Origin: Leifsonia xyli subsp. xyli str. CTCB07
GTDB taxonomy: Bacteria; Actinomycetota; Actinomycetes; Actinomycetales; Microbacteriaceae
Assembly: GCF_000007665.1 (NCBI RefSeq)
Contig: NC_006087.1
Location: 2,418,001 to 2,482,000 of the forward strand
DNA: 64,000 nucleotides
Reading direction: 5' to 3'
Part shown: positions 1 to 64,000 of the stretch, piece after piece
Layout: each line of letters opens with the position of its first letter
Position numbering within the stretch: the first letter of the stretch is position 1
Made by a program: the position numbers and the translations under genes
Notes under the pieces: model-generated
What the model was told of the DNA's origin: nothing
What the model saw: only the letters and a program-made list of their open reading frames with translations
Database searches by the model: none

Positions 1-486
1 CGCCGAAGGCGCTGGCAGCGCCCGGAACGGTGATCGCCCAGATCGTGTCGAGCCAGCCCAGGCTCTGCACGATGAGGTAGTTCGGGATGAGGAAGATCAC
101 AGGCGGGACGAGCAGCATCGCCACGATCAGCCCGAACACGATTCTCTTGCCCCGGAACTCCAGGCGAGCCAGCGTGTACGCGCCCAGAGAGGCGGTGATC
201 AGGATGAGGGCGGATTGCAGCGTGGCCGCCCAAACTGTTCAGGAACCAGCGGAAGATCGGCTGCTGGCCACTGGCGAGGGTGGTGTAGGCATCCACCGAG
301 AAGGGGGGCGGGGATGACCGCGTACGGGTTGCGGATGGCGTCGCCATCGGTCTTGAACGAGGTGAGCACGATCCAGGCGAGTGGAAGGATCACGACGAGC
401 GCGAGCACGATGAGCGCGGCGTAGAGCGCGGACCGCTGCACCACGGCGCGCGGCGCGGGCTTGCGGCGGGTGGGCACGGTGGCCAT
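1..486 (-). pseudogene. Broken sugar ABC transporter inner-membrane permease, MalG type (3' end beyond window)
   Basis: Starts at an ATG (complement of 484-486). About 58 residues are normal, including a first membrane helix and the LAWIVLTSFKTDGDAIRNP stretch typical of MalG-like permeases. A C-run near 305-312 then has one base too many; the next frame reads FSVDAYTTLASGQQPIFRWF. A second shift near 226-232 leads to the frame reading ATLQSALILITASLGAYTLA and on to the left edge. All three pieces together look like one BPD_transp_1 permease, which would form the membrane channel with its MalF-type partner upstream. At least two indels make it a pseudogene, unless both are assembly errors. 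The C-terminus with the EAA loop is cut by the window edge. Confidence 0.8.
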
Positions 487-1461
487 CGAGTCGCCTTCTC
501 CGTCCGCTCCCGCTGCACGCGAAAATTGACGATGCTGATAACGGCCAGGAAGACGAAGAGCACGTAGCTCATCGCCGCCGCCGCGGCCATGTTGTTCTGG
601 GAGAGTCCCTGGTCGGAGATGTACATGATCGCCGTGCGGGTCTGAGTGCCAGGGCCGCCCTTGGTGAGGAGGTACGACTGGCCGAACATGTTGGCGCTGG
701 CGAGGATAGTGATGGTCGTCACGAAGGTCATCACCGGGCGGAGGCCCGGCAGCTTCACACTGAAGAACTGGCGCACGGCGCCCGCGCCGTCCAGGGCCGC
801 CGCCTCATAGAGGTCCGCGCCGATGCCCTTCAGCCCGGCGAGGAGGATGACAGTGTTGAAGCCCATCGTCCACCACACGGTCACACCGACGAGCGAGACC
901 CACACCCACGGCACATTCACGGTCCACGGGATGTCGCTGGGAAGCCCGGCCATCCCGAGCAGGTGGTTCACGATGCCGGACTGCGTATCGAGCAGGTACT
1001 TCCAGATGACGCCGATGACGGCGACGCCGAGCACGTAGGGGGCGAAGAAGACGCCGCGGAAGAAGGCCCCCACACGGAGGCGGCGGTTCAGCAGGACGGC
1101 GACGAGCAGCGGGACGGCCAGCAGGAACGGGACACTGGCCACCGCGAAGGTCCCGGTCGCGATCATCGACTGCCAGAAGTCGCCCGAGGTCGCCGAACCC
1201 GGGGTGAACAGGTCGAGGTAGTTGCGCAGTCCGACGAACGACTGGCTCTCGCGGAACGGGCTCCAGTTCGTCAGGCTGACCCAGAGGCCGAAGACGGCCG
1301 GAGCGAGGACGAACAGCGCGAACAGGACGAGGAAGGGTGCGAGGAACAGATAGGCAACCCCGGTGCGGCGGCGGGCGGCGGGGACGGTCGTCGTGCGCGG
1401 CGAGGCGCGAGCGCGGCGCCCCGGTCTCCGGGGGCGCCGCGAGCTGGGCGGTGTCAGTCAC
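390..1461 (-). pseudogene. Broken sugar ABC transporter permease, MalF type
   Basis: The natural start is a GTG at 1461 that overlaps the stop of the binding-protein gene (GTGACTGA). This frame reads MTDTAQLAAPPETGAPRSR and then loses sense. The real permease body is in another frame, beginning around RTTTVPAARRRTGVAYLFLA and running unbroken to 390, with six predicted helices and the EAA-type loop (EAAALDGAGAVRQFF). The break lies in a C/G-rich repetitive stretch near 1375-1395. The body frame has no start codon of its own before a stop, so translation would need a frameshift. The 3' end overlaps the MalG-type start by about 97 bases, longer than usual. Partner of the binding protein and MalG-type gene; no ATPase gene is in view. 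Confidence 0.8.
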
Positions 1462-2761
1462 CGTATTTCTCAGCGTTCTGCTTCAGGAGGGTGTTCGCTT
1501 TCGCGACCGCGTCGTCCAGTGCCTCCTTCGGCGTCTTCTTGCCGGTGACGGCCTCGTTGACCGCAGTGGTCACGGTCGCCGTCACGGTGGTGATGCCCGG
1601 GGCGGCGGTCTCGAAGCGGGCGTACTCGAGTTCGCCGAGGAACGACTTCAGGGTGGGGTAGTCCTGCACGAGCTTGGGGTCGTCGCGCACCGAGTTCATG
1701 GCGGGGAGCTCACCCGTCTGCGGCCAGTCGGCGGAGTTGTCGTTCATCCACTTGACGAAGGTCGCGGCGGCGGCGGTCTTGTTCTTGTCCTGTCCCTTGT
1801 TGTTCATGAACATCCAGTGGGTGGAGCTCGACCAAACGGCTTTCTCCGTGCCGATCTGCGGAACCGGGACAGCCGCCCAGCTCAGCTTGTCGAACGCGGT
1901 GTTGGTGGTCTGCCAGACGCCGTTCCAGTTGAAGGCGGTCTTGCCGGCGATGAGGGCGTTGATGTTGCCGTCCTGCGCGACATCCTTCGGGCTGTAGCAG
2001 TTCCCCACGAGATCGGTCATCCAGGTGAGCGCCTGGACGCCGGCGCCGGAGTTGAACGTCGCCTTGGTGATGTCCTTGTCGAAGAGGTCGCCGCCGAACT
2101 GCCAGAGCAGCGACTGGAACTCGAACGTGCCGGTGAAGACGTAGCCGTCCACCCACTCCCCCTGGACGCCCACTGCCTTCAGCTTGTCGAGCGCGGCGAG
2201 GTAGGAGGCTTTGTCCGTGGGCAGATTCTCGGTGTCCACACCCGCGGATGTCAGGACGTCTTTGTTGGCGTAGAGGCCGAGCGGGGTGACGCTCCACGGC
2301 ACCGCGTACTGCGCTCCGTTGTAGGAGCCGGCCTTCATCAGACCGGCCGGGAAGTCGCTCTCCTTGTAGCCGAGGGAGGTCACGATGGAGTCGGCCTTGA
2401 GCACGAGGCCCTGGGCGGCGTAGGTGGCGATGTCGTCGCCGTGGCCGACCGAGACATCCGGGCCCTTGCCCGCTTTGACCGCGAGCGGCATCTTCTTGGC
2501 GATGTCCGCCCACTCCATCGGGACGTCCTTGACGACAATGCTCTTGTGCTCGGCGTTGAACTTCTCGATCAGCTTCGGCACGAGGACCGGGGCTGCGCCG
2601 CCCGTCCAGCCGTTCCAGAAGCTGATGGTGACCTTGGGGCCGTCGTAGTCGCCCGAGGAGACCTCGGCGCTGCCGCCGCCCGGGGAGGCTCCGCATCCGC
2701 TTAGGGCCAGGCCAAGGCAGGCGACGACCGCGATGGCGCGGCCGGCAGTTCGCATCTTCAT
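1454..2761 (-). CDS. Extracellular sugar-binding lipoprotein, ABC transporter family 1
   Basis: 435 residues. The N-terminus is a lipoprotein signal with lipobox LALSGCG, so the mature protein should be anchored outside the membrane. The body has the family-1 solute-binding layout: VTISFWNGWTGG near residue 45, then GKTAFNWNGVW around 270 and an alternating alpha/beta pattern to the end. It captures a sugar, probably an oligosaccharide, and delivers it to the MalF/MalG-type channel encoded immediately downstream, whose first gene overlaps its stop. Start chosen at the first ATG; a second ATG two codons on is equally possible. It is the only intact gene of this transporter in view. The substrate cannot be told from sequence. 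Likely controlled by the divergent LacI-type regulator. Confidence 0.92.
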   Translation of the reverse strand: MKMRTAGRAIAVVACLGLALSGCGASPGGGSAEVSSGDYDGPKVTISFWNGWTGGAAPVLVPKLIEKFNAEHKSIVVKDVPMEWADIAKKMPLAVKAGKGPDVSVGHGDDIATYAAQGLVLKADSIVTSLGYKESDFPAGLMKAGSYNGAQYAVPWSVTPLGLYANKDVLTSAGVDTENLPTDKASYLAALDKLKAVGVQGEWVDGYVFTGTFEFQSLLWQFGGDLFDKDITKATFNSGAGVQALTWMTDLVGNCYSPKDVAQDGNINALIAGKTAFNWNGVWQTTNTAFDKLSWAAVPVPQIGTEKAVWSSSTHWMFMNNKGQDKNKTAAAATFVKWMNDNSADWPQTGELPAMNSVRDDPKLVQDYPTLKSFLGELEYARFETAAPGITTVTATVTTAVNEAVTGKKTPKEALDDAVAKANTLLKQNAEKYGD

Positions 2762-2828
2762 GTGTTCTATCCCTTGAGTGCTGCACGGGTGTGCTGTCGA
2801 TAGAGCCGTCTCGGCGTGTGGGGAGAAT

Positions 2829-2846
2829 TTACAGCGCTAGATATTT
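2829..2846. promoter_or_regulatory. Operator-like site 1, shared promoter region of sugar operon and lacI-type gene
   Basis: TTACAGCGCTAGATATTT occurs here and again, identical over 18 bases, at 3900-3917. The centre AGCGCT with flanking T..A forms an imperfect palindrome around a central CG, as in LacI-family operators. It lies between the divergent binding-protein and regulator genes, where a repressor could act on both. That it binds the adjacent regulator is inference. Confidence 0.55.
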
Positions 2847-2898
2847 GGTGTCAAGGTGGGATCCGCTAAAGTGGGCGCATCGGAACGGGGAGGGCGGA

Positions 2899-3930
2899 AT
2901 GGCAGTCAGGCTGCAGGATGTCGCCGACTACGCAGGCGTTTCCATCAAGACGGTCTCCAATGTCGTCCGCGACTATCCCCACGTCAGCGCGAAGATGCGC
3001 GAGCGGGTGCAGCGCGCGATCGACGAGCTCGGCTACCGCCCGAATATGATGGGCCGCCGGCTCGCGACCGGACGCACCGGGCTCCTCGCGCTGGCCTTCG
3101 CCGACGTGACCCTCCCGTATTTCGCCGAACTGGCCCGCGCGGTGGACGCCGCCGCCGCGCGCCGCGGCTACCGCGTGCTGCTCGAGCAGACCGACGGGAC
3201 CATCGAGGGCGAGCGGGCCGTGGTGTCGGCGAGCGAGGCGGGCCTGGTCGACGGGATGATGTTCCAGCCGACCGTCATGGGCTCCACCGAGCTCGCCCAG
3301 AGCCGGCCTGGCGTGCCCCTCGTGATCCTCGGTGAGAACGCCGCCCCGCTGGGGCTCGACAGCATCATGATCGACAATGTCGCCGCCGCCCGCTCCGTCA
3401 CCGAGCACATCCTCGCGCTCGGACGCCGGAACGTCGGCTTCGTGGGCCACGAAGCGCACGGCCTCACCCGGACCTCGCGCCTGCGCATCGCCGGCTACCA
3501 GGAGGCGCTGGAAGCGGCGGGCATCGCACCGGACACACGCCGCCTCATCGCGAGCGACTCGGTCTCCGCGGTCAGCGCCGCCGCCGCGGTGGGGGCGGCG
3601 CTCGACGCGGGCCTCGAGCTGGACGGTCTCGTGTGCCGCGACGACCTCGCGGCGATCGGGACGCTGCGAGCGGTGCAGGAGCGGGGCTTGAGGATCCCGG
3701 ACGATATCGTCGTGACCGGGTGGGACAATGTGGCCGTCACCGCCGTGACCTACCCCTCGCTCACGACCGTCGCGCCGGATCTGCGGGGCCTCGCCGACCG
3801 CGCCGTCGCCATGCTGCTGGAGCGCATCGACGGCTTCGATGCCGCCGGCCGGCACGAACTGGCGGAGTTCTCTCTCGTCGCGCGGGAGAGCGCGCCTGCT
3901 TACAGCGCTAGATATTTTCCGGACCGCTGA
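2899..3930 (+). CDS. LacI-family transcriptional regulator
   Basis: 343 residues. The N-terminal LacI helix-turn-helix (LQDVADYAGVSIKTVSNVVR) starts at residue 4 and is followed by the hinge region and a periplasmic-binding-protein-like sensor domain to the C-terminus (IPDDIVVTGWDN near residue 275). The frame is open 36 codons further upstream, but the family N-terminus and a GGGAGGG-like ribosome site just before the ATG at 2899 fix the start. It is divergent from the sugar transporter genes and is their likely repressor, with the sugar or a derivative as inducer. Its last codons (YSARYF) contain a second copy of the operator-like sequence found in its promoter, which might allow looping or autoregulation. 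Confidence 0.9.
   Translation: MAVRLQDVADYAGVSIKTVSNVVRDYPHVSAKMRERVQRAIDELGYRPNMMGRRLATGRTGLLALAFADVTLPYFAELARAVDAAAARRGYRVLLEQTDGTIEGERAVVSASEAGLVDGMMFQPTVMGSTELAQSRPGVPLVILGENAAPLGLDSIMIDNVAAARSVTEHILALGRRNVGFVGHEAHGLTRTSRLRIAGYQEALEAAGIAPDTRRLIASDSVSAVSAAAAVGAALDAGLELDGLVCRDDLAAIGTLRAVQERGLRIPDDIVVTGWDNVAVTAVTYPSLTTVAPDLRGLADRAVAMLLERIDGFDAAGRHELAEFSLVARESAPAYSARYFPDR
3900..3917. promoter_or_regulatory. Operator-like site 2 inside the 3' end of the lacI-type gene
   Basis: Exact 18-base copy of the sequence at 2829-2846, about 1.07 kb away, overlapping the last codons of the regulator gene. An identical AGCGCT-centred copy is unlikely by chance and suggests a second binding site. Confidence 0.5.
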
Positions 3931-3956
3931 AGCGAAATACTGAGGCGAAACGCCGA

Positions 3957-4215
3957 CCCGAAATGCCGGCCCCGAACGCGGCAGCGCGGCGGTGCGGGCA
4001 CGAAGCGGCCTTCGGGTCTCGTCAGCCCGGCGATGAACGCCGAGAGCGAATCCGGCTGGGAGCCGACGCGCCCGTCGTTGGTGACACACTCTCCCCCGAC
4101 GAGACCCGTGACCACGAGGGTGAACCAGGCGAACCCGATGATGTCGGCGTTCTCCGGCTGGGCGAACGCCTCGAACAGTGCGGTGATCCATGCCTCCGGG
4201 AATTCTCCCCGCGCG
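3957..4215 (-). pseudogene. C-terminal fragment of a glycoside hydrolase-like protein
   Basis: Read on the minus strand, this stretch gives EAWITALFEAFAQPENADII, then GFAWFTLVVTG and DGRVGSQPDSLSAFIAGLT. The order (helix EAWI..LFEAF, strand IIGFAWF, then a D..V.S.P.SL.AF ending) resembles the C-termini of GH26-type and related beta-glycanases. There is no start codon or upstream catalytic part, and the frame closes on both sides, so it is a remnant of a gene once next to the sugar transporter. The family assignment rests on a short stretch and is tentative. Confidence 0.4.
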
Positions 4216-4285
4216 CCCGGTGTTCGATGGAGATGCAGCTAGGCAATGGCGCCGGCCCCCTTTCCGCAGCCACAAGGAGTCCGCT

Positions 4286-4879
4286 TTGTCCATCACCGAC
4301 GTCGCCTAACACCGCACCGCCGACGCCTCCGCCCCGCCGACGCCCGCCCTCGCTGAGCGATGGAGCCCGCGGGCGTTCGACGGCGACGCCGTCATCGACG
4401 AGACCAAACTCACCACCGCCCTGGAGGCGGCCCGCTGGGCGCCGACCTCCAGCAACTCACAGCCCTGGCGCTTCATCGTCGCGCGCCGCGGCAGCGCCGC
4501 TTTCGAGACGATCGTCGCGCAGCTGACCGGCTTCAACCGGCTCTGTGCGGGTGCCGCGAGCGTGTTGGTGGCCGCTGTGGCCGAGACGGCGGACGCGGAG
4601 GGCAAAGAGCGCCCCTGGGCCAGCTACGACGTGGGCCAGGCCGTCGCGCATCTCAGCGTCCAGGCGCACCACGACGGTCTGCACACTCACCAGATGGGCG
4701 GCTTCGATGCGGCGGGGCTGAGTGCAGCGTTCAACCTCGAGAAGCGTTTCCTGCCCGTGTCGGTCACCGCGATCGGCACGCTGGGCGACGCCGGAACACT
4801 GCCGGAGGCGCTTCGCGAGCGCGAACTCGCCCCGCGCACACGTAACACCCTCGACAGCATCCTGCTCGCAAACGACTGA
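4286..4879 (+). pseudogene. Nitroreductase-family oxidoreductase with a stop at codon 8
   Basis: An AAGGAG site at 4274-4279 precedes a TTG at 4286 reading (M)SITDVA and then TAA at 4307-4309. After the stop the same frame continues without interruption to 4879: LAERWSPRAFDGDAVIDE, then ARWAPTSSNSQPWRFIVAR, the FMN-binding signature of nitroreductases. The rest matches a protein of about 197 residues, the usual family length. No ATG, GTG or TTG occurs in this frame between the stop and 4562, so no normal product is expected. One base change would restore it. Members use FMN and NAD(P)H to reduce nitro compounds or quinones. Converges with the dehydrogenase gene, stops 6 bases apart. Confidence 0.75.
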
Positions 4880-4885
4880 GCGGGG

Positions 4886-5935
4886 CTACGGCCGGACTAG
4901 CGCCTTGATCGCGCGGCGCTCGTCCATCGCCGCGTAAGCCTCAGCGATATCGCTCAGCGGCACCTGGAGATCGAAGACACGACCGGGCTCAATCGCACCC
5001 GACCAGACATCCCGCAACAACTCCTCCACATAATTGCGAACCGGGGCGAAACCGCCGTTCACGCCGACGTTGCTGGCGAACAGGGGACGGACCGGGAGTT
5101 CAGGACCGCCGTTCGGCACGCCCACATACCCGACCATGCCACCCGGACGGCACGACCGGATGGCCTGGTCCATCGACTCCTTGGTGCCGACAGCCTCAAG
5201 GACGCAATCTGCGCCGATACCGTCCAGCAGTCCCTTGACCGCAGCGACGCCCGCGTCCCCGCGCTCGGCGACGATGTCCGTCGCGCCGAACTCGCGGGCG
5301 AGCGCCTGGCGCGACTCGTGCCGCGACATCGCGACGATGCGGGAGGCGCCGAGCCGCGCAGAGGCGAGCACCGCGCACAGGCCGACCGCGCCGTCCCCGA
5401 CGACCACGACGGTGCTGCCTGGGCGCACGCCGGCAGAGACCGCGGCGTGGTGGCCGGTGCCCATCACATCCGACAAGGCGAGAAGGCTCGGGATGAGCTC
5501 CTCGCGCGGATACTCCGGTGTCGCGACGAGCGACCCGTCGGCGTGCGGAACGCGGACTTTCTGCCCCTGGCCGCCGTCCGCGAAGGCGCCGGAGCGGTCG
5601 TCGGCTCCCCACCACCCGCCGTGCAGGCAGGAGGCGCTCACGCCGTTCTCGCAGTTCACACAAGTCATATCGCAGTCGTAGAACGGTGCGATGACGAAGT
5701 CGCCCGGTTCGATGGTCGCGACCTCCGGGCCGACCGCCTCAACGACACCGACGAACTCGTGGCCGATCCGGCGGGGCTGGCTGGTCGGCGTGACGCCGCG
5801 ATAGGGCCACAGGTCGGACCCGCAGACACAGGTGGCGACAACGCGCACGATCGCGTCGCCGCCGGTGGAGAGGACAGGGTCGGGGACCTCTTCGAGGCGG
5901 ACGTCGCGCTCCCCGTGGATGATCGTCGCAAGCAC
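4886..5935 (-). CDS. Zinc-dependent alcohol dehydrogenase (MDR family)
   Basis: 349 residues from a GTG at 5935. N-terminal GroES-like domain with catalytic zinc ligands (CVCGSD and GHEF) and a structural-zinc lobe with four cysteines (DCDMTCVNCENGVSASC). The Rossmann domain follows with a glycine-rich VVVGDGAVGLCAV motif near residue 175 and an acidic or neutral cofactor loop (MSRHESRQ). It should oxidise an alcohol or reduce an aldehyde with NAD(P). The substrate is unknown. It lies 10 bases after the GntR-type regulator gene in the same direction, so the two probably form an operon under that regulator. The longer open frame upstream overlaps the regulator gene and is not used. Confidence 0.88.
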   Translation of the reverse strand: MLATIIHGERDVRLEEVPDPVLSTGGDAIVRVVATCVCGSDLWPYRGVTPTSQPRRIGHEFVGVVEAVGPEVATIEPGDFVIAPFYDCDMTCVNCENGVSASCLHGGWWGADDRSGAFADGGQGQKVRVPHADGSLVATPEYPREELIPSLLALSDVMGTGHHAAVSAGVRPGSTVVVVGDGAVGLCAVLASARLGASRIVAMSRHESRQALAREFGATDIVAERGDAGVAAVKGLLDGIGADCVLEAVGTKESMDQAIRSCRPGGMVGYVGVPNGGPELPVRPLFASNVGVNGGFAPVRNYVEELLRDVWSGAIEPGRVFDLQVPLSDIAEAYAAMDERRAIKALVRP

Positions 5936-5945
5936 GCTCCCGAGC

Positions 5946-6593
5946 CTACGCCGGAAGCAGGAACACCAGCCCCGTGGCGAGTTCTGCCTCCACCGCGGAA
6001 CCGGACGCCGTGGCCTCCCGCAGTCTCTCGATCGAGGCGGCGAGCTCCTGCTGGTCGACGAGGGTGCGCATCCGCTCGGTCCGCATCTTGTAGGAGAGGC
6101 CGTCGAGCGTGTCGTGGCACAGCTGGACGAGCTGCGGGTTCTCGCAGTGTTCGATGTAGCGGGAGAAGACCGGGATGAACAGGTCGCGGACGCTGTCGAA
6201 GTCGCCGCCGCGCGCGGCCTCGGCCAGCTTCCGCAGCTCGGAGAGGATGCTCTTGCGGGCAGAGTCCGGGAGTTTCGGGACGGCGAGGCGGACGACGCCG
6301 GCGAGCACGACGCCGAGCGTGTTGTAAGAAGTGAGCGCCTCCTCCTCGCTGGGGGTTGCCACGCGCGTGTAGCGGTTGGGGGCCATTTCGATGAGACCGG
6401 CCCGGGTGAGCTCGTTGACCGCGTCCCGGATGGGCGTGCGGGAGACGCCGAGCCAAGCTTGCAGCTCCTCGTCGCGGAGGTCTTCGCCCGGGCGGAGCGT
6501 GCCGTCCATGATCGCGTCGCGGATGCGTTCGCGCACCATGTCGCGCAGCAGAACCCGGTGATGCTGTTCGGGCTGGTCATTGGGGATGGGCAT
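5946..6593 (-). CDS. GntR-family transcriptional regulator
   Basis: 215 residues. Start is the ATG at 6593, preceded by an AGGAG site; the frame is open far upstream without family similarity. The N-terminal winged helix is clear (DEELQAWLGVSRTPIRDAVN, residues about 40-60). It is followed by an all-helical ligand domain of FadR/FCD type. It probably controls its own operon with the downstream alcohol dehydrogenase, responding to a metabolite of that pathway. The 220-base gap upstream, shared with the divergent acetyltransferase gene, should hold promoters for both but shows no clear operator. Confidence 0.85.
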   Translation of the reverse strand: MPIPNDQPEQHHRVLLRDMVRERIRDAIMDGTLRPGEDLRDEELQAWLGVSRTPIRDAVNELTRAGLIEMAPNRYTRVATPSEEEALTSYNTLGVVLAGVVRLAVPKLPDSARKSILSELRKLAEAARGGDFDSVRDLFIPVFSRYIEHCENPQLVQLCHDTLDGLSYKMRTERMRTLVDQQELAASIERLREATASGSAVEAELATGLVFLLPA

Positions 6594-6813
6594 GTATCTC
6601 CTCACACGATAGTGGCCGAGGAGTCGAAGTCCGCTCCTTCCGGACAATGGTATTCCCCGTAGCCCGGTTACGGCCGGGGGATTCTCCCGCCGCACCCGGT
6701 CCGGTGTCCCCTCAGCGCGGGCCAGAGGAGACCGCCCGGTATGCCCTATGCTCGCATCCAGGCTTTCGCGCGTCCCTACCCGCTGCTGAGCCGTCTTGAG
6801 GAAAGGGGAGCCT

Positions 6814-7281
6814 GTGCCTTCGGTGTCTCGTGCCGTCGAGCTCCGCCCGGCGACCGCCGACGATGAGGCGTTCCTGCGCCGGGTGTTCCTGGACGCGCTC
6901 AGCGGAGCGGCCGGCACGCACTCCGGCCACCGCGATCCGGTCCTGACTCTACGCTACAGCTCCCACACCGGCGAGCGCCACGACCGCCATCCGGGCGCGA
7001 TGACCTCGATCATCACGGACGGCGGCGAGCCTGCAGGCTCGGTGACGGTCGACCGCAACGGACCCCGCATCCACCTCGTCGACATCACCGTGCTCACCGA
7101 TCGCCGCGGGCGCGGGATCGCCTCACGGGTGCTCGCCGACCTTCTCGCTGCGGGCGACCGGATGACCCTCTCGGTGTGGAGCCTCAACACGGCGGCCCGA
7201 CGGCTCTGCGAGCAGCACGGTTTCTCCGTGGTCGCCGAGCAGTTCGGCTATCTGCTGATGGCCACGGAGGCCGAGGGCTGA
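6814..7281 (+). CDS. GNAT-family N-acetyltransferase
   Basis: 155 residues. The frame opens at a TTG (6796), but that triplet lies just before a GAGGAAAGGGG ribosome site, so the GTG at 6814 is the better start. It begins with the typical VELRPATADDEAFLRRVF and has acetyl-CoA motif A (LTDRRGRGIASRVLADLL) near residues 95-112, then NTAARRLCEQHGFSVV, the usual motif B ending. It transfers an acetyl group to an unknown small molecule or protein amine. Single gene, convergent with clpB 6 bases away. Confidence 0.85.
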   Translation: MPSVSRAVELRPATADDEAFLRRVFLDALSGAAGTHSGHRDPVLTLRYSSHTGERHDRHPGAMTSIITDGGEPAGSVTVDRNGPRIHLVDITVLTDRRGRGIASRVLADLLAAGDRMTLSVWSLNTAARRLCEQHGFSVVAEQFGYLLMATEAEG

Positions 7282-7287
7282 CGGGCG

Positions 7288-9441
7288 CTACTCCCGCACC
7301 GGGATGACCGTGAGGTGGCCGCCACCCGGTTCGAGATCCACCCGGACCACGTCTCCGTCGCGCACCTCACCGGCTAGCAACGCGGTCGCGAGCCGGTCGT
7401 CGATCTCCCGCTGCATCAGCCGGCGCAGCGGACGAGCCCCGTAGATCGGGTCGTAGCCGCGCTCGGCGAGCCAGCGGCGCGCGTCCGGCGTGACCGCCAG
7501 CTCCAGCCGCCGCTCGGCCAGCCGGGCGACGAGCCGGTCGATGCCGAGCTCCACGATCTCGCCGAGATCCTCCTGCGTGAGGGCGGAGAACACGACCATG
7601 TCGTCGAGACGGTTCACGAACTCCGGCTTGAACGCCTGACGGACGGCCTGCAACACCGCTTCCTCGCGCTCGGTCACGTTCAGGACCGGGTCGACCAGGA
7701 ACTGACTGCCGAGATTAGAGGTCAGGATCAGGATGGTGTTGCGGAAGTCCACCGTGCGCCCCTGCCCGTCGGTGAGGCGGCCGTCGTCCAGCACCTGCAG
7801 GAGGACGTCGAACACCTCCGGGTGCGCCTTCTCCACCTCGTCCAGGAGGATCACGGAGTACGGGCGCCGCCGCACAGCCTCGGTCAGCTGGCCGCCCTGC
7901 TCGTAGCCGACGTATCCGGGAGGAGCGCCGACCAGCCGCGAAACCGAGAGCTTCTCCCCGTACTCACTCATGTCGATGCGGATCATCGCCTTCTCGTCGT
8001 CGAACAGGAAGGCGGCGAGCGCTTTGGCCAGCTCCGTCTTGCCAACGCCCGTCGGGCCGAGAAAGAGGAACGACCCCGTGGGCCGGTCCGGGTCCGAGAT
8101 GCCAGCGCGCGTGCGGCGCACGGCGTCGGCCACCGCCTGCGCCGCCGGTCTCTGTCCGACGACCCTCCGGCCGAGCTCGCTCTCCAGGTGCAGCAGCTTC
8201 TCAGTCTCGCCCTGCGTCAGCCGGGAGACGGGGATGCCGGTCCAGGCGGCCACCACAGCTGCGATGTCCTCGGCCGTGACCTGCTCGTTCACCATCCGCG
8301 GGTGGCCGTGCTCGGCCCGCTCGGCCTCCGCCAGCTCCCGCTCGATGTTCGGGATGGTCTCATACTCGATGCGGGACGCCTCCTGGTAGCGGCCGTCGCG
8401 CAGCGCGAGGTCGCGGGCCGTCTTGGCTTCGTCCAGCTGGCTGCGCAGCTCGCCGACGCGGGTGAGCGCCGCCTTCTCGGACCACCAGCGCTCCTGGAGC
8501 TCCGTCAGCTCGCGCTGCTGCTCGCCGAGCCGCTGCCGCAGCTGCTCGAGGCGCTCCTTGCTGGCGGCGTCCTTCTCTTTCTTGAGCGCGAACTCCTCCA
8601 GCTTGATCCGCTCGACCTGCCGCTGAAGCGTGTCGATCTCGACCGGCGCGGAGTCGATCTCCATCTTCAGCCGGCTGGCGGCTTCGTCGATCAGATCGAT
8701 CGCCTTGTCCGGCAGCTGGCGAGCGGTGATGTAGCGATTGGAGAGGGAAGCTGCGGCCACCAGCGCCGAGTCCTCGATGGTCACGCCGTGGTGCGCCTCG
8801 TAGCGGCCCTTGAGCCCGCGCAGGATGGCGACCGTGTCCTCCACGCTCGGCTCGCCCACGTACACCTGCTGGAAGCGGCGTTCGAGGGCGGCATCCTTCT
8901 CGATGAACTCGCGGTACTCGTCCAGCGTTGTGGCCCCGATGAGCCGCAGCTCGCCGCGCGCCAGCATCGGCTTCAGCATGTTCGACGCCGCGACGGACCC
9001 CTCACCGCCACCCGCGCCCATGAGGATGTGCAGTTCGTCCACGAAGGTGATGATCCGGCCCTCGGCGGCGTCGATCTCCTTGAGCACGGCCTTCAGCCGC
9101 TCCTCGAACTGGCCGCGGTACATAGCCCCGGCCACCAGCGCCGAGAGGTCGAGCGAGACCAGTTGTTTGTCCTTCAGCGAGTCGGCCACGTCCCCCGCGA
9201 CGATGCGCTGGGCCAGGCCTTCCACCACGGCGGTCTTGCCGACACCGGGCTCACCGATGAGCACCGGGTTGTTCTTGGTGCGTCGCGTGAGCACCTGGCT
9301 CACGCGACGGATCTCGGCGTCTCGTCCGATCACCGGGTCGAGCTTGCCGCTCTTGGCGATCTCGGTGAGGTTCACGCCGTACTGTTCGAGAGCGCTTTTG
9401 CCCTCCTCCTGGGTGGAGGGGGCGCCTTGCAGGTTCGCCAT
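7288..9441 (-). CDS. clpB: ClpB protein disaggregase, short form without the N-terminal domain
   Basis: 717 residues; start ATG at 9441 ([11 protein letters not shown]). AAA module 1 has Walker A GEPGVGKT and the FVDELH Walker B. The coiled-coil M domain follows ([19 protein letters not shown], about residues 300-420). AAA module 2 has [28 protein letters not shown] and [15 protein letters not shown]. Full-length ClpB has about 860 residues and an N-terminal Clp_N domain; here only some 20 residues precede [12 protein letters not shown]. With DnaK, DnaJ and GrpE it resolubilises aggregated proteins in the cytoplasm. A HAIR inverted repeat lies 28 bases upstream, implying HspR control together with the dnaK operon. 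Confidence 0.95.
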
Positions 9442-9468
9442 ACTCCCCAAATCCTTTCCGTCCGACGA

Positions 9469-9497
9469 CAAAGTTGAGTCTACTATGCTCAACTTTG
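9469..9497. promoter_or_regulatory. HAIR-type HspR operator upstream of clpB
   Basis: CAAAGTTGAG and CTCAACTTTG are perfect 10-base inverted arms. In HAIR terms the site reads GTTGAGT-N7-GCTCAAC against the published consensus CTTGAGT-N7-ACTCAAG. It lies just upstream of clpB and overlaps the 3' end of the gene behind it. An hspR gene is present at 20.8 kb. Confidence 0.85.
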
Positions 9498-9953
9498 GAT
9501 CGGGGAGGGGTGTTCTGGGGATGTGGCCGATTTCTCACGCAGCGCGAGACGGGCCGCGACCAGAGCGAGCGGGGCCGCCACGAGCGCGGCGAAAGCGGCG
9601 AACGGGAGCACGAACACCGCGCCGACAGTGCTCTCGCTGAGCATGATGACCGCCATCACGGCGATCGCGATCGCGCTGCCCCCCGCCGCCGCGGACGGCG
9701 GCGGCGGGGCCGTTCTGCGCGTGAGCGTCACAGCGACGACGGCGCCTACGGCCGCGATCGCGGCCACCAGCCCGCCGATCGCAGCGGGCGGCGCGAGAAA
9801 GCGCACGATCGTGAACGGCGTCTGCCAGGACTGCCACTCCGGCCGGGCCAGCAGGGCGAGCACCGCACCGGCCAGCAGGCCGGCCCCGGCGGGCACAGCG
9901 AGCGCCGCCGCCACCCAGAGCCGTCGCAGCCGCCGGCCGTCGATCTCAGCCAC
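9489..9953 (-). CDS. Small integral membrane protein of unknown function
   Basis: 154 residues from a GTG at 9953 ([18 protein letters not shown]); an alternative start at 10001 would add a Pro-rich 16 residues. About four hydrophobic segments are visible: around residues 12-32, 45-75, 95-115 and 120-140. The middle contains a short positively charged loop ([11 protein letters not shown]). No family recognised. It lies directly upstream of clpB on the same strand, and its stop codon sits inside the HAIR element, so the clpB promoter starts within its 3' end. Confidence 0.6.
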
Positions 9954-10105
9954 GCCCCTCAGCGTACCCAGAGGCGGACCCGGTGGCGGACGGGCCGACA
10001 CCCTGGCGGCCCGCGCTTCTTCGACAAGGTCAGGCGAAAGCCAGCGACACGCTCATCCATTCGGTAAGATATAAAGTATTTTTTGTATATTAATAACTGA
10101 ATTTA

Positions 10106-10315
10106 ATGCTTGTGTGTAATCTATTGGAGAGGCCTGAGTCTCCGGAAATGATCGTGCCAGCCAGCCCCGCACAAGCCGTCGGAGTGGACTATTACTACTA
10201 CGAGAACTACTTCAGGTCAGCGGAAACCTGCAAGGCCCGGGGGAAAGCCCTCACTAAACCGGGAAGTTTTTGGTTTGGCTTCTTGTGCTTGAAAGACCAA
10301 GGAGACCCCAAATAG
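10106..10315 (+). CDS. Short possibly truncated exported protein
   Basis: Up to 69 residues. The middle reads MIVPASPAQAVGVDYYYYEN, where SPAQA resembles a signal-peptidase site; the rest (FRSAETCKARGKAL then FLCLKDQGDPK) has two cysteines like small exported actinobacterial proteins. The upstream part is not hydrophobic enough for a signal peptide, so the 5' end may have been lost or replaced. It lies downstream of an AT-rich patch (10066-10110) unlike its surroundings. Start uncertain: ATG at 10106 or 10148. Function unknown. Confidence 0.35.
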   Translation: MLVCNLLERPESPEMIVPASPAQAVGVDYYYYENYFRSAETCKARGKALTKPGSFWFGFLCLKDQGDPK

Positions 10316-10318
10316 TCC

Positions 10319-10408
10319 ATGCACCTTTATTACGACAACGGAGTGGGCTGCCGCGTCCTACCGGTCAAACAAGAGGAGTTTGAAGCCATTCAGCCTTTGG
10401 GTTGCTAA
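10319..10408 (+). CDS. Very small ORF (29 residues)
   Basis: ATG at 10319, 13 bases after an AAGGAGA motif, reading MHLYYDNGVGCRVLPVKQEE and ending LGC. It begins 3 bases after the previous stop. It could be a micro-protein or the tail of a decayed larger gene. No homology recognised. Confidence 0.25.
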   Translation: MHLYYDNGVGCRVLPVKQEEFEAIQPLGC

Positions 10409-10505
10409 AAGAGAAAAACCGGCCCGCAGAGTTCCTCTTCACGTGAGAGGCCGCCGACCACACTCTTGACACCGGTTTCCGCTCACCGAGGAAGGAAGCA
10501 GAAAG

Positions 10506-11213
10506 ATGCAGCCCCAAGACGAAACCGCAGTCACAATCGATGGCTGGATACTCTCAGCGAGCCCCGGGACTCAGTCGCTCTCCCCCGTCAAGCCCCCGAA
10601 ACGCAGGACGGTTCCCGCTGGGCCAATCCACATCAGCACAGATCAACTTTTGACGAAGAACTATGTTCGAGTCACCGGCGCCCTGCACGGAAACGTCTTG
10701 CTGCTTAAGTCATGGCAGCCCGTGAGCGAGCCCCAGCCGTTCGTGATTGCGGAGTGGGAACGGCTGCGTGACAAAGCAACAGCGCATCTCGAAAAGCACG
10801 CAATGACCTTCGCTCCGGAAGCTGACACTGTCAGAGCGCATGAGTTCGCTTTCGCGCTCTTGCGTCATGAATCGGTGACCAATGTCGTCGCGGTGGACAC
10901 TCCCCGAGGAAGACTGTTCATCGTGGCGTCCCCCGACCCCTCAAGCGCCGAGGCCGAGATCAATGACCACGGCCTCACAGATCACGTCCTCGTCCTCGAA
11001 GCACGCTGGTCCGCGGACGCAGTTGAACAAGCAGACGAAGTGCTTTCTGGGCTTCCGGACGATGAAAACGTGATGATTTCCGGTGGAATCTCTTCTCACG
11101 GCGAGCCTATACATGAGATCGTGCTCCTTCGGCGCAACGACCACTTCACGAGGCTCACTGAACTCTTCCCTGCCGAACAGGTGGCGGTGCGTGCTTGGAT
11201 TCACCCGGCGTAG
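10506..11213 (+). CDS. Hypothetical protein, 235 residues
   Basis: ATG at 10506 with a strong GAGGAAGGAAG ribosome site. No signal peptide or membrane segment. The N-terminal 70 residues are beta-rich (TIDGWILSASPG, then NYVRVTGALHGNVLLLKSW), the C-terminal part alpha/beta (NVVAVDTPRGRLFIVASPDP, then NVMISGGIS and HEIVLLRRNDHF). The family is not recognised. A perfect 12-base hairpin follows the stop, so it is transcribed alone or with the small ORFs before it. Codon use is less GC-biased than in flanking genes, which suits recent acquisition. Confidence 0.6.
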   Translation: MQPQDETAVTIDGWILSASPGTQSLSPVKPPKRRTVPAGPIHISTDQLLTKNYVRVTGALHGNVLLLKSWQPVSEPQPFVIAEWERLRDKATAHLEKHAMTFAPEADTVRAHEFAFALLRHESVTNVVAVDTPRGRLFIVASPDPSSAEAEINDHGLTDHVLVLEARWSADAVEQADEVLSGLPDDENVMISGGISSHGEPIHEIVLLRRNDHFTRLTELFPAEQVAVRAWIHPA

Positions 11214-11233
11214 TCACCACAGTCGATCGCCGC

Positions 11234-11270
11234 GAGAACGCCGAGAACCTCGCTCGGCGTTCTCTTTGCG
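11234..11270 (+). terminator. Rho-independent-type terminator
   Basis: GAGAACGCCGAG and CTCGGCGTTCTC are perfect 12-base arms around a 7-base loop, followed by TTTGCG. It lies 20 bases after the stop of the 235-residue protein gene. Confidence 0.75.
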
Positions 11271-11356
11271 TGTTCGGGACCTTCGAGACGGTGTCGTCTT
11301 TTCGATCGACGGCGAACTCATCCCGTTCGCGTGGAGCGACCTGCTCTGACCGCCCG

Positions 11357-12861
11357 CTACCGGCGCACCACGCGGATCGGACCGGTCTCATCCACGAGGT
11401 CGGCGGGGAGGCGCCCCGGCCCGCGAACGCACAGCTGGTAGGCGGCGAGGAGCAGCGCGATCCACACCACCCCGACGACGAGCGCGATGCGGGTGTCCTC
11501 GAACCAGCCGAGAACACCGATCACGAAGACGAGGAAGACGAGGGTCGCGACGCTCGCCCCGGGCCAGAGCGGGACGGGGAACTCCGAGGGCAGCATCCCC
11601 TCGCGCCGGATGCGCTGCTTCATGCGCAGGTGGGCGAGGAGGATCATCAGCCACACCCACACCGTCGCGAACGTCGCCACGGAAGCGATCACGAGGAAGA
11701 CGTTCCGGGGATGACCGCGTTCAGCACCACGCCCAGGAGCAGCGCGCAGGCCATCACCGCGACCGTCAGCCACGGGACGCCGTTGCGGGTGACACGGCCG
11801 AACGCGCGCGGAGCGTGGCCCTGCGTGGCGAGGCCGAACGTCATCAGGCCCGCACCGAAGATGTCCGAGTTGATCGCCGAGAGCGCTGCGGTGATGACGA
11901 CGGCGTTCAGGATGGACGGGGCAGCCGGGAGGCCGAGCCCCCTCGAAGATCATCACGAACGGGCTCTGCGACCCGTCGATCGCGTTCCAGGGAACCAGCA
12001 TCATGATCACCGCGAGCGTCAGCACGTAGAAGAGCAGGATGCGGGCCGGGACCGAATTGATTGCACGCGGCAGCACCTTCTTCGGCTCCGCAGCCTCGCC
12101 CGCGGTGATGCCGATCACCTCGATGCCACCGAAGGCGAACATCACCACGGCGAACGACGCGATCACACCGCCGATCCCGTTCGGCGCAAAGCCGCCGGTC
12201 GCCGGGTCGGCGAGGTTGCCCGGCCCCGCGGCGTTCGCACCGGCAAAGCCGAACGCGATAATCACGACGCCGCCGACGATCATCGCCACGATCGCACCCA
12301 CTTTGATGACCGAGAACCAGAACTCCAGCTCCCCGAACACCTTCACGCTCAGCAGGTTGAGCGCACCGATGAAGAAAACGATCGCCAGCACCCAGATCCA
12401 CCGCGGGACGTCCGGGAACCAGAACGACATGTAGATCCCGAAGGCCGTGACGTCGGCCAGCGCGACCACGATCATCTCGAACGCATACGTCCACCCGGTG
12501 ACGAACCCCGCCCGGGGACCGAGATACTTCGACGCGTACTGCCCGAACGAGCCGGAGACGGGGTGCCGCACCGCCATCTCCCCGAGCGCTCGCATCACCA
12601 TGAAGACGGCCGCACCGCCCACGATGTAGGCGATGAGCACGGCGGGACCCGCCTTCTGGATCGCCGAGGACAATCCGTAGAAGAGCCCGGTGCCGATGGC
12701 GGAGCCGAGCGCCATGAAGCGGATGTGGCGGGCGCTGAGGCCGCGGGAGAGGGCGGAGCGGCGGGCGCGGGCAGCGCCCTCCCCGCCGTGCGCACGCCGG
12801 TTGCGGCGTCAGGCTCCGGCCTCTCCGTCTCGTTCCCGGTCAGGGGGGTGTGCTGCTCCAT
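11357..12861 (-). pseudogene. Amino acid permease (APC family) with three frameshifts
   Basis: The gene starts at an ATG at 12861 ([18 protein letters not shown]). A shift in a G-run near 12775 separates this start from the body, which reads [20 protein letters not shown], the conserved N-terminus of AroP/AnsP/ProY-type permeases. The body is good to about 11945 ([19 protein letters not shown]), then about 85 residues are out of frame down to about 11705, where the original frame returns ([19 protein letters not shown]) to the end. In the alternative frame the missing part reads as normal transmembrane sequence. So two compensating indels plus one near the start inactivate a proton-coupled amino-acid importer of about 500 residues. 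Confidence 0.8.
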
Positions 12862-13074
12862 CGCTGCTCCATCTCCTGCGGACACATCGCCGCATCCCGT
12901 CACTCAACCGGCTCACCACAAACATATTCACCGGTTTGTATTTTTATCCGTCTGGCATCCGAGACGTCACAGCCCGTCGCCGGTCCGGTCCCGCTCCGGC
13001 GGGGCGATGGTGACATCGGACGCCCCGGCGTCTTCGACACACAAGCCCCGCAGGCGGCGGGTGTGCCCGAGGCG

Positions 13075-15114
13075 TCAGGGCCTCCGGCTCAACCGCTCCA
13101 ACCGCTCATTGTAGGCGCTGAGCTCCGCATCGCCGTCGCGCTCCGCCTGCCGATCGAGACGGCGGGCGGTCCTTTCGTCCGAGCGCATCCACTGGACGCT
13201 GACGAGCAGAGCCACCAGCACCATCGGCAGTTCGGAGGCGCCCCATGCCACACCGCCGCCGACGTGCTGGTCGGCGAGCAGAGCGGCCGTGCCGGTCTGC
13301 CCGAGCGCGTGCCACCAGTCGGCGGCGAGCACCGTCCGGCCCTGCATGATCGCGACCCCGAAGAACGCATGGAAGGCCAGCGTCGCCAGCATGACGATGA
13401 ACAGGATCGGATAGGCTGGCCGCGGTGGCCCGGGGTCGATGCCGACGAACACCCAGAAAAACAGGTACCCGCTCAGCAGGAAATGGACGCACATCAGCAC
13501 ATGCCACTCGTGGCTGAACATCGCCGCTTGGAAGGCCGGAGTGAAGTAGAACACGACCAGGCTGCCGGCGAAGACCGCACCCGCGACGGCGGGGCGGCTC
13601 AGGAAACGCAGGTAGCCCGAGTGCGCGAACAGCAGCAGCCACTCCCGGACGCCGCGGCTCCCGTCCTGCCGGGCGGGCAACACACGCAACGCGAGCAGTA
13701 CGGGTCCGCCGAGCACGAACAGCGGAGGCGCGATCATCATGAGCCCCATGTGCTGCACCATATGCGTGCTGAAATGCACGAGCCCATACACTGCCACTCC
13801 GCCACTGGTCAGCCAGACGAGGGCAAGGCACCCCGCGAGCCAGGCGATCAGGCGGCGCACCGGCCAGCGGTCGCCGCGCCGGCGCAGCCGGACGAACGCC
13901 CAGACGTACAGCCCGGCGAGCGACGCGACGAGCGCGAGCCAGACCCAATCGAGGTGGAAGACGGTGAACATCCTGGCCGTGGTCACCGGGGGCGGATAGG
14001 GGAAGCCCAGCAGCCCCTCCTGTGCCTCGGCACCCGTCAGCGGCTGCTGCGAGACGGGCGGAGCACTGCGCGAGAGACCGACGGAGACGCCGATCGCCAC
14101 GGCCATGAACAGCACTTCGGCGGCGGCGAAGCGTGCGAACGCGCGCCGATCGCCGGGGTCGCGGCGCAGCCGCGGGATGACACGCCTGCGCTGCGCTGCG
14201 CCCGCGCAACCGAGCAGCACCAGAATCGTCGCCTTGAGCACGATGAGGAGCCCATAGGGCTGAAGCAGATCGGCGGGCGACCCCATGCGCAGGGAGGCGT
14301 TCACGACACCCGAGAAGGCGACGGCGCCGAAAGCCCAGCCCGCCATCGTCGAGTAGCGGCCGACCGCTGCGGCGAAGCCCTTCTTCATGGTCGAACGCAT
14401 CGCGAGCAACGCGAACAGGCCGCCGGCCCAGACCGTCACGCCGAGAAGATGCACGGCCAGGCTGTTCACCGCGTTCGCGTGCTCGAACGACCCGGCCGCG
14501 TGGCCGGAGAGCGCGAGAGGCAGCAGCGCGAAGAGGGCGAAACCAGCGGCGAAACCAACCGTCGTGAGCCGCCGGGCGAGCAGAGCGAGCGCCGCGGCCA
14601 CGAGGACGCAGACAGCCGAGACCACGAGCGACTGCCCCAGTTCGACACCGAACAGGAACGTGCCGAGCGTCGGCCAGAACAGCGGATCGTGCGGCTGAAC
14701 GCCCGATACGCTCGCACCGGTCAGCACCAGCGCCGTCACGGCGGCGGCGAACCACACCGAAGCCGCCCACCCTGCCCACCGTGCGGCACGCGACTGCGCC
14801 CAGCCGAGCGCTCCCGGCCGTTTCAGCTGCCCGGGGGCGAAGAACGCAGCGACCACCAAGAAGCCGATCGCGATCGTCGCCGCGAGATCGTGAACCGTGC
14901 GGGCGATGGGGATGCCATAGACGACCACAGCGCCCGGGTCCTGAAGGGCGGTGCCGGTGAGGAAGGCCCCCGAGAACACCATCGCCAGCAGAGCGGCCGC
15001 CACCGCCAGAGGCACACACAGGATGAGGAGCGCAGCGATCGCGCCGCCCCCGGGCGACGGGAACGGCGGCGAAGAAATCGGCTCCGGCGAGGATCCGGAG
15101 GCCGGCGAGCTCAC
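13075..15114 (-). CDS. CopD - CtaG/caa3 assembly fusion membrane protein (copper handling)
   Basis: 679 residues from a GTG at 15114 that overlaps the copC stop (GTGA). The first half has about eight or nine helices and the CopD layout (AVNSLAVHLLGVTVWAGGLF near residue 225). The second half is a CtaG_Caa3 domain (VHFSTHMVQHMGLMMIAPPL, then FFGVAIM) with conserved histidines in helices. Such fusions are common in actinobacteria and are thought to move copper across the membrane or to cytochrome oxidase; the direction is not established. Last gene of the operon ycnI-copC-copD. A longer open frame upstream is a shadow of the neighbouring genes. Confidence 0.9.
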   Translation of the reverse strand: MSSPASGSSPEPISSPPFPSPGGGAIAALLILCVPLAVAAALLAMVFSGAFLTGTALQDPGAVVVYGIPIARTVHDLAATIAIGFLVVAAFFAPGQLKRPGALGWAQSRAARWAGWAASVWFAAAVTALVLTGASVSGVQPHDPLFWPTLGTFLFGVELGQSLVVSAVCVLVAAALALLARRLTTVGFAAGFALFALLPLALSGHAAGSFEHANAVNSLAVHLLGVTVWAGGLFALLAMRSTMKKGFAAAVGRYSTMAGWAFGAVAFSGVVNASLRMGSPADLLQPYGLLIVLKATILVLLGCAGAAQRRRVIPRLRRDPGDRRAFARFAAAEVLFMAVAIGVSVGLSRSAPPVSQQPLTGAEAQEGLLGFPYPPPVTTARMFTVFHLDWVWLALVASLAGLYVWAFVRLRRRGDRWPVRRLIAWLAGCLALVWLTSGGVAVYGLVHFSTHMVQHMGLMMIAPPLFVLGGPVLLALRVLPARQDGSRGVREWLLLFAHSGYLRFLSRPAVAGAVFAGSLVVFYFTPAFQAAMFSHEWHVLMCVHFLLSGYLFFWVFVGIDPGPPRPAYPILFIVMLATLAFHAFFGVAIMQGRTVLAADWWHALGQTGTAALLADQHVGGGVAWGASELPMVLVALLVSVQWMRSDERTARRLDRQAERDGDAELSAYNERLERLSRRP

Positions 15115-15779
15115 GCCGAGTCCCCCGCGTCGTCGTCGGGCGCAACCGTCTGGCGGCGACGCGCGGTGAGCAGCACGATCGCGACACCGGCCGCGGCGAG
15201 CGCCAGCGTCCCCACCGCGACACCGACGACGACCGCAGTGGAGTCGCCCGGCGGCTCCGCCTCGCGACGTTCCGAACCCGGCCGACCCGGCCCCTGCTGC
15301 CCCGCCAACGGGGCCGGGCTGGACGACGCGGCAATCGCACCCACACCGCAGGCCGGCCGCTCGGCCGACCCCGCCGCCGCGGCGAAGCCGGCAGGCGCCT
15401 GGAACCGGAACTGGATGGAACTCGACACCGTGTGGCCGTCTGCCGAGACGATCTGCCACTCCACCGTGTACGTCCCGGCGCCGCCGAGGGCGACCGGGAC
15501 GGTCACGGTGCGGTCCAGGATGCTCGAGCATCCCGTCTCGAAGTGCCGCCCCGCCGCGTCGGTCACCTGGACGAGGGCAGAGGAGCCGTCCCCGGTGAGG
15601 TCCAGCACGCGGTCGTTGAACGTGAGGCTCACATCCGGGAGCGCCTGGGCCTGAACCGATCCCGCCGCAGGAGAGCTCTCCACGAGATAGTCGTGGGCGC
15701 TTGCAGTGGCAGCGGGCGCGAGCGCTATCGCGACGGCCGCCACGACGCCCGCGGCCGCGCAGACCCGTCGCGCGGTCAC
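15111..15779 (-). CDS. copC: CopC-like copper-binding exported protein
   Basis: 222 residues. Signal peptide with cleavage after TASA, so the mature protein begins HDYLVESSPAAGS: the N-terminal histidine is the known Cu(II) ligand of CopC. A second ligand region DGHTVSSSIQFRF lies near residue 113. After a Pro/Gly/Glu-rich linker there is a C-terminal membrane helix (about residues 184-206) and a charged tail, so it is anchored outside the membrane. It overlaps ycnI upstream and copD downstream by 4 bases each, indicating coupled translation. Likely passes copper to the CopD part of the next protein. Confidence 0.92.
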   Translation of the reverse strand: MTARRVCAAAGVVAAVAIALAPAATASAHDYLVESSPAAGSVQAQALPDVSLTFNDRVLDLTGDGSSALVQVTDAAGRHFETGCSSILDRTVTVPVALGGAGTYTVEWQIVSADGHTVSSSIQFRFQAPAGFAAAAGSAERPACGVGAIAASSSPAPLAGQQGPGRPGSERREAEPPGDSTAVVVGVAVGTLALAAAGVAIVLLTARRRQTVAPDDDAGDSA

Positions 15780-16495
15780 GACCGCGGACCCATCGAGCGC
15801 CGAGCCGCGGCGAACACGGCGACGACGAGGGCGATCGCGCCGAGGGCGAGGCCGATCGCGACAACGTTGCCGCCCACCGAACCGGCTCCCGCCGAGGACG
15901 CGGCCGGGACGGCCACGACACTCGGGACAGCGTCGTCGTCGGCTGCGGGCGGAGCCTCGGAGATGTACACGGTCGGAGCCGGGCGCTCAGGCTCGTGGCC
16001 CGAGGCGGGCGTCTTCTGGTCCCAGTCCACGACGGTGCCATCGGAGTAGTACTGGTGAGCCGGCAGCTCCACACTGCCGATGTCCGGCATCGCACCGGCG
16101 GAGATCGTGAACTCCTGGAACTGTCCCGGCTCGATCCGCACACCCGGATCGGCTGTCCAGGTGATTTTGACCGGAGCTTCGGTGATGACGCTCTTGCCGG
16201 TCTTGACCGGTTTGGCGAGCTTCTCCGTGGTGACCGAGGCTGTCCAGCCGGGGACAGGCTGGTATGAGACGGACCCGAATGGCGTAGCCGTCGGAAGATC
16301 CACTTCCAGCTTGACCGTTCCAGCCGTGGCCGACTCGGTGGGGACTTTAAAGGTGAGGGTGGCGTAGCTACCGACACTGGCCCGATCGGGATCGACGTGT
16401 ACGTGGGCGCTGGCCGCGAGCGGCGCCGCGAGGGCGAGACCGATCGCGGCGACCGAGGCTCCGGCGGCGGAGACGAGAAGACGGGTAGATTTCAC
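15776..16495 (-). CDS. YcnI-family (DUF1775) exported copper protein
   Basis: 239 residues from the GTG at 16495 (VKSTRLLVSAAGASVAAIG); an in-frame ATG 16 codons upstream lacks a signal-like context. Signal peptide cleaved after ASA, leaving HVHVDPDRASVGSYATLTF: the N-terminal histidine and following residues form the copper site described in YcnI proteins. The beta-sandwich body contains WTASVTTEKL and PGQFQEFTIS, and a C-terminal membrane helix ends in RRSMGPRS. First soluble partner in the operon with CopC and CopD; it overlaps copC by 4 bases. Confidence 0.9.
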   Translation of the reverse strand: MKSTRLLVSAAGASVAAIGLALAAPLAASAHVHVDPDRASVGSYATLTFKVPTESATAGTVKLEVDLPTATPFGSVSYQPVPGWTASVTTEKLAKPVKTGKSVITEAPVKITWTADPGVRIEPGQFQEFTISAGAMPDIGSVELPAHQYYSDGTVVDWDQKTPASGHEPERPAPTVYISEAPPAADDDAVPSVVAVPAASSAGAGSVGGNVVAIGLALGAIALVVAVFAAARRSMGPRS

Positions 16496-16600
16496 AGCAA
16501 TTGTTATCCTTATCTGGGATGGCTGACGCCCTCCCGCGGGCACGCTGAGGCGCCCGGGACACGGGAGAGAGGGATGACGTCTCCCGGACGGACGCGCGGC

Positions 16601-17218
16601 TCAGCCGACCGGGACAGCCCGCCGCGGCGGACCGCGACGGCGCATCCCTCCCAGCACGGTCCCGGGAGACGGGAGCGTGAGGGGCACGGAGTCCACAAGC
16701 CCGCGGCTCGTCCCCGCCGCGGTGCGGCACGGACCCACGACGCGATCGAAGAAGCAGCGCAGCCGGTACGAGGCGAACCCGCAGACGGCCCAGAAGGTGT
16801 GCTCGCCGTGCCGGAGGACGGCGATCGTCAGCGCAGCCGCTGCGAGGTGTGCAAGGCACATCGCCCAGCCCTCCACGACGAGAGCGGGGCCGGTCGCGGC
16901 TCCGGGGAGCAGCGTCAGGTGCGTCCCGGCGTGGAGGTGGCCGCCCGCCGGCATTCCGCTGAACGACGCCGACGGGCTGAGCGAGAACAGCGCGTGGAAG
17001 AGGAACTGGCTGAGCGGCACGGAAAGACCGAGCCGCCACAGCGCGAACCGCTTGCCGGCGAGCGCGATGCACGCGAAGGAGGAGAACGTGAGGCTGAGCG
17101 TCAGGGCGACCGCGCGCGGCGCCTGCCCGCCGCCAGCCATATGGAACAGCGCGGCGACGAGGGTCGCGACCCCGGCGGCGGCGAAGCCGCGGACGACCCG
17201 GGCTCCGCGCGAACTCAT
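16601..17218 (-). CDS. Histidine-containing integral membrane protein, probably copper-related
   Basis: 205 residues with about five hydrophobic segments. Histidines are placed in or near helices (ALFHMAGGG, then AGGHLHAGTHL and AMCLAHLAAAA) and could bind metal. The C-terminal 50 residues are basic and Pro-rich. It lies 105 bases upstream of ycnI in the same direction and is probably the first gene of the copper operon. I do not recognise a named family. The intergenic 16496-16600 shows no clear terminator, so readthrough is plausible. Confidence 0.65.
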   Translation of the reverse strand: MSSRGARVVRGFAAAGVATLVAALFHMAGGGQAPRAVALTLSLTFSSFACIALAGKRFALWRLGLSVPLSQFLFHALFSLSPSASFSGMPAGGHLHAGTHLTLLPGAATGPALVVEGWAMCLAHLAAAALTIAVLRHGEHTFWAVCGFASYRLRCFFDRVVGPCRTAAGTSRGLVDSVPLTLPSPGTVLGGMRRRGPPRRAVPVG

Positions 17219-17228
17219 GGCTCCCAGT

Positions 17229-18413
17229 CTACTCGGGGCCCTGAGCGGCTCGCGTCGGCGGCTGGTGCGGGAGCCCGGGGCCGGGCTCCCGCTTCCGCGA
17301 GGCGGTCACCGTGAACTTCGCGTTCCGCGCAACCTGCCGCGTCCGCCCCACCGCCCGCTCGAGCGCCGGCCGGTAGCCCAGGTGCGAGTTCCACACCGTC
17401 CACAGCTCGCCTCCCGGGGCGAGCACACGCCCCGCGTCCGCGAACAGCCGATGCGCGATGCCCGTGTGGACCGCAGCGCCGATGTGGAAGGGCGGGTTGA
17501 GCACGATGAGGTCGGCCGACGCCTCCGCGCGAGTGGCGAGGCCGTCGTCGCGGATCGCAGAGACGCGCCCGTCGACGCCGTTGGCCGCGGCGGGCGCCCG
17601 CGCGGAGGCGACAGCGGCGGCGGACTGGTCGGAGGCCACGACGATCAGTTCCGGCCGTCGCACGGCGAGCCAGGAGGCGAGCACGCCGGTCCCGCAGCCG
17701 AGGTCGATCGCTGTCCGAGCTGCGGGGACGGCGGCATCCAGCACCGAGAGCAGGAAGCGCGTGCCGATGTCCACACCCGCGCCCGCGAAAGCGGCGCCGT
17801 GGGCGCACACCCACAGACCGGTTTCCCGGTCGACGGTGCGCTCCGGCCAGCGGTCCAGTGCGGTCGCGGCGGCGGGATGCGGCTCCGCTACAGTGAGGAC
17901 GCGCGCCTTCTGCCGCGCGAGCGAAGCGCGGACCTCGCCGAACGCCTCCGCGAAGACGGTGTTCATAGCGGGCGTCATGTTCTTGAGCATGCCGCCCGCG
18001 TAGACGGCGACAGCGGGGTGCGCGTACTCGGCTATCAGGGCGGCGATCTCGTCGAGGGCGTCCAGACTCCGCGGCAAGCGCAGCAGCGCCACCCGCGCGC
18101 CAGCGACGCGGGAGGCGTCGAGGGCGTGGTGCGCGTAGCTCCCCGCGAGGCCCAGCTCCGCGGGGTTCCGGTCCAGAGCGCGTTCAGCGGTCAGCGGGTC
18201 CTGTTGGACGCGGATGCCGCGGGCGCCGAGGGAGGCCGCCGCCAGGGTGAGCGCTCCATAGGCGTCGCCGATGACAACCAGACCCGGCCGAAGCACGGCT
18301 TCGCCGGCGGTGTCGGCGAGCAGCCGGTCGGCGGCGTCCGCCGCGAGCAGAGTGGGCGCCTCCACATCGGGGAACCGCCGCAGACGCTCGTACGGGAACA
18401 CAGCCCCCGTCAA
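17229..18413 (-). CDS. Class I SAM methyltransferase, RsmC/RlmG-like
   Basis: 394 residues. The C-terminal half has SAM motif I (AIDLGCGTGVLASWLA, near residue 240) and motif IV NPPFHIGAAVHTGIAHRLF, the NPPF signature of N2-guanine rRNA methyltransferases. The N-terminal half is a degenerate duplicate of the same fold (VVIGDAYGALTLAAASLGA), as in RsmC and RlmG, which modify 16S or 23S rRNA guanines. The two cannot be told apart here. Start ATG at 18413 overlaps the stop of the broken signal-peptidase gene by 4 bases. Confidence 0.85.
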   Translation of the reverse strand: MTGAVFPYERLRRFPDVEAPTLLAADAADRLLADTAGEAVLRPGLVVIGDAYGALTLAAASLGARGIRVQQDPLTAERALDRNPAELGLAGSYAHHALDASRVAGARVALLRLPRSLDALDEIAALIAEYAHPAVAVYAGGMLKNMTPAMNTVFAEAFGEVRASLARQKARVLTVAEPHPAAATALDRWPERTVDRETGLWVCAHGAAFAGAGVDIGTRFLLSVLDAAVPAARTAIDLGCGTGVLASWLAVRRPELIVVASDQSAAAVASARAPAAANGVDGRVSAIRDDGLATRAEASADLIVLNPPFHIGAAVHTGIAHRLFADAGRVLAPGGELWTVWNSHLGYRPALERAVGRTRQVARNAKFTVTASRKREPGPGLPHQPPTRAAQGPE

Positions 18414-19055
18414 CCGGACCGGCCCAGCCAGCTCAGGCGCGAGACCGGCCCGATGATCGCGAACGCCCGCCCAGCGACATCCGAGTACGAGACGAAGCCT
18501 CGCGACGCCGATTCCTGGTGCGCACGGCTATCGAGCGAATTGTAGCGATTGTCCCCCATGACCCAGAGCGAGTCCGGGGGCACTCTCACCTGGAAGACGA
18601 CACCAGAGGCCGCCGCCACACCCGGCGGCAGCTTCAGATAGGGCTCGTCGAGCGGCTTACCGTTGACAAGCAGGCGACCGTCCGCGGAGCAGCACGAGAC
18701 GGTGTCGCCGGGCCGGCACGACGCCGAGCTGTTCGCCGACCCAGCGGGCGTCCTGCACAGGCCACGGGCGGGTGTCCGGTCCGGACTGCTGCAACCAGCC
18801 CCCCGGGTCCTGGAAGACCACGATGTCGCCGCGCTGAAGCGGGACGGCTCCGGGAATCAGCTCGTTCACGAGCACCCGTTCCCCCTTCTGGAGCGTCGCC
18901 TCCATCGACGCCGACGGAATCGAGAAGCTGCGCACCAGATACGACTTGACCAGGGTGGCGGCGAGCACCCCGATCACGACGACGAGCGCGATGTCGCGCA
19001 CCAGCTTCCATCGGTCCCGCCGGTGCGCATCTATGTCGAAGGCCTCGAATGTCAC
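18410..19055 (-). pseudogene. lepB: Signal peptidase I with a frameshift and a lost lysine region
   Basis: The first 100 residues are a normal type-I signal peptidase start: a membrane helix, then SFSIPSASMEATLQKGERVL with the catalytic serine, and RGDIVVFQDPGGWL. Near 18706-18717 the frame breaks. After it, in another frame, come GDTVSCCSADGRLLVNG and PDSLWVMGDNRYNSLDSR, the conserved C-terminal boxes. Between WVGEQLGVVP and GDTV the usual K-R-V-x-G segment carrying the catalytic lysine is missing in every frame, so this is more than a single-base error. The product should be inactive. Secretion must depend on another signal peptidase elsewhere. Confidence 0.8.
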
Positions 19056-19116
19056 AGCGGGATCCTACCTTACATATCAAAACGCCACCTTGGTGGCTTC
19101 GTCCGGGAGCCGGTCG

Positions 19117-19166
19117 TTCCGGGAGAAATCCCTGACCGGCGGTTGCGGTGCAAGCCCCGCACGAAC
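19117..19166 (+). promoter_or_regulatory. Possible remnant of an FMN riboswitch (5' half only)
   Basis: The plus strand reads GGGAGAAATCCCTGACCGG continuing into CGGT, then AAGCCCCGCACGA after a short gap. This resembles the RFN aptamer core GGGTGAAATTCCC-ACCGGCGGT followed by AGTCCGCGA. The second half of the aptamer (CCGGTGAAATTCCGG-CCGACGGT) is not found downstream and no riboflavin gene follows, so it looks truncated. A covariance-model search would decide. Confidence 0.35.
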
Positions 19167-19270
19167 ACGGCCACAGCGATCGTGGGCCGCGCGCAGAGGG
19201 ACGAAGAAGGGCAGAGAAGCCGAACTCGCCGACAAAGCGTTAGCCCGTCAAGCGGACCGCGGCGTCTAGG

Positions 19271-20738
19271 GTGAGCCTCGTGGGAACCCTCACCTGGCTG
19301 GCCGTCGCGCTCGTGCTGCTCGCCCTCGTCCCGGCCGTCCGATTCGCCCGCCGAGCGTGGCGCTTCCGCGCGGCAACGACCGTGCGCTTCGTGCTCATCG
19401 GGCAGATCGCCGGACTCCTGCTGATCGTCGCCTGGTGTCTGCTGGCCCCCCGGTCGGACCTCGGCGGGGCCGGCTGGTTCGCGGTCGCCCTCGGCGCTCT
19501 GGCGCTCTCCCTCGCGCTCGGCGATGCCTGGCAGTCCCTCGGCGGCATGCGTGTCCTGGCCGCGGTGCTCGCCGCCGCGACCGCAGCGGTGACCGTCATC
19601 GCTGCGGTGGTCACCGTCCTGCCAACCCTGAAAACGGCGACGATCGGGGGCCGCGCTGTCCCGATCACGGAATCGACGCTCACCCAGGGCGCACAGCTGA
19701 CCGTCCGGATCCCCCCCCCCGGCCGCCTCCGGGTTCCCGGCGCGGGACGCCCACCTCTTCGTCCCGCCCGGCTGGCTCCGCGACCCCTCCTCGACCCGCC
19801 CCGTGGTCCAGATGATGATGGGACAACCGGGAAAGCCGGTCCTCGGGGCCACCCTGGACGCACTGCACAGCCTCGGCGACGACCACTTCTCCGACGCACC
19901 GTTCGTCCTCGTGGTCGACCAGCTCGACGCGATCGACAAGAACCCGCCGTGCGCAGACACCAGCGCGGGCAAGGTCGACACCTACCTGGCGAAGGATGTC
20001 CCCGCCTGGATCCGCGCGAATCTGCCGGTCGACCCGGACCGGGACGGCTGGACGATCGCCGGCTACTCGCACGGCGGGGAGTGCGCGGCCGCCCTCGGCG
20101 CGAAACACCCCGGGACCTGGGCGAACGTCGTCGCCATCTCCGGACCCGACAGCGAGCACACCCCCAACCGCACACGGAACCTGTACTTCGGCGGCAGCCA
20201 GAGCGCCTTCGAAGCGACCTGGCCGAAGAACATCCTCGCGGCGTACGACTATTCCGCCCTGCCGATGCGCGGCATCTTCATCGCGGGAGAGCTCGACACC
20301 CACTTCCGCCCCCAGGTCGAGGCCACCGCCACCGCCACCGAGCACGCAAGCTGGAAGGTCACCTACTGGGCCGTACCCGGGTCAACCCACACCGCTGCCC
20401 TCGGCCCCGGCCTCAAGACCGCCTACAACCAGCTGATCCCGCACTGGCTCACGACCGGAGCCGTCCAGCCCGGGCATCGGATGCTCTGCACGGCGATCGA
20501 AACGCCCGCCGGGTGCGGGCTGGCTCAGGCGGCCACGGTCACCGGGACGGCGACGATCGCCTCCCTGAGCGCACTGGCGGTGTTCCTAAGCGCACAGCTG
20601 CTGATCTTCTTCGCGGCCCGGTCGTCAAGAACCCGGACCCGGCGCCGCCTCACCGCACAGGCCAGACTCCGCAGGAAAGGCAGAACGCCGCGCTGCGCAC
20701 ACCGCGGTGCTGCGTCTCGTCCGCGATCCGCGCGGTGA
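19271..20738 (+). pseudogene. Membrane-anchored esterase-like alpha/beta hydrolase split by a C10 tract
   Basis: The first frame (GTG at 19271, or more likely 19280 after AGGGTGAG) encodes four membrane helices and a short exported stretch ending AQLTVRIPP. At 19711-19720 there are ten C residues. The hydrolase continues in another frame: PAASGFPARDAHLFVPPGWL, then GWTIAGYSHGGECAAALGAK with the GYSHGG nucleophile elbow, later GSTHTAA with a likely catalytic histidine, and a last helix to 20738. C9 or C12 would join both into one protein of about 489 residues, like actinobacterial membrane esterases. Either a pseudogene, a phase-variable switch or a miscounted homopolymer. Confidence 0.7.
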
Positions 20739-20827
20739 GCGCCGCCTCCCCGAAACATCGCCGGGACGAGGGGACGCTCCCCCGGCAGCAGCTCGAACCC
20801 GGCCGTGGTCATCGTCCCAGCGAGCCG

Positions 20828-21241
20828 CTACGGCTCCAGCGGCCGCCAGACGACCAGCTGTGTTCTGCGCCGCATCCGTGTCCCCGCGCGCAGCGAGACG
20901 ACCTCTCCTTCCGACCCGGCGGCGAAAACCCGCCGGCCGGGCCGGTTCAAAAGCTCATCGGCCAGCGCCGACTCCAGCTCGCGCACCCTGCCCCGGAGCG
21001 CATTGACGCTGTCTTCGAGTCCGAGGATGCGCCGGATGCCTTCCAGGCTCACACCCTCGGAGCCTAGGCGGGCGATCTCCTGAAGCTTTTCGACATCGCG
21101 CATGGAATAGCGCCGGGACTTGCCGGCCGTGCGGCTCGGGCTGACAAGGCCGAGCCGGTCGTACTGGCGGAGGGTCTGCGGATGCATCCCGGCCAGTTCG
21201 GCCGCGATCGAAATGACGAAGACCTGCGTGTTCTCGTCCAC
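20828..21241 (-). CDS. hspR: HspR, MerR-family heat-shock repressor
   Basis: 137 residues from a GTG at 21241, 10 bases after the dnaJ stop. The N-terminal MerR helix-turn-helix VFVISIAAELAGMHPQTLRQ is followed by YDRLGLVSPSRTAGKSRRYS, characteristic of HspR. A coiled-coil region follows (VNALRGRVRELESALADELL). HspR binds HAIR sequences with DnaK as co-repressor, giving negative feedback. As the last gene of the dnaK-grpE-dnaJ operon, whose promoter has two HAIR sites, it controls its own synthesis and probably clpB. Confidence 0.95.
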   Translation of the reverse strand: MDENTQVFVISIAAELAGMHPQTLRQYDRLGLVSPSRTAGKSRRYSMRDVEKLQEIARLGSEGVSLEGIRRILGLEDSVNALRGRVRELESALADELLNRPGRRVFAAGSEGEVVSLRAGTRMRRRTQLVVWRPLEP

Positions 21242-21251
21242 CGCCGCTTCC

Positions 21252-22238
21252 TCAGCTCCGCGCCTTGGCCAGGAGGTCCTCTCGCGGATTCTCGTCGAGG
21301 AGTTTCTCGGCGAACGCCTCAAGGGCCTCCTTGGCCTCTCCGGACAGATGCGAGGGCACCGCGATCTGGACGACGGCGAGCAGGTCGCCGGTCCCCTTCG
21401 CGGTCTGCACACCGCGGCCTCTCACGCGCAGGACACGGCCGCTCGGTGTGCCGGGGGCAACACGCAACTTGACCGGGTCGCCGCCAAGGGTCGGGACCTC
21501 GATGGTCGCGCCGAGCGCGGCTTCGGCGAACGTCACCGGAACGGTCACGCGAAGGTTGAGGCCGTCGCGCTCGAAGACGGGGTGCTTGCGCACCGACACC
21601 GTCAGGACGATGTCGCCGGCCTCGCCGCCGTCCGGACTGGGCTCGCCTTTGCCGCGCAGCTTGATCTTCTGCCCGTCGGCGACACCGGCGGGGATCTTCA
21701 CTTTGAAGGGTTTGCCATCGGCGGCCTGCAAGCTGATGGTCTCGCCCTTGGTGGCCGTGAGGAAGTCGATGGCGGTGTGGGCGGTGATGTCGCGGCCGCG
21801 GGCCGGACCGCCGTAGCCGCGATAGCCGCCGGTCGTAGTGCCGAAACGGCCGTTGCCGAAGAGCCCGCCGAGCACATCGTCGAAGTTGCCCCCGCCCGCG
21901 TAGTACTGGCCGCGCTGCTGGCCGCCGCCGAACATCCCACCGAACACATCGTCGAAGCCGCCGCCGGGGGCGCCGCTGCCCGGGGCGGTGAACCGCGCGC
22001 CCGAACCCATCGCGCGGACCTGGTCGTACTCTTTGCGCTCCTCGGCGTCACTCAGCACCGAGTACGCTTCGCTGATCTCCTTGAACTTCGCCTCCGCGGC
22101 ACTGTCGCCGGGATTCGAGTCGGGGTGGTATTTGCGCGCGAGCTTGCGGTAGGTCTTCTTGAGCTCCGCGTCGCTGACGTCCTTGGAGACGCCAAGGACC
22201 TTGTAGAAGTCCTTGTCGAACCAGTCCTGGCTTGCCAC
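21252..22238 (-). CDS. dnaJ: DnaJ-type co-chaperone without zinc fingers
   Basis: 328 residues from a GTG at 22238 with a GAGGAGG ribosome site. J domain with the HPD motif ([15 protein letters not shown], residues 30-44), a Gly/Phe-rich linker ([15 protein letters not shown]), then two CTD substrate-binding domains. The CxxCxGxG zinc repeats of classical DnaJ are absent, so it is a type II (CbpA-like) J-protein although it sits in the dnaK operon. It stimulates DnaK ATPase and delivers unfolded clients. A very stable hairpin lies between it and grpE. Confidence 0.92.
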
Positions 22239-22290
22239 GGCGCCTCCTCTCCGTCGGTGGTTTCCTCTGTCGAAGTCTGACTGTCGCTTC

Positions 22291-22332
22291 GCGCGAGGAG
22301 CGGCGGGACGCCTCTCCCGCCGCTCCTCGCGC
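22291..22332. other. 18-bp perfect hairpin between grpE and dnaJ
   Basis: GCGCGAGGAGCGGCGGGA and its exact reverse complement flank a 6-base loop. In the direction of transcription there is no T-run after it. It lies 18 bases after the grpE stop and 53 bases before dnaJ, so it could limit readthrough into dnaJ-hspR, protect the dnaK-grpE mRNA from 3' decay, or be cut by an RNase. The role is inferred. Confidence 0.75.
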
Positions 22333-22350
22333 TGTTTCGTCCCCGGCCGC

Positions 22351-23019
22351 TCAGGCCGGAACCGCGACGACCACCTTGGCCACCCGCACGGTGGTGGAGC
22401 CCAGCCGGTAGCCGGTCTCCACCACATCGGCGACGGTGTCGGCCGTCACGCCGGGGGTGGGCTGCTGGAAGATCGCCTCGTGGATCTGCGGATCGAAAGG
22501 CTCGCCCTTCTCACCGTACGGGAGGAGGCCGAGCCGCTCGACGCTCGCACGCAGCTTGGCCGCGATGGTCGCGAACGCGCTGCCCTCGATGAGGTCGCCG
22601 TGGGTGTCGGCGCGCTCGAGGTCGTCGAGCACGGGGATGAGGCCCTTGACGGCATCCCCGATCGCACGCTCGCGCTCGATCTCGCGGTTCGACTCCGTCC
22701 GCTTGCGATAGTTGGCGTACTCCGCGGTGACCCGCTGGAGGTCCGCCAGCCGCTCGGCCGCGAGCTGGTCGGCCGCGAGCTGGTCGGCCGCGAGCTGGTC
22801 GGCCGTGGTCTGACCGGAGAGGAGGTCGAGGTCGTCATCCGAGAGGATCTCCTCGCCCTGGCTCTCTCCGGCCGGGCCGACGTCCACCAGTTCCTCGTGC
22901 GAGAGGTCCTGCGGCTCCCGGACCTTGCCAGTCTCGGGGTCGATCCGCCGCTTGTCTCGGACGATCGGCTCCTCGCGCTCGGGCTCGTCGGAGCCCTGGC
23001 CGAGGTTCTGGTCGCTCAT
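22351..23019 (-). CDS. grpE: GrpE nucleotide exchange factor
   Basis: 222 residues; ATG at 23019 overlaps the dnaK stop by 4 bases. Long acidic N-terminus, then the GrpE helix ([20 protein letters not shown]) and the beta domain with [12 protein letters not shown] and [20 protein letters not shown]. Releases ADP from DnaK. Residues about 72-90 carry a triple DQLAA repeat from a 15-bp DNA repeat placed just before the conserved domain, so copy number may vary without harming function. Confidence 0.95.
22754..22798 (-). repeat. Three 15-bp tandem repeats inside grpE
   Basis: TCGGCCGCGAGCTGG occurs three times in perfect tandem. As 15 is divisible by three, each copy adds five residues (DQLAA on the coding strand) without a frameshift. 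A likely length-variable minisatellite. Confidence 0.9.
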
Positions 23020-24890
23020 TGCTGCTTCTTCTCCTCGTCTTCGACGACCTCGGCGTCGATGACGTCCTCCTCGCCGGTGCTGGACGACGGAGCGGAAGCC
23101 TCCTCGCCCGCGGCGGCGGCCGGGGCCTCAGCGGCCTGGGCCGCCGAGTAGATGGCCTGACCGAGCTTCTGCTGGCTCTCGTTCAGCTTGTCGTACGCGG
23201 TCTTCACGGCCTCGTCGTCCTCGCCCGCCAGAGCGGCCTTGAGCGCGTCCACGTCACCCTGGACCTCGTTCTTGATGTCCTCGGGAAGCTTCTCCTCATT
23301 GTCCTTGATCAGCTTCTCGATCGAGTACACGAGTTGCTCGGCCTGGTTGCGAGTCTCGGCGGACTCGCGGCGCTTCTTGTCCTCCGCGGCGTGCTCCTCG
23401 GCCTCGCGCACCATGCGCTCGATGTCGTCCTTGGGCAGGCTGGACCCACCGGTGATCGTCATCGACTGCTCCTTGCCGGTGCCTTTGTCCTTGGCGGACA
23501 CGTGGACGATGCCGTTCGCGTCGATGTCGAAGGTGACCTCGACCTGCGGGATGCCACGGGGCGCCGGGGCGATGCCGGTCAGCTCGAAGGTGCCGAGCGG
23601 CTTGTTGTCGCGGGTGAACTCGCGCTCGCCCTGGAAGACCTGGATCGCCACCGACGGCTGGTTGTCGTCGGCCGTGGTGAAAGTCTCACTGCGCTTGGTC
23701 GGGATGGCCGTGTTGCGCTCGATGAGCTTGGTCATGATCCCGCCCTTGGTCTCGATGCCGAGGGACAGCGGGGTGACATCGATGAGGAGGACGTCTTTGC
23801 GCTCGCCTTTCAGCACACCGGCCTGCAACGCGGCGCCGACAGCGACGACCTCGTCCGGGTTAACGCCCTTGTTGGGCTCTTGGCCGCCGGTCTCCTGCTT
23901 CACCAGCTCGGAGACGGCCGGCATGCGGGTGGAGCCTCCGACGAGGACGACGTGGGCGATGTCGGAGACCTCGATACCGGCTTCTTTGATGACGTCCTTG
24001 AACGGCTTCTTGGTGCGGTCCAGAAGGTCGCTGGTCATCTGCTCGAACTGCGCGCGGGTGAGCGTCTCGTCGAGGTTGGCCGGGCCGTTCTCGGTGAGCG
24101 ACAGATAGGGCAGCTGGATGCTGGTCGACATGCTCGACGACAGCTCCTTCTTGGCCTGCTCCGCCGCCTCCTTGAGGCGCTGCTTGGCGATCTTGTCGGT
24201 GGAGGCGTCGACACCGGTTGACTCCTTGAAGCGCTTGATCAGCCACTCCACGATCCGCTGGTCCCAGTCGTCGCCGCCGAGGCGGTTGTCGCCGGCGGTC
24301 GCGCGGACCTGGATGGTGGAGAAGTCGTCGTCTTTGCCCACTTCGAGCAGGGAGACGTCGAACGTGCCACCGCCGAGGTCGAAGACGAGGATGAGCTCGT
24401 CCTCCTTGCCCTTGTCGAGCCCGTAGGCGAGGGCCGCTGCGGTCGGCTCGTTGATGATGCGCAGCACGTTGAGGCCCGCGATCTCTCCGGCCTCCTTGGT
24501 GGCCTGGCGCTCGGCGTCATTGAAGTACGCCGGAACGGTGATGACGGCATCGGTGACGGTGTCGCCCAGGTACTGCTCGGCGTCCCGCTTGAGCTTCTGC
24601 AGGATGCGCGCGGAGATCTCCTGCGCGGTGTACTTCTTGCCGTCGATCTCCTGAGTCTTCCAGTCGGTCCCCATATGGCGCTTGACGGATGAGAGGGTGC
24701 GGTCGACATTGGTGACAGCCTGGCGCTTGGCAGTCTCGCCGACGAGCACCTCGCCGTCCTTGGTGAACGCGACGACCGAGGGGGTCGTGCGGAAGCCCTC
24801 CGCATTGGCGATGACCGTGGGCTCGCCGCCCTCGAGCACCGATACGACGGAGTTGGTGGTTCCGAGGTCGATTCCTACTGCACGGGACAT
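23016..24890 (-). CDS. dnaK: DnaK chaperone (Hsp70)
   Basis: 624 residues. N-terminal ATPase begins [20 protein letters not shown]; the phosphate motifs [20 protein letters not shown] and [18 protein letters not shown] are intact. The substrate domain follows ([17 protein letters not shown]) and a Gln/Ala/Glu-rich C-terminal tail. First gene of the dnaK-grpE-dnaJ-hspR operon. It folds proteins with DnaJ and GrpE and acts as co-repressor of HspR in actinobacteria. Two HAIR sites lie 68-151 bases upstream. Confidence 0.98.
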
Positions 24891-24957
24891 AGGCGCTTTT
24901 CTCTCCTTGATATTGTTGCGAGTCTGTCTGTTTCGTTCCGAAGGCCAGGGGCCAAGA

Positions 24958-24978
24958 CTTGAGCCTCAGCGACTCAAG
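24958..24978. promoter_or_regulatory. HAIR element 1 upstream of dnaK
   Basis: CTTGAGC-N7-ACTCAAG, one base from the HspR consensus CTTGAGT-N7-ACTCAAG. Confidence 0.9.
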
Positions 24979-25020
24979 CTTCGCATCGCGGCCGGGGCAT
25001 GTCAAGGCGACTGCCCTAAA

Positions 25021-25041
25021 CTTGAGCACAATCGACTCAAC
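25021..25041. promoter_or_regulatory. HAIR element 2 upstream of dnaK
   Basis: CTTGAGC-N7-ACTCAAC, same spacing as site 1 and 63 bases from it, on one face of about six helical turns. Two sites suggest cooperative HspR binding. Confidence 0.85.
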
Positions 25042-25154
25042 TTTGTGCGAGCGGCGTCTCTTCCATCGTTCGGCGGAGGGAGCATCCACCTCGCACCGGC
25101 GTGCTGAGATGTCGCCCCAGCCCGAAGGGGGACTGGACGGCCGCATCGCAACCG

Positions 25155-25170
25155 TGTGAGATATATCACA
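25155..25170. promoter_or_regulatory. CRP/GlxR-type site overlapping a start codon
   Basis: TGTGAGATATATCACA matches the CRP-family consensus TGTGA-N6-TCACA exactly. Its last base is the first base of the ATG of the following small gene, so binding would block or redirect transcription of that gene, or control something upstream. Confidence 0.7.
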
Positions 25171-25379
25171 TGGAGAATCCCGCGGACCGCCGAGCTCTCA
25201 AAGAAGAGATCGCCCGCCGCCTCGCTGAGGGACCGGTGCAGGTCCACGCGAAGGAGACGCCCGTTCCGCTCGGCGAGTGGCGCTCGGTGGTGCGAGAGGT
25301 CGCCTCCGAGCTCGGACAGCCCGTGACGGCCTACGCCGCCGCCGACACCATCTGGGCGGCTCTCCTCTCCAGCGGCTGA
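25170..25379 (+). CDS. Small conserved-looking protein (69 residues)
   Basis: ATG at 25170 reading MENPADRRALKEEIARRLAE. Amphipathic, with helices near residues 7-20 and 35-48 (LGEWRSVVREVASELG). No membrane segment or known motif. Its start lies in a perfect CRP/GlxR-type palindrome and no ribosome site is seen, so the true start could be an in-frame GTG at 25155. It is divergent from dnaK and 43 bases before the alarmone synthetase gene, possibly co-transcribed. Confidence 0.55.
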   Translation: MENPADRRALKEEIARRLAEGPVQVHAKETPVPLGEWRSVVREVASELGQPVTAYAAADTIWAALLSSG

Positions 25380-25422
25380 CGACTCACACCCGGCGCACAA
25401 CACCCGCCGATACCGTGAGCAC

Positions 25423-26145
25423 ATGGACACCGACCCCGCACCGCTGCTGTCCTCACGCGCGATCGAGGCTCTGCAGAGCATCGACCCGGCCACACTCATC
25501 GAGATGCAGGCTTTCCGGGATGACTTCGCGCGGTTCATCATGCCGTACAAGTTCGGCATCGACGAGATCTCCACGAAAGTGTCAATCCTGCGCGAGGAAT
25601 TCGCGGAACTGCACGACTACAACCCGATCGAGCACATCTCCAGCCGACTGAAATCGGCGGAGAGCATCGAACAGAAGGTCGTGCGGAAGAACTGCGGGCC
25701 GTCGTTCGAGGCCATCCGGGACGCCATCACCGACATCGCGGGCATCCGGATTGTCTGCTCGTTCGTCTCGGACGTGTACCGGGTCTTCCAGCTCCTGACC
25801 GCACAGGAGGATGTGCGCGCGCTACAGGTGAAGGACTATATCGCGAACCCCAAGCCCAACGGGTACAAGAGCCTGCACGTGATCGCCGAAGTGCCGGTCT
25901 TCCTCAGCGACGGACCCGTGCTCGTTCCCGTCGAAATCCAGCTGCGGACGGTCGCGATGGACTTCTGGGCGAGCCTCGAGCACAAGATCTACTACAAGTA
26001 CGAAGGGGATGTGCCTGAGCGTCTGCTCCACGATCTCACCGCAGCGGCCGGGACGGCGAGCCAGCTGGACGTGACGATGGAGGACATCCACCGCCAGATC
26101 CGCGGCGACGGCGGCGGCACGTTCGCACTGCCGATCGAGGTGTGA
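25423..26145 (+). CDS. Small alarmone synthetase (RelP/RelQ type)
   Basis: 240 residues, close to the usual length for single-domain (p)ppGpp synthetases. It has the RelA/SpoT synthetase core: DIAGIRIVCSFVSDVYRVF, then VKDYIANPKPNGYKSLHVIA (the G-loop and ATP region) and PVEIQLRTVAMDFWASLEHK with the catalytic EIQLRT and the EHK end. No hydrolase, TGS or ACT domain. It makes ppGpp/pGpp from GTP or GDP and ATP. In actinobacteria such enzymes accompany a full-length Rel elsewhere. Start ATG at 25423 has no strong ribosome site. Confidence 0.92.
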   Translation: MDTDPAPLLSSRAIEALQSIDPATLIEMQAFRDDFARFIMPYKFGIDEISTKVSILREEFAELHDYNPIEHISSRLKSAESIEQKVVRKNCGPSFEAIRDAITDIAGIRIVCSFVSDVYRVFQLLTAQEDVRALQVKDYIANPKPNGYKSLHVIAEVPVFLSDGPVLVPVEIQLRTVAMDFWASLEHKIYYKYEGDVPERLLHDLTAAAGTASQLDVTMEDIHRQIRGDGGGTFALPIEV

Positions 26146-26334
26146 GTCCCGGCCCTCTCCCCGGCCGGGCGCGCACTCACCGCGCCGGCAAACCCTCCGC
26201 TGTGCTCATTCCGCATCATCGCGCTCATCGCGGCGGCCTGGACGCTCACTCCGTTCGACGAGGCGGGGCACGGGCGCGAAGCGGGGTGCGGCCGTCCAGC
26301 CGACGCGGCCGGAACGGCGACCTAGGATGGACCC

Positions 26335-26892
26335 ATGACGCCACCCCGGGAAGAGGTCGTGCTGCTCGCCGAGGACGGCGCCCCGATCGGCACGGCGGAC
26401 AAAGCCACGGTCCACAGCGAGAGCACCCCGCTGCACCTCGCGTTCTCCTGCCACCTCTTCGACGGCGACGGCCGCATCCTGGTCACCCGCCGCGCCCTCG
26501 GCAAGGCCACCTGGCCGGGCGTCTGGACCAACTCGTTCTGCGGCCACCCGGCCCTTGGCGAGTCCCTCGAGGAGGCCATCGCCCGCCGGGCACACGAGGA
26601 ACTCGGGACAAGCGTCGACGCTCTCGCTCTCGCCCTCGCCCTGCCAGACTTCCGCTACCGGGCCGTGGACGCCACCGGCGTGGTCGAGCACGAGATGTGC
26701 CCGGTCTACACCGCCACCATCGCATGGGAGCTGCGACCGTCTGCCGACGAGGTCGCCGAGTGGGAGTGGGCAGACCCGCGGGCGCTTCTCAGCTCGGTCG
26801 CAGCGACACCGTGGGCGTTCAGCCCGTGGCTCACCCTACAACTGCCCGCTCTCTACGCCGCCTCGGGCGACCAACCTTCGGGCCAGCTGTGA
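26335..26892 (+). CDS. idi: Isopentenyl-diphosphate delta-isomerase, type I
   Basis: 185 residues. Nudix-type core with LAFSCHLFDGDGRILVTRRA, the active-site WTNSFCGHP cysteine motif at about residue 66-68, the modified Nudix box ESLEEAIARRAHEELG, and VEHEMCPVYTATI with the second catalytic glutamate pair. It interconverts IPP and DMAPP for isoprenoids. Start ATG at 26335; the upstream ACCTAGGAT sequence ends 7 bases before the ATG and could be a -10 region, so the mRNA may be nearly leaderless. Confidence 0.93.
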   Translation: MTPPREEVVLLAEDGAPIGTADKATVHSESTPLHLAFSCHLFDGDGRILVTRRALGKATWPGVWTNSFCGHPALGESLEEAIARRAHEELGTSVDALALALALPDFRYRAVDATGVVEHEMCPVYTATIAWELRPSADEVAEWEWADPRALLSSVAATPWAFSPWLTLQLPALYAASGDQPSGQL

Positions 26893-26926
26893 GCGCTGCT
26901 CATATTTCTCCACCTGTGCAATGAAC

Positions 26927-26935
26927 TGTGGATAA
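26927..26935 (-). other. Single DnaA-box sequence
   Basis: TGTGGATAA, the reverse complement of the TTATCCACA consensus, in the gap after idi. One box only; no cluster, no AT-rich unwinding region and no dnaA or dnaN nearby, so not an origin. Confidence 0.4.
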
Positions 26936-27000
26936 CTGTGCGGATCGTCTGCCGTGAAGCCAATCCGCTCGCGCACTCACTTTTCTGCGCGACGGCCGCA

Positions 27001-27547
27001 TCATCCCGTGCGCGTCGCGTCGAGGTGCTGCTCGAGCCACCAGGTGCGGCCCCTGTCATCAGACACCCAGCTCTCCCACTCGAACGAGTCGGAGGTGATG
27101 TTCGAGAACGGAGGTGATGTTCGAGAAGTTCCAGCGGATGGGACGCCCGTCGGTCTGCGTGCCATCCTGCCGGATGCCGTCACGCCGATGGGGCGTCGCC
27201 ACGAGCGTGCAGAAGGCGCCCTCCGCCGCTCCGAACCAGCTCACCCGCCACGCACCGAGCGTCGAGTCGTAGACGCGCATCGTGGAGCCGCGCCCCTCCA
27301 GCCGTTCCGGGTCCTCCGGGTCGCGCGCGATCAGCACGTCCTGGACGGCACGACCACCGAGTGTGTAAGCGAACGCCCACTCGGCGACCGACTCGCGCCA
27401 CTCCTCCGCGCTCGCGTCGAAGGAGCGCAATTCGGCCCGCCAGGTGCCCACCAGCTGCCCGAACAAGTGGATGCGCTGCGGCCGATCGGCCGTGGGACCC
27501 GCTGCGACGAGGGCTCGTGCGAAAACAGATCCAGTGACGTCGCTCAT
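27001..27547 (-). pseudogene. Hypothetical protein disrupted by a 19-bp tandem duplication
   Basis: The gene starts at 27547 (MSDVTGSVFARALVAAGPTA) and encodes a DUF1579-like beta-barrel: LFGQLVGTWRAELRSFD, WAFAYTLGGRAVQDVLIARD, MRVYDSTLGAWRVSWFG, then GRPIRWNFSNITS. There a 19-base sequence is present twice in a row (27090-27127). As 19 is not a multiple of three, the true ending (DSFEWESWVSDDRGRTWWLE to a stop at 27001) is out of frame. Removing one copy restores a protein of about 176 residues with a normal end. Family assignment is tentative; the pattern GTW..E...F resembles lipocalin-like DUF1579 proteins. Confidence 0.75.
27090..27127 (-). repeat. 19-bp tandem duplication
   Basis: CGGAGGTGATGTTCGAGAA occurs twice without a gap (27090-27108 and 27109-27127). 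It is a fresh-looking perfect duplication that shifts the frame of the surrounding gene. Confidence 0.95.
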
Positions 27548-27571
27548 GCAGTGGAGCCCCTCTCAGTCGGT

Positions 27572-28177
27572 TCAGCTGGACGATCGCCCGGCCTCCGTGC
27601 CAGACACATCGGTCCGGTGGAAGTTCAGGAACGACCGCGACGCCGTGGGCCCGCGCTGACCCTGATACCGCGAGCTGTACTCGGCCGACCCGTACGGCTT
27701 CTCCGCCGCCGACGACAACCGGAAGAAGCACATCTGGCCGATCTTCATCCCCGGCCACAGTTTGATGGGCAGCGTCGCGACATTGCTCAGCTCCAGCGTC
27801 ACATGACCCGAGAACCCGGGGTCGATGAAGCCCGCGGTCGAGTGCGTGAGCAGCCCGAGCCGCCCAAGCGAGCTCTTCCCCTCCAGCCGCGCCGCCACAT
27901 CGTCCGGCAGGCTCACCAGCTCGAACGTCGACCCCAGCACGAACTCCCCCGGGTGCAGGATGAACGGCTGGTCCGCCACCACCTCGACGAACCGCGTCAA
28001 ATCCGGCTGATCCTCCGCCGGGTCGATGAAGGGATACTTGTGGTTGTCGAACAACCGGAAGAAGCGGTCAAGGCGTACATCCACGCTCGACGGCTGAATC
28101 ATCCCTTGCTCGAACGGCTCCAGCCCGAGCCGCCCAGCGGTCAGTTCGGCCTTGATGTCGCGGTCGGAGAGAAGCAC
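27572..28177 (-). CDS. dcd: dCTP deaminase (probably dCTP deaminase/dUTPase)
   Basis: 201 residues. Begins [17 protein letters not shown], then [16 protein letters not shown] and the core [20 protein letters not shown] followed by [14 protein letters not shown], with catalytic E in TLELSN and the S-R/K motif of the dUTPase fold. C-terminal [17 protein letters not shown] closes the active site. Actinobacterial Dcd often converts dCTP directly to dUMP; that bifunctionality is inferred from lineage. Homotrimer, provides dUMP for thymidylate synthesis. It lies just upstream of the broken hypothetical gene on the same strand. Confidence 0.95.
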
Positions 28178-28461
28178 GGAAACAGCCTACCGGGTGACGG
28201 TTTGACGGCAATAAACAAATTTCAGCCGGGCGAAACGGAGCGCTCCCTCCGCGCTTGACCACCGCCGAGCCCCCTGCGCCCAAACGACAAGCTCCCTCAA
28301 GAGGGAATCCGATGACTCTCGCGACCGGATGCTGAAGCACGAGGCTCTCTGACGTGCGCACGTGGGCACACCCCCAATGGATATCACCCAGACCGCGCGG
28401 CTCATCGTAATGAGGATTGCTATCGCTTCAAAGGCTTTATTTGATCAGAGAAGGAGCCTTC

Positions 28462-29176
28462 GTGTCCGAAGTCTCAGTGACCGCCCCAAAGCAACGACTC
28501 CGAAAAGGGAGTCCGAAGCGAAGGAAGCGATTCGCACAGCGATACGCCGCTTCAACGCCCCCTCAGCGATCTCGTCGCGCGTGATGCGAATGAGGGAGAC
28601 ACGCGCCTGTTGGTCACCAACTTTCTCTGTGACGGACTCGGCTATGACAAGTATGAGGACTTGACCACAGAGTTCGCCGTCCGCGGCGAGTTCGCAGACT
28701 ACGGGGTCCGCGTCGACAAACAACTCGTCGCCTTCATCGAGGTCAAACGCGCCGCACAGCGCCTCAGCGCGCGGCATCTGCGCCAGGTAGAGACTTACGC
28801 GGTCAAAGAAGGTCTTCAGTGGGTGATCCTCACCAACGGGCAGATCTGGCAGGTTTACCACATCACCGCGGCAACAGGACAACAGGTGGCGACGGTCCTG
28901 GCGCTTGAGGTCGATCTCCCCGGCGAAGAGCCTTCGTCCAAGAAGGTTGAGAAACTCTTTCATTTGCATCGGTCGGCGATGAAGCGAGACACGATCGACG
29001 CCCTCTGGAAACGCCAAACGGCCACGTCTCCCAACGCCCTTGCCGCGGTGCTCCTCTCCGATTCGGTCATTGACGCAACACGCAAAGAAATCCGCCGCAG
29101 CTCGGGCTTCAACCCCGATCTCGGAGACATTCGTTCCGTTCTCGTCGTCAGCGTGATCCGGCCAGAACTGCTTTAA
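28462..29176 (+). pseudogene. HsdR N-terminal-like nuclease-domain protein with two frameshifts
   Basis: An AAGGAG site precedes the GTG at 28462 (SEVSVTAPKQRLRKG). The next part is in a second frame (SEAKEAIRTAIRRFNAP), and from about 28558 a third frame reads LSDLVARDANEGDTRLLVTN and on to 29176. The second break is a C-run one base short. The body has the type I restriction HSDR_N core: the DYGVRVDKQLVAFIEVKRAA motif carries D...E-x-K catalytic residues, followed by QWVILTNGQIWQVYHI. Such stand-alone proteins of about 235 residues are common in actinobacteria with unknown role. A product could only start internally at a TTG (28610), which would lack the first 50 residues. Confidence 0.65.
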
Positions 29177-29450
29177 CGGGAACCCTTGCGGGCACCCTTG
29201 CCCGAGTGGCCGACGCTTCTTGATGCCACATCGCGACTCTCCCGCGAGCAGCAACGAAAGAGCCCGAGCCCCGCAACGGTGCTGCAAGACCGGGACGATG
29301 CTCGATCCGCGCAGTGCCTCCGAACCTCACTGCTAGGCTAGAGCAGCTGACGTCACGACACCGCAGCGGCAGCGGGTACACAGCCAATAAACTGCGAATC
29401 TGGTAGGTTTTGGTTACCTAGAACTGCTGGAAGCCCAGTGATTTAGCCAC

Positions 29451-29524
29451 GCGAGTGTAGTTCAATGGTAGAACTTCAGCTTCCCAAGCTGATAGCGCGG
29501 GTTCGATTCCCGTCACTCGCTCCA
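29451..29524 (+). tRNA. tRNA-Gly (anticodon CCC)
   Basis: Acceptor stem GCGAGTG/CACTCGC, D-arm around GGTAGAAC, anticodon stem TCAGC/GCTGA with loop TTCCCAA giving anticodon CCC, T-arm GCGGGTTCGATTCCCGT, discriminator T and encoded CCA. An integrase gene begins 174 bases downstream, so the 3' half of this tRNA is the probable prophage attachment site. Confidence 0.95.
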
Positions 29525-29673
29525 ATGAATACAAGGCCAAACGGGCTGTAGAACGAGAGATACCTACAATCAGGCCTACATCGCCACCGGAGACTGCGCC
29601 TGAGCTGCCTTCTGGAGGCACACGATGGGCATCGTTCTCCCCGCACGTTCATGGTCCCTAGATCGCGATAAAA

Positions 29674-29689
29674 TCGAACACATGTTCGA
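29674..29689. promoter_or_regulatory. LexA (SOS) box upstream of the integrase
   Basis: TCGAACACATGTTCGA, a perfect palindrome matching the mycobacterial/actinobacterial LexA consensus TCGAAC-N4-GTTCGA. It ends 8 bases before the integrase GTG, overlapping the GAGGTG ribosome-site region, so LexA would directly block integrase transcription. Confidence 0.85.
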
Positions 29690-29697
29690 GGTGAAAC

Positions 29698-30911
29698 GTG
29701 GCTAGCGTCCTTCCCAAACGCAACCCGTCCGGTGCGATTGTCTGGCGCGTCCAGTTCCGCATCAACGGCCGAATGAGCCAAGAGAGCTTCCCCGACGAAG
29801 ACGGTGCCCGCTCCTTCGGGCAGTTGGTCGATCGTGTGGGAGGGCAAGCCGCACGCCAGGTTCTGCGCGCCCGAGCATCCAAAGCGCACGACATGCCGAC
29901 CCTGCGGGAATGGACCGAACGTTACCTCGACCCACAGTCGGAAATTCTCACCGGCATCGAGCCCGGGACACGAGCCGGCTACCGATCCATCGCAGAGCGA
30001 TCCTTCCTGCAAGTCCTGGGCGACTACCCGCTCGACGCGATCGAGAAAACCGATGTCGGCCGATGGGTGGCATGGCAAGAGTCCCAACCCTCCACACGCT
30101 CCCGGACACAGACGGTCGCTGCGAAGACCGTCCGCAACTATCACGGGCTACTCTCGGCGGTGTTAGCCGCTGCGGTCGAGCACAAGCTTCGCGGTGACAA
30201 CCCGGCGTTCAAGACCCGCCTGTCCAAAGGACTCAAGCGGGAGGGTGTATTCCTCTCGCGTGAAGAGTTCGCAGTACTTGAGCACTCCATCCCGGCGCGA
30301 TATAGACCGCTCGTCCTGTTCCTCGCTGGCACCGGAACCCGATGGGGGGGGAAGCAACAGCGATCACGTGGGGTGATATCGCCTTCTCCTCGAACCCGCC
30401 GACTGTGCGTATCGAGAAAGCATGGAAGAAGTCCGAGAGTGGGGCGCCTGTTCTCAAGCATCCGAAGTCGCAGAAGTCGAAGCGCACCGTCTCGCTGTGG
30501 CCCGAAATCGTTCAAGCGCTGGGTTCACCGCAAGCAGGCGACCAGCTGGTGTTCCAGTCTGAACGGACGGGCACACATCTCTGGTATGGTCCATTCCGGT
30601 CACGCATATGGGTAGCGGCGATAAATGCCGCCAACGATCCCGAGAAGTGCGGGCCGCTTGGTCTGACACCGATCGGGAAACGCCCCAACATCCATGATCT
30701 ACGGCACACCCATGCCTCCTGGCTGATTGCGGCCGGAGCCCCGCTGCCGTACGTCCAAGCCCGGCTGGGGCACGAGGACATCCAAACCACCGTGAACCTC
30801 TACGGGCATCTCCTACCCGACGCGCACCACCAAATGGCGAACATCATGGCGGACGTTATGTCTGGTGTTCTCCCACGAATTGAACCAGCATCCTTAGAGC
30901 TCCTCGCGTGA
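29698..30911 (+). pseudogene. int: Prophage tyrosine integrase, frameshifted in a G8 tract
   Basis: GTG at 29698 after a GAGGTG site. N-terminal arm-binding region (RVQFRINGRMSQESFPDEDG), SAM-like core (TLREWTERYLDPQSEILTG), then the catalytic domain begins RPLVLFLAGTGTRW. Here eight G residues (30344-30351) put the rest, GEATAITWGDIAFSSNPP, in another frame. That second part has HDLRHTHASWLIAAGAPLPY and VQARLGHEDIQTTVNLYGHL, i.e. the H-x-x-R, H and tyrosine residues. Six or nine G would give a continuous 400-residue integrase. As written the enzyme lacks its catalytic tyrosine. Confidence 0.85.
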
Positions 30912-30917
30912 GCGCCT

Positions 30918-30945
30918 GAGCCTCCGCCGTAGGCGTGGCTCTTTC
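30918..30945. terminator. Terminator between integrase and ImmA-like gene
   Basis: GAGCC and GGCTC outer arms with inner GCC/GGC, followed by CTTTCG on the plus strand; lies 7 bases after the integrase stop and just past the convergent ImmA-like stop. Confidence 0.5.
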
Positions 30946-30949
30946 GCAC

Positions 30950-31321
30950 TCAGGAGGCCAGACGGTGGACGTTTATGTAAGTGCGCAACAGTCGGTGCGT
31001 CACCCCGAGTTCGGCGGCGAGTAGCTGTGGATGCCCGATCCAACCGAGATGGTCTCGTATCTCGGCGAAATCGATCAAGTTCTCGGCTGCGAAGCGATCC
31101 GCCTGTACCTCATGTTTCGGCCGATCATCCACGTGCCCATAATGCACATGACCCAGCTCGTGGGCGATGGAACATCGTGTATGCACAGACCTCATGCGCT
31201 CTTTGACGACTATCAGATTCCGGTCGGGGAGCCAGAGGGCGTTCTTCGTTCTGAGGGGGCGGTGGATGATCTCGATACCCATCTCTTCCGCGTGTTTGAA
31301 CGGGTCATAAGAGCCACCCAC
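30950..31321 (-). CDS. ImmA/IrrE-family metallopeptidase
   Basis: 123 residues. Zinc-protease motif CSIAHELGHVHYGHVDD (HExxH) with a following Q-ADRFAAENLI segment that supplies the third ligand region. This is the DUF955/ImmA family, which cleaves phage or mobile-element repressors. It is encoded directly downstream of repressor (i), 9 bases apart and in the same direction: the standard immunity arrangement in which ImmA inactivates the repressor on induction. Start ATG at 31321. Confidence 0.88.
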   Translation of the reverse strand: MGGSYDPFKHAEEMGIEIIHRPLRTKNALWLPDRNLIVVKERMRSVHTRCSIAHELGHVHYGHVDDRPKHEVQADRFAAENLIDFAEIRDHLGWIGHPQLLAAELGVTHRLLRTYINVHRLAS

Positions 31322-31330
31322 CTACTCCCT

Positions 31331-31702
31331 CTAGTAGTCTTCGTCATGATTCATTTCGGGGTCGCTCAACGCCGCCTGCCGCTCTTCACCCTCGATGTCA
31401 TCGAGGGTGAGCTCGTCGTTGCGCTTCCGGATGGGCTTTACCTTAGACGGAACCGATACCAAAGCTTGGCGCATCAGGCTTAACGTTTCAGTTCCGAGTG
31501 CAGAGGCCACCTGATCTAGATCGTTCATATTGAACGGCTTAATACCATTTAGCCGCTCGTAGGCATATGTCTTTGACATTGATGTATTAAAGGCGAGCCA
31601 ACGTCCGTCCGCCGCGCCCCCATGCTCTCGAACCAGCGCAAGCACATAGTCGGCAACTTGGCGAGCCGAGCCACCCGCGGACCCCATAGGTGTACGTCCC
31701 AT
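31331..31702 (-). CDS. Helix-turn-helix repressor (i), probable prophage immunity repressor
   Basis: 123 residues if started at the ATG at 31702. A -10-like TACCAT ends 6 bases upstream of it, with TTGCGT 18 bases further, so the mRNA is probably leaderless. A start at 31738 has no support. XRE-like helix-turn-helix around residues 28-70 (FNTSMSKTYAYERLNGIKPF, then NMNDLDQVASALG). The acidic C-terminal tail (LTLDDIEGEERQAALSDPEM) may be the part cleaved by the ImmA-like protease encoded next. Divergent from the Cro-like gene at 31779. Confidence 0.75.
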   Translation of the reverse strand: MGRTPMGSAGGSARQVADYVLALVREHGGAADGRWLAFNTSMSKTYAYERLNGIKPFNMNDLDQVASALGTETLSLMRQALVSVPSKVKPIRKRNDELTLDDIEGEERQAALSDPEMNHDEDY

Positions 31703-31743
31703 GTGTCCATGGTACTCAAATAAGAACAAATCACGCAAAGGAG

Positions 31744-31772
31744 TTGCGTTAGTTCGTAATTACGTTCATACT
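31744..31772 (+). promoter_or_regulatory. Promoter of Cro-like gene (i)
   Basis: TTGCGT (31744-31749), 17 bases, CATACT (31767-31772), then the ATG 6 bases later, implying a leaderless transcript. The palindrome CGTAATTACG lies between the two boxes and is a good operator candidate. Confidence 0.6.
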
Positions 31773-31778
31773 CGCCTT

Positions 31779-32027
31779 ATGGTCGTAATTGAGAACGTCT
31801 CCGCGAAGAAGATGGGGTCCGCAGTGAAGGCCGAAGCCGCCCGTCGCGGCATCTCGGTCTCCTCGCTCACCACAGTCCTCGGCCGCAGCAAACCATCTGT
31901 CTATCGCCGCATCAACGGCGAGGAACCGCTCGACATTGCAGAGCTTGACATGATCGGCCGACACTTCGGGATTGATCTGCTCACGCTCATCGCATCCGCC
32001 GAGCTGGAACCACGAGCGGTGGCTTGA
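31779..32027 (+). CDS. Cro-like helix-turn-helix protein (i)
   Basis: 82 residues. ATG at 31779; the frame is open 26 codons upstream but that region is promoter. Helix-turn-helix ISVSSLTTVLGRSKPSVYRR, then INGEEPLDIAELDMIGRHFG, similar in layout to the plus-strand proteins of the next two modules. No ribosome site, fitting a leaderless mRNA. Presumed antagonist of repressor (i) in the lysis-lysogeny switch. Its stop overlaps the start of the excisionase-like gene (TGATG). Confidence 0.75.
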   Translation: MVVIENVSAKKMGSAVKAEAARRGISVSSLTTVLGRSKPSVYRRINGEEPLDIAELDMIGRHFGIDLLTLIASAELEPRAVA

Positions 32028-32245
32028 TGGATACCGAAGAGGCCGTCACCCCCGTGCAGCTAGCCCGGCACCTCAACTGCTCCGTCGACAAGGTGCTTCG
32101 GATGGCGAAGACAAAGGAGATTCCATCATTCAGGATCGGTCGCCTATGGCGATTCTTCCCTGAACAAGTAGACGTAACCTTTCTCCGTGATCCGGACCCG
32201 TGGGCACAGTCGAATCAGTCCCGTTCTCGTCGGCGTTCTACCTAA
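32027..32245 (+). CDS. Excisionase/AlpA-like HTH protein
   Basis: 72 residues, coupled to the preceding gene. MerR-like winged helix of the HTH_17 family: VTPVQLARHLNCSVDKVLRM then KEIPSFRIGRLWRFFPEQVD, the standard excisionase/helix-turn-helix fingerprint. Likely directs excision with the integrase or regulates early genes. Basic Ser/Arg tail. Confidence 0.8.
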   Translation: MDTEEAVTPVQLARHLNCSVDKVLRMAKTKEIPSFRIGRLWRFFPEQVDVTFLRDPDPWAQSNQSRSRRRST

Positions 32246-32310
32246 CCTACCCCCGTCCTTTTCCATCCCCCCTCACATCAGTCGCCCCGGCCTGTTGGGC
32301 CGGCTAAGAA

Positions 32311-32363
32311 AAGAAGCGCGTTATGGATTACATCCCATTCGGTGTGTCAGTGGGCGGTGGTGC
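32311..32363 (+). repeat. Direct repeat copy 1 (ribosome site plus MDYIPFGVS start)
   Basis: About 46 of 52 bases match 33091-33143. Both copies contain AAG(A/G)AGCGCGTTATG followed by codons for M(D/N)YIPFGVS(V/A)GGG, the start of a small gene whose remainder differs. Each copy lies at the 3' edge of a minus-strand helix-turn-helix gene, marking module borders. Confidence 0.8.
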
Positions 32364-32621
32364 CAAGTCGCCTCTAGGGGCTGAGGCAGCTCGACGCATC
32401 AGTTCGAACGGGTTCATGTGGAGAACGTCCGCAAGTTGTCCGATGTCGTTTGTATTGAACGGCATCTCTCCGCGAAGACGTTTGTAGTAATAGTTCCGAG
32501 ACATGCCTGCTGCACCGTAGATAGCGGATGCGGTCCGCGAATCCATCCCGATAGCACGATCGATCTCCTCTGCGACTCTCCTGCTGAAATCGTTAGCTTC
32601 GCCGACTGCCCTCTTGACCAC
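32328..32621 (-). CDS. Helix-turn-helix repressor (ii)
   Basis: 97 residues from a GTG at 32621. A -10-like TACTAT ends 6 bases upstream and TTTGTA lies 17 bases before it, so it too is likely leaderless. The core IYGAAGMSRNYYYKRLRGEM then PFNTNDIGQLADVLHMNPFE closely parallels repressor (i) (TYAYERLNGIKPFNMNDLDQ), so these two are paralogues. Divergent from the plus-strand HTH gene at 32709. No ImmA-type partner adjoins it. The C-terminal residues are encoded by the antisense of the direct repeat. Confidence 0.7.
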   Translation of the reverse strand: MVKRAVGEANDFSRRVAEEIDRAIGMDSRTASAIYGAAGMSRNYYYKRLRGEMPFNTNDIGQLADVLHMNPFELMRRAASAPRGDLAPPPTDTPNGM

Positions 32622-32636
32622 GGGTACATAGTACCC
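32622..32636. promoter_or_regulatory. Operator-like palindrome at the repressor (ii) promoter
   Basis: GGGTAC-ATA-GTACCC, perfect 6-base arms, covering the -10 and start region of repressor (ii). Distinct in sequence from the palindromes of modules (i) and (iii). Confidence 0.6.
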
Positions 32637-32664
32637 ATCTGAGGGAAGATTACAAAATTTGTAT

Positions 32665-32697
32665 CCAACTAGGTTGCATTATTGGCCCCAACTAGGT
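32665..32697. promoter_or_regulatory. Direct repeats upstream of HTH gene (ii)+
   Basis: CCAACTAGGT at 32665-32674 and 32688-32697, 23 bases apart (about two helical turns), the second overlapping the -10-like GGTACT of the plus-strand gene. Confidence 0.55.
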
Positions 32698-32708
32698 ACT
32701 CTCATCGC

Positions 32709-32987
32709 ATGGAACCGGACATTACAGAGCAGATTACGCGGGCAGTCAAAGCCGAGTTAGCCCGTCGTGACCTCGATGGTGTGGATCTTGTCCCAGTGCT
32801 CGGGATGGGGAGGAACGCCGTGTACTCGAGGCTCCGACACGAGCGAGCTTTCGACATGGCTGAGCTTTCGAAGATCACGGTTTTCATGGGAATAACGATG
32901 AATGATCTGCTCGATTCCGCCCAGTACGGACTCCGGATCGCGGAGCGTGCGACGGGAGAGCACGCGCGGACGGAGACGGCCGCGTGA
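32709..32987 (+). CDS. Cro-like helix-turn-helix protein (ii)
   Basis: 92 residues; ATG at 32709 with GGTACT as -10 candidate 8 bases upstream and no ribosome site. Core AVKAELARRDLDGVDLVPVL then MGRNAVYSRLRHERAFDMAE, the same layout as (i)+ (AVKAEAARRGISVSSLTTVL, GRSKPSVYRRINGEEPLDIA), so the two are clearly homologous. Ends HARTETAA, the same ending as module (iii)+. Its stop overlaps the GTG of a tiny membrane protein gene. Confidence 0.7.
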   Translation: MEPDITEQITRAVKAELARRDLDGVDLVPVLGMGRNAVYSRLRHERAFDMAELSKITVFMGITMNDLLDSAQYGLRIAERATGEHARTETAA

Positions 32988-33106
32988 CTGGGTGGGTGTT
33001 GTCGGTGTTCGTGGTGGTTGCCGCGGCCGGGTTGTGGTCGATCGTTTTGGTTCAGCATTTGATTCTGAAGCAGACCCGGGAGTTGTTCAGAAGGAGCGCG
33101 TTATGA
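32984..33106 (+). CDS. Tiny membrane protein coupled to HTH gene (ii)
   Basis: 40 residues. GTG at 32984 overlaps the preceding stop (GTGA). One long hydrophobic helix, VLSVFVVVAAAGLWSIVLVQ, then a basic tail LKQTRELFRRSAL. Its last codons contain the AAGGAG site of the next MNYIPFGVS reading frame (ATG at 33103). A short phage membrane protein; might act in exclusion or regulate its partner. Confidence 0.55.
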   Translation: MTGWVLSVFVVVAAAGLWSIVLVQHLILKQTRELFRRSAL

Positions 33107-33143
33107 ATTACATCCCATTTGGTGTGTCAGCGGGCGGCGGTGT
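33091..33143 (+). repeat. Direct repeat copy 2 (ribosome site plus MNYIPFGVS start)
   Basis: Second copy of the 52-base element at 32311-32363, with about six mismatches, mostly silent for M(D/N)YIPFGVS. The frame from its ATG (33103) stays open to 33381 but runs antisense through the next HTH gene, so a real gene here is doubtful. Confidence 0.8.
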
Positions 33144-33393
33144 GTCTTGTTTCGGTCGCGAATCTCTCCTCGGCTCGCGCCACCACAACGTGAGGGTCGA
33201 TTCCGAGGCTCTCGCAGACCTTGTAGGCGATGGGGATGGGGATAGCGCGCTTGCCGGTGACGTAGTTGTCGAGCGCACTGCGGGCGATGCCGATCATGCG
33301 CGCCATGTCGGTGATGTTGCTTCCACCTGCTGCGATCTCGGCACGAAGCTGCTTGCCCACGGCCGCATTGAAACGGGCTGATCGCGTCTCCAT
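33127..33393 (-). CDS. Helix-turn-helix repressor (iii)
   Basis: 88 residues from the ATG at 33393 (METRSARFNAAVGKQLRAEI). Classic XRE domain: NITDMARMIGIARSALDNYV then TGKRAIPIPIAYKVCESLG. It belongs to a more typical XRE branch than repressors (i) and (ii), so the module was not simply copied. GATACT lies 9 bases upstream of the ATG; no ribosome site. Divergent from the HTH gene at 33488 over a perfect 8-base palindrome. Confidence 0.75.
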   Translation of the reverse strand: METRSARFNAAVGKQLRAEIAAGGSNITDMARMIGIARSALDNYVTGKRAIPIPIAYKVCESLGIDPHVVVARAEERFATETRHTAAR

Positions 33394-33403
33394 GCGAGAA
33401 AGA

Positions 33404-33427
33404 GTATCAGCTAATCGAGGCTGATAC
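33404..33427. promoter_or_regulatory. Operator-like palindrome of module (iii)
   Basis: GTATCAGC-N8-GCTGATAC, perfect arms, centred between the two divergent start codons and overlapping the -10 candidate of repressor (iii). Confidence 0.65.
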
Positions 33428-33487
33428 GTAGTCAAACAGGTAATTTTTCCCCTTGTATGTCCTCAAATGGAGAGGTATTGTCTACGT

Positions 33488-33730
33488 ATGAATACACAGA
33501 CGGTGAGGCAAATGGTGGCTTCTGCGGTCACATTTGAGCTTGGTCGAGCTGATCGATCGAAGCGGTGGCTGTCAGAGAAGACGGGCATCCCATACTCAAC
33601 CCTCGACCGGAGACTGAAAGGTCAAAAGGACTTCACTTTCACCGATCTTGCGAACATAGCGAACGTACTCGGAGTGTCACCGTCTGTGTTCACCCCCTCT
33701 GTTTTCGCGCGGACGGAGACGGCCGCGTGA
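33488..33730 (+). CDS. Cro-like helix-turn-helix protein (iii)
   Basis: 80 residues. ATG at 33488, 12 bases after GGAGAGG. Core DRSKRWLSEKTGIPYSTLDR then RLKGQKDFTFTDLANIANVL. Ends FARTETAA like (ii)+, with identical DNA over the last 25 or so bases, so the 3' ends of modules (ii) and (iii) share ancestry although the repressors differ. Its stop overlaps the GTG of another tiny membrane protein. Confidence 0.7.
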   Translation: MNTQTVRQMVASAVTFELGRADRSKRWLSEKTGIPYSTLDRRLKGQKDFTFTDLANIANVLGVSPSVFTPSVFARTETAA

Positions 33731-34266
33731 TCCCGTTTTGGGTGCCGTTTGCTGTTACTGCTGCTGTTGCGAGCATCGTGTTTCTTGCTTTGAAGGGCTT
33801 CGTTAACCACTGGTCACCGTTCGGGGGGGACCAAGTGATGGTCAACCGAACCCCTCGGGCATCCCAGGTCTCTGTATCGAGCTACGGCCCGGCTTCTCCC
33901 GGGTGGGACTCCTTCGTGTTCGCTTTAGCGGACTTCGAGCTGGAAGGTTTTGGCTCCTGGGTTTCCGAGCGGGGTGAGCCACTGCAGGAACACGTCAATG
34001 CTGGCGTGATAGTCACCCCGAACAGCATCACCTCCGCCCATACCGAAAACGAGGATGGGTTGAAGGCTCTCGTTAGCGCGGTTCTCGATCACCTGATCGA
34101 GCGCGACAGACCGGTGCTGTCCGCCAACGGGTCCGTCATCCCACCATTCACGCTTGCTGATGTGCTCACCCGTGACAACGACGGTCACATTGTTCGGCGC
34201 GTCTGCGCCGTGATTGGTGATGATAAGCAGGGGCCGACTCGCAATCCCACTCGACGGCCCACTTGA
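33727..34266 (+). CDS. Tiny membrane protein coupled to HTH gene (iii); long antisense extension doubtful
   Basis: GTG at 33727 overlaps the previous stop. The first 36 residues make one hydrophobic helix (VPFAVTAAVASIVFLALKGF) and a short tail, like the partner of module (ii). The frame then runs on to 34266 through the antisense of the next gene, which is not convincing. A G7 tract at 33823-33829 is suspicious: with G6 the frame would end TK-stop at 33838, giving a 37-residue protein like its counterpart. I believe only the 5' part. Confidence 0.4.
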   Translation: MIPFWVPFAVTAAVASIVFLALKGFVNHWSPFGGDQVMVNRTPRASQVSVSSYGPASPGWDSFVFALADFELEGFGSWVSERGEPLQEHVNAGVIVTPNSITSAHTENEDGLKALVSAVLDHLIERDRPVLSANGSVIPPFTLADVLTRDNDGHIVRRVCAVIGDDKQGPTRNPTRRPT

Positions 34267-34480
34267 TGGAAACCTGTTCGCTCTTCTGCGCACGCTCCCG
34301 CTGGTGGAGCGTGTGCGCATTCTCACTGAGTTTGTTCGCGTGCTCGGCAATCTTGTTCGCTCTCTCGGCCAGGTGGCGGGCATTCTTCGCGCTGACATTG
34401 CCCATCGAGCCGATCACGACCCCGCTGACACCGGTTAGCACGGCGACAACGTTAGTGACCCACTGGGCCGTGTCAGCCAC
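33925..34480 (-). pseudogene. Membrane-anchored Ig-like prophage accessory protein, one frameshift
   Basis: Starts ATG at 34480: MADTAQWVTNVVAVLTGVSG, a signal anchor, then a basic-acidic helical stretch (ARHLAERANKIAEHANKLSE) and KSEQVSIKWAVEWDCES. Near 34236 one extra base shifts the frame. It continues RPLLIITNHGADAPNNVTVV to 33925, a beta-sandwich-like domain where N-G-x-A-x-NV is common in surface-facing phage proteins. About 184 residues in all. Minus-strand position amid plus-strand genes suggests a lysogenically expressed accessory gene (moron). Function unknown. Confidence 0.6.
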
Positions 34481-34511
34481 CTACACCCCCTACCAAAAAG
34501 AAGAAACACCC

Positions 34512-34528
34512 CCCGGTGGCACCGGGGC
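34512..34528 (+). other. Hairpin before a ribosome site (short copy)
   Basis: CCCCGGTG-G-CACCGGGG followed by CGGTTCAGGAAGGAA. The same core and AGGAAGGAA recur before the antirepressor gene at 35377-35414, so it is a repeated 5' leader element. Confidence 0.55.
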
Positions 34529-34551
34529 GGTTCAGGAAGGAACGAAGCCCT

Positions 34552-34869
34552 ATGTTTGAAATGCTTGTTTGGCTGTTTGTGTGTCTTTCGGTAGCGTCCA
34601 GCGTCGGGAGCTTACTGTATTCGGCTTATGTGCAGTACAAGGGGCGACTCATTGAGCGTTGGATACCTGTAGCTCAAGCCAGGGATCTTTCAGTCGCGCG
34701 GGGCGGATACGGCGAACCCGACGAAAACGGCTTCCCCTATCTCTCCACGCTACCCCTATGCCCGGCAGGGTACGTAGCCCTGGCTTATCTGAGAGCCCAC
34801 ATAGGACGACGCATCCGCCGGGCGGCACGGAGAATTCTTCCTTGGGTTCGGGAAAGCCGGTCACGATGA
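34552..34869 (+). CDS. Small membrane protein, 3' part overlapping an antisense gene
   Basis: 105 residues from the ATG at 34552, 15 bases after AGGAAGGAA. N-terminal helix MFEMLVWLFVCLSVASSVGS, then YVQYKGRLIERWIPVAQAR. After about residue 45 it is antisense to the next gene and its composition (many Arg, no pattern) suggests that the true protein may be shorter. Third tiny membrane protein of this region. Confidence 0.4.
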   Translation: MFEMLVWLFVCLSVASSVGSLLYSAYVQYKGRLIERWIPVAQARDLSVARGGYGEPDENGFPYLSTLPLCPAGYVALAYLRAHIGRRIRRAARRILPWVRESRSR

Positions 34870-35086
34870 CCTTCGTTGCCTCCCCCTTCCCACAGTTCTC
34901 CACCACCCATTCGTATCCGGAATGCTGCCCGTCAGCCCCGTATGCGAGCGGTGGGCGCAGGTCGAGACAAAAGTCCGCCCGCAATGGACGCTCTTGCGCT
35001 ATGGCCTGCCTCCGCGTGTACCAGAACGCGCAGATCGAGACCCCGAGCGCGATGCCGCTGACAACGAGCGTAGGCCAATCCATCAT
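34649..35086 (-). CDS. Membrane-anchored prophage accessory protein
   Basis: 145 residues from ATG 35086 (or 35083). Signal-anchor helix MDWPTLVVSGIALGVSICAF, then WYTRRQAIAQERPLRADFCL and an Ig-like section YEWVVENCGKGEATKVIVTG, the same plan as the broken gene at 33925-34480 (helix, charged linker, N-G-x-A-x-xV strand). The two are probably distant paralogues. Minus-strand, likely expressed in the lysogen. TACCCT lies 6 bases upstream of ATG 35086 and could be a -10 box. Function unknown. Confidence 0.6.
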   Translation of the reverse strand: MMDWPTLVVSGIALGVSICAFWYTRRQAIAQERPLRADFCLDLRPPLAYGADGQHSGYEWVVENCGKGEATKVIVTGFPEPKEEFSVPPGGCVVLCGLSDKPGLRTLPGIGVAWRDRGSRFRRVRRIRPARLKDPWLELQVSNAQ

Positions 35087-35134
35087 GCCCCGAGGGTAGG
35101 CCACCACCCATCTCATCAACAAGAGGAGAGACCC

Positions 35135-35371
35135 GTGAGCAACACCCCACGAAAGGCCCGCAAGATTGCGCACCTGCTTGTCATCGCCACATGCGCCATC
35201 ACGCTCACGGCCTGTGCGAACGGTCCGATCGTGAACAGCAAGAACACCACGCGAACAGCAGCCGACGGTGGATGGATCTCCGTCAACGATGTCCTACTCC
35301 CGAACGGTCGCCACGTGTACTGCGCCAGCAATGGTAACGGCATCAGCTGTGACTGGAACAACCAGCACTGA
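35135..35371 (+). CDS. Small prophage lipoprotein
   Basis: 78 residues from a GTG with an AAGAGGAGAG site. Basic N-terminus, hydrophobic stretch and lipobox AITLTACANG, so the mature protein starts at the cysteine. The mature part has WISVNDVLLPNGRHVYCASN then GISCDWNNQH, a motif seen in short actinophage proteins. It might prevent superinfection, as other prophage lipoproteins do; that is a guess. Confidence 0.7.
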   Translation: MSNTPRKARKIAHLLVIATCAITLTACANGPIVNSKNTTRTAADGGWISVNDVLLPNGRHVYCASNGNGISCDWNNQH

Positions 35372-35376
35372 ACGAA

Positions 35377-35406
35377 GAGACGCCCCGGTGGCACCCGGGG
35401 CGTCTC
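35377..35406 (+). terminator. 12-bp perfect hairpin directly before the antirepressor ribosome site
   Basis: GAGACGCCCCGG and CCGGGGCGTCTC around a 6-base loop; AGGAAGGA follows at once and the ATG is 14 bases past the hairpin. It may end the lipoprotein mRNA or act as a leader structure controlling antirepressor translation. No T-run, so a plain terminator is uncertain. Confidence 0.6.
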
Positions 35407-35420
35407 AGGAAGGAATCACA

Positions 35421-36203
35421 ATGAGTTCCACGGAGATTATACCGTTCACCTTCGAGGAGGTGAACGTCCGTACCGTCCTCGTTGACGGTGAGCCCTGGTT
35501 CATCCTCCGGGATGTGTTGAGCGTCCTCGGCCTGTCGAACCCGACCGAGGCTGTCCGCTCGCTCGATGAAGACGAGTTCAGTACTACTGAACTCAGCCTC
35601 GACGGACAACGCCGCAACTACTACCTCGTCAACGAGCCAGGGCTGTACTCGCTGATTCTTCGAAGCCGGAAGACCGAAGCTCGCGCGTTCAAACGCTGGG
35701 TGACGCATGAGGTGCTCCCGCAGATCCGTCGGACGGGTTCCTACTCGGTCGTTCCGGCCGACGATGTCGCTCTCCCGCAGAACTATGTGGAGGCGTTGGA
35801 GGCGTTGTTGGTGCGGGAGAAGGCGAACCAGCAGCTCATTGTTGAGAACGCGGGTTTGGTTCCGCGTGCGGGTGCGTGGGATGCGATCGCCTCAGCGGTG
35901 GGTGACTACTCGGTTGGGGATGCGGCGAAGATCCTGTCCCGGGCGGGGATTCCCACCGGCCCGCAACGCTTGTTCGCCCAGTTGGAGGGAATCCGGTGGG
36001 TGTATCGCGGTGGGGATGGGAAGTGGCGCGCCTACGCGGAGCGGGTGGAGAAAGGCTACCTGGCGGAGAAGGCCCAGTTCCACCACCACCCCGCAACCGG
36101 GGACCTCGTGCTCGACGCCCCGCAGGTGCGGGGCACCGTGAAAGGCGTGGACCGGTTACGGCAGCGTCTCCATGTTGGGGCGCTCACGGCGGTAACCGCA
36201 TGA
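35421..36203 (+). CDS. Phage antirepressor (BRO-N and ANT/KilAC domains)
   Basis: 260 residues. N-terminal BRO domain: VRTVLVDGEPWFILRDVLSV then LGLSNPTEAVRSLDEDE and LYSLILRSRKTEARAFKRWV. C-terminal ANT domain: SVGDAAKILSRAGIPTGPQR and WVYRGGDGKWRAYAERVEKG. Such proteins bind repressors or DNA and favour lytic growth. Start ATG at 35421 with AGGAAGGA. It ends with a 4-base overlap to the next frame and opens the early lytic operon. Confidence 0.88.
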   Translation: MSSTEIIPFTFEEVNVRTVLVDGEPWFILRDVLSVLGLSNPTEAVRSLDEDEFSTTELSLDGQRRNYYLVNEPGLYSLILRSRKTEARAFKRWVTHEVLPQIRRTGSYSVVPADDVALPQNYVEALEALLVREKANQQLIVENAGLVPRAGAWDAIASAVGDYSVGDAAKILSRAGIPTGPQRLFAQLEGIRWVYRGGDGKWRAYAERVEKGYLAEKAQFHHHPATGDLVLDAPQVRGTVKGVDRLRQRLHVGALTAVTA

Positions 36204-36344
36204 ACGGGCACAGGCTCCCGCCGGGTGTCGATGGTGACGCCCGTGTGGGGGAACCAGCAGGCCGGGGGCACCCCCTCGTCCCCGGCCTGCCCATCGTGCG
36301 ACACCGGTCAATGGCGACGAAGACGAGCTGGGGGTGGTCTGCTG

Positions 36345-36512
36345 ATGGCTGGCGCGACCGATATTGAGCGGTACCCGCAGTTGCGGTGCCCGTCCCATGA
36401 CGTGGAGGGTCCGGGCCGGACGCACGACTGCCGGCTCACGGCAGGCCACCAGGAGTGCCATAAGTGTGTTTGCACGAGGTCGTGGGATGCCCTCTCGGGA
36501 GGCCAACCGTGA
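36345..36512 (+). CDS. Small cysteine-rich phage protein
   Basis: 55 residues from ATG 36345. Cysteines and histidines (LRCPSHDVEG, THDCRLTAGH, QECHKCVCTR) suggest a small zinc-binding fold. The stretch 36200-36344 just before it has only unconvincing frames; one holds ACPSCDTGQWRRR, so a second zinc-ribbon gene may be broken there. Overlaps the next GTG. Confidence 0.45.
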   Translation: MAGATDIERYPQLRCPSHDVEGPGRTHDCRLTAGHQECHKCVCTRSWDALSGGQP

Positions 36513-36718
36513 TCGATCTGCGAGCCCCTGTAGCGGTGCCGGAGTGTGACCCGGTGGTGATGGTGGCCTCGTGTCGGTGGTGCGGTTTCGATGGGGAGGT
36601 CACCGCGACCGTTCTGGGCGTGGAACGGGGGTGGTCGGCTTGCACGGTCACCTATGGGTTCACCTGCCCGAACGGGTGTGTCAACGAGATCCGCGGCGAC
36701 GGCGGGGGTGGGTTGTGA
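36509..36718 (+). CDS. Zinc-ribbon-like small phage protein
   Basis: 69 residues, GTG at 36509 overlapping the previous stop. CRWCGFDGEVTATVLGVERG then FTCPNGCVNEIRG gives a four-cysteine knuckle pattern. Unknown function; part of a chain of overlapping small genes in the early operon. Confidence 0.55.
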   Translation: MIDLRAPVAVPECDPVVMVASCRWCGFDGEVTATVLGVERGWSACTVTYGFTCPNGCVNEIRGDGGGGL

Positions 36719-36900
36719 ACCGGCGGACCGTGTTCTTGACCGGTGTTTTCCTCACCGCCGTGGTCCTGGCTTTCACCGCCGCGGTGACCGGCCTGACCCT
36801 GCTGCACCTACTGGGCACCGTGACCGCGATCGGCGTGTTCGCTGCCGCCTGCTGGGCGCATGACACCCACACGGGAACACGAGAGGAAGGAAGACGATGA
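36715..36900 (+). CDS. Small phage membrane protein
   Basis: 61 residues with two hydrophobic helices (FLTGVFLTAVVLAFTAAVTG and LLHLLGTVTAIGVFAAACWA) and a charged tail. GTG start and 4-base overlaps on both sides. Confidence 0.6.
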   Translation: MNRRTVFLTGVFLTAVVLAFTAAVTGLTLLHLLGTVTAIGVFAAACWAHDTHTGTREEGRR

Positions 36901-37217
36901 GTAGCCCCAATGACTATGACGGCAGATACAGCTTTTTCACGGGCGGGGACGCGGTACAGCGCTGGTTCTCTGATGTGGCTGTTGATCTGCGTTCCTTAGC
37001 GGATGTGATTGAGAGGATCAGCGGGTATGACGATGACGCCGCCCGAACCCGCCGTTATGCCGATATCAGCATTGATCTCGCGGCAGACACCTGTGGCACC
37101 CTCCCACTCCTTCTCGATCACCTGTACCGACTCCGCGATGCCCTCTACCGGGACGCGCCGTTGAAGGAGTCCGAGGTCACCGCGGCCGGCGGGCAGGTTG
37201 GAGGGGGACCGGAATGA
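36897..37217 (+). CDS. Hypothetical phage protein
   Basis: 106 residues, ATG with an AGGAAGGAAG site, overlapping neighbours by 4 bases. Mostly helical and acidic (AVDLRSLADVIERISGYDDD, then LLLDHLYRLRDALYRDAPLK). No family recognised. Confidence 0.6.
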   Translation: MSSPNDYDGRYSFFTGGDAVQRWFSDVAVDLRSLADVIERISGYDDDAARTRRYADISIDLAADTCGTLPLLLDHLYRLRDALYRDAPLKESEVTAAGGQVGGGPE

Positions 37218-37309
37218 GCGTGTTCGCGTATGCGATCGTGTGGGGTATCGCTGTGGTGTGGGGTGCCGCCGTGGTGTGGGACTGGTTCAGGGGTCGCGGG
37301 GTGGGCTGA
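37214..37309 (+). CDS. Tiny membrane protein (31 residues)
   Basis: ATG at 37214 in a 4-base overlap. Reads MSVFAYAIVWGIAVVWGAAV then WDWFRGRGVG: a single helix with a short basic end. Confidence 0.5.
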   Translation: MSVFAYAIVWGIAVVWGAAVVWDWFRGRGVG

Positions 37310-37503
37310 TGAACGATGTGATGCGGACGGTTGTGGGCATTGTCTATGGGCCACGGTTGACCGGCCGTGACCTTCCGCCACGACCCGGCGGCCATGACGA
37401 CAGTGTGGCTGCTGCTGGTGGTGGTGGTCTTGGTGACCGGTGGTATGTCGACAACCTCGTCCGCGGGGACGGCGGGGATGGGATGCCGGAGGGTGGCTCG
37501 TGA
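37309..37503 (+). CDS. Small ORF of uncertain frame
   Basis: ATG at 37309 overlaps the previous stop (TGATG) and gives 64 Gly/Asp-rich residues (MNDVMRTVVGIVYGPRLTGR). The same DNA in another frame, from an ATG at 37393, encodes MTTVWLLLVVVVLVTGGMST, a convincing membrane helix. One indel may have split a single small membrane-protein gene, or the second frame may be the true gene. Confidence 0.35.
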   Translation: MNDVMRTVVGIVYGPRLTGRDLPPRPGGHDDSVAAAGGGGLGDRWYVDNLVRGDGGDGMPEGGS

Positions 37504-38435
37504 CGGCGTATGAGCGTGTCGATGTCGTCTCGGACACGCCCGAGTGGTTGGAAGAGCGACGGCGCAGCATCGGAGCCTCCGAGGTGGCCGCGGTGATAGG
37601 TCTGTCGCGGTTCAGCACAGCCTTGGATGTCTACAAGAGCAAGCTCGGTGTGGACGCTCCCTTCGACCCGGTGCTCGCGTTCATCGGGCACCGGTCGGAA
37701 CCCATCATGCATGCGTGGGTCGAGGAGTTCTCGCGGGCCCAGGTGAGCCTCGAGCCGGGTTTCATGGCCCGCTCGACCCAGTGCCCGATTCTGCACGCTT
37801 CCTTCGACCGCATCAGCCGGAACCCATTCCTCACATGGCAGTTCAAGACTGCGCATCAGTACGCGGGGCATCACTGGGATGAGGGGGTGCCGACCGACAT
37901 TCGGGTGCAGGTGCAGGCGGAGATGTTCGTTGCTGGAACGCAGCGCGCCGGGGTGGTGGTGTGGATTGGTGGGCGGGAGTTCCGCCTGTTCTGGGAGAGG
38001 CGCGATGACGGGTTTATCCGCGAGCACATGCTCCCGGCCGTCACCGAGTTCTGGGAGCACGTGCAGACCGGGCAGTCGCCGCTGCCGACGACGCTCGCCG
38101 AAGTCGCGGAGGTGTTCCCCACCGACCCGGGCACCGTCCTCGAACTCCCTGAGGCTGCGTTCGAGGTGCTGGAGCGCATCACGGTCCTGGGCGGCGACAT
38201 TCAGGCGCAGGAGGCCGAACGCGACGCCCTGAAGGTGGCGCTGGCCGAGTTCGTCGGCGGCGCGGAGACCCTCACCTATGACGGTCGCCCGGTCGCGACG
38301 TGGAAGACCCAGAAGGGGCGTGCGTCGTTCAACAAGCGCGCGTTCGAGGATGACCATCCGGACCTTGTTGCCGCCTACACAACCCAGGGCGCACCGTTCA
38401 AGGTCCTGCGCCGACTGAAGGAGAAGACGCAATAA
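37500..38435 (+). CDS. YqaJ-family viral exonuclease (recombination)
   Basis: 311 residues from a GTG at 37500. N-terminal EWLEERRRSIGASEVAAVIG is the YqaJ signature; the nuclease core has HASFDRISRNPFLTWQFKTA (D..E/Q-x-K) and VQVQAEMFVAGTQRAGVVVW. A 5'-3' exonuclease that resects DNA ends for the RecT-like annealing protein encoded next. It ends CAATAA, where RecT seems to have lost its overlapping start. Last part is helical (GGDIQAQEAERDALKVALAE). Confidence 0.88.
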   Translation: MTAYERVDVVSDTPEWLEERRRSIGASEVAAVIGLSRFSTALDVYKSKLGVDAPFDPVLAFIGHRSEPIMHAWVEEFSRAQVSLEPGFMARSTQCPILHASFDRISRNPFLTWQFKTAHQYAGHHWDEGVPTDIRVQVQAEMFVAGTQRAGVVVWIGGREFRLFWERRDDGFIREHMLPAVTEFWEHVQTGQSPLPTTLAEVAEVFPTDPGTVLELPEAAFEVLERITVLGGDIQAQEAERDALKVALAEFVGGAETLTYDGRPVATWKTQKGRASFNKRAFEDDHPDLVAAYTTQGAPFKVLRRLKEKTQ

Positions 38436-38455
38436 CAGACCTGTCACACGCCGCC

Positions 38456-39241
38456 GTGGCGGTGAAGAAGAACCCGACGATTGAGGACTACCTGATCAAG
38501 TATGAGCCGGAGTTCCAGCGGGCGTTGGGGGCGTCGATGGACGCGGCTAAGTTCGCTCAGGACGCCCTGACCGCGATCAAGCAGAACCCGAAGATCGGCC
38601 ACTCCGACCCCCGTTCCCTGTTCGGTGCCCTGTTCCTGGCTGCGCAGTTGAAGCTCCCGGTGGGTGGGCCGCTCGCCCAGTTCCACCTCACCACCCGCAC
38701 GGTCAAGGGGAACCTGACCGTCGTCCCGATCGTCGGCTACGGCGGCTACGTGCAGCTCATCATGAACACCGGCCTCTACTCCCGCGTGTCCGCGTTCCTG
38801 ATCCACGCCGGCGACTACTTCGTCACCGGAGCCAACAGCGAACGGGGCGAGTTCTACGACTTCCGCAGAGCTGACAGCGACCGCGGCGAGGTCAAGGGCG
38901 TCATCGCCTACGCGAAGGTCAAGGGGCACAACGAGTCCTCCTGGGTGTACATCGACGCCGAGACCATGCGCGCCAAACACCGCCCCAAATACTGGGAGTC
39001 CACCCCGTGGGCTGACGACGCGGGCGAGATGTTCAAGAAGACCGGCATCCGCGTCCTCCAGAAGTACCTGCCCAAGTCGGTTGAGTCGCTGAACGTCGCC
39101 CTCGCTGCGTCCGCCGACCAGGCAATCGTCCGCAAAGTCGACGGTGTTCCCGACCTCGACATCCAGCACGACCGCGACACCGAAACCGTCGCCGTCCCCG
39201 AACAGCCCGTGTCCGTCCCACAGCCGGGAGACGAAACATGA
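38456..39241 (+). CDS. recT: RecT-family single-strand annealing protein, start codon apparently lost
   Basis: 261 residues from the GTG at 38456, which has no ribosome site. The RecT domain is intact: PKIGHSDPRSLFGALFLAAQ, TTRTVKGNLTVVPIVGYGGY and MFKKTGIRVLQKYLPKSVES. In frame upstream are ITDLSHAA codons beginning ATA at 38432, 9 bases after AAGGAG, exactly where an ATG overlapping the exonuclease stop (ATGA) would be expected. A single G to A change would give both the present ATA and the present TAA stop. Expression is therefore uncertain. Works with the YqaJ exonuclease in phage recombination. Confidence 0.85.
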   Translation: MAVKKNPTIEDYLIKYEPEFQRALGASMDAAKFAQDALTAIKQNPKIGHSDPRSLFGALFLAAQLKLPVGGPLAQFHLTTRTVKGNLTVVPIVGYGGYVQLIMNTGLYSRVSAFLIHAGDYFVTGANSERGEFYDFRRADSDRGEVKGVIAYAKVKGHNESSWVYIDAETMRAKHRPKYWESTPWADDAGEMFKKTGIRVLQKYLPKSVESLNVALAASADQAIVRKVDGVPDLDIQHDRDTETVAVPEQPVSVPQPGDET

Positions 39242-39669
39242 GCCCCGACTACCTCGGCACCCCGGACGGTGCCTCACCCGACCAGGTGCGGACCGATGCC
39301 GTGTTCACGGCGAGTATCCTCATCCCGCTCGCGCGGGACCCGCTCAGCCTCAACCTGCGTCTGCACTGGCGTACCGTGGCGAAGCACACGAAGATCTGGC
39401 GGGAGTTCGCGGCCACGCAGGCTGCCCGCTTCCCCCACCTCGGCTGTTGCACCGTCACCCTGACCTGGCACGTCCTCGACCGGCGACGCCGGGATGCCGA
39501 CAACCTTTTCCGGCTCTGCAAAGCACTCTGCGACGGCCTCGTCGACGCCGGAGTGACCCTCGATGACACCCCGCACCTCATGGACAAACACTGCCGCATC
39601 CTCGTCGAGGACCGCCGACTCCACCCGAGTGCGTGGATGACCCTCACCATCGAGCAGGTACCCGCATGA
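39238..39669 (+). CDS. RusA-like Holliday junction resolvase
   Basis: 143 residues, 4-base overlap with recT. Core signature RRRRDADNLFRLCKALCDGL then VDAGVTLDDTPHL: the D-x-D-N...K...D...DD pattern of RusA endonucleases. Resolves branched phage DNA after recombination or before packaging. The N-terminal 25 residues are less conserved. Confidence 0.85.
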   Translation: MSPDYLGTPDGASPDQVRTDAVFTASILIPLARDPLSLNLRLHWRTVAKHTKIWREFAATQAARFPHLGCCTVTLTWHVLDRRRRDADNLFRLCKALCDGLVDAGVTLDDTPHLMDKHCRILVEDRRLHPSAWMTLTIEQVPA

Positions 39670-40004
39670 ACATCAACACCAACCCGGCCGGGACGGTTCC
39701 CGTCCTCGTCGACATCACGGGCAACGAGATCCACATCCAGGAACTCATCGAGACTACAGAGGGCCTCGCCTTGAACGACCGCGGCGTCTTCTCGCTGCTT
39801 GGCACCGTCCGTGAGGCGCAGATCGCCGGGGCGCGTGAGGGGTCGCTGATCAACGGCTGGTGGTGGGAGTCCGAAGGCTACTCGGGTGAAGCGAAGACGA
39901 AAGCCGCCGCTATCGCCGCGATGCTCACCGACGCCGACTACACCCAGGCGACCCTGACCGACACGATCCCCGACCTCCTCACCGGATGGGACGGTGCCGC
40001 ATGA
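39666..40004 (+). CDS. Hypothetical phage protein
   Basis: 112 residues, 4-base overlaps on both sides. Slightly acidic alpha/beta protein: GTVPVLVDITGNEIHIQELI, then LINGWWWESEGYSGEAKTKA. Not recognised. Confidence 0.6.
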   Translation: MNINTNPAGTVPVLVDITGNEIHIQELIETTEGLALNDRGVFSLLGTVREAQIAGAREGSLINGWWWESEGYSGEAKTKAAAIAAMLTDADYTQATLTDTIPDLLTGWDGAA

Positions 40005-41113
40005 GAACCCCGTACTACCAAGACGACCTGGTGACGCTCTGGCACGGGGACTGTCTCGACGTGCTCCGCGTGCTCCCGAAGGCATCGGTGGATGCGGTGG
40101 TGACAGATCCGCCCTACAACCTGTCGTTCATGGGGAATCAGTGGGACGGCGCCGATGGGTTCCGGCGTTCACTGAACGCTTCGGACGCGGGGCGGGACAA
40201 CGTTTTCGGGCGCGTGTCACGCACCTCGCCGGAGTATCGCCCGCCACACACTTTCCAGCAGTGGTGCGCCGCGTGGGCGACCGAGTTCCTCCGCGTCCTC
40301 AGGCCGGGCGGTCACCTGCTCGCGTTCGGTGGTTCCCGCACCTGGAACCGGCTCGCGTCCGGGGTGGAGGATGCCGGGTTTGAGATGCGGGACTCGATCG
40401 CGTGGCTGTACGGGTCCGGGTTCCCGAAATCGCGCAACCTCCACGGTGAGTGGGAGGGCTGGGGGACGGCTTTGAAACCGGCGTTCGAGCCGGTCGTCGT
40501 GGCCCGCAAACCGCTGTCCGGGACGGTCGCGGCCACTGTGCTCGCGCATGGCACCGGGGCGTTGAACATCGACGCCACCCGTGTCCACACCGCCGGGAGG
40601 GAGGCGAAAGCGGGCCGGTGGCCGACGAACGTGATCCTGGAGGAATCACAGGCCGAAGCGCTCGACGAGCAGACGGGCATCCTCACCTCCGGACTGATGA
40701 AGGCCCGCACCAATCGGGCGCCGCGCCCAGGAGGCGTCATCTACGGGGCCGACAAGAGAAACATCAGCGCAGGTGACACCTACGGGGATACGGGTGGCGC
40801 GTCCCGGTTCTTCCCAACCTTCCGCTACCAGGCCAAAGCGCCCACCTCGCAACGCCCGAACGCGGGCGGGGTGCGGCATCCCACGGTGAAACCCCTGGAT
40901 TTGATGCGGTGGCTGGTGCGCCTGGTCACCCCGCCGGACGGGATCGTGCTGGACCCGTTCGCCGGGTCCGGCACCACCGTGGAGGCGGCACTGCTGGAAG
41001 GATTCCGGTGCGTCGCGATCGAACACGAAGCCGACTACCTGCCATTGATCACCCAACGCCTCACCAAACCGTTGCAACAGACCATCTTCGGTGATTGGGA
41101 CGGCGCCGCATGA
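40001..41113 (+). CDS. DNA methyltransferase (N4/N6, DPPY type)
   Basis: 370 residues. Catalytic motif IV VDAVVTDPPYNLSFMGNQWD near residue 36 precedes SAM motif I VLDPFAGSGTTVEAALLEGF near residue 315, the beta-class order. FLRVLRPGGHLLAFGGSRTW and VRHPTVKPLDLMRWLVRLV support this. No restriction gene adjoins it, so it is probably an orphan methylase protecting phage DNA or altering gene expression. Coupled by 4-base overlaps. Confidence 0.9.
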   Translation: MRTPYYQDDLVTLWHGDCLDVLRVLPKASVDAVVTDPPYNLSFMGNQWDGADGFRRSLNASDAGRDNVFGRVSRTSPEYRPPHTFQQWCAAWATEFLRVLRPGGHLLAFGGSRTWNRLASGVEDAGFEMRDSIAWLYGSGFPKSRNLHGEWEGWGTALKPAFEPVVVARKPLSGTVAATVLAHGTGALNIDATRVHTAGREAKAGRWPTNVILEESQAEALDEQTGILTSGLMKARTNRAPRPGGVIYGADKRNISAGDTYGDTGGASRFFPTFRYQAKAPTSQRPNAGGVRHPTVKPLDLMRWLVRLVTPPDGIVLDPFAGSGTTVEAALLEGFRCVAIEHEADYLPLITQRLTKPLQQTIFGDWDGAA

Positions 41114-41532
41114 TCCCCGCGAAGGTGGGGAAGGCGGTCCTCGACCGTGACAACCACCGGTGTGTGCTGGCCTCGTTCGGGTGCGTGTGGGTGGGGACGG
41201 TGTGTGATCACCGGGTGGGGCGTGGGATCGGCGGTGGCCGCGGGTTGGATGTGCCGGTCAACCTCGTGGCCGCGTGTGGTGTCTGCAACGGGCTCAAAGA
41301 ATCCGACACGCCATTCGCCCGCGAGTGCGCACGCCGGGGTTTGAGAATCCGCCGATCCCACACCACCACCCAAGACCTGGAGAACGCCGCCAACATCCCC
41401 GTGCAATACCCCGACGGCACCTGGTGGACCCTCACCAGCACCACCAGGTGCCTGCTGCGGGCAGACCAGGCCGAAGAGCTGACCACCCGGCACGGGCTGG
41501 TCGGCGGATACACGACGAAGGGAGGGACTTGA
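41110..41532 (+). CDS. HNH-like endonuclease
   Basis: 140 residues. HNH fold with paired cysteines: AVLDRDNHRCVLASFGCVWV, then VCDHRVGRG and LVAACGVCNGLKESD, which gives zinc ligands and the DH catalytic pair. The C-terminal half is unrelated to the fold. Phage HNH proteins often aid DNA packaging, but this one is in the replication region. Confidence 0.75.
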   Translation: MIPAKVGKAVLDRDNHRCVLASFGCVWVGTVCDHRVGRGIGGGRGLDVPVNLVAACGVCNGLKESDTPFARECARRGLRIRRSHTTTQDLENAANIPVQYPDGTWWTLTSTTRCLLRADQAEELTTRHGLVGGYTTKGGT

Positions 41533-42320
41533 TGCCGAAAGATACACGCCTCTATATGACGTTCCCGAACGATTTTGCGGAGCATCCGAAGATCATGCTG
41601 CTGTCCGACGCAGCGTTTCGGGCGTTCGTTGAGATGAACGGTTATTCACGGATGCAAGACCTTGATGGACGTATACCGGTTCGGGTCGCTCGGGCGAAGT
41701 GGAAACAGCGGGCGCTGAAGGAGTTGGAGTCGAATCATCCGGAGCGGCCGACATTGATGATCATCGGTGAGGATTACGTGATCCGCGACTATGAAAAGCA
41801 TCAGCAGACACGGGCGGAGCGGGAGGCACGTCAGGAGCGGAATGCTGCTAACGGGAGGCTCGGGGGTCGTCCTCGGAAAAACCCACCCAAAACCCAGTCG
41901 GTTACTGACTCGCCACCCCAGCCGCCACCCCAGTCGCTACCTAAGTCGGATAGCGAGTCGGGTGGCGAACCGAAACCGAATAAAAAGCAGAGTCAGAGTC
42001 AGAGTCAGAGCTTTTACCAAGACTTTCAGACGTCCAGTCCGGAAAGTAACCGTGCGCGGGGGACGGACGAGGCCGATCTCGAAGCCCTGTGCGTGCGGCA
42101 GGCCGCGGCTCTCGGCGTCGATTTCAGCAAAGCGCGTTTGGCGGTCGGGAAAGCCACCGGCCGCATCCCCTCACCGTCCGTGGTCATGCGGATCATCGCC
42201 ACAATCCTGGAACGCGCCACCCCACCAGTGAAATCCCCAACCGGCCTCGTCCTGACCTGCATCCAAACCGGCTGGGCCGAATGGCAGAAATTCATCGACA
42301 CCGAGGAGGCCGCAGCGTGA
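41532..42320 (+). CDS. Phage replication initiator-like protein
   Basis: 262 residues. The N-terminal 90 residues resemble phage replication (O-like) winged-helix proteins: YMTFPNDFAEHPKIMLLSDA then AFRAFVEMNGYSRMQDLDGR. A polar low-complexity linker with a SQSQSQSQS repeat follows, and the C-terminal helix bundle (VVMRIIATILERATPPVKSP). ATG 41532 overlaps the HNH stop. Assignment is by layout and position; no helicase gene follows. Confidence 0.6.
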   Translation: MPKDTRLYMTFPNDFAEHPKIMLLSDAAFRAFVEMNGYSRMQDLDGRIPVRVARAKWKQRALKELESNHPERPTLMIIGEDYVIRDYEKHQQTRAEREARQERNAANGRLGGRPRKNPPKTQSVTDSPPQPPPQSLPKSDSESGGEPKPNKKQSQSQSQSFYQDFQTSSPESNRARGTDEADLEALCVRQAAALGVDFSKARLAVGKATGRIPSPSVVMRIIATILERATPPVKSPTGLVLTCIQTGWAEWQKFIDTEEAAA

Positions 42321-42535
42321 ACGAGAAGACCGTACCAGTCACGATCCCAACCTGGGTGTGGGGGAGGTTGGCGACCATCGCCGAGCACCGCGGCGTGACC
42401 GTGGGGGACCTGATCGCCGACGGTGTCATGGCGGTGCTCGGCGCCGACCCGGGGCGGCTCGGCGAACTGGAGATGGAACTGAACAAACGACGGGCGCAGA
42501 AGAAGCCCGCCGAGACGAAAGGAGACGCGGCGTGA
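42317..42535 (+). CDS. Ribbon-helix-helix-like small protein
   Basis: 72 residues from a GTG overlapping the previous stop. VPVTIPTWVWGRLATIAEHR then GVTVGDLIADGVMAVLG fits a beta-strand plus two helices, as in Arc/CopG-type DNA-binding proteins. Basic tail KRRAQKKPAETKGDA. Confidence 0.5.
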   Translation: MNEKTVPVTIPTWVWGRLATIAEHRGVTVGDLIADGVMAVLGADPGRLGELEMELNKRRAQKKPAETKGDAA

Positions 42536-42970
42536 GCAAGATGGTTATCGCGGTGGAGGGTTTCATCGCCAACGAGCTCACGATGAGCGTGATCCCGAAC
42601 GTCACCGGGTGGTGAACGTGACCGTCCCGCACACCCCGCGGAAGCGAGACGACGAGACCGGGCAATGGGTTGATGCCGGCCCCACCGTGTGGGCGGCGGC
42701 GGCGTTCTGGGACGAGTACGCCGACGCGGTGATCGGCTCCCCGTCCGCAAGGGCAGCCTCGTCACCCTCACCGGCACAAGTGTGGAACTGAAGGCGTGGG
42801 AAGCGAACGGGAAGTCCAGGATCAACCTCACCGTGACCAACCCGACCCTCGCCACCATCATCCAACGCCCCAAACACACCCCCGAGGCCACAGGAAACCC
42901 CGGCTGGGCCGCCACACCCACACCCGATCCCTGGGACAACGTTCCACCGGCCGACGACACCCCCTTCTAG
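42532..42970 (+). pseudogene. ssb: Phage single-stranded DNA-binding protein with two frameshifts
   Basis: Starts GTG 42532: SKMVIAVEGFIANELTMSVI then a stop right after NVTGW. One base off, the OB fold goes on: VNVTVPHTPRKRDDETGQWV and AAAFWDEYADAVIG. Near 42740 a second shift leads to VRKGSLVTLTGTSVELKAWE then ANGKSRINLTV, and a normal acidic SSB tail PWDNVPPADDTPF ending at 42970. The PWD..PPADD..F end is the typical protein-interaction tip. The three pieces line up as one SSB of about 145 residues, now broken twice. Confidence 0.85.
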
Positions 42971-42981
42971 GAGAACACCCC

Positions 42982-43392
42982 ATGACCAACCCCACCACCC
43001 CGACCGCCGTTGAGGCTCTGACCGCCCAGCGGGACACGCTCGTGCAGGCGCTGTGGGACGTGTACGGCATCCTCGGCGCGGGCCGTGACGGTGACCCGAC
43101 ACCGGCGGCGTGCCTGACCTCCGGGGCTGAGGATTTCGCGAACTCGATAGTCGCCGCCGCCTGGGAGGCCCGCCACGACGCCGAGGAGGCTGTGCGCGAG
43201 GCCCGCCACGACGCTCTCGAAGAGGTCCGCGCCCACCGGATCCAATACGTCACCCAAGAACGCCCGAACGAGTACAGCTACCACTGTTCCTGCGGACTCC
43301 TCGTCAAGCACATCCCGTTCGGCGGCCCGGCGGAGTGCCCGAACCTGTCCAACCTGCTCCGCGGAACAGCCGACGAGGAAACCCCCGCATGA
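42982..43392 (+). CDS. Hypothetical phage protein with coiled coil and cysteine knuckle
   Basis: 136 residues. Central helix with internal repeat (WEARHDAEEAVREARHDALE). The C-terminal part YSYHCSCGLLVKHIPFGGPA then ECPNLSNLLRG has C-x-C...C and a His that might bind zinc. Overlaps the next ATG by 4 bases. Unknown function. Confidence 0.6.
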   Translation: MTNPTTPTAVEALTAQRDTLVQALWDVYGILGAGRDGDPTPAACLTSGAEDFANSIVAAAWEARHDAEEAVREARHDALEEVRAHRIQYVTQERPNEYSYHCSCGLLVKHIPFGGPAECPNLSNLLRGTADEETPA

Positions 43393-44090
43393 CCGACACC
43401 GACCCGCTCTTGGCAGCGGTCGAAGCACTCACCAAGCCAACGCGGACGAAGTATCTGCAGGATGTCATCGAACGGTGGACCACGAAGGACGCTGAGGGGG
43501 TCGAGCATGAGCATGCGAAGGTGATCGATCGCAAGACTGTCACCGTTGAGCATGCCCCGCTGCTCGACCAGTTCCGTGACGCCGTTCTCCCCTCCTCGAA
43601 CACCGCAGCCGGTTCGTCATCGCTCGATTCAACCAGGAACGTGATCGACTCGACCGCCTCGTACGAGTACAGCAAGATCGCAGCCCAGACCGCCGACTGG
43701 TGCCGCATCGTCAACACCCAGACCGTTCGCGACGCAAGACTGAACCTGCTGCGCTGGTATCCGAGATTCCGATACCTCAACGCAGCTGCTCAAGCAGAGT
43801 CCTGGTACGTCAACCAGCTCCGGGCATGGGCGCGCCTCATCCGCGCACATCTGGATCCGCCGCGGCGGCGCAACATCACCTACCCGTGCCCCGTCTGTGG
43901 GCAAAGCTCCTGGCGCAACGACGATGAAGGCGGCATGTGGCCTCTCGAACTCCGATACCGGGTCGATGAGAACAACCGGCCCATCATCGAGAACGCCATC
44001 TGCCGATCCTGCGAACCCGTCACAACATGGGAAACGCCGGCCGCGGTCTATGAACTCATCACCGAAATCGAGGAACGACACGCCGGATGA
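43389..44090 (+). CDS. Phage protein with zinc-ribbon domain
   Basis: 233 residues. Residues 1-160 are helical (RDARLNLLRWYPRFRYLNAA). The end has ITYPCPVCGQSSWRNDDEGG and AICRSCEPVTTW, a CPxC...CxxC zinc ribbon. Proteins of this plan occur in the region before the terminase genes of actinophages; role unknown. Last gene of the early operon, followed by a terminator. Confidence 0.65.
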   Translation: MTDTDPLLAAVEALTKPTRTKYLQDVIERWTTKDAEGVEHEHAKVIDRKTVTVEHAPLLDQFRDAVLPSSNTAAGSSSLDSTRNVIDSTASYEYSKIAAQTADWCRIVNTQTVRDARLNLLRWYPRFRYLNAAAQAESWYVNQLRAWARLIRAHLDPPRRRNITYPCPVCGQSSWRNDDEGGMWPLELRYRVDENNRPIIENAICRSCEPVTTWETPAAVYELITEIEERHAG

Positions 44091-44166
44091 CAACACGAGA
44101 CCACCGCGCCTGTGTTAATATGTGAATACCTTCCAGAAGTGCGCCCAAAACCGGACAGGAAGCCAC

Positions 44167-44205
44167 AAGCCCCGGAAAGCCCTCACCGGAAACGGGGGCT
44201 TTCTC
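44167..44205 (+). terminator. Terminator at the end of the early operon
   Basis: AAGCCCC and GGGGCTT arms around a 21-base loop with CCGG inside, followed by TTCTC. Lies 77 bases after the last early gene. TTAATATG at 44114-44121 just before might be a promoter -10 for a short leader. Confidence 0.55.
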
Positions 44206-44250
44206 ACATTCTTCCTATTTCACGGATCCTTCCGGATTTGAGTTGAGACG

Positions 44251-44517
44251 ATGGCGAATGATTATGGGTCGGCCCATAAGAGAGCGCGCCGTGTCTGGGA
44301 CCAAAGAATCCGCAACGGAACCAAACCCCCGTGCGCTAGGTGTGGGTGGTCGATACTGCCAACGGACGAGTGGCACCTCGATCACACCGATGACGGGCTC
44401 GCCTATCTCGGGCCTAGCCACGAACACTGCAACCTCAGCGCGGCGGGTAAGAAGGTCCAGAAGCTCCGAGCCCGCACGCCACAGCGGCACACCAACCAGG
44501 CGAGCCGTAACTGGTAG
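44251..44517 (+). CDS. HNH endonuclease (packaging-associated type)
   Basis: 88 residues. HNH core: PPCARCGWSILPTDEWHLDH then TDDGLAYLGPSHEHCNLSAA with cysteine pair, DH and N-x-x-A. It stands immediately before the terminase genes, where HNH proteins are often needed for cos or headful cleavage in HK97-type phages. Start ATG at 44251; no clear ribosome site. The 170 bases after it hold a T7 run at 44643 but no gene. Confidence 0.85.
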   Translation: MANDYGSAHKRARRVWDQRIRNGTKPPCARCGWSILPTDEWHLDHTDDGLAYLGPSHEHCNLSAAGKKVQKLRARTPQRHTNQASRNW

Positions 44518-44688
44518 CAAGAACGAGAATCGCGCCGCCGCGATCTCATAAAACGGAAAATCGGGAACAATGCCGTATGGCAGCCAGAAGTCTAGGATTT
44601 GCCGTTTTTAGAGGTCGCGTCTGTCCACCCACGCACCTGTGCTTTTTTTATCCCCAACGTGCTGGGTAGCGCTACGGGAGGACACGCT

Positions 44689-45129
44689 ATGGAGCTGAGG
44701 TGCGCTCAGTGCAGGCGTCCGTTCGTGGGGAAGCGCTCGACGGCGAGGTATTGTTCGACGCGGTGTCGTACAGCGGCCACCCGAGCTCGCAAGGCCGGCA
44801 ACGCACCGCCCGCGCCCGTGGCGCTGGTCACCGTGCCGGCGCCGAAGGCTGACAATCCCGAAGCTCCGCCCGCCGAGCCGGGCATCATCGTGGCCGCGCG
44901 CGACGAGCTCGCTGCCGCCGGAGTGCTGCACACGCCCCTCGGCCAGGCGGCGATGCTGCTTGCGCAGCGGCTGACCAATGAGTTCGAGACTGGCTCGGCG
45001 ATCGCGTCCCTGGCAAAGCAGTGGCAGCTGGCGCATGAGGCTGCGTTGAACAGTGTGAAGCGTGCGGATCGGATGGATGAGGTGAGGCGGCGGCGGGATG
45101 AGAAGTTACGTGCCGCTCGCGGAGCCTGA
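44689..45129 (+). CDS. terS: Terminase small subunit-like protein
   Basis: 146 residues from ATG 44689 with GGGAGGAC. Starts with a zinc-finger-like LRCAQCRRPFVGKRSTARYC then STRCRTAATRARKAG, followed by a Pro-rich linker and a helical C-terminus (SIASLAKQWQLAHEAALNSV). Its position, size and 32-base overlap with the large subunit suggest the DNA-recognition subunit. Sequence alone is weak evidence for that. Confidence 0.6.
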   Translation: MELRCAQCRRPFVGKRSTARYCSTRCRTAATRARKAGNAPPAPVALVTVPAPKADNPEAPPAEPGIIVAARDELAAAGVLHTPLGQAAMLLAQRLTNEFETGSAIASLAKQWQLAHEAALNSVKRADRMDEVRRRRDEKLRAARGA

Positions 45130-46558
45130 CTTCCATACTCGTCCTGACTGGTCGGTGACGTTCGGCCCGGAGGTCGGGGAGGTTGCTGCGCTGGCGGGTA
45201 TCCCGCCGTACCCAGAGCAACAGTTGATCCTGGATGATCTGTTCGCTCTCGACGTGGCGGAGCCGAATCGGTCCGCGGTGTTCGAGCAGGCGGTGATCGC
45301 GGCCCGTCAGCAGCTGAAGACGGGGTTCCTGAAGCAGGCGGCGTTGGGGTGGCTGTATGTGATGCCGCAACCGTTGGTGATCTGGTCTGCTCACGAGTTC
45401 GGGACGGCGCAGGAAGCGTTCCGGGACATGCAGGCGTTGATCGCGTCGTCGCCGGATCTGGATCGGCGTGTGCGGAAGATCCGCACGGCCGCGGGTTCGG
45501 AGTCGATCGAGATGAAGGACGGCTCGAGGCTGCGGTTTAAGGCGCGCACGTCGGGTGGTGGGCGTGGTCTGACGGGTTCGAAGGTCATTCTCGATGAGGC
45601 GTTCGCGTTGGATGCGGCGATGATGGGCGCTCTGTTGCCGACTCTGATCTCGGTCCCGGATCCTCAGGTTGTGTATGCGTCGTCGGCGGGGTTGGCGAAG
45701 TCGGGCATTCTCCGCGGTGTGCGCGATCGTGGCTGTGGCGGGGTTGACAGGATGGGTTACGCCGAGTGGCTGGCGCAGAAACGGGAGTGCGCGTCAAAGG
45801 TGTGCAACCACGCGGTGGGCACGCCGGGGTGCGCGCTGGATGACAAGGTGCTGTGGCGGAAGGCGTGCCCGATTTCGGCCCGGAAGGACCCCGAGCAGAT
45901 GCAGGCGATCGCGAACCTGCGGATGGCGTTGCCTCCGGATGAGTTCATGCGGGAGTGTCTGGGCTGGTGGGATGAGCCGCTCGGTGACTCGATCATCGGT
46001 GAGGGTCTGTGGAGGAGCCTCCTTGTGGAGGATTCGACCATCGACCGGGCCGCGTTCGCCCTGGATGTTTCGCCGGAGCGGGATTGGGCGTCGATCGTGG
46101 TCGCCGGCGTGAACCAGTATGGGCGCATCCACATCGAGATCACCTCGAGGGACGGGGTGCTCGACCACCGCACGGGCACGGGCTGGGTCAAGGATCGGTT
46201 GGCGCAGATCTCTGCGGACCGTGGCGGGTTGGCGGTGAACATCGCCGCCGGGTCCGCTGCAAAATCGTTGGCGCCGGATCTGGAGGCTACCGGTGTCCGG
46301 GTGGAGCGGATCGCAGCCCGCGATGTGGTGTCCGCGTGCGGACGCTTCTACGATCTGGCGATTGATGAGCAACTGTCGCACTTGGTGCAGGATGACCTCA
46401 CCAATGCGGTGATCGGCGCCCGGAAGAAGAACCTCGGCGAGCGGGCGTTCATGTGGGTGCGTTCTGGCTCGGTCGGTGACATCACCCCGCTCTATGCGGC
46501 GACTCTCGCCGTGTGGGCCGCCGATACGTCCCGTGACCCTGTGCTGAACGTCTGGTGA
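45098..46558 (+). CDS. terL: Terminase large subunit
   Basis: 486 residues. ATPase: VIAARQQLKTGFLKQAALGW (Walker A variant ARQQLKT), then LVIWSAHEFGTAQEAFRDMQ and GLTGSKVILDEAFALDAAMM with the Walker B ILDEA. The nuclease domain follows with FALDVSPERDWASIVVAGVN (first Asp). Drives DNA into the prohead and cuts it. Start ATG at 45098 overlaps the small subunit. Confidence 0.93.
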   Translation: MRSYVPLAEPDFHTRPDWSVTFGPEVGEVAALAGIPPYPEQQLILDDLFALDVAEPNRSAVFEQAVIAARQQLKTGFLKQAALGWLYVMPQPLVIWSAHEFGTAQEAFRDMQALIASSPDLDRRVRKIRTAAGSESIEMKDGSRLRFKARTSGGGRGLTGSKVILDEAFALDAAMMGALLPTLISVPDPQVVYASSAGLAKSGILRGVRDRGCGGVDRMGYAEWLAQKRECASKVCNHAVGTPGCALDDKVLWRKACPISARKDPEQMQAIANLRMALPPDEFMRECLGWWDEPLGDSIIGEGLWRSLLVEDSTIDRAAFALDVSPERDWASIVVAGVNQYGRIHIEITSRDGVLDHRTGTGWVKDRLAQISADRGGLAVNIAAGSAAKSLAPDLEATGVRVERIAARDVVSACGRFYDLAIDEQLSHLVQDDLTNAVIGARKKNLGERAFMWVRSGSVGDITPLYAATLAVWAADTSRDPVLNVW

Positions 46559-46567
46559 GGAGCCCGC

Positions 46568-46714
46568 ATGCGTGACCGTGCCACGACGTGTCTTGAGCTG
46601 GTCGGTGCCGGGCTTGTCGTGACCGCTGCGGTGCTGGTGGACCCGGTGCTCGGCGTCTTCATCGGCGGTATCACCCTGATCGGTATCGGCTGGCTTGTGG
46701 GGAGGCGCGGATGA
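46568..46714 (+). CDS. Tiny membrane protein before portal
   Basis: 48 residues, ATG 46568 to a stop overlapping the portal ATG. Two hydrophobic segments (LELVGAGLVVTAAVLVDPVL, then VFIGGITLIGIGWLVG). Seen by overlap and translation coupling; function unknown. Confidence 0.6.
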   Translation: MRDRATTCLELVGAGLVVTAAVLVDPVLGVFIGGITLIGIGWLVGRRG

Positions 46715-47955
46715 GTCTGTTCCAGAAGCGTTCCAACGGTGATTCGCCGTTCCCTGTCCCGCCCGTCTCACCGTTCCTGGGGGTGTCGCTGTTCGGCGGC
46801 ACCACCTCCGACCAGTCGATGCGGATCGCCGGGGTGTGGGCGTGTGTGCGTCTGCTCGCGGAGACCGTGTCGATGATGCCGTTGCATGCTTTCACGGTCC
46901 GTAATGGTGTGCATGTTCCGATCACGGACCCCCCTTTGATCCAGCGGCCGGCTGCACGTGACACCATGCAGGACTGGCTGTACCAGTTGATGGTGTCGAT
47001 GCTGCTGCGCGGCAACGGGTATGGGCAGATCGTCGCCCACGACCGGTACGGGTATCCGGTGCAGATCGAGATCCTCGACCTTGAACGGGTGTCGATGTCA
47101 CAGGACACGACCGGTGTGTGGACGTACACGGTGAATGGGGTCACCGTCGATTCGTCGACCATTTTCCATATTCCCGCGTTCCGGATGCCCGGTAACCCGA
47201 AGGGGCTGTCACCGATCGCATACGCTGCCCGCACACTGGGCACGGTGACGGCGGCGGAGTCGTTCGGGCAGGGATTCTTCACGGACGGCGCGCACCCGTC
47301 GTCGATTCTCACCACGGATCAGCCCGTTTCGGAGGAGAACGCGCAGAAGATCAAGGCGCGTCTGGTGGCGGCGGTGAACGGTCGCGAACCGGCCGTGCTC
47401 GGTGCGGGGGTGAAGTGGCAGGCGGTGCAGGTCACCCCGGAGGAGTCGCAGTTCCTTGCGACGCAGCAGTTCGGGATCTCGCAGATCGCCCGCATCTTCG
47501 GTGTGCCGGCCGAACTCATCGGCGGCGGTGCGCCTGGGTCGTCAATCACGTACGCCAACGTGACGCAGCGGGCGATGGACTACCTGACGTATTCGGTGCA
47601 ACCGTGGCTGACCCGGATCGAGTCGGCGATGTTCCCGCTGATGCCGAAACGGCAGCACGTCCGGTTCGACACCTCCGAGCTGGTGCGCCTGGACCCTGAG
47701 GCGAAGTGGCGGGTCAACGCGGAGAAGCTGAACACTGCATCCGCGTCGATCAACGAGGTACGCGCGGACGACGACGCGCCCCCGGTTGAGTGGGGGGACA
47801 AGCCGTACTTGCCGGCGGTGAAGACCACGGCGGCGGGTATCGCCCTTCAGGTTGGTGACCAGCCCGGTTCGGGTAAAGCGACGATCTCCGCCACTGACGA
47901 CAAGCCTGAGGAAACGAAGCCTCCGACGAATGGAGAACCCCATGGGTCTCATTGA
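46711..47955 (+). CDS. Portal protein (HK97 family)
   Basis: 414 residues. MRIAGVWACVRLLAETVSMM at residue 31 and LVSMLLRGNGYGQIVAHDRY-like segment are typical. TQQFGISQIARIFGVPAELI then ITYANVTQRAMDYLTYSVQP is the family fingerprint. Forms the ring at one capsid vertex through which DNA enters; terminase docks on it. Coupled to the small gene before and overlapping the protease after it. Confidence 0.93.
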   Translation: MSLFQKRSNGDSPFPVPPVSPFLGVSLFGGTTSDQSMRIAGVWACVRLLAETVSMMPLHAFTVRNGVHVPITDPPLIQRPAARDTMQDWLYQLMVSMLLRGNGYGQIVAHDRYGYPVQIEILDLERVSMSQDTTGVWTYTVNGVTVDSSTIFHIPAFRMPGNPKGLSPIAYAARTLGTVTAAESFGQGFFTDGAHPSSILTTDQPVSEENAQKIKARLVAAVNGREPAVLGAGVKWQAVQVTPEESQFLATQQFGISQIARIFGVPAELIGGGAPGSSITYANVTQRAMDYLTYSVQPWLTRIESAMFPLMPKRQHVRFDTSELVRLDPEAKWRVNAEKLNTASASINEVRADDDAPPVEWGDKPYLPAVKTTAAGIALQVGDQPGSGKATISATDDKPEETKPPTNGEPHGSH

Positions 47956-48658
47956 GCAGCGCAGCGCCCACTATGGCGCGAAGCCACGCGAGATGCGCCT
48001 CCGGCTGACGAATCCAGAGATCCGGGACAACGGTGACGGGTCGATCAACCTCGTCGGCTATGCGTCGGTGACGGACTCGCCGTACGAGGTGAACGACATG
48101 TGGGGCTCATATATGGAGACGATCGCGCGGGGCGCGTTCGCCAAGAGCCTGCAGGAGTCGGAAGACGTGCGCCTGCTCGTGAACCACGACGGCATCCCGC
48201 TCGCCCGCACCCGTTCCGGCACGCTGAACCTCCACGAGATCACCGACCCGCTCGCCGACCCTCAGGGGCGTGGCCAGACGGGTCTGTGGTCGGAGGCGCC
48301 GAACCTCGACCCAGCGTCGCCGCTGGTGCAGACGGTGGCGTCGGCGATGCGTCGCGGTGACCTGTCAGAGATGTCGTTCGCGTTCTCTGCCCTCCGGCAG
48401 ACATGGAACGCCGACTACACCGAGCGCGAGGTGAACGAGTGCCACCTGTTCGACGTTTCGGTGGTCACCTACCCGGCGAACCCGGCAACATCGGCGAGTC
48501 TCCGCGACGGAGACGCCACGGACCAGGCCGCTGACACGGTTCTCACGGACGAAGAGCGAGCCGGTGAGGAATCAGCCGGGCAGGTATACCCGGAGGCCAC
48601 AGAGGCGCAGGAGCGCAGTCTCGCGCTTGCGCGAGCTCGCGCCGCGTCCCGCCACTAA
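47942..48658 (+). CDS. HK97-type prohead protease
   Basis: 238 residues from ATG 47942, inside the end of the portal gene. INLVGYASVTDSPYEVNDMW, then VRLLVNHDGIPLARTRSGTL (catalytic His region) and MRRGDLSEMSFAFSALRQTW with the serine. Cleaves the scaffold part of the capsid protein during maturation. Followed by a terminator-like hairpin. Confidence 0.9.
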   Translation: MGLIEQRSAHYGAKPREMRLRLTNPEIRDNGDGSINLVGYASVTDSPYEVNDMWGSYMETIARGAFAKSLQESEDVRLLVNHDGIPLARTRSGTLNLHEITDPLADPQGRGQTGLWSEAPNLDPASPLVQTVASAMRRGDLSEMSFAFSALRQTWNADYTEREVNECHLFDVSVVTYPANPATSASLRDGDATDQAADTVLTDEERAGEESAGQVYPEATEAQERSLALARARAASRH

Positions 48659-48674
48659 CTCACCACCCCAAGAC

Positions 48675-48701
48675 AACCCCCGCAAACCGTGGGGGTTTTG
48701 C
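48675..48701 (+). terminator. Hairpin terminator between protease and capsid genes
   Basis: AACCCCC and GGGGGTT arms around a 9-base loop with TTTG after the right arm. Capsid must therefore also be made from readthrough or a promoter in 48700-48831. Confidence 0.6.
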
Positions 48702-48831
48702 GCCATGCCGGTCACGCCGGAGTCCGCGCCGGAGCCCACCGATCATGGGCCACCACCCGGGCCACCACCTGAACCAGACAGCGCACACACCACCCCTTAC
48801 AGCCCACCTAGTGGGCAGAGAGGAGTTGACG

Positions 48832-50133
48832 ATGAGTGCTCTCATCGCTCAGCTCGAGGAGCGTCGTGCGTCTCTCATCCAGGAGCGCGACGGCATCCTC
48901 GACTCCGCCACAGCGGAGACGTTCACCCCCGAGGTCGAGGCTCGCGTCGGCGAGCACAACACCGAGATCAACACCCTGGAGGAGCGTGTCGGCGAGCTGC
49001 GTGCTCAGGCCGAGCGTGAGGACCGTGCCCGTCACCTCGCGCCGGTCGTGGTCGGCGGCGAGCCGAACCCGGTGTACCGCCGGGACGACACTGGTGTGTC
49101 GTTCTTCCGTGACATCTTCAACGCGCAGACCCGCGGCGACGTGCAGGCGCGTGAGCGTCTCGCGGCCTCGCAGGAGTCCCGGGCGCTGTCGACCTCGGCG
49201 GGCGCCGGCGGCCAGTTCGCGCCGCCGGAATGGCTTATCGAGGATTTCGTCGCTTTCGCGCGTCCGGGCCGTGTGTATGCGGATGGTGTGCAGCACGACG
49301 AGCTTCCCTCGGGCGTATCCTCGATCAACCTGCCGACCGTCAACACCGGTGCCGCCGTCGCGGTGCAGGCGACGCAGAACACCGCGGTCGCTTCCACCGA
49401 CCTCACCACGAGTTCTGTCTCGTCCGGCATTACCACGATCGCCGGTCAGCAGGTCGTGTCCCTGCAGCTGCTGCAGCAGTCCGGCATTCCCTTCGACCGG
49501 GTGGTTCTCGGTGACCTGGCTCGTGCATACGCTTCCGGTTTGGATGTGCAGACCCTCACTGGTTCCGGCGCGTCCGGTCAACTGCAGGGCGTCATCGGTC
49601 TGCCTGGTGTGAACGTGATCACCTATACGCAGGCGTCGCCGGCGTTCGCGGGTGCGGGCCAGTTCTACTCGCAGATCATTCAGGCGATCAACGCGGTCAA
49701 TACCAACCGTTTCCTCCCCGCCACGGAGATCTACATGCATCCGCGCCGGTGGGCGTGGGTGCTGAACGCGCTCGACGCGCAGAACCGTCCCCTGGTTGTC
49801 CCGGACGGTCCGGCGTTCAACCAGCCCGCCGTTCAGGGCGGCGTCACCGCCCAGGGCTATGCGGGCACCCTCGCCGGCCTGCCGGTGAAGGTCGACCCGA
49901 ACATCCCCACCAACCTGGGCTCCGGGACCAACCAGGATGCTGTGATCGTGCAGCGCTCCGATGACCTGTGGCTGTTCGAGTCCGCTCTGCAGTCGGCGTC
50001 GTTCGACGCCACGTACGCGAACCAGGCGTCGATCCTGTTCCGTGTGCTCGGCTACAGCGCGTTCATCCCGAACCGCTACCCGAAGTCCATCGCCGTGATC
50101 ACCGGCACTGGCCTGGTGACCCCGACCTTCTGA
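48832..50133 (+). CDS. Major capsid protein (HK97 fold)
   Basis: 433 residues, ATG 48832 with an AGAGAGGAG site. N-terminal 100 residues form the coiled-coil delta/scaffold domain (LIQERDGILDSATAETFTPE, then ERVGELRAQAEREDRAR). The HK97 fold starts near SAGAGGQFAPPEWLIEDFVA, with FDRVVLGDLARAYASGLDVQ and EIYMHPRRWAWVLNALDAQN as recognisable blocks. Cleavage by the preceding protease is expected between about residues 100 and 120. Confidence 0.93.
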   Translation: MSALIAQLEERRASLIQERDGILDSATAETFTPEVEARVGEHNTEINTLEERVGELRAQAEREDRARHLAPVVVGGEPNPVYRRDDTGVSFFRDIFNAQTRGDVQARERLAASQESRALSTSAGAGGQFAPPEWLIEDFVAFARPGRVYADGVQHDELPSGVSSINLPTVNTGAAVAVQATQNTAVASTDLTTSSVSSGITTIAGQQVVSLQLLQQSGIPFDRVVLGDLARAYASGLDVQTLTGSGASGQLQGVIGLPGVNVITYTQASPAFAGAGQFYSQIIQAINAVNTNRFLPATEIYMHPRRWAWVLNALDAQNRPLVVPDGPAFNQPAVQGGVTAQGYAGTLAGLPVKVDPNIPTNLGSGTNQDAVIVQRSDDLWLFESALQSASFDATYANQASILFRVLGYSAFIPNRYPKSIAVITGTGLVTPTF

Positions 50134-50210
50134 TCACCCCCGCAGCACCTGGCCCCGGGCTGTACATCTCGTCCGGGGCCAGTCACTGCTCACATACGAA
50201 GGAGACAGTC

Positions 50211-50384
50211 ATGGGCGCAGATATCGACCGTGAAACCTATCTGGAGGGGCTGCGCAATGAGCGTGCCAACGAGGATCGGGCGGGCCGCACCGAACAGGTG
50301 AAGCTTGTCGACCAGGAGATCGGCCGCATTCAGGGTCGTAAGACCGAACGCGCAACCGACAAGACCCGCGTCGAGAAGCGTTGA
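50211..50384 (+). CDS. Small charged head protein
   Basis: 57 residues, ATG 50211 with a GAAGGAGA site. Highly charged helix (RETYLEGLRNERANEDRAGR, then QVKLVDQEIGRIQGRK). A Rho-like or structural role cannot be told; small proteins of this kind follow the capsid gene in many actinophages. Confidence 0.6.
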   Translation: MGADIDRETYLEGLRNERANEDRAGRTEQVKLVDQEIGRIQGRKTERATDKTRVEKR

Positions 50385-50420
50385 CTTCTCCGCACGCAGA
50401 CGAATAAGGGAGGCGTGGAC

Positions 50421-51017
50421 ATGGCAGCGATTGACATCATCCAGCTCGACGACGCGAAGGCGCAGCTGAACATCGTCACCAACACCCACGACAAGATGCT
50501 GCAGAGCATGATCTCCGCGGCGTCACGGATGTGGGTGAACCGGTGCGGGCCGGTCAATACGCAAACGTTCGACGAGTGGTATGACGGCGGCAACCCGCGC
50601 ATCATCGTCCGCAACTCTCCCATCGTGACCATCACGAGGGTGGAGGAAGTGATCGGCGCTGTCACGTACACACTAAACCTGCAGACTCTTCAGCCGGGCG
50701 GTGACCTCTCCGCGTGGGGTTACTCGGTCGAGAACACCATCGGACAGCTCACCCGCCGCGCCGCGGGCATAGCGATGCCGTTCACTCCTGGCATCAATAA
50801 CGTGCATGTTGCCTACACCGCCGGATACACGGCTATTCCGGAGGACATTGCCCTGGCCGTCACTTTGCTGGTGCAGCACCTGTGGGAGACGACCCGTGGC
50901 GCGGGACGGCGCCCTGGGCAGGGCGGCGACGATCAGTGGTCCCCACAGCTCGGGTATGCGTGGCCGCATCGTGTCGAGGAGATCGCCGCGTCCTATCGGA
51001 CCCCGGGGATCGCATGA
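50421..51017 (+). CDS. Head-tail connector (gp6/adaptor-like)
   Basis: 198 residues from ATG 50421. IIQLDDAKAQLNIVTNTHDK then MLQSMISAASRMWVNRCGPV is the helical start typical of HK97 gp6-type adaptors, followed by a beta part (YDGGNPRIIVRNSPIVTITR) and AYTAGYTAIPEDIALAVTLL. Binds the portal ring. Overlaps the next gene by 4 bases. Confidence 0.8.
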   Translation: MAAIDIIQLDDAKAQLNIVTNTHDKMLQSMISAASRMWVNRCGPVNTQTFDEWYDGGNPRIIVRNSPIVTITRVEEVIGAVTYTLNLQTLQPGGDLSAWGYSVENTIGQLTRRAAGIAMPFTPGINNVHVAYTAGYTAIPEDIALAVTLLVQHLWETTRGAGRRPGQGGDDQWSPQLGYAWPHRVEEIAASYRTPGIA

Positions 51018-51478
51018 CTGCCTCAACGATCCCCGTCGTCATCGACGCGTTGATCGCATCGTTCGGGACGGCGCTCGGGGACTCGAATGTGTTCGACGGG
51101 ACCGGGGTCACCGATAACACCCTCACCGATTATGTCCTCGTCGGCGTCGCTGACCCGGAGGGCGACTCGATCACCGAATCGGCGACATCGCAGCAGTCGT
51201 GGCCGTGGCTGGGGCATGCGGTCCGCGACGAGACGGTCGTCGTGCATTGCGTGGCCGTGTCCTGGAACGGTGACGGCGTTGCCAAGACCGCACGAGACAG
51301 CGTGTTCAACATGCTCGGCACGGTTACCACAGCGATCCAGGACAATCCCAGCTACGGCGTGAGCGGGGTGCTCTATGTGCAAGGGGTCACCAGTATGTCC
51401 CTGCATCAACTACAGGACGAGAACGGCGCGATCGCGTTCCTCCCGTTCGATGTGACCGTCAGGTCCCGAATCAGCTAA
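51014..51478 (+). CDS. Head-tail joining / tail terminator-like protein
   Basis: 154 residues. Beta-alpha protein TIPVVIDALIASFGTALGDS, DNTLTDYVLVGVADPEGDSI, then DETVVVHCVAVSWNG. By position between connector and tail-tube gene it may be the tail terminator or stopper. No specific motif. Confidence 0.55.
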   Translation: MTASTIPVVIDALIASFGTALGDSNVFDGTGVTDNTLTDYVLVGVADPEGDSITESATSQQSWPWLGHAVRDETVVVHCVAVSWNGDGVAKTARDSVFNMLGTVTTAIQDNPSYGVSGVLYVQGVTSMSLHQLQDENGAIAFLPFDVTVRSRIS

Positions 51479-51489
51479 GGAGGCCCAGC

Positions 51490-51687
51490 ATGGGGCAGGT
51501 GAGGAATGTGTCCGGCGAGCCTCGGTATGTGCCGGAGCTGAACCGGGTCATCGATGTGGACGAGGTTGCCGACGTGCCCGATGAGCGGGTCGACGGATAC
51601 GACGGGCAGTACGAGGTGTGGGAGATCGTCGACCGTGGCGAGACCGCCGGGGAGACTGACTCCGTGGCGAAGAAGGGCGGTAAATGA
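51490..51687 (+). CDS. Hypothetical small phage protein
   Basis: 65 residues with AAGGAGG before ATG 51490. Acidic (VDEVADVPDERVDGYDGQYE). Ends overlapping the tail-tube start. Confidence 0.6.
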   Translation: MGQVRNVSGEPRYVPELNRVIDVDEVADVPDERVDGYDGQYEVWEIVDRGETAGETDSVAKKGGK

Positions 51688-52682
51688 TGAGCACCGGAAC
51701 CGGACTCGCTGGGCAAGTAGGTATCGCCACGGAGACCAGCTATGGCACCGCTGCGCCGCCGACGAGGTTCCTTCCCATCTCGAAGGCGCAGATGACGAAG
51801 GTGAAGAACACGATCGGGCAGTCCTGGCTGGGCGCTGGCCGGTTGATGGACCTCGGCGCGGGCCGTGTCGTCACCACCCGCGGCGGTAAGGGCACCTTCG
51901 ACCTCGATGTCACCAACCGGGGCATGGGATTGCTGCTGCAGGCACTGATGGGAACCACCGTCACCCCGATTCAGGTCGGCTCGACTGCGGCGTACACGCA
52001 GACGCATGCCCTCGCGGACACGGTGGACAAATCCCTGACCGTGCAGGCGGGCATCCCCGATGCGACCGGGATAGTGCGCCCGTACACCTTCCTCGGCGCG
52101 AAAGTCACCGACGCCACGTTCACGTTCGAGCCCGGCAAAGAAGTCACCTCCACCTTCACTCTCGACACACAAGATGTCATCGAGAGCCAGACCCTCGCCG
52201 CGGCGTCGTACGTCGCCGCGATGCGCCCGTTCGTCGGCACCGACACCAGCGTCAAGGTCGGTATGTTCGGGTCCGAGGCGGCCGTGTCCGGTGTGAAGAA
52301 GGTCACGATCAAGATCGAGCGCCCCCAGAACGCCGCCCGCTACTACCTCGGCGGCCAGGGATTGAAGGCGCAACCGCTGCTGAACGCGATGACAAAGATC
52401 ACCGGCACCATCGAAGCGGACTTCATCGACAAGACAATCTGGGCGGACCGGTTCGCGTCCGACGCGCCGTTCTCCTTGGTACTTGAGGCAGACGGGCTGC
52501 AGATCAGCGCCTCGGGCAACTTCGACACGTTCCGCATCACACTGCCGCAGTGCTTCCTCGATGGGGACACGCCGACGCTGCAAGGACCAGATGTGGTGTC
52601 CGGGTCGTTCCCATTCACCGCCCTGTTCGACGGCGCCAACCTGCCGACGATCTTCACCCAGTCCGCCGACACCACCCTGTAG
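51684..52682 (+). CDS. Major tail (tube) protein
   Basis: 332 residues. TGLAGQVGIATETSYGTAAP at the start and beta-rich body (VTDATFTFEPGKEVTSTFTL, then VKKVTIKIERPQNAARYYLG) with an Ig-like C-terminal part fits phage tail-tube proteins of actinophages. Forms the tube through which DNA is ejected. First gene of the tail cluster. Confidence 0.85.
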   Translation: MMSTGTGLAGQVGIATETSYGTAAPPTRFLPISKAQMTKVKNTIGQSWLGAGRLMDLGAGRVVTTRGGKGTFDLDVTNRGMGLLLQALMGTTVTPIQVGSTAAYTQTHALADTVDKSLTVQAGIPDATGIVRPYTFLGAKVTDATFTFEPGKEVTSTFTLDTQDVIESQTLAAASYVAAMRPFVGTDTSVKVGMFGSEAAVSGVKKVTIKIERPQNAARYYLGGQGLKAQPLLNAMTKITGTIEADFIDKTIWADRFASDAPFSLVLEADGLQISASGNFDTFRITLPQCFLDGDTPTLQGPDVVSGSFPFTALFDGANLPTIFTQSADTTL

Positions 52683-52691
52683 GAGGCGCTC

Positions 52692-53151
52692 ATGCCCCGG
52701 GTGTTCGATGTGGCCATGCTCCGCGGTGACTTCGGCAAGGAGGTCGACAAGCTGCGCACAGCCCGCACCGGGGGGTGTCCGGAAAGAGCTGCGGAAGGCG
52801 TTGACGAACGCGACCAAACCGACACGGCGGAAGATCCGCGACGCCGCCCGAGAACGCCTCCCACAGAAGGGTGGTCTGGCGAAATGGGCGGGCGTCATGC
52901 CCGCCCTGATCACCGACTTCCGCACCGACCGGCAGCAGGTCATCATCCGCGACAGCAAACGCGGCCACGACCTCGAAGCGATCGACCGGGGCCGACTGCG
53001 GCACCCGCTGTACGGGAATCGGAACTACTGGTACGAGCAGCAGATCGCACCCGGGTTCTTCACCGAAACGGTTCAAGCCGAGACACCCCGGATCAGAGCC
53101 CTGGTGTGGGGTGGGCTTTCCGCCTACCTCGAGACGATTGGGGAAAAGTAA
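52692..53151 (+). pseudogene. HK97 gp10-like tail completion protein, frameshifted
   Basis: ATG 52692: MPRVFDVAMLRGDFGKEVDK LRTARTGG-type start, then a G6 tract near 52770-52775. The body is in another frame: VRKELRKALTNATKPTRRKI and RDAARERLPQKGGLAKWAGV to 53151, with the helical layout of gp10-like proteins. Five G residues would read RTGGVRKEL without a break. Length would be about 152. A product is not expected as written. Confidence 0.75.
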
Positions 53152-53593
53152 ATGGCCAACATCCTGAAAGTCACCATTGATGGCGAGAAGACCGAAGTAG
53201 ACCTCGACAAGCTCACGTTCGCTGAGGGGCGCGCGATCGAGAAAGTCACCGGCAAGGAGTTCCGCGAGGCGATCACGTCACAATCGTTGACCTCCGTCCA
53301 GGCGATCATCTGGGTGACGTGGAAACGCCACCACCCGGGCGTCGCTTTCTCCGACTTCGACGACCGCGCCATCACGGACATTGAGATCGACCTCGAAAAG
53401 GATGACGGGACGCCACCGGAAAACCCTACGGTGCCCGCGGCGGAGGGTTAGAGCGCGAGCGCGCCCACTATCTCGGCGGGTTCGCTGAGGTGCTGCACAT
53501 CCGACCGTGGGAGATCGATCTCCTCAGCATGGGCGAGTTCACCGCGCTCTGCGACTACCTCGACCGCCGCGAAGAAGCCATGAAAACCATATA
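53152..53593 (+). CDS. Tail assembly chaperones gpG and gpGT (-1 frameshift)
   Basis: The first frame gives 99 residues (MANILKVTIDGEKTEVDLDK to PTVPAAEG) ending at 53451. The -1 frame is open across that end and continues RERAHYLGGFAEVLHIRPWE then IDLLSMGEFTALCDYLDRRE to 53593, with no start of its own. Position between the tail-tube and tape-measure genes is exactly that of gpG/gpGT. The slip could occur at GGAAAAC (53418-53424), which would give P-Y-G-A-R after slipping. This heptamer is not a perfect X-XXY-YYZ signal. GpGT guides tape-measure folding. Confidence 0.75.
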
Positions 53594-53604
53594 AGGGGAA
53601 CACC

Positions 53605-55006
53605 GTGTCGACGAATGTTCTTGAGTTCCTCATCGTCGGTAAGGAGCAGGTTTCCGAGGCGATGGAGAAGGTCGAGTCGAAGCTGGAGGGTGTCCACGGC
53701 AAACTCGACAAGTTGAAGGTCGCCGGCGGCCTCGCCCTCGCTGGCGCGGCCGCCGGCGACGGATTTCGCGTCGAAGTCGGTGGAGGCGTATGAGGAGGCG
53801 CAGAAGAGCCAGACTGAGCTGCAGGAGGCGTACAAGAAGTTCCCCGCGATCGCGGACGTGTCGATCGACAAGCTGCAGGAACTCAACGACACGATCCAGG
53901 AGAAGACCGGATACGATCACAACGAACTCGCGACGGCGCAGGCGAAATTGGCCATGTATGGGGTGACGGGGAAACAGCTTGAAGAGTTGACGCCGCTGGT
54001 CGCGGACTATGCCTCCAAGACCGGAACCGACACGGTGTCCGCCGCGGAATCGCTGGGCAAGGCGCTGCTGGGCAAAGGACGGGCGCTCGCACAGGTCGGC
54101 ATCGCCTTCAAGGACACAGGGACCAAAGCGGGCAACTATGCTGAGGTCGTTGAGGGGCTCAAAGGCAAGGTCGAGGGCGCCGCCGAGACGATGGGCGGCA
54201 CCGCCGCCGGGAAGGCGAAGATCCTCGCCGCCGGGTTTAAAGACATTCAGGAGAAGGTCGGGCAGGGGCTTATGCCCGCGCTCGAACACGTGACCGACGC
54301 CGGCGTGAAAGTCGTCAACTGGTTGAACAAGACCCCCGGCGCCATGAACGCGGTCCTGATCGCCATCGGTTTGATCACCGCGGCCGTCGTCGTCTATACG
54401 ATCGCGCAGGTCGCCGCGAACACCGCCATCTGGGCATCCCCTGTCACCTGGATCATCGCCGGCATCGTCGCCCTGATCGCGGTTGTTGTTCTGCTTGCCA
54501 CCCATTGGAGCCAGGTCACCGGTTTCATCTCGACGGTGTGGAATGGCTTCATCGGCTGGATCACCGGCAGCATCTCCGGTTTCGGCAAGTGGATCGGGGA
54601 TGTCTGGTCGGGTATTTGGAACGGTGCGCTCGGGATTGTGAAGAATGTGTGGAATGGCATCGCCGATTGGATCGCCGGCGGTATCAACAACGTCATTCAC
54701 CTGATTAACGGGATCACCGGTGCGGTGAACTCGGCCACCGGGGTGGTCGGTATCCATATCGGGAAGATCCCCGATGTTCACCTTCCGCACCTCGCGACCG
54801 GCGGATATGTGCAGCAGGGTGGTCTCGCCGTCGTGGGTGAGCAGGGTCCCGAGCTTATGTACGTCCCGACTGCTGCGCAGGTGTTCCCGAATGGCACCCA
54901 ACCGTCCGCCGGCGGCATGCATATTGGCACGTTCATCGCGCAGGCGAATCAGTCGCCGGCGGAGATCGCGAACGAGTTGGGGTGGATGTGGCGATGGGCT
55001 ACCTGA
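53605..55006 (+). pseudogene. Tape measure protein, frameshifted near its start
   Basis: ATG 53605: MSTNVLEFLIVGKEQVSEAM, then KVESKLEGVHGKLDKLKVAG, then the frame is lost near 53755. A second frame takes over (ATDFASKSVEAYEEAQKSQT) and runs to 55006. It holds helical domains, a membrane stretch VLIAIGLITAAVVVYTIAQV, repeats around WNGFIGWITGSISGFGKWIG and VWSGIWNGALGIVKNVWNGI, and the common PHLATGGYVQQGGLAVVGEQ end. The rejoined protein is only about 467 residues, short for a tape measure, implying a short tail. One indel in a GC-rich run breaks it. Confidence 0.75.
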
Positions 55007-55857
55007 CTGGGCCGGTGAACACCCTCGCCGATTATCAGGTCGAGTTCAACGGTTTCCTGATGGGGCCGGGCACCGCTTATGACCTTCCGCCGGGGTGTGA
55101 CTTCTTCGATATGGCCGCGATCAAGACCATGGACCAGCAGCGTGTCTGGGCGGATGGTTCATGGTCTGGTCCGGACTTCGCGGGTGTTCTGACGCCGACC
55201 CTGCCGATGAACGCGCATGCCACCCAGGCTGTGACCCTCACGGACGCATTGTCGGCGCTGCGGGGCGTGCTCTCGCCGCAGGCGACGGCGGGGCCGTTGT
55301 GGGTGAAACTGCCCGGCATGGTCGCGCAGGGCATCCCCGCGAAAGTCGCCAAGCGCTCATTCCCTCTCGGCCTGGAATGGTATGCCGGATCGGCCAGCGG
55401 TGCGGTGCAGTTCCGGTGCCCGGACCCCGCCTGGCAGTCGGTGCCGCGCATCCTGCAACTCGCGGCGTCGGGTGCGGCCTCGTCCGGGCTGTCTTTTCCG
55501 CTTTTCCAGGCGGTGTCCACCGTCCTCGACTTCGGTGTGACGGGCCTCTCATCGGCGGCGGGCACGCTCACGAACGCGGGGAACACCCCCGCGTTCCCGT
55601 ATGTGGTGGTGACTGGTCCGGTATCGGGGTTCTCGATCGTCATCGATGGGAACACGGTCACCTACACGGACACGGTGGCCGCCGGCCAAACGTTGACCAT
55701 CGACTACAGAACCGGTTACGCGACCCTCACCGGTGGTGTCGACCGGACCACCAGGCTGAGCTCGCGCCAGTTCTCCGCGGTCACGTCCACCAGTTCTGTC
55801 TTCTTCTCCGCCGCGGCTGGTGTCGCGGCGATCACCATCGCCGACCTCTGGAGGTAA
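54982..55857 (+). CDS. Distal tail protein (siphovirus type)
   Basis: 291 residues from GTG 54982, or 287 from ATG 54994, which lies 8 bases after GGGGTGG. YQVEFNGFLMGPGTAYDLPP at the start is the Dit-family fingerprint. The body has LYS-like beta strands (WVKLPGMVAQGIPAKVAKRS) and an Ig-like end TVLDFGVTGLSSAAGTLTN. Joins the tail tube to the tip. Overlaps the tape-measure end. Confidence 0.75.
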   Translation: MDVAMGYLTGPVNTLADYQVEFNGFLMGPGTAYDLPPGCDFFDMAAIKTMDQQRVWADGSWSGPDFAGVLTPTLPMNAHATQAVTLTDALSALRGVLSPQATAGPLWVKLPGMVAQGIPAKVAKRSFPLGLEWYAGSASGAVQFRCPDPAWQSVPRILQLAASGAASSGLSFPLFQAVSTVLDFGVTGLSSAAGTLTNAGNTPAFPYVVVTGPVSGFSIVIDGNTVTYTDTVAAGQTLTIDYRTGYATLTGGVDRTTRLSSRQFSAVTSTSSVFFSAAAGVAAITIADLWR

Positions 55858-55861
55858 CCTC

Positions 55862-57034
55862 GTGACCGCACGCAGTGGACTGTTCGTCGCCCCCACCAGC
55901 AGCGGCACCGGCACGGCACCGATCGATGCCCGCCTGGCGCTCTCCGGCATCATCGGTGCAACCCCCCAACTGGTCCAGGGCGGGACGGTCAGCCAGTCAG
56001 CGTCGACGATGGCGTTCACGATCGCGCCCGCTGTGCTGCAATTGCCGGATCCGACGAACGCGGCGGCGTCGTTCGTCTCCGCCATCGACCAGACCGTGCT
56101 CACCCTTGCCGCCGGACCCGCGACCGGTTCCCGGATTGACCTGATCGTCGCGAAGCAGAACAACCCGGAGAACGGTGACGCCGACGCGCGCGCGTCGTTC
56201 TCCCTCATCACCGGGACCGCCGGGGCGCCCGGTGGGGCCCCGGCGGTCCCGGCCGGGTATTTCCGTTACGCCGACATCACCGTGCCGACGAACGCCGCCA
56301 GCGCCGCCGCCTGCACACTCACCCTTCGCTCGCCAACGACATTCGCGCCCGTTGACATCATCGCTGCGACCTACGCCCTGCTGAGCACGGTGACCGGGAC
56401 CGCTGGTCAGCACGCCACCGTCTACAACGACAACGCGAACAACGGCGACTATGTGTGGAGCGGCGGCGGCTGGGTGTCGGCCGCCGTGGCGCAGCAGCAG
56501 GGCCTCACCCTCATTACGCCGACATCGGTGGCCGCCACGGGCGGAACGGCGAGCGTGAGCGCGCGCGGAGCCGTCACGTACTCGGGTGTCACCAAGCTCG
56601 TCATCAGCGGGGTGTTCACGTCAGAGTTCACTAACTACAAGGTGATTATCGCGAACACGGGCAAGTCGGCGGCGTCGAACACGGCACTCACAATGGCCGC
56701 AGGAGGCAAACCAGATTTTACCGCCGCGAACTATCAGGCGGTGCGCGGCTACGACATCGGAACAGGCCGCGCAGTCACCACCTTCAATGGCACCCTTGGA
56801 GCCTTCGAGCTCGAGGCGGGAACGCAGGCGTTGACCGACATCGAGGTTACTCTCTATGGTCCCGCTCTGGCCGCGAACGTGACCATCGCCGCTTCCGCCG
56901 CCTCCTACCCGTACTCGGCTCAAATCTCGGGAAAGTACCTCACCGCCGCGTCGCAGGATGGCTTCGTTCTGACGCAGAACCCAAGCGGGAACATGACCGG
57001 GCAGCTGTGGGTCTACGGGCTCGGCAAGGGGTGA
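55862..57034 (+). CDS. Minor tail protein
   Basis: 390 residues from GTG 55862. RSGLFVAPTSSGTGTAPIDA then FTIAPAVLQLPDPTNAAASF and VLTLAAGPATGSRIDLIVAK, a beta-rich baseplate fold found in actinophage tips. The last 170 residues (VTKLVISGVFTSEFTNYKVI) look like a separate beta-jelly-roll, possibly for host binding. Follows the distal tail gene with a 4-base gap. Confidence 0.7.
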   Translation: MTARSGLFVAPTSSGTGTAPIDARLALSGIIGATPQLVQGGTVSQSASTMAFTIAPAVLQLPDPTNAAASFVSAIDQTVLTLAAGPATGSRIDLIVAKQNNPENGDADARASFSLITGTAGAPGGAPAVPAGYFRYADITVPTNAASAAACTLTLRSPTTFAPVDIIAATYALLSTVTGTAGQHATVYNDNANNGDYVWSGGGWVSAAVAQQQGLTLITPTSVAATGGTASVSARGAVTYSGVTKLVISGVFTSEFTNYKVIIANTGKSAASNTALTMAAGGKPDFTAANYQAVRGYDIGTGRAVTTFNGTLGAFELEAGTQALTDIEVTLYGPALAANVTIAASAASYPYSAQISGKYLTAASQDGFVLTQNPSGNMTGQLWVYGLGKG

Positions 57035-57038
57035 TTCG

Positions 57039-58235
57039 ATGTCGTACGCCATTTTCCTGTGTGAGACCGTCACCGGGGACATGCTGGCCCCGCTGGACGG
57101 CAACATCACGTCATGGAAGCGGGAACTGCTCGGTAATGACACGGCCACGGTCGAGCTCGCCCCTGGGGCGCTCACCTCCGCGAGCCGGGACTTGACGCGC
57201 TTGAACACCACCCCGTGGCGGACCACCCTCGTGATCGAATGGCAGAACCCGCACGATGCGATCGGTGTTCCAGTGTTCGCCGGCCCGATCACCACGCGCG
57301 CATTCGACGGGCAAACGGTGACGCTGAACGCGGCCGGGTTCCGCAGCATCCTCGACCGGCGGAAAATCATCAACTGGGTCCCCCCGTATGCGACGCAATC
57401 GCAGCGGTGGACGGGCATGTCGCTCGGGTCAATTTGCGTCAGCATGCTCACCTTCGTCGTCGGAAACACACTGCCGATCATCTACCCGACGATCGAAACC
57501 GACACCGACCCCACCCATGTGAAAACGTACAACGGGTTCAACCTGAAAACAGTCGGGTCGGCGCTCATCGACTTCTCCGGTCTGATCAACGGCCCCGAGC
57601 ACGACTTCACCCCGGTCTGGTCAGACGGCAACCGGTCACAGATCAACTGGCTGATGCGCATCGGCACCACCGAACAGCCCTTGCTGATCACACCGTCCCC
57701 GGTAGCCTTCGATGCCACCCAGCCAGGATCACCGGTGAAGAAACTCACCCACCTGGAAGACGCCTCCCAAATGGCCACCCGGCAGTGGGGCAACGGGGCC
57801 GGCTCCGACATGGACACGCTCATGTCCACGGCAAGCGACGACACCCTTGTCAACGCCGACTGGCCCGACCTGGAGCAGCAGAAAGACTACAAAGACGTAA
57901 CTGTCCAGAGCACACTGGACGACGCTGTCGCCGGGGATCTCGCGCTCGCCCAAAACCCGATAATCCAGTTCGGCCTCGAGGTCGACGGGTCGTGGCCGCC
58001 CCTGGCCGGCACCTACACGCTAGGGCAGCTCTGCACGGTCAACGTTCGAGAACACATCTGGGTCCCCGACTCCCCACCCGGCGGCTACACCATGCGCGTC
58101 ATCGCCATCAGCGGCGACGCATCAACAACAGTGAAACTCAGCATGCAAGGATCTACAACCCATGGCCGCCCGGTCAACATTCGAAACCACATGTGGGTCC
58201 CCGACTCATCAACGGGACGCTACATCATGACATGA
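57039..58235 (+). CDS. Minor tail / baseplate protein with a duplicated and altered C-terminus
   Basis: 398 residues. WKRELLGNDTATVELAPGAL, then FAGPITTRAFDGQTVTLNAA and FNLKTVGSALIDFSGLINGP, the fingerprint of a minor tail protein common in actinophages (gp37-like). The end is odd: VREHIWVPDSPPGGYTMRVI is followed by a second version IRNHMWVPDSSTGRYIMT and a stop. DNA after the stop still encodes TVKLAMQG in the original style up to 58298. So the ancestral C-terminus was duplicated, and the second copy is altered by an inverted 29-base segment that creates the stop. Confidence 0.8.
   Translation: MSYAIFLCETVTGDMLAPLDGNITSWKRELLGNDTATVELAPGALTSASRDLTRLNTTPWRTTLVIEWQNPHDAIGVPVFAGPITTRAFDGQTVTLNAAGFRSILDRRKIINWVPPYATQSQRWTGMSLGSICVSMLTFVVGNTLPIIYPTIETDTDPTHVKTYNGFNLKTVGSALIDFSGLINGPEHDFTPVWSDGNRSQINWLMRIGTTEQPLLITPSPVAFDATQPGSPVKKLTHLEDASQMATRQWGNGAGSDMDTLMSTASDDTLVNADWPDLEQQKDYKDVTVQSTLDDAVAGDLALAQNPIIQFGLEVDGSWPPLAGTYTLGQLCTVNVREHIWVPDSPPGGYTMRVIAISGDASTTVKLSMQGSTTHGRPVNIRNHMWVPDSSTGRYIMT
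58096..58124 (+). repeat. Inverted-repeat partner 1 (in normal orientation)
   Basis: Twenty-nine bases starting GCGTCATCGCC and ending GACGCATCA. The exact reverse complement is at 58233-58261. The first 25 bases have GCGTC/GACGC inverted ends. Confidence 0.95.
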
Positions 58236-58261
58236 TGCGTCGCCGCTGATGGCGATGACGC
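58233..58261 (-). repeat. Inverted-repeat partner 2 (flipped copy)
   Basis: Exact reverse complement of 58096-58124, located where the duplicated gene end should have the forward version. Flanks on both sides (WVPDS codons before; ACAACAGTGAAACT after) match the forward copy in forward orientation, so only this inner piece is inverted. Confidence 0.95.
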
Positions 58262-58301
58262 ATGAACAACAGTGAAACTGGCAATGCAAGGAGTGTGACC
58301 G

Positions 58302-58823
58302 ATGGCTGTGGACGACCCGACCGGGTTCAACGCCTCTATCCTCGGCGAGATCAAACGCATCAACGCCCGACTCGACCAACTCTCCGGCGTCCCCCTCGGA
58401 AAACTCAAAACCCGCACGGCCGCGAATTACTATTCGGGGTTCTCCTGGACCGGCACAGCCACGGCCGGCCCCCGCTCCTGGATCACGGCCGGCGCGCCGA
58501 TCACGGTGCCGCCGTTCGCGACGAAAGTGTGGATCCACGCCCTAGCACCCTCAGTGGTGTGCTCCAACAAAGCCGCGAACGTCTCCGCGTTCTCCTACCT
58601 CACCATCACCATCCCAGAACTCGGGATCACCCAAACCGACGGCCCTAACGTGTTCGTCCCCTCCGACCAGCAAACCCAACGCGCCCGCGCCGGCACCTGG
58701 GCCGAACTACCGGTCACCGCAGGGGACACCTTCACCGTCACCGCGCGCGGCGACGCCTACAACACCGGCACCAACGCCGACAACTACCTCAGCATCGACG
58801 CCCTCGCCATCTTCCAATACTGA
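58302..58823 (+). CDS. Tail-tip / host-recognition-like protein
   Basis: 173 residues. N-terminal helix typical of attachment to the tail (NASILGEIKRINARLDQLSG), then a beta-sandwich (VWIHALAPSVVCSNKAANVS, TWAELPVTAGDTFTVTARGD) ending DALAIFQY. Such short tip proteins may bind the host surface. ATG 58302 follows the remnant end of the previous gene. Confidence 0.6.
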   Translation: MAVDDPTGFNASILGEIKRINARLDQLSGVPLGKLKTRTAANYYSGFSWTGTATAGPRSWITAGAPITVPPFATKVWIHALAPSVVCSNKAANVSAFSYLTITIPELGITQTDGPNVFVPSDQQTQRARAGTWAELPVTAGDTFTVTARGDAYNTGTNADNYLSIDALAIFQY

Positions 58824-58851
58824 TCGCGATCAACCCGTCACCTGGACGAAC

Positions 58852-59409
58852 TCAATACCCAGCTGCACCCCAAAATTCAGAGACATCGCAGACCGCAGTC
58901 CGGGTCTCGCAGCCCTTGTAGAACACATAGACCGGGTGCGGGTTCGTCACCGGGTCATACGGCACATTCGGATTCGCGAGCGAGATCTGGAACCCCGGCT
59001 CCCTCGGCGGCGTCACCGACGAGGGAATGATCGGGACAGGGTTCGCCGGCACGTAATGGAACCACGAAGTCGGGCTGAGGCTCCCTTCATACCCCGGATC
59101 AAGCACCGGCTCGGGTGTGGATGACGACACCGGGGCCGGGTCAGCATCCGCCTGAGCATGAACATGCCCGGCCGGCGTTTTCGAGACCGGCGTTTTGGGG
59201 GCGGGCAGCGGGGCGGCAGCCTGCGGGGCGACCGCGACCGGGGGAGCGGATTGCGCCTTCGGCCTCCCCGCATCCGCGACAGGAGCAAGAGCCGTCACGG
59301 GGGCCGGAACGGTGCCCGTGCGGGTGATAGCAGCCCACGACGCGGTGCCGAACAACGCAGCCGCCACAGCGATCGCGACACCACCAAGAACCAGCTCTTG
59401 CTTCCTCAT
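58852..59409 (-). CDS. Exported Pro/Ala-rich prophage protein (moron)
   Basis: 185 residues from ATG 59409. Signal or anchor sequence MRKQELVLGGVAIAVAAALF, then a long Pro/Ala linker (VAPQAAAPLPAPKTPVSKTP) and a C-terminal domain with SLSPTSWFHYVPANPVPIIP and FYKGCETRTAVCDVSEFWG, two cysteines that may pair. It is the only minus-strand gene in the late cluster, so it is probably expressed in the lysogen and acts at the cell surface. Function unknown; the region 58824-58851 between it and the plus-strand stop has no clear terminator. Confidence 0.65.
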   Translation of the reverse strand: MRKQELVLGGVAIAVAAALFGTASWAAITRTGTVPAPVTALAPVADAGRPKAQSAPPVAVAPQAAAPLPAPKTPVSKTPAGHVHAQADADPAPVSSSTPEPVLDPGYEGSLSPTSWFHYVPANPVPIIPSSVTPPREPGFQISLANPNVPYDPVTNPHPVYVFYKGCETRTAVCDVSEFWGAAGY

Positions 59410-59532
59410 ACCACAAAAGGTACTCCCGATCATCCTGAATGAATAAGAACACCCGGATTGGAAGGTCCCCATGTTGATCATTGATCACCCCCGCCACCAG
59501 GGGGCGCTGATAACAGTCATGGAAATACGACC

Positions 59533-60477
59533 ATGACCCTGCTTGAGGGTGTTGATATCTCCTATATGCAGGGTGACTACACCCCTGCGGGTGAGGATTT
59601 CGTGATCATCAACGCTTCCCGCGCCAACATCGGACTCACCGTGGGGTCCTGCTACCGGGCACAGGTCGCAGGCGCCCGTGAAGCTGGGAAGCATGTTGGG
59701 CATTACTTCTTCAACGGGAACCTCGACCCAGTGGTGTGTGCGGACTTCTTTATTGCGAACCTGGCCTATGAGGTGGGGGATTCGCTGTGGCTGGATGTCG
59801 AGGCGGAACCGTCAACGAACACGGCAGCCTGGGATCCGGCGCAGGCGCTCGCCTTCCTGAACCAGGTGAAGACCCGTCTCGGGGTGGTCCCGGGCGTGTA
59901 TCTGAACAAGTCGCTCATGGACGGCATGGACTGGTCCGCCGTCGTCGCCGTCGGCGCGCCCTTGTGGATCGCGTCCTACAACCCGCCCCCACCACCCATC
60001 CGGTGGTGGCCCACCTGGACGGTATGGCAGTACACCTCTACCCCCATCGACCGTAACAAAGCCCAAACGTCGCTGATCACGGCTTTCACAACCCCAACCC
60101 TTTTGGAGGATGACATGAGGATCCAGATGATCAAGACGGGTGATGCCTCCGGCGCGATCGGCACGTTGAACCCGGACGGGACCCTCGACTGGCTGACCGC
60201 GGACGAGTTCCAGGCCCTGACCCGCACGGGCCTGGTCGAGCCCGTCCATGCGGAAGGCGACGGGACGGTGTGGGGCATCCTCGCATCCCGCACCGCACGC
60301 CTCCGCGCACAACAGGGCGGCGACCCCGTGGCCCTCGCGAAGTCCGTGTCCGCCCTTCTCGTCCCCGCCGTACTGGCCGGCATCCAGGCCAACAGTGGCC
60401 TCTCCCTCACCCCTGAACAAGTCCAGGCCGCGTGCGAGACCGCGATCAAAGACGTATTCGCCCACGCATCCGCCTAG
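59533..60477 (+). CDS. Endolysin, GH25 lysozyme
   Basis: 314 residues. GH25 muramidase domain: LLEGVDISYMQGDYTPAGED, DFVIINASRANIG, GHYFFNGNLDPVVCADFFIA, then DSLWLDVEAEPSTNTAAW (catalytic acid D-x-E) and PLWIASYNPPPP. Domain ends near residue 190 with WPTWTVWQYTSTP. The C-terminal 120 residues (LTADEFQALTRTGLVEPVHA) are a different, perhaps wall-binding or regulatory part. No signal peptide, so holins release it. Short leader upstream, no strong ribosome site. Confidence 0.9.
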   Translation: MTLLEGVDISYMQGDYTPAGEDFVIINASRANIGLTVGSCYRAQVAGAREAGKHVGHYFFNGNLDPVVCADFFIANLAYEVGDSLWLDVEAEPSTNTAAWDPAQALAFLNQVKTRLGVVPGVYLNKSLMDGMDWSAVVAVGAPLWIASYNPPPPPIRWWPTWTVWQYTSTPIDRNKAQTSLITAFTTPTLLEDDMRIQMIKTGDASGAIGTLNPDGTLDWLTADEFQALTRTGLVEPVHAEGDGTVWGILASRTARLRAQQGGDPVALAKSVSALLVPAVLAGIQANSGLSLTPEQVQAACETAIKDVFAHASA

Positions 60478-60510
60478 AACCCTGTCCCGAACCCCATGAG
60501 AGGGGACGCT

Positions 60511-60717
60511 ATGGCTGATATTCCCATCGGGTGGGCCACGTTGATCGCCGCGGCCGTGACCGCGGCCGGTGGTATGGCCGCGATCGTCATCTCGATCGTG
60601 CTGGGCGCCCGCACCCGCCGCGACGTGAGACACATCGCATCCGACGCCCGCGAGGTCAAAGACCAAGTGACGAACAGCCACTCCGTCGCTACGAGCACGA
60701 CCACCCTGGATCGCTGA
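60511..60717 (+). CDS. Small membrane protein, holin candidate
   Basis: 68 residues, ATG 60511 after GAGGGGA. One N-terminal helix (IGWATLIAAAVTAAGGMAAI then VISIVLGARTRRD) and a charged tail, like DUF2746-type holin-associated proteins behind GH25 lysins. Its usual longer C-terminus seems to continue out of frame in the next 235 bases. Confidence 0.6.
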   Translation: MADIPIGWATLIAAAVTAAGGMAAIVISIVLGARTRRDVRHIASDAREVKDQVTNSHSVATSTTTLDR

Positions 60718-60952
60718 TCCATGTCGACGTGACGAAGTTCGGCAACATCCCCGACGGCGGCGGCTGACGATTCGTCGGCCGCGTCCAGGGCGAACGCAAC
60801 CGGGAAGCGACCGCCACCCGCACGAAGAGCAGGAACCACCGCTACGAGCCACGGTTGGGCACCACCGCCGACCAAGAACAAACCCGCACCGGGCACCGCC
60901 TCAGCGAACGCCTCACCAGCCTCGAACACCCCCGCCTTCCCGAAGGAGAATC
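60718..60952 (+). other. Remnant of the DUF2746-like C-terminus, frames interrupted
   Basis: One frame reads IHVDVTKFGNIPDGGG and stops, then the same frame gives FVGRVQGERNREATATRTKS and GHRLSERLTSLEHPRLPEGE with no start. These look like the helical tail of the preceding protein, disconnected by an indel and a stop codon. No gene is annotated here. Confidence 0.4.
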
Positions 60953-61465
60953 ATGAGCAAGCACCTCACCGCCGAGATCCCGGACATTATTCACACCGGC
61001 CAACGGGTCCTCCGCACGATCATCCAGGCAGGGATCCCCGCCTTCCTGACCTTCGCGGTGATCCTCCCGCAGGTCATCGACGCCCTCGGCCTCCCCGTCA
61101 CCTCGAAGGTCTACCTGTGGCTGGTCGGCCTCGCCGCCGCCATCACCGGGATTGCCGCCGCTCTCACCCGCATCATGGCCATCCCCACCATCAACCGGTG
61201 GCTGACAACCATCGGCCTCGGCACCATGAAAAAACCAACACCCAAACCCCCGCCACCACACCCGCCAACCCGACACAGAACCCCACAACGGTCCCACCCA
61301 CAACCGGCTAACACCCAACATCGCCACCCTGCCCCGCCCATCTCTTCACAGAGGTTGGGCGGGGCGGGTTTTTGTCGTGCTTTTCGGTGGTGGTTGGGGG
61401 TGGAGGCCGACACGGAACGTGTTCGCGATCACCTTCGCCGGCCGTGGCCGACTCCCTGGTTTTGA
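60953..61465 (+). CDS. Membrane protein, second holin candidate, 3' end probably frameshifted
   Basis: ATG 60953 after AAGGAGA. Two helices (IIQAGIPAFLTFAVILPQVI, LWLVGLAAAITGIAAALTRI), then INRWLTTIGLGTM. At an A6 run (about 61228) the annotated frame goes into Pro/His-rich sequence and through the terminator to 61465. One frame over, the tail reads KTNTQTPATTPANPTQNPTT and stops at 61311, ahead of the terminator, as expected. The true protein is therefore likely about 119 residues ending at 61311. Confidence 0.65.
   Translation: MSKHLTAEIPDIIHTGQRVLRTIIQAGIPAFLTFAVILPQVIDALGLPVTSKVYLWLVGLAAAITGIAAALTRIMAIPTINRWLTTIGLGTMKKPTPKPPPPHPPTRHRTPQRSHPQPANTQHRHPAPPISSQRLGGAGFCRAFRWWLGVEADTERVRDHLRRPWPTPWF
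61331..61375 (+). terminator. Strong terminator of the late operon
   Basis: GCCCCGCCCA and TGGGCGGGGC are perfect 10-base arms, followed by GGGTTTTTG. Ends the structural/lysis transcription unit. Confidence 0.9.
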
Positions 61466-61562
61466 CTGAGACTTAGGGTCATCGTCCGTTTCCACCATTT
61501 TTTGGGGTAGGCCTCCCCGCAGGCCCGCTCATGGGGTTAGCCTCTTCCCCGCCCCCACACAT

Positions 61563-61588
61563 GCAGGCCCCCTCATGAGGGGGCCTGC
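61563..61588. terminator. 26-base perfect palindrome
   Basis: GCAGGCCCCCTC-AT-GAGGGGGCCTGC. No T-run on either side. Stands 59 bases before the cargo genes and could insulate them or be a protein site. Confidence 0.6.
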
Positions 61589-61646
61589 GTGGGGGGGATG
61601 CTCGCTCGTATGGTGCGAGGGGTAAATATTGAGGAGGTTTTAAATT

Positions 61647-62312
61647 TTGGGTGTTTTCTCACAGTCTCGGAGGGTTCGGGTTGTGGCGGGGGTGGCTGGT
61701 TTGGTTGTGGCGGGGGTGGTTGCCGGGTCTTCTGTTGTGCTGGTTTCGCGTGTGGACTCGGCCGTGGGGTCACCGATGCGTGATACCAAGACGGTGGTTG
61801 ATTCTCGCACCCGCCCGGTTCCCCGGGTTGCGGAGGAGGGGCCGTTGGAAGATGATGGCGGTTTTTCGTTCACCGTGCCAGGCGAGCAGACGAATGAGGT
61901 TGTCGATGCGGGTGGTGTTTCCCGGCGACTGTTTCATGGCACCGGGGATGCTTTGGGTTCTACAAAGGTAGGGGGGACGGTTTTGAGTGTTTTTCCGACC
62001 GAGAATGCTTTGCAGGTTCTGATGCGGGTACCGTCACCAGGTGCGGTAAAGGAGTACCGGTTCCCGTTGGAGATGATGAAAGGTCTTCGCCCTGTTGTCC
62101 GCCGGGACGGTTCCGTAGCTGTTGTTAGTGACGGGCAGAATGATCCGGTCGGAGGGTTCGCTGTTCCCTGGGCTGTGGACGCGCACGGCGAAAAGGTGGG
62201 GGCTTCTTTCCGTCTCGAAGGAGGCGACCTTATAGAAACCATCAATGTGCGACGTGCAACGGCCTTCCCTGTTACGGCAAGCCTTGAGCAGGTTATGCCA
62301 GAAGGTGAGTAG
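61647..62312 (+). CDS. Exported protein of a domain seen in actinobacterial secreted proteins
   Basis: 221 residues from a TTG at 61647, 9 bases after GAGGAGG. Signal sequence (VRVVAGVAGLVVAGVVAGSS). The mature part ends with VPWAVDAHGEKVGASFRLEG and DLIETINVRRATAFPVTASL, similar to the ADxxG..V....V.G..L.......YPV.AD pattern found before varied C-terminal domains in exported actinobacterial proteins. Here nothing follows, so it is the stand-alone version. Followed by a protease gene 70 bases on, lower GC. Function unknown. Confidence 0.7.
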   Translation: MGVFSQSRRVRVVAGVAGLVVAGVVAGSSVVLVSRVDSAVGSPMRDTKTVVDSRTRPVPRVAEEGPLEDDGGFSFTVPGEQTNEVVDAGGVSRRLFHGTGDALGSTKVGGTVLSVFPTENALQVLMRVPSPGAVKEYRFPLEMMKGLRPVVRRDGSVAVVSDGQNDPVGGFAVPWAVDAHGEKVGASFRLEGGDLIETINVRRATAFPVTASLEQVMPEGE

Positions 62313-62382
62313 ACCGAAAGTTTTCGTGAGAACTATTTCCGGTAAACAGTTTTTTCCGGTGTTTTTTAGAGGACTTGTTTCC

Positions 62383-63348
62383 GTGTTGAAAGGTAGGGTT
62401 TTTAGTTTGTTTAGTTTTCGTTGGCGTGTTTTACGTCGCCGAGCATCGATCGCGGGTCTCGTACTAGCTTTGGTCGCCGGCCTGGGGGTAGCCACCACAG
62501 GGCCCGCATCCGCGGTCCAACCCATCCGTTCGGGCCCGATGATCGTCGGGGGAACCGAACTACAATTCCCCGGGAATACAGAATGTACGGCAGGTTTAGT
62601 GATGGTCAATACCCGTTTGTGGAATAACATCACGGCGTACCAGCGGAATACTCGCTATGTGTTGACCGCGGGTCACTGCGGAAATGTAGGTGACCGCGTG
62701 AAGGTCAACAACGTAGATATTGGATGGGTTAGCTGGAAACCAGGGCCACCTGACCCTAGCAGGCCACCTGGCCCTGGCAGGCCACCTGGCCCTGGCAGGC
62801 CACCTCACCCTGTGATTCCTTACCCTGACATGATGATGGTTCAGGTTAAGCCGACTGTTAATACTACTTTTCATTGCCATAATGAGCGTTCCGGGTTCCA
62901 TTGCTTACCGATTTATCACAGCGCCCCCCGCGCTGTCGGCCGGGTCATAACCTACCAACCACGGCTACGTCAATTCGGGGCTGTTCCTGTCGAAACTTGG
63001 CAGGATGACGTCCCGGATAATGTGAACTGGTTCTGCACGAGCGGTATATCCACGGATTTCACCTGTCTCTGGGAAAAATACCAGCAGCTCCCTCCCGGGG
63101 TTGATATCGGCCCCTATCGGAAGGCTGCGCGCAGTCTGAGTTCTACTGCACCTCCAGGAGATTCGGGAGGTCCGGTGTTCAGCGATCCCAACGCGGGTAA
63201 CGCTAATCCGAACGGCGTCGCTTTCTACGGCATAGTATTGGGCCGTTTCGCTCCCCCAGCCCCGGAAAATGCCATGTATTATCTCCCTGCTGGGGTTTTC
63301 TTCACTCAGTGGGAGTGGGGACAAGCTTATGCTGTGGCTCCAGCATAG
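62383..63348 (+). CDS. Exported trypsin-like serine protease (possible Chp/Pat-1 relative)
   Basis: 321 residues from GTG 62383. Signal peptide ending GVATTGPASAV. Chymotrypsin fold: RYVLTAGHCGNVGDRVKVNN with the catalytic histidine, PYPDMMMVQVKP with a likely aspartate, and APPGDSGGPVFSDPNAG with the catalytic serine. A Pro/Gly repeat (PPGPGRPPGPGRPP) sits in a surface loop near residue 125. Phytopathogenic Microbacteriaceae use such secreted proteases (Pat-1, Chp) as virulence factors; the link is suggested by fold and lineage only. Cargo beyond the late terminator. Confidence 0.85.
   Translation: MLKGRVFSLFSFRWRVLRRRASIAGLVLALVAGLGVATTGPASAVQPIRSGPMIVGGTELQFPGNTECTAGLVMVNTRLWNNITAYQRNTRYVLTAGHCGNVGDRVKVNNVDIGWVSWKPGPPDPSRPPGPGRPPGPGRPPHPVIPYPDMMMVQVKPTVNTTFHCHNERSGFHCLPIYHSAPRAVGRVITYQPRLRQFGAVPVETWQDDVPDNVNWFCTSGISTDFTCLWEKYQQLPPGVDIGPYRKAARSLSSTAPPGDSGGPVFSDPNAGNANPNGVAFYGIVLGRFAPPAPENAMYYLPAGVFFTQWEWGQAYAVAPA
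62743..62814 (+). repeat. Four 18-bp tandem repeats in the protease gene
   Basis: Unit AGGCCACCTGGCCCTGGC, two exact copies flanked by two imperfect ones. Encodes PPGPGR-type hexapeptides in a loop; copy-number change would keep the frame. Confidence 0.9.
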
Positions 63349-63405
63349 CCAGCTCTCTAGGTAGTGTTCGGAGCCTGCAGAATTGCGTCCTCATGACACA
63401 TGAGC

Positions 63406-63448
63406 TTCGGAGTGTTGCGACAACACCCAGTTGTCGTAACACTCCGAA
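63406..63448. terminator. 19-base inverted repeat after the protease gene
   Basis: TTCGGAGTGTTGCGACAAC and GTTGTCGTAACACTCCGAA pair with one G-T mismatch over a 5-base loop. No T-run; it could be a terminator, an RNA structure or a protein-binding palindrome. Confidence 0.6.
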
Positions 63449-63718
63449 CGGACCATGTCACAGGTTTGGCTCGGGGTCGGACAACAAGCTACGGCGCACT
63501 TTCCGTGCAGCAACCTTCGCTCGACGGGCTCTCATTCTTGACGCGCCGGCTGATCCGCCCTTCCTTGTCCGATGAGACGATCTTCGGTCATACCAGCGCT
63601 ACGCTTTACTACTCGGTATGCGTACCCACGTAGCGTAAGCACGCATTATCGCGTCAATGCGTTCATCTGGAAATCGTCATGCCATTATGGCACCGCGTGT
63701 GGGTGTGGCCCTAAAACA

Positions 63719-63747
63719 CTAAGACCCCCGCTCGCCGCGGGGCCTTA
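63719..63747. terminator. Terminator-like hairpin
   Basis: CTAAG/CTTAG outer and CCCCGC/GCGGGG inner arms with a one-base bulge. No gene close by. Confidence 0.45.
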
Positions 63748-63788
63748 GGATCGCAACGTTCCGGTAACCGGCCCGTCGCGGAAGTAAG

Positions 63789-63841
63789 ACTACCGAATGA
63801 AACAATGAAACGTGGAAAACTACCGAAGGAAACGTGGAAAG
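63789..63841 (+). repeat. Interleaved short direct repeats
   Basis: ACTACCGAA(T/G)GAAAC at 63789-63803 and 63819-63833, and GAAACGTGGAAA at 63807-63818 and 63829-63840. Close spacing suggests integrase arm sites, iterons or chance duplication. Confidence 0.6.
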
Positions 63842-63861
63842 TCTGCACAATAAACGACAAC

Positions 63862-63870
63862 TTATCCACA
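63862..63870 (+). other. DnaA-box sequence
   Basis: TTATCCACA, perfect consensus, 21 bases after the direct repeats and in A-rich DNA. Single box. Confidence 0.4.
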
Positions 63871-63909
63871 TATTGCTAACAGATTAACCACCGATCCCTC
63901 CACAAACCC

Positions 63910-63943
63910 GCCCCGACCCACCCCCTTACGGGTGGGTCGGGGC
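63910..63943 (+). terminator. Strong terminator
   Basis: GCCCCGACCCACCC and GGGTGGGTCGGGGC are perfect 14-base arms around a 6-base loop, followed by TTTCTCG. Confidence 0.8.
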
Positions 63944-64000
63944 TTTCTCGTCATTTGCCCTTCCTCTGAAAGTAGGCAGTCAGATTCCGCTGCCGTTGTT

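Follow-up and report, generated by a model that had tools for sequence, protein, structure and literature searches.

Repressor/Cro pairs stacked behind the excisionase-like gene of a Leifsonia xyli prophage, and their possible role in superinfection immunity

The stretch of DNA analysed here, 64,000 nucleotides long and referred to as the window, contains most of a prophage of about 37.5 kb that is integrated at a tRNA-Gly gene and carries three divergent repressor/Cro pairs. The 28 nt closing the tRNA gene (29497-29524) are repeated at window coordinate 67038, beyond the window end, as shown by the 24-mers at 29497-29501, which are found again at 67038-67042. The genes and features of the locus are the following (HTH, helix-turn-helix; numbers after family names are E-values).

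29451..29524, plus strand: tRNA-Gly (ccc), attachment site
29698..30911, plus strand: tyrosine integrase in two overlapping frames (29698-30615 and 30342-30911), phrog_1 being divided between both ORFs
30950..31321, minus strand: M78 (ImmA/IrrE-like) peptidase gene adjoining repressor (i) (PF06114, 2.6e-12; phrog_87, 1.5e-20)
31331..31702, minus strand: repressor (i), class A, with a 43-residue tail past the HTH core, primary switch (phrog_4583, 3.1e-4)
31703..31778: presumed operator region of (i), intergenic
31779..32027, plus strand: Cro-like (i) (phrog_4583, 3.1e-10)
32024..32245, plus strand: excisionase-like HTH_17 protein, xis (PF12728, 1.2e-8; phrog_66, 1.3e-5)
32253..32362: linker that follows xis, together with the left border of cassette (ii); kept whole or partly in the other four elements described below
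32328..32621, minus strand: repressor (ii), class A, short tail (19 aa), its final codons within the border (model pLDDT 80.7)
32622..32708: predicted operator region of (ii); its conserved sites span 32661-32676 and 32684-32699
32709..32987, plus strand: Cro-like (ii) (phrog_4583, 3.5e-7; model pLDDT 90.5)
32963..32987: right border, first copy, the 3' end of cro (ii)
32984..33106, plus strand: hydrophobic ORF of 40 aa that runs over the stop codon of cro (ii) (97% over 36 aa to an ORF of element L018; the family search gave no match)
33091..33142: left border, second copy
33127..33435, minus strand: repressor (iii), class B, short tail (13 aa), with a possible ATG start at 33393
33394..33487: presumed operator region of (iii), containing GTATCAGC-8-GCTGATAC
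33488..33730, plus strand: Cro-like (iii) (phrog_4583, 8.7e-19)
33706..33730: right border, second copy, the 3' end of cro (iii)
33727..34266, plus strand: ORF running over the stop codon of cro (iii); element L019, also of this genome, encodes the same final 151 aa
33810..34542: 733-bp stretch 100% identical to the DNA behind the single cassette vi in L019, same genome
35421..36203, plus strand: antirepressor Ant, Bro-N and KilAC (PF02498, 2e-22; PF03374, 4.7e-21; phrog_130, 7.9e-75)
37440..38435, plus strand: RecE-like exonuclease (phrog_434, 2.5e-57)
38456..39241, plus strand: RecT-like annealing protein (phrog_148, 3.8e-43)

Consensus matches on both strands yielded four promoter-like sites (shuffle mean 1.5, sd 1.0), which are not used as evidence, and six terminator-like sites (shuffle mean 3.2, sd 1.6); both counts exceed the shuffles to some extent. 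PADLOC, read at the level of single domains, returned partial HTH and M78 domain matches only, the best at 9.6e-9 for the M78 protein.

The original prediction of three facing pairs of HTH genes agrees with our analysis in the coordinates of all six genes, which are open frames and all match the phage repressor family phrog_4583 (E from 3e-4 to 9e-19); the curated Pfam cut-off is passed by the repressor and the Cro of (iii) only. Folds were modelled for the two proteins of (ii), and the search of the PDB with the Cro (ii) model retrieved XRE-type regulators, the best with E 3.2e-3 and TM 0.75 and none at or below 0.001. Each pair has the layout of a divergent switch, with two HTH regulators in opposite directions and operator-like sites between them, the latter being weaker for (i) and (iii). 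The pairs are not, however, strictly consecutive as had been proposed: the excisionase-like gene separates (i) from (ii), leaving (ii) and (iii) as the only direct neighbours.

Pair (i) has the composition of an ImmR/ImmA-type switch, an XRE-type repressor adjoined by an M78 protease gene, both on the minus strand. In ICEBs1 (ImmR/ImmA) and in Listeria phage phi10403S (MpaR), a protease of the M78 type lies beside the repressor, and cleavage occurs C-terminal of the HTH domain, according to excerpts of PMC8960796 and PMC6872733. Unlike these systems and pair (i), cassettes (ii) and (iii) have neither a protease gene nor a long tail: no M78 ORF was found beside either of them, and their repressor tails measure 19 and 13 aa. 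Among the repressors compared, a tail of at least 30 aa is present in 17 of 17 with an M78 gene directly after them versus 13 of 55 others, and, at an alignment score of at least 60, in 13 of 13 versus 8 of 43. The comparison comprises 72 rows, which are most of the repressor-type matches obtained, with repressor viii of a sister element included and ii, iii, iv, vi and vii outside it; it replaced an earlier hand-picked set (12 linked, 5 cassettes, 17 unlinked), judged selective. Its rows are non-independent, several being near-identical Arthrobacter phages, the M78 start was set by hand for L029 and L078, and two of the 13 unlinked long-tail rows (L084 and L094) have an M78 ORF overlapping beyond the allowed limit. 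The repressors of cassettes ii, iii, iv, vi and vii carry tails of 7-19 aa, so that the long tail is absent in five of the six cassette repressors measured, repressor viii having 38 residues. Since the M78-associated tail is absent, these repressors may be blind to the protease. On the other hand, the tail was perhaps lost before capture, because G051, the third relative of (ii), has neither tail nor M78 gene and repressor viii has a tail.

The two adjacent cassettes share their edges and differ in what lies between them. The left border is common to both over 52 nt at 90% (32311-32362 and 33091-33142) and the right border over 25 nt at 100%, which bears out the prediction that the two Cro genes end in common codons; the cores between the borders are unrelated. 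Pairs (i) and (ii) are paralogues, as predicted (repressors 35% identical over 78 residues, Cros 43% over 61), and both belong to class A, a homology that would fit (i) having been duplicated locally in tandem and the copies having diverged. This origin was rejected: among the 22 pairs compared, (ii) is closest to the primary switch of G011, a Leifsonia genome (repressor 65%, Cro 68%), and a clade uniting (i) and (ii) with P0008, a near relative of (i), is rejected by the AU test (p 0.0006), in a tree set from which P0018 and P0003 were excluded, the latter because it is nearly identical to (i) and a clade omitting a near-copy of (i) fails trivially. Repressor (iii) belongs, as had been noted, to another HTH branch, closer to the sister genome's iv and viii, and its pair is closest in the same comparison to an uncultured-virus contig, L029 (repressor 54%, Cro 53%); taken together, these results leave local duplication a scarcely credible explanation. 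The top relative agrees between repressor and Cro for ii, iii and vi only and differs for i, iv and vii. Both nearest modules look like primary switches, G011 having M78 and ant adjoining and, by eye, an xis-like ORF, and L029 having integrase, M78-like and HTH_17 genes as neighbours. Pattern searches for other carriers gave ten fitting stretches for repressor (ii) in viral contigs, none encoding a relative, and 514 for Cro (ii) in genome contigs, with no relative among them.

The same arrangement recurs in sister elements. Two sister genomes have between them five elements in which the left linker follows an xis-like gene; the 110 bp of this linker occur at eight places in 2 of 99 genomes of relatives, all inside the five elements, in which cassettes always lie behind xis in a single orientation. 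A 19-nt pattern of the left border, with up to three mismatches, has seven places in two genomes, all in the elements (backward control, 0). The right border marks the elements poorly: at the same tolerance its pattern occurs at 12 places across the two genomes, and five of these fall in the elements (backward control, 2). The exact boundary DNA has no match in viral contigs. The four elements that were read through contain one, one, two and four cassettes. L018 matches the window in its flanks (87% over 110 bp, 92.5% over 187 bp and 94.9% over 59 bp) but lacks cassette (iii). The four cassettes of L017 include (ii) and what remains, over 125 bp, of (iii), and its ant has start and body in different frames. 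Cassette vi, the only one in L019, takes the fourth place in L017 (96.1% over 672 bp). In L028, transposase-like ORFs were seen by eye behind the repressor of cassette viii. An assembly artefact, named in advance as a possible refutation, is unlikely because cassette (ii) is also present in the second genome (98.7% over 677 bp), within a different array.

Common borders, single primary modules as the nearest compared relatives and sister elements with one and four cassettes support the predicted serial capture, in which (ii) and (iii) would be repressor/Cro pairs acquired from elsewhere. The captured pairs could also be neutral leftovers of mosaic recombination between phages, parked without function, and some decay is in fact visible in the split integrase, the frame-split ant and the (iii) remnant of L017 and the transposase-like ORFs of L028. 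This we consider quite improbable: the six genes of the window are open, the junctions vary between elements but leave both cassette genes intact, the sites of (ii) are conserved, and cassette vi, with six nonsynonymous and 11 synonymous changes, is under purifying selection (p 0.0006). The four nonsynonymous and zero synonymous differences between the two copies of cassette (ii) say nothing on selection.

It had been proposed that each intergenic region has its own palindrome or repeat. Palindromes are weak evidence: of 300 shuffles each, 41 for (i), 46 for (ii) and 4 for (iii) reach the longest arm length. Separate operator sites are supported for (ii), where they are conserved in three other loci, and weakly for (i) and (iii), and this conservation is the better evidence for the candidate operator. 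The 16-nt candidate site of (ii) is exact in G011 and G251 and, with up to three mismatches, occurs at two places in the window, both within the gap of (ii). As a genome-wide marker the motif is near chance: it was found in 4 of 299 family genomes, two of the occurrences being in repressor/Cro gaps (backward control, one genome), and in 14 viral contigs, once in a repressor/Cro gap and 13 times without a pair in the DNA examined. On the protein side, G011 and G051 have the segment MSRNYYYKRLRGE of repressor (ii) unchanged, G251 has it with one residue changed, and repressor (i) differs.

Phages with extra repressor/Cro pairs have already been described, and the present arrangement is a variant within this known type. 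Propionibacterium phage E6 (cluster BW) has a second pair, called unusual by its authors, who suggested complex immunity (excerpts of PMC5831693); like the cassettes, its genes 34 and 35 form a second divergent repressor-cro pair in the early region, and gene 34 is best matched by our class B repressor model. E6 differs in having its own ant behind each pair, and common borders or stacking are not mentioned in the excerpted text of PMC5831693. In Arthrobacter phages (Maja, Zucker, Bauer, Sarge, Bridgette, Constance and others) a class A repressor is followed by a class B repressor/Cro pair, which is the order of (ii) and (iii); there, however, both lie before xis, near the integrase, and a full class A pair is detected by HMM in Zucker and Maja only. 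The repressors of (ii) and (iii) branch apart from those of the Arthrobacter phages in trees, of which the class B tree is weakly supported. The statement that one pair is the norm stands for the 40 loci chosen for survey (39 from the family Microbacteriaceae and one from its order), among which only L063 has two distinct pairs, and fails for the five L. xyli elements and for the Arthrobacter phages, 10 of the 11 read having a second HTH gene on the repressor strand.

These Arthrobacter phages, in which a shield role is unnecessary, bear on a different reading, namely that the additional pairs work in the lysis-lysogeny circuit of the prophage itself, as a multi-step switch, or ground the prophage, each early-region repressor blocking read-through so that induction would require lifting them all. 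The constant position and orientation behind xis and the missing protease-linked tail would suit it as well. Nevertheless, one slot with unrelated, variable cores in counts of one, two and four fits the capture of specificities better than a conserved circuit, and with two pairs in a single surveyed locus we hold this reading unlikely, though not negligible.

The cassettes might instead control the downstream ant, silencing it in the lysogen and in superinfecting relatives. Mnt and Arc, the regulators of the immI locus of P22, are ribbon-helix-helix proteins, and P22 has one such locus; here the cassette proteins match HTH families instead, and the HTH pairs are stacked and swapped. Ant does lie downstream of the cassettes, and in E6 it directly follows each of the two pairs (PMC5831693, in excerpt). 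In P22, immI (mnt, arc, ant) is likewise a second regulatory locus, with an antirepressor, beyond the primary repressor (excerpts of PMC6550527 and PMC8022706). The linkage to ant is not specific to the cassettes, because ant follows the Cro of the sole pair in six other Microbacteriaceae loci with a similar ant (L072 included, whose pair escaped the automated survey); moreover, several ORFs, part of them on the opposite strand, separate (iii) from ant, and the L017 ant is frame-split. Control of ant thus seems to us a rather improbable role.

The reading that we favour, though as evenly poised, is that the locus would be a stacked array for superinfection immunity, in which captured pairs silence incoming phages sharing their operators. 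The prophage's own primary switch would be ImmR/ImmA-like (repressor (i), the M78 protease gene, Cro (i) and Xis), and the slot behind xis, edged by conserved linker DNA, would receive the repressor/Cro pairs of other temperate phages. Recombination would probably use short stretches of homology shared by the borders, with RecE/RecT of the phage itself as a possible agent. Rad52-like recombinases exchange DNA at diverged homologies in the mosaicism of lambdoid phages (excerpts of PMC3945230); here, as a difference, the exchanged unit would be a whole immunity pair, accumulating in tandem. The slot would now hold two such pairs, each with its own intergenic region and without a protease partner or the long protease-associated tail. 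Constantly made in the lysogen, their repressors would silence the early promoters of phages with the same operators. The cassettes, their borders, the closest relatives at other loci, the conserved sites of (ii) and the short tails are read directly from sequence, and it is the expression, binding and immunity of the cassettes and their recombination route that we infer. The array may also be idle in a grounded prophage, because the integrase is split between frames. Only tentatively do we go further, to a dedicated, evolving repertoire in which phage recombinases would stack protease-blind foreign master repressors in a fixed slot after xis, giving a growing set of heritable immunities that induction could not lift.

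How temperate phages alter and broaden their immunity specificity is poorly understood. At this locus related elements allow comparison of the unit, the slot, the borders and arrays holding one, two or four units, and immunity capture thereby becomes testable. The link between tail and protease suggests a simple rule by which a phage switch may become a shield that is always on, and which phages cassette (ii) should stop would be predicted by its conserved sites.

The genome carrying the window is a single contig of 2,584,158 bases, and its sister genome, G022, has 2,686,418 bases. A tRNA-Gly gene (window 29451-29524) marks the start of the prophage, and the last 28 nt of this gene recur at window coordinate 67038; the prophage, about 37.5 kb long, encodes an integrase, an M78 peptidase, the immunity region, an antirepressor (Ant), RecE, RecT, terminase, portal, major head protein and endolysin. 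The order is integrase, M78 (minus strand), repressor (i)- facing Cro (i)+, and Xis (plus strand); behind Xis lie a first cassette (repressor (ii)- facing Cro (ii)+, then a 40-aa ORF), a second cassette (repressor (iii)- facing Cro (iii)+), other ORFs, and Ant, RecE and RecT. The integrase (29698-30911) is read in two frames, which overlap, with the N-terminal part in one and the catalytic part in the other; the prophage may be incapable of excision, or there may be a sequence error in the record.

Cassettes (ii) and (iii) have in common a left border of 52 nt (90%) and a right border of 25 nt (100%), and no further direct DNA match between them was found at the thresholds applied. The borders are partly coding, because the 3' ends of the minus-strand genes enter the left border and those of the plus-strand genes enter the right one. 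Two of the 99 relatives' genomes contain the 110-bp left linker: the window's genome has it three times and G022 five times. A 19-nt left-border pattern occurs at seven places in these two genomes (none in the backward control). The right-border pattern, a weaker marker, has 12 places, five of them in these elements, against two in the backward control. Reading the places individually, we found the linker behind an xis-like gene in five elements, each with its own primary pair before xis.

Cassettes behind the xis-like gene in the five related elements
Window element: cassettes ii and iii
L017: cassettes iv, ii, v and vi
L018: cassette vii
L019, elsewhere in the window's genome: cassette vi
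L028: cassette viii, then transposase-like ORFs; not read through

In L028 (reverse complement, 6650-9157) the viii repressor lies on the minus strand, and ORFs judged transposase-like by eye stand in place of Cro. Cassette v (L017, 7124-7997) belongs to a third class, matching phrog_16278 and phrog_9103; the C-terminal end of its Cro is common with the Cro proteins of class A, the HTH branch of (i) and (ii), and this Cro is probably a chimera formed at the right border.

A second repeated linker (89%; window 34508-34542 and 35380-35415) lies ahead of early genes and is also found in L017, L018 and L019; exchange at linkers of this kind may involve other early genes as well. The minus-strand ORF at window 34166-34480 has a 100% identical counterpart in L019, which belongs to the window's genome, and shows 42% identity over 97 aa to an ORF of L017; the family search gave no match for it, and by eye it is a candidate membrane protein expressed in lysogeny. 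The ant gene of L017 (9329-10168) changes frame between its start and its body.

The original prediction of three repressor/Cro-like pairs called for a family search of all six proteins, and this search bears it out, all six regulators matching phrog_4583; their Pfam matches are mostly under the curated cut-off. The two regulators modelled, (ii)- and (ii)+, are predicted to be five-helix proteins (mean pLDDT 80.7 and 90.5, respectively). A PDB fold search with the (ii)+ model gave no match at E <= 0.001, and the matches listed, the best at E 3.2e-3, are XRE regulators, controller proteins, SinR and DdrO.

The nearest relatives were sought among 22 pairs, examining the best seven by repressor score for each. 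Pair (ii) is closest to that of genome G011 (repressor 65%, Cro 68%), followed by G251 (54/54) and G051 (44/49), while (i) and (ii) compare at 35/43%; (iii) is closest to the viral contig L029 (54/53). Within this set repressor and Cro have the same top relative in ii, iii and vi, consistent with the pair moving as one unit, and differing ones in i, iv and vii; vii+ is closest to ii+, and the split relatives of vii fit an exchange at the right border inside Cro. The G011 module is adjoined by M78 and Ant, with an xis-like ORF identified by eye, and that of L029 stands alongside an integrase, an M78-like gene and an HTH_17 gene. The 27-row class A tree separates (i), (ii) and the vi/vii group from one another. 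Grouping i, P0008 and ii as a clade was rejected (p 0.0006, near-duplicates removed from the set). The tree of class B, the branch of (iii), is weakly supported and places (iii)- next to L029 at 85/89.

L018 matches the window over 110 bp on the left (87%), over 187 bp covering the right end of the cassette and the small ORF (92.5%) and over 59 bp further downstream (94.9%). In place of the 738 bp that contain cassette (iii) in the window, L018 has 69 bp, so the alignment compares a state with one cassette to a state with two. In L017, (ii) is present at 98.7% together with a 125-bp stretch from the end of (iii) at 92%, so that ii-iii is probably an older neighbourhood. Cassette vi stands alone in L019 and fourth in L017 (96.1%), and a 733-bp stretch behind the cassettes is shared at 100% identity by the window and L019, both in one genome, suggesting recent exchange. 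Between L017 and L019, cassette vi has 11 synonymous changes per 143.7 sites and 6 nonsynonymous per 432.3 (ratio 0.18, p 0.0006); cassette ii, with no synonymous and four nonsynonymous changes, is uninformative on selection.

Conserved blocks are seen when the (ii) gap is aligned with the gaps of G011, G251 and G051. A 16-mer found without change in G011 and G251 has only two sites with up to three mismatches in the 64-kb window, and both lie in the (ii) gap; the (i) gap contains a third, with four mismatches. (ii)-, G011 and G051 share the segment MSRNYYYKRLRGE, which is one residue off in G251 and differs in (i)-. Genome-wide the 16-nt motif is near chance, being found in 4 of 299 family genomes (one in the backward control), two of the four in such gaps, and in 14 viral contigs, one of them in a repressor/Cro gap. 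Some class B gaps have in common a short GTAGYCAAA-like stretch, which we regard as weak evidence.

Across 72 repressor rows, with a tail defined as 30 residues or more after the HTH core, a tail was present in 17/17 repressors with M78 directly downstream and in 13/55 without it, two of these 13 (L084 and L094) being overlapped by an M78 ORF. The cassette repressors ii, iii, iv, vi and vii have tails of 7-19 residues, and viii- one of 38. Among the relatives of (ii), G011 and G251 have both tail and M78; G051 has neither, so tail loss in (ii) may predate capture. In ICEBs1 the ImmA cleavage site in ImmR is F95-M96, on the C-terminal side of the HTH, and in Listeria MpaR cleaves a CI-like repressor in the region that follows the HTH (PMC8960796, PMC6872733). 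We infer that the captured repressors may escape removal by the protease.

We surveyed 40 loci that we had chosen around matches, each no longer than about 10 kb; 39 came from the family and one from the order. A script found at least one divergent pair in 30 of them, and L063 alone had two distinct pairs; the second pair of L074 is a double count, the pair of L072 was missed through an over-long start, and pairs like v would go undetected. A second repressor-strand HTH gene beside the repressor/Cro pair is carried by 10 of 11 Arthrobacter phages, which were chosen because they matched and hence give no frequency; a complete second pair was detected by HMM in Zucker and Maja. The second repressor-cro pair of Propionibacterium phage E6 was described as unusual by the authors (PMC5831693). 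E6 has two successive repressor/cro-ant units, the second ant being 32% identical over 199 aa to that of the window. A rival reading of the window cassettes is that they govern ant. Extra repressor-Cro pairs and bipartite immunity are already known; bordered, stacked repressor-Cro cassettes were not found in the titles and abstract openings of open-licence papers, and what we regard as new is the bordered slot, the stacking of as many as four cassettes, whole pairs whose nearest relatives are foreign, and the lack of the protease-linked tail.

Returning to capture of whole pairs, sequence comparison shows the cassettes, their borders, nearest compared relatives elsewhere, the conserved sites of (ii) and the short tails. 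Recombination at the borders would be carried out by RecE/RecT or similar functions, a route rendered plausible by the De Paepe study (PMC3945230). The captured repressors would be expressed constantly and would silence incoming phages with matching operators, at the cost of also lying across the prophage's own early region. Depending on whether these repressors delay or block induction, the array would act as a shield or as extra locks, or the prophage would be grounded.
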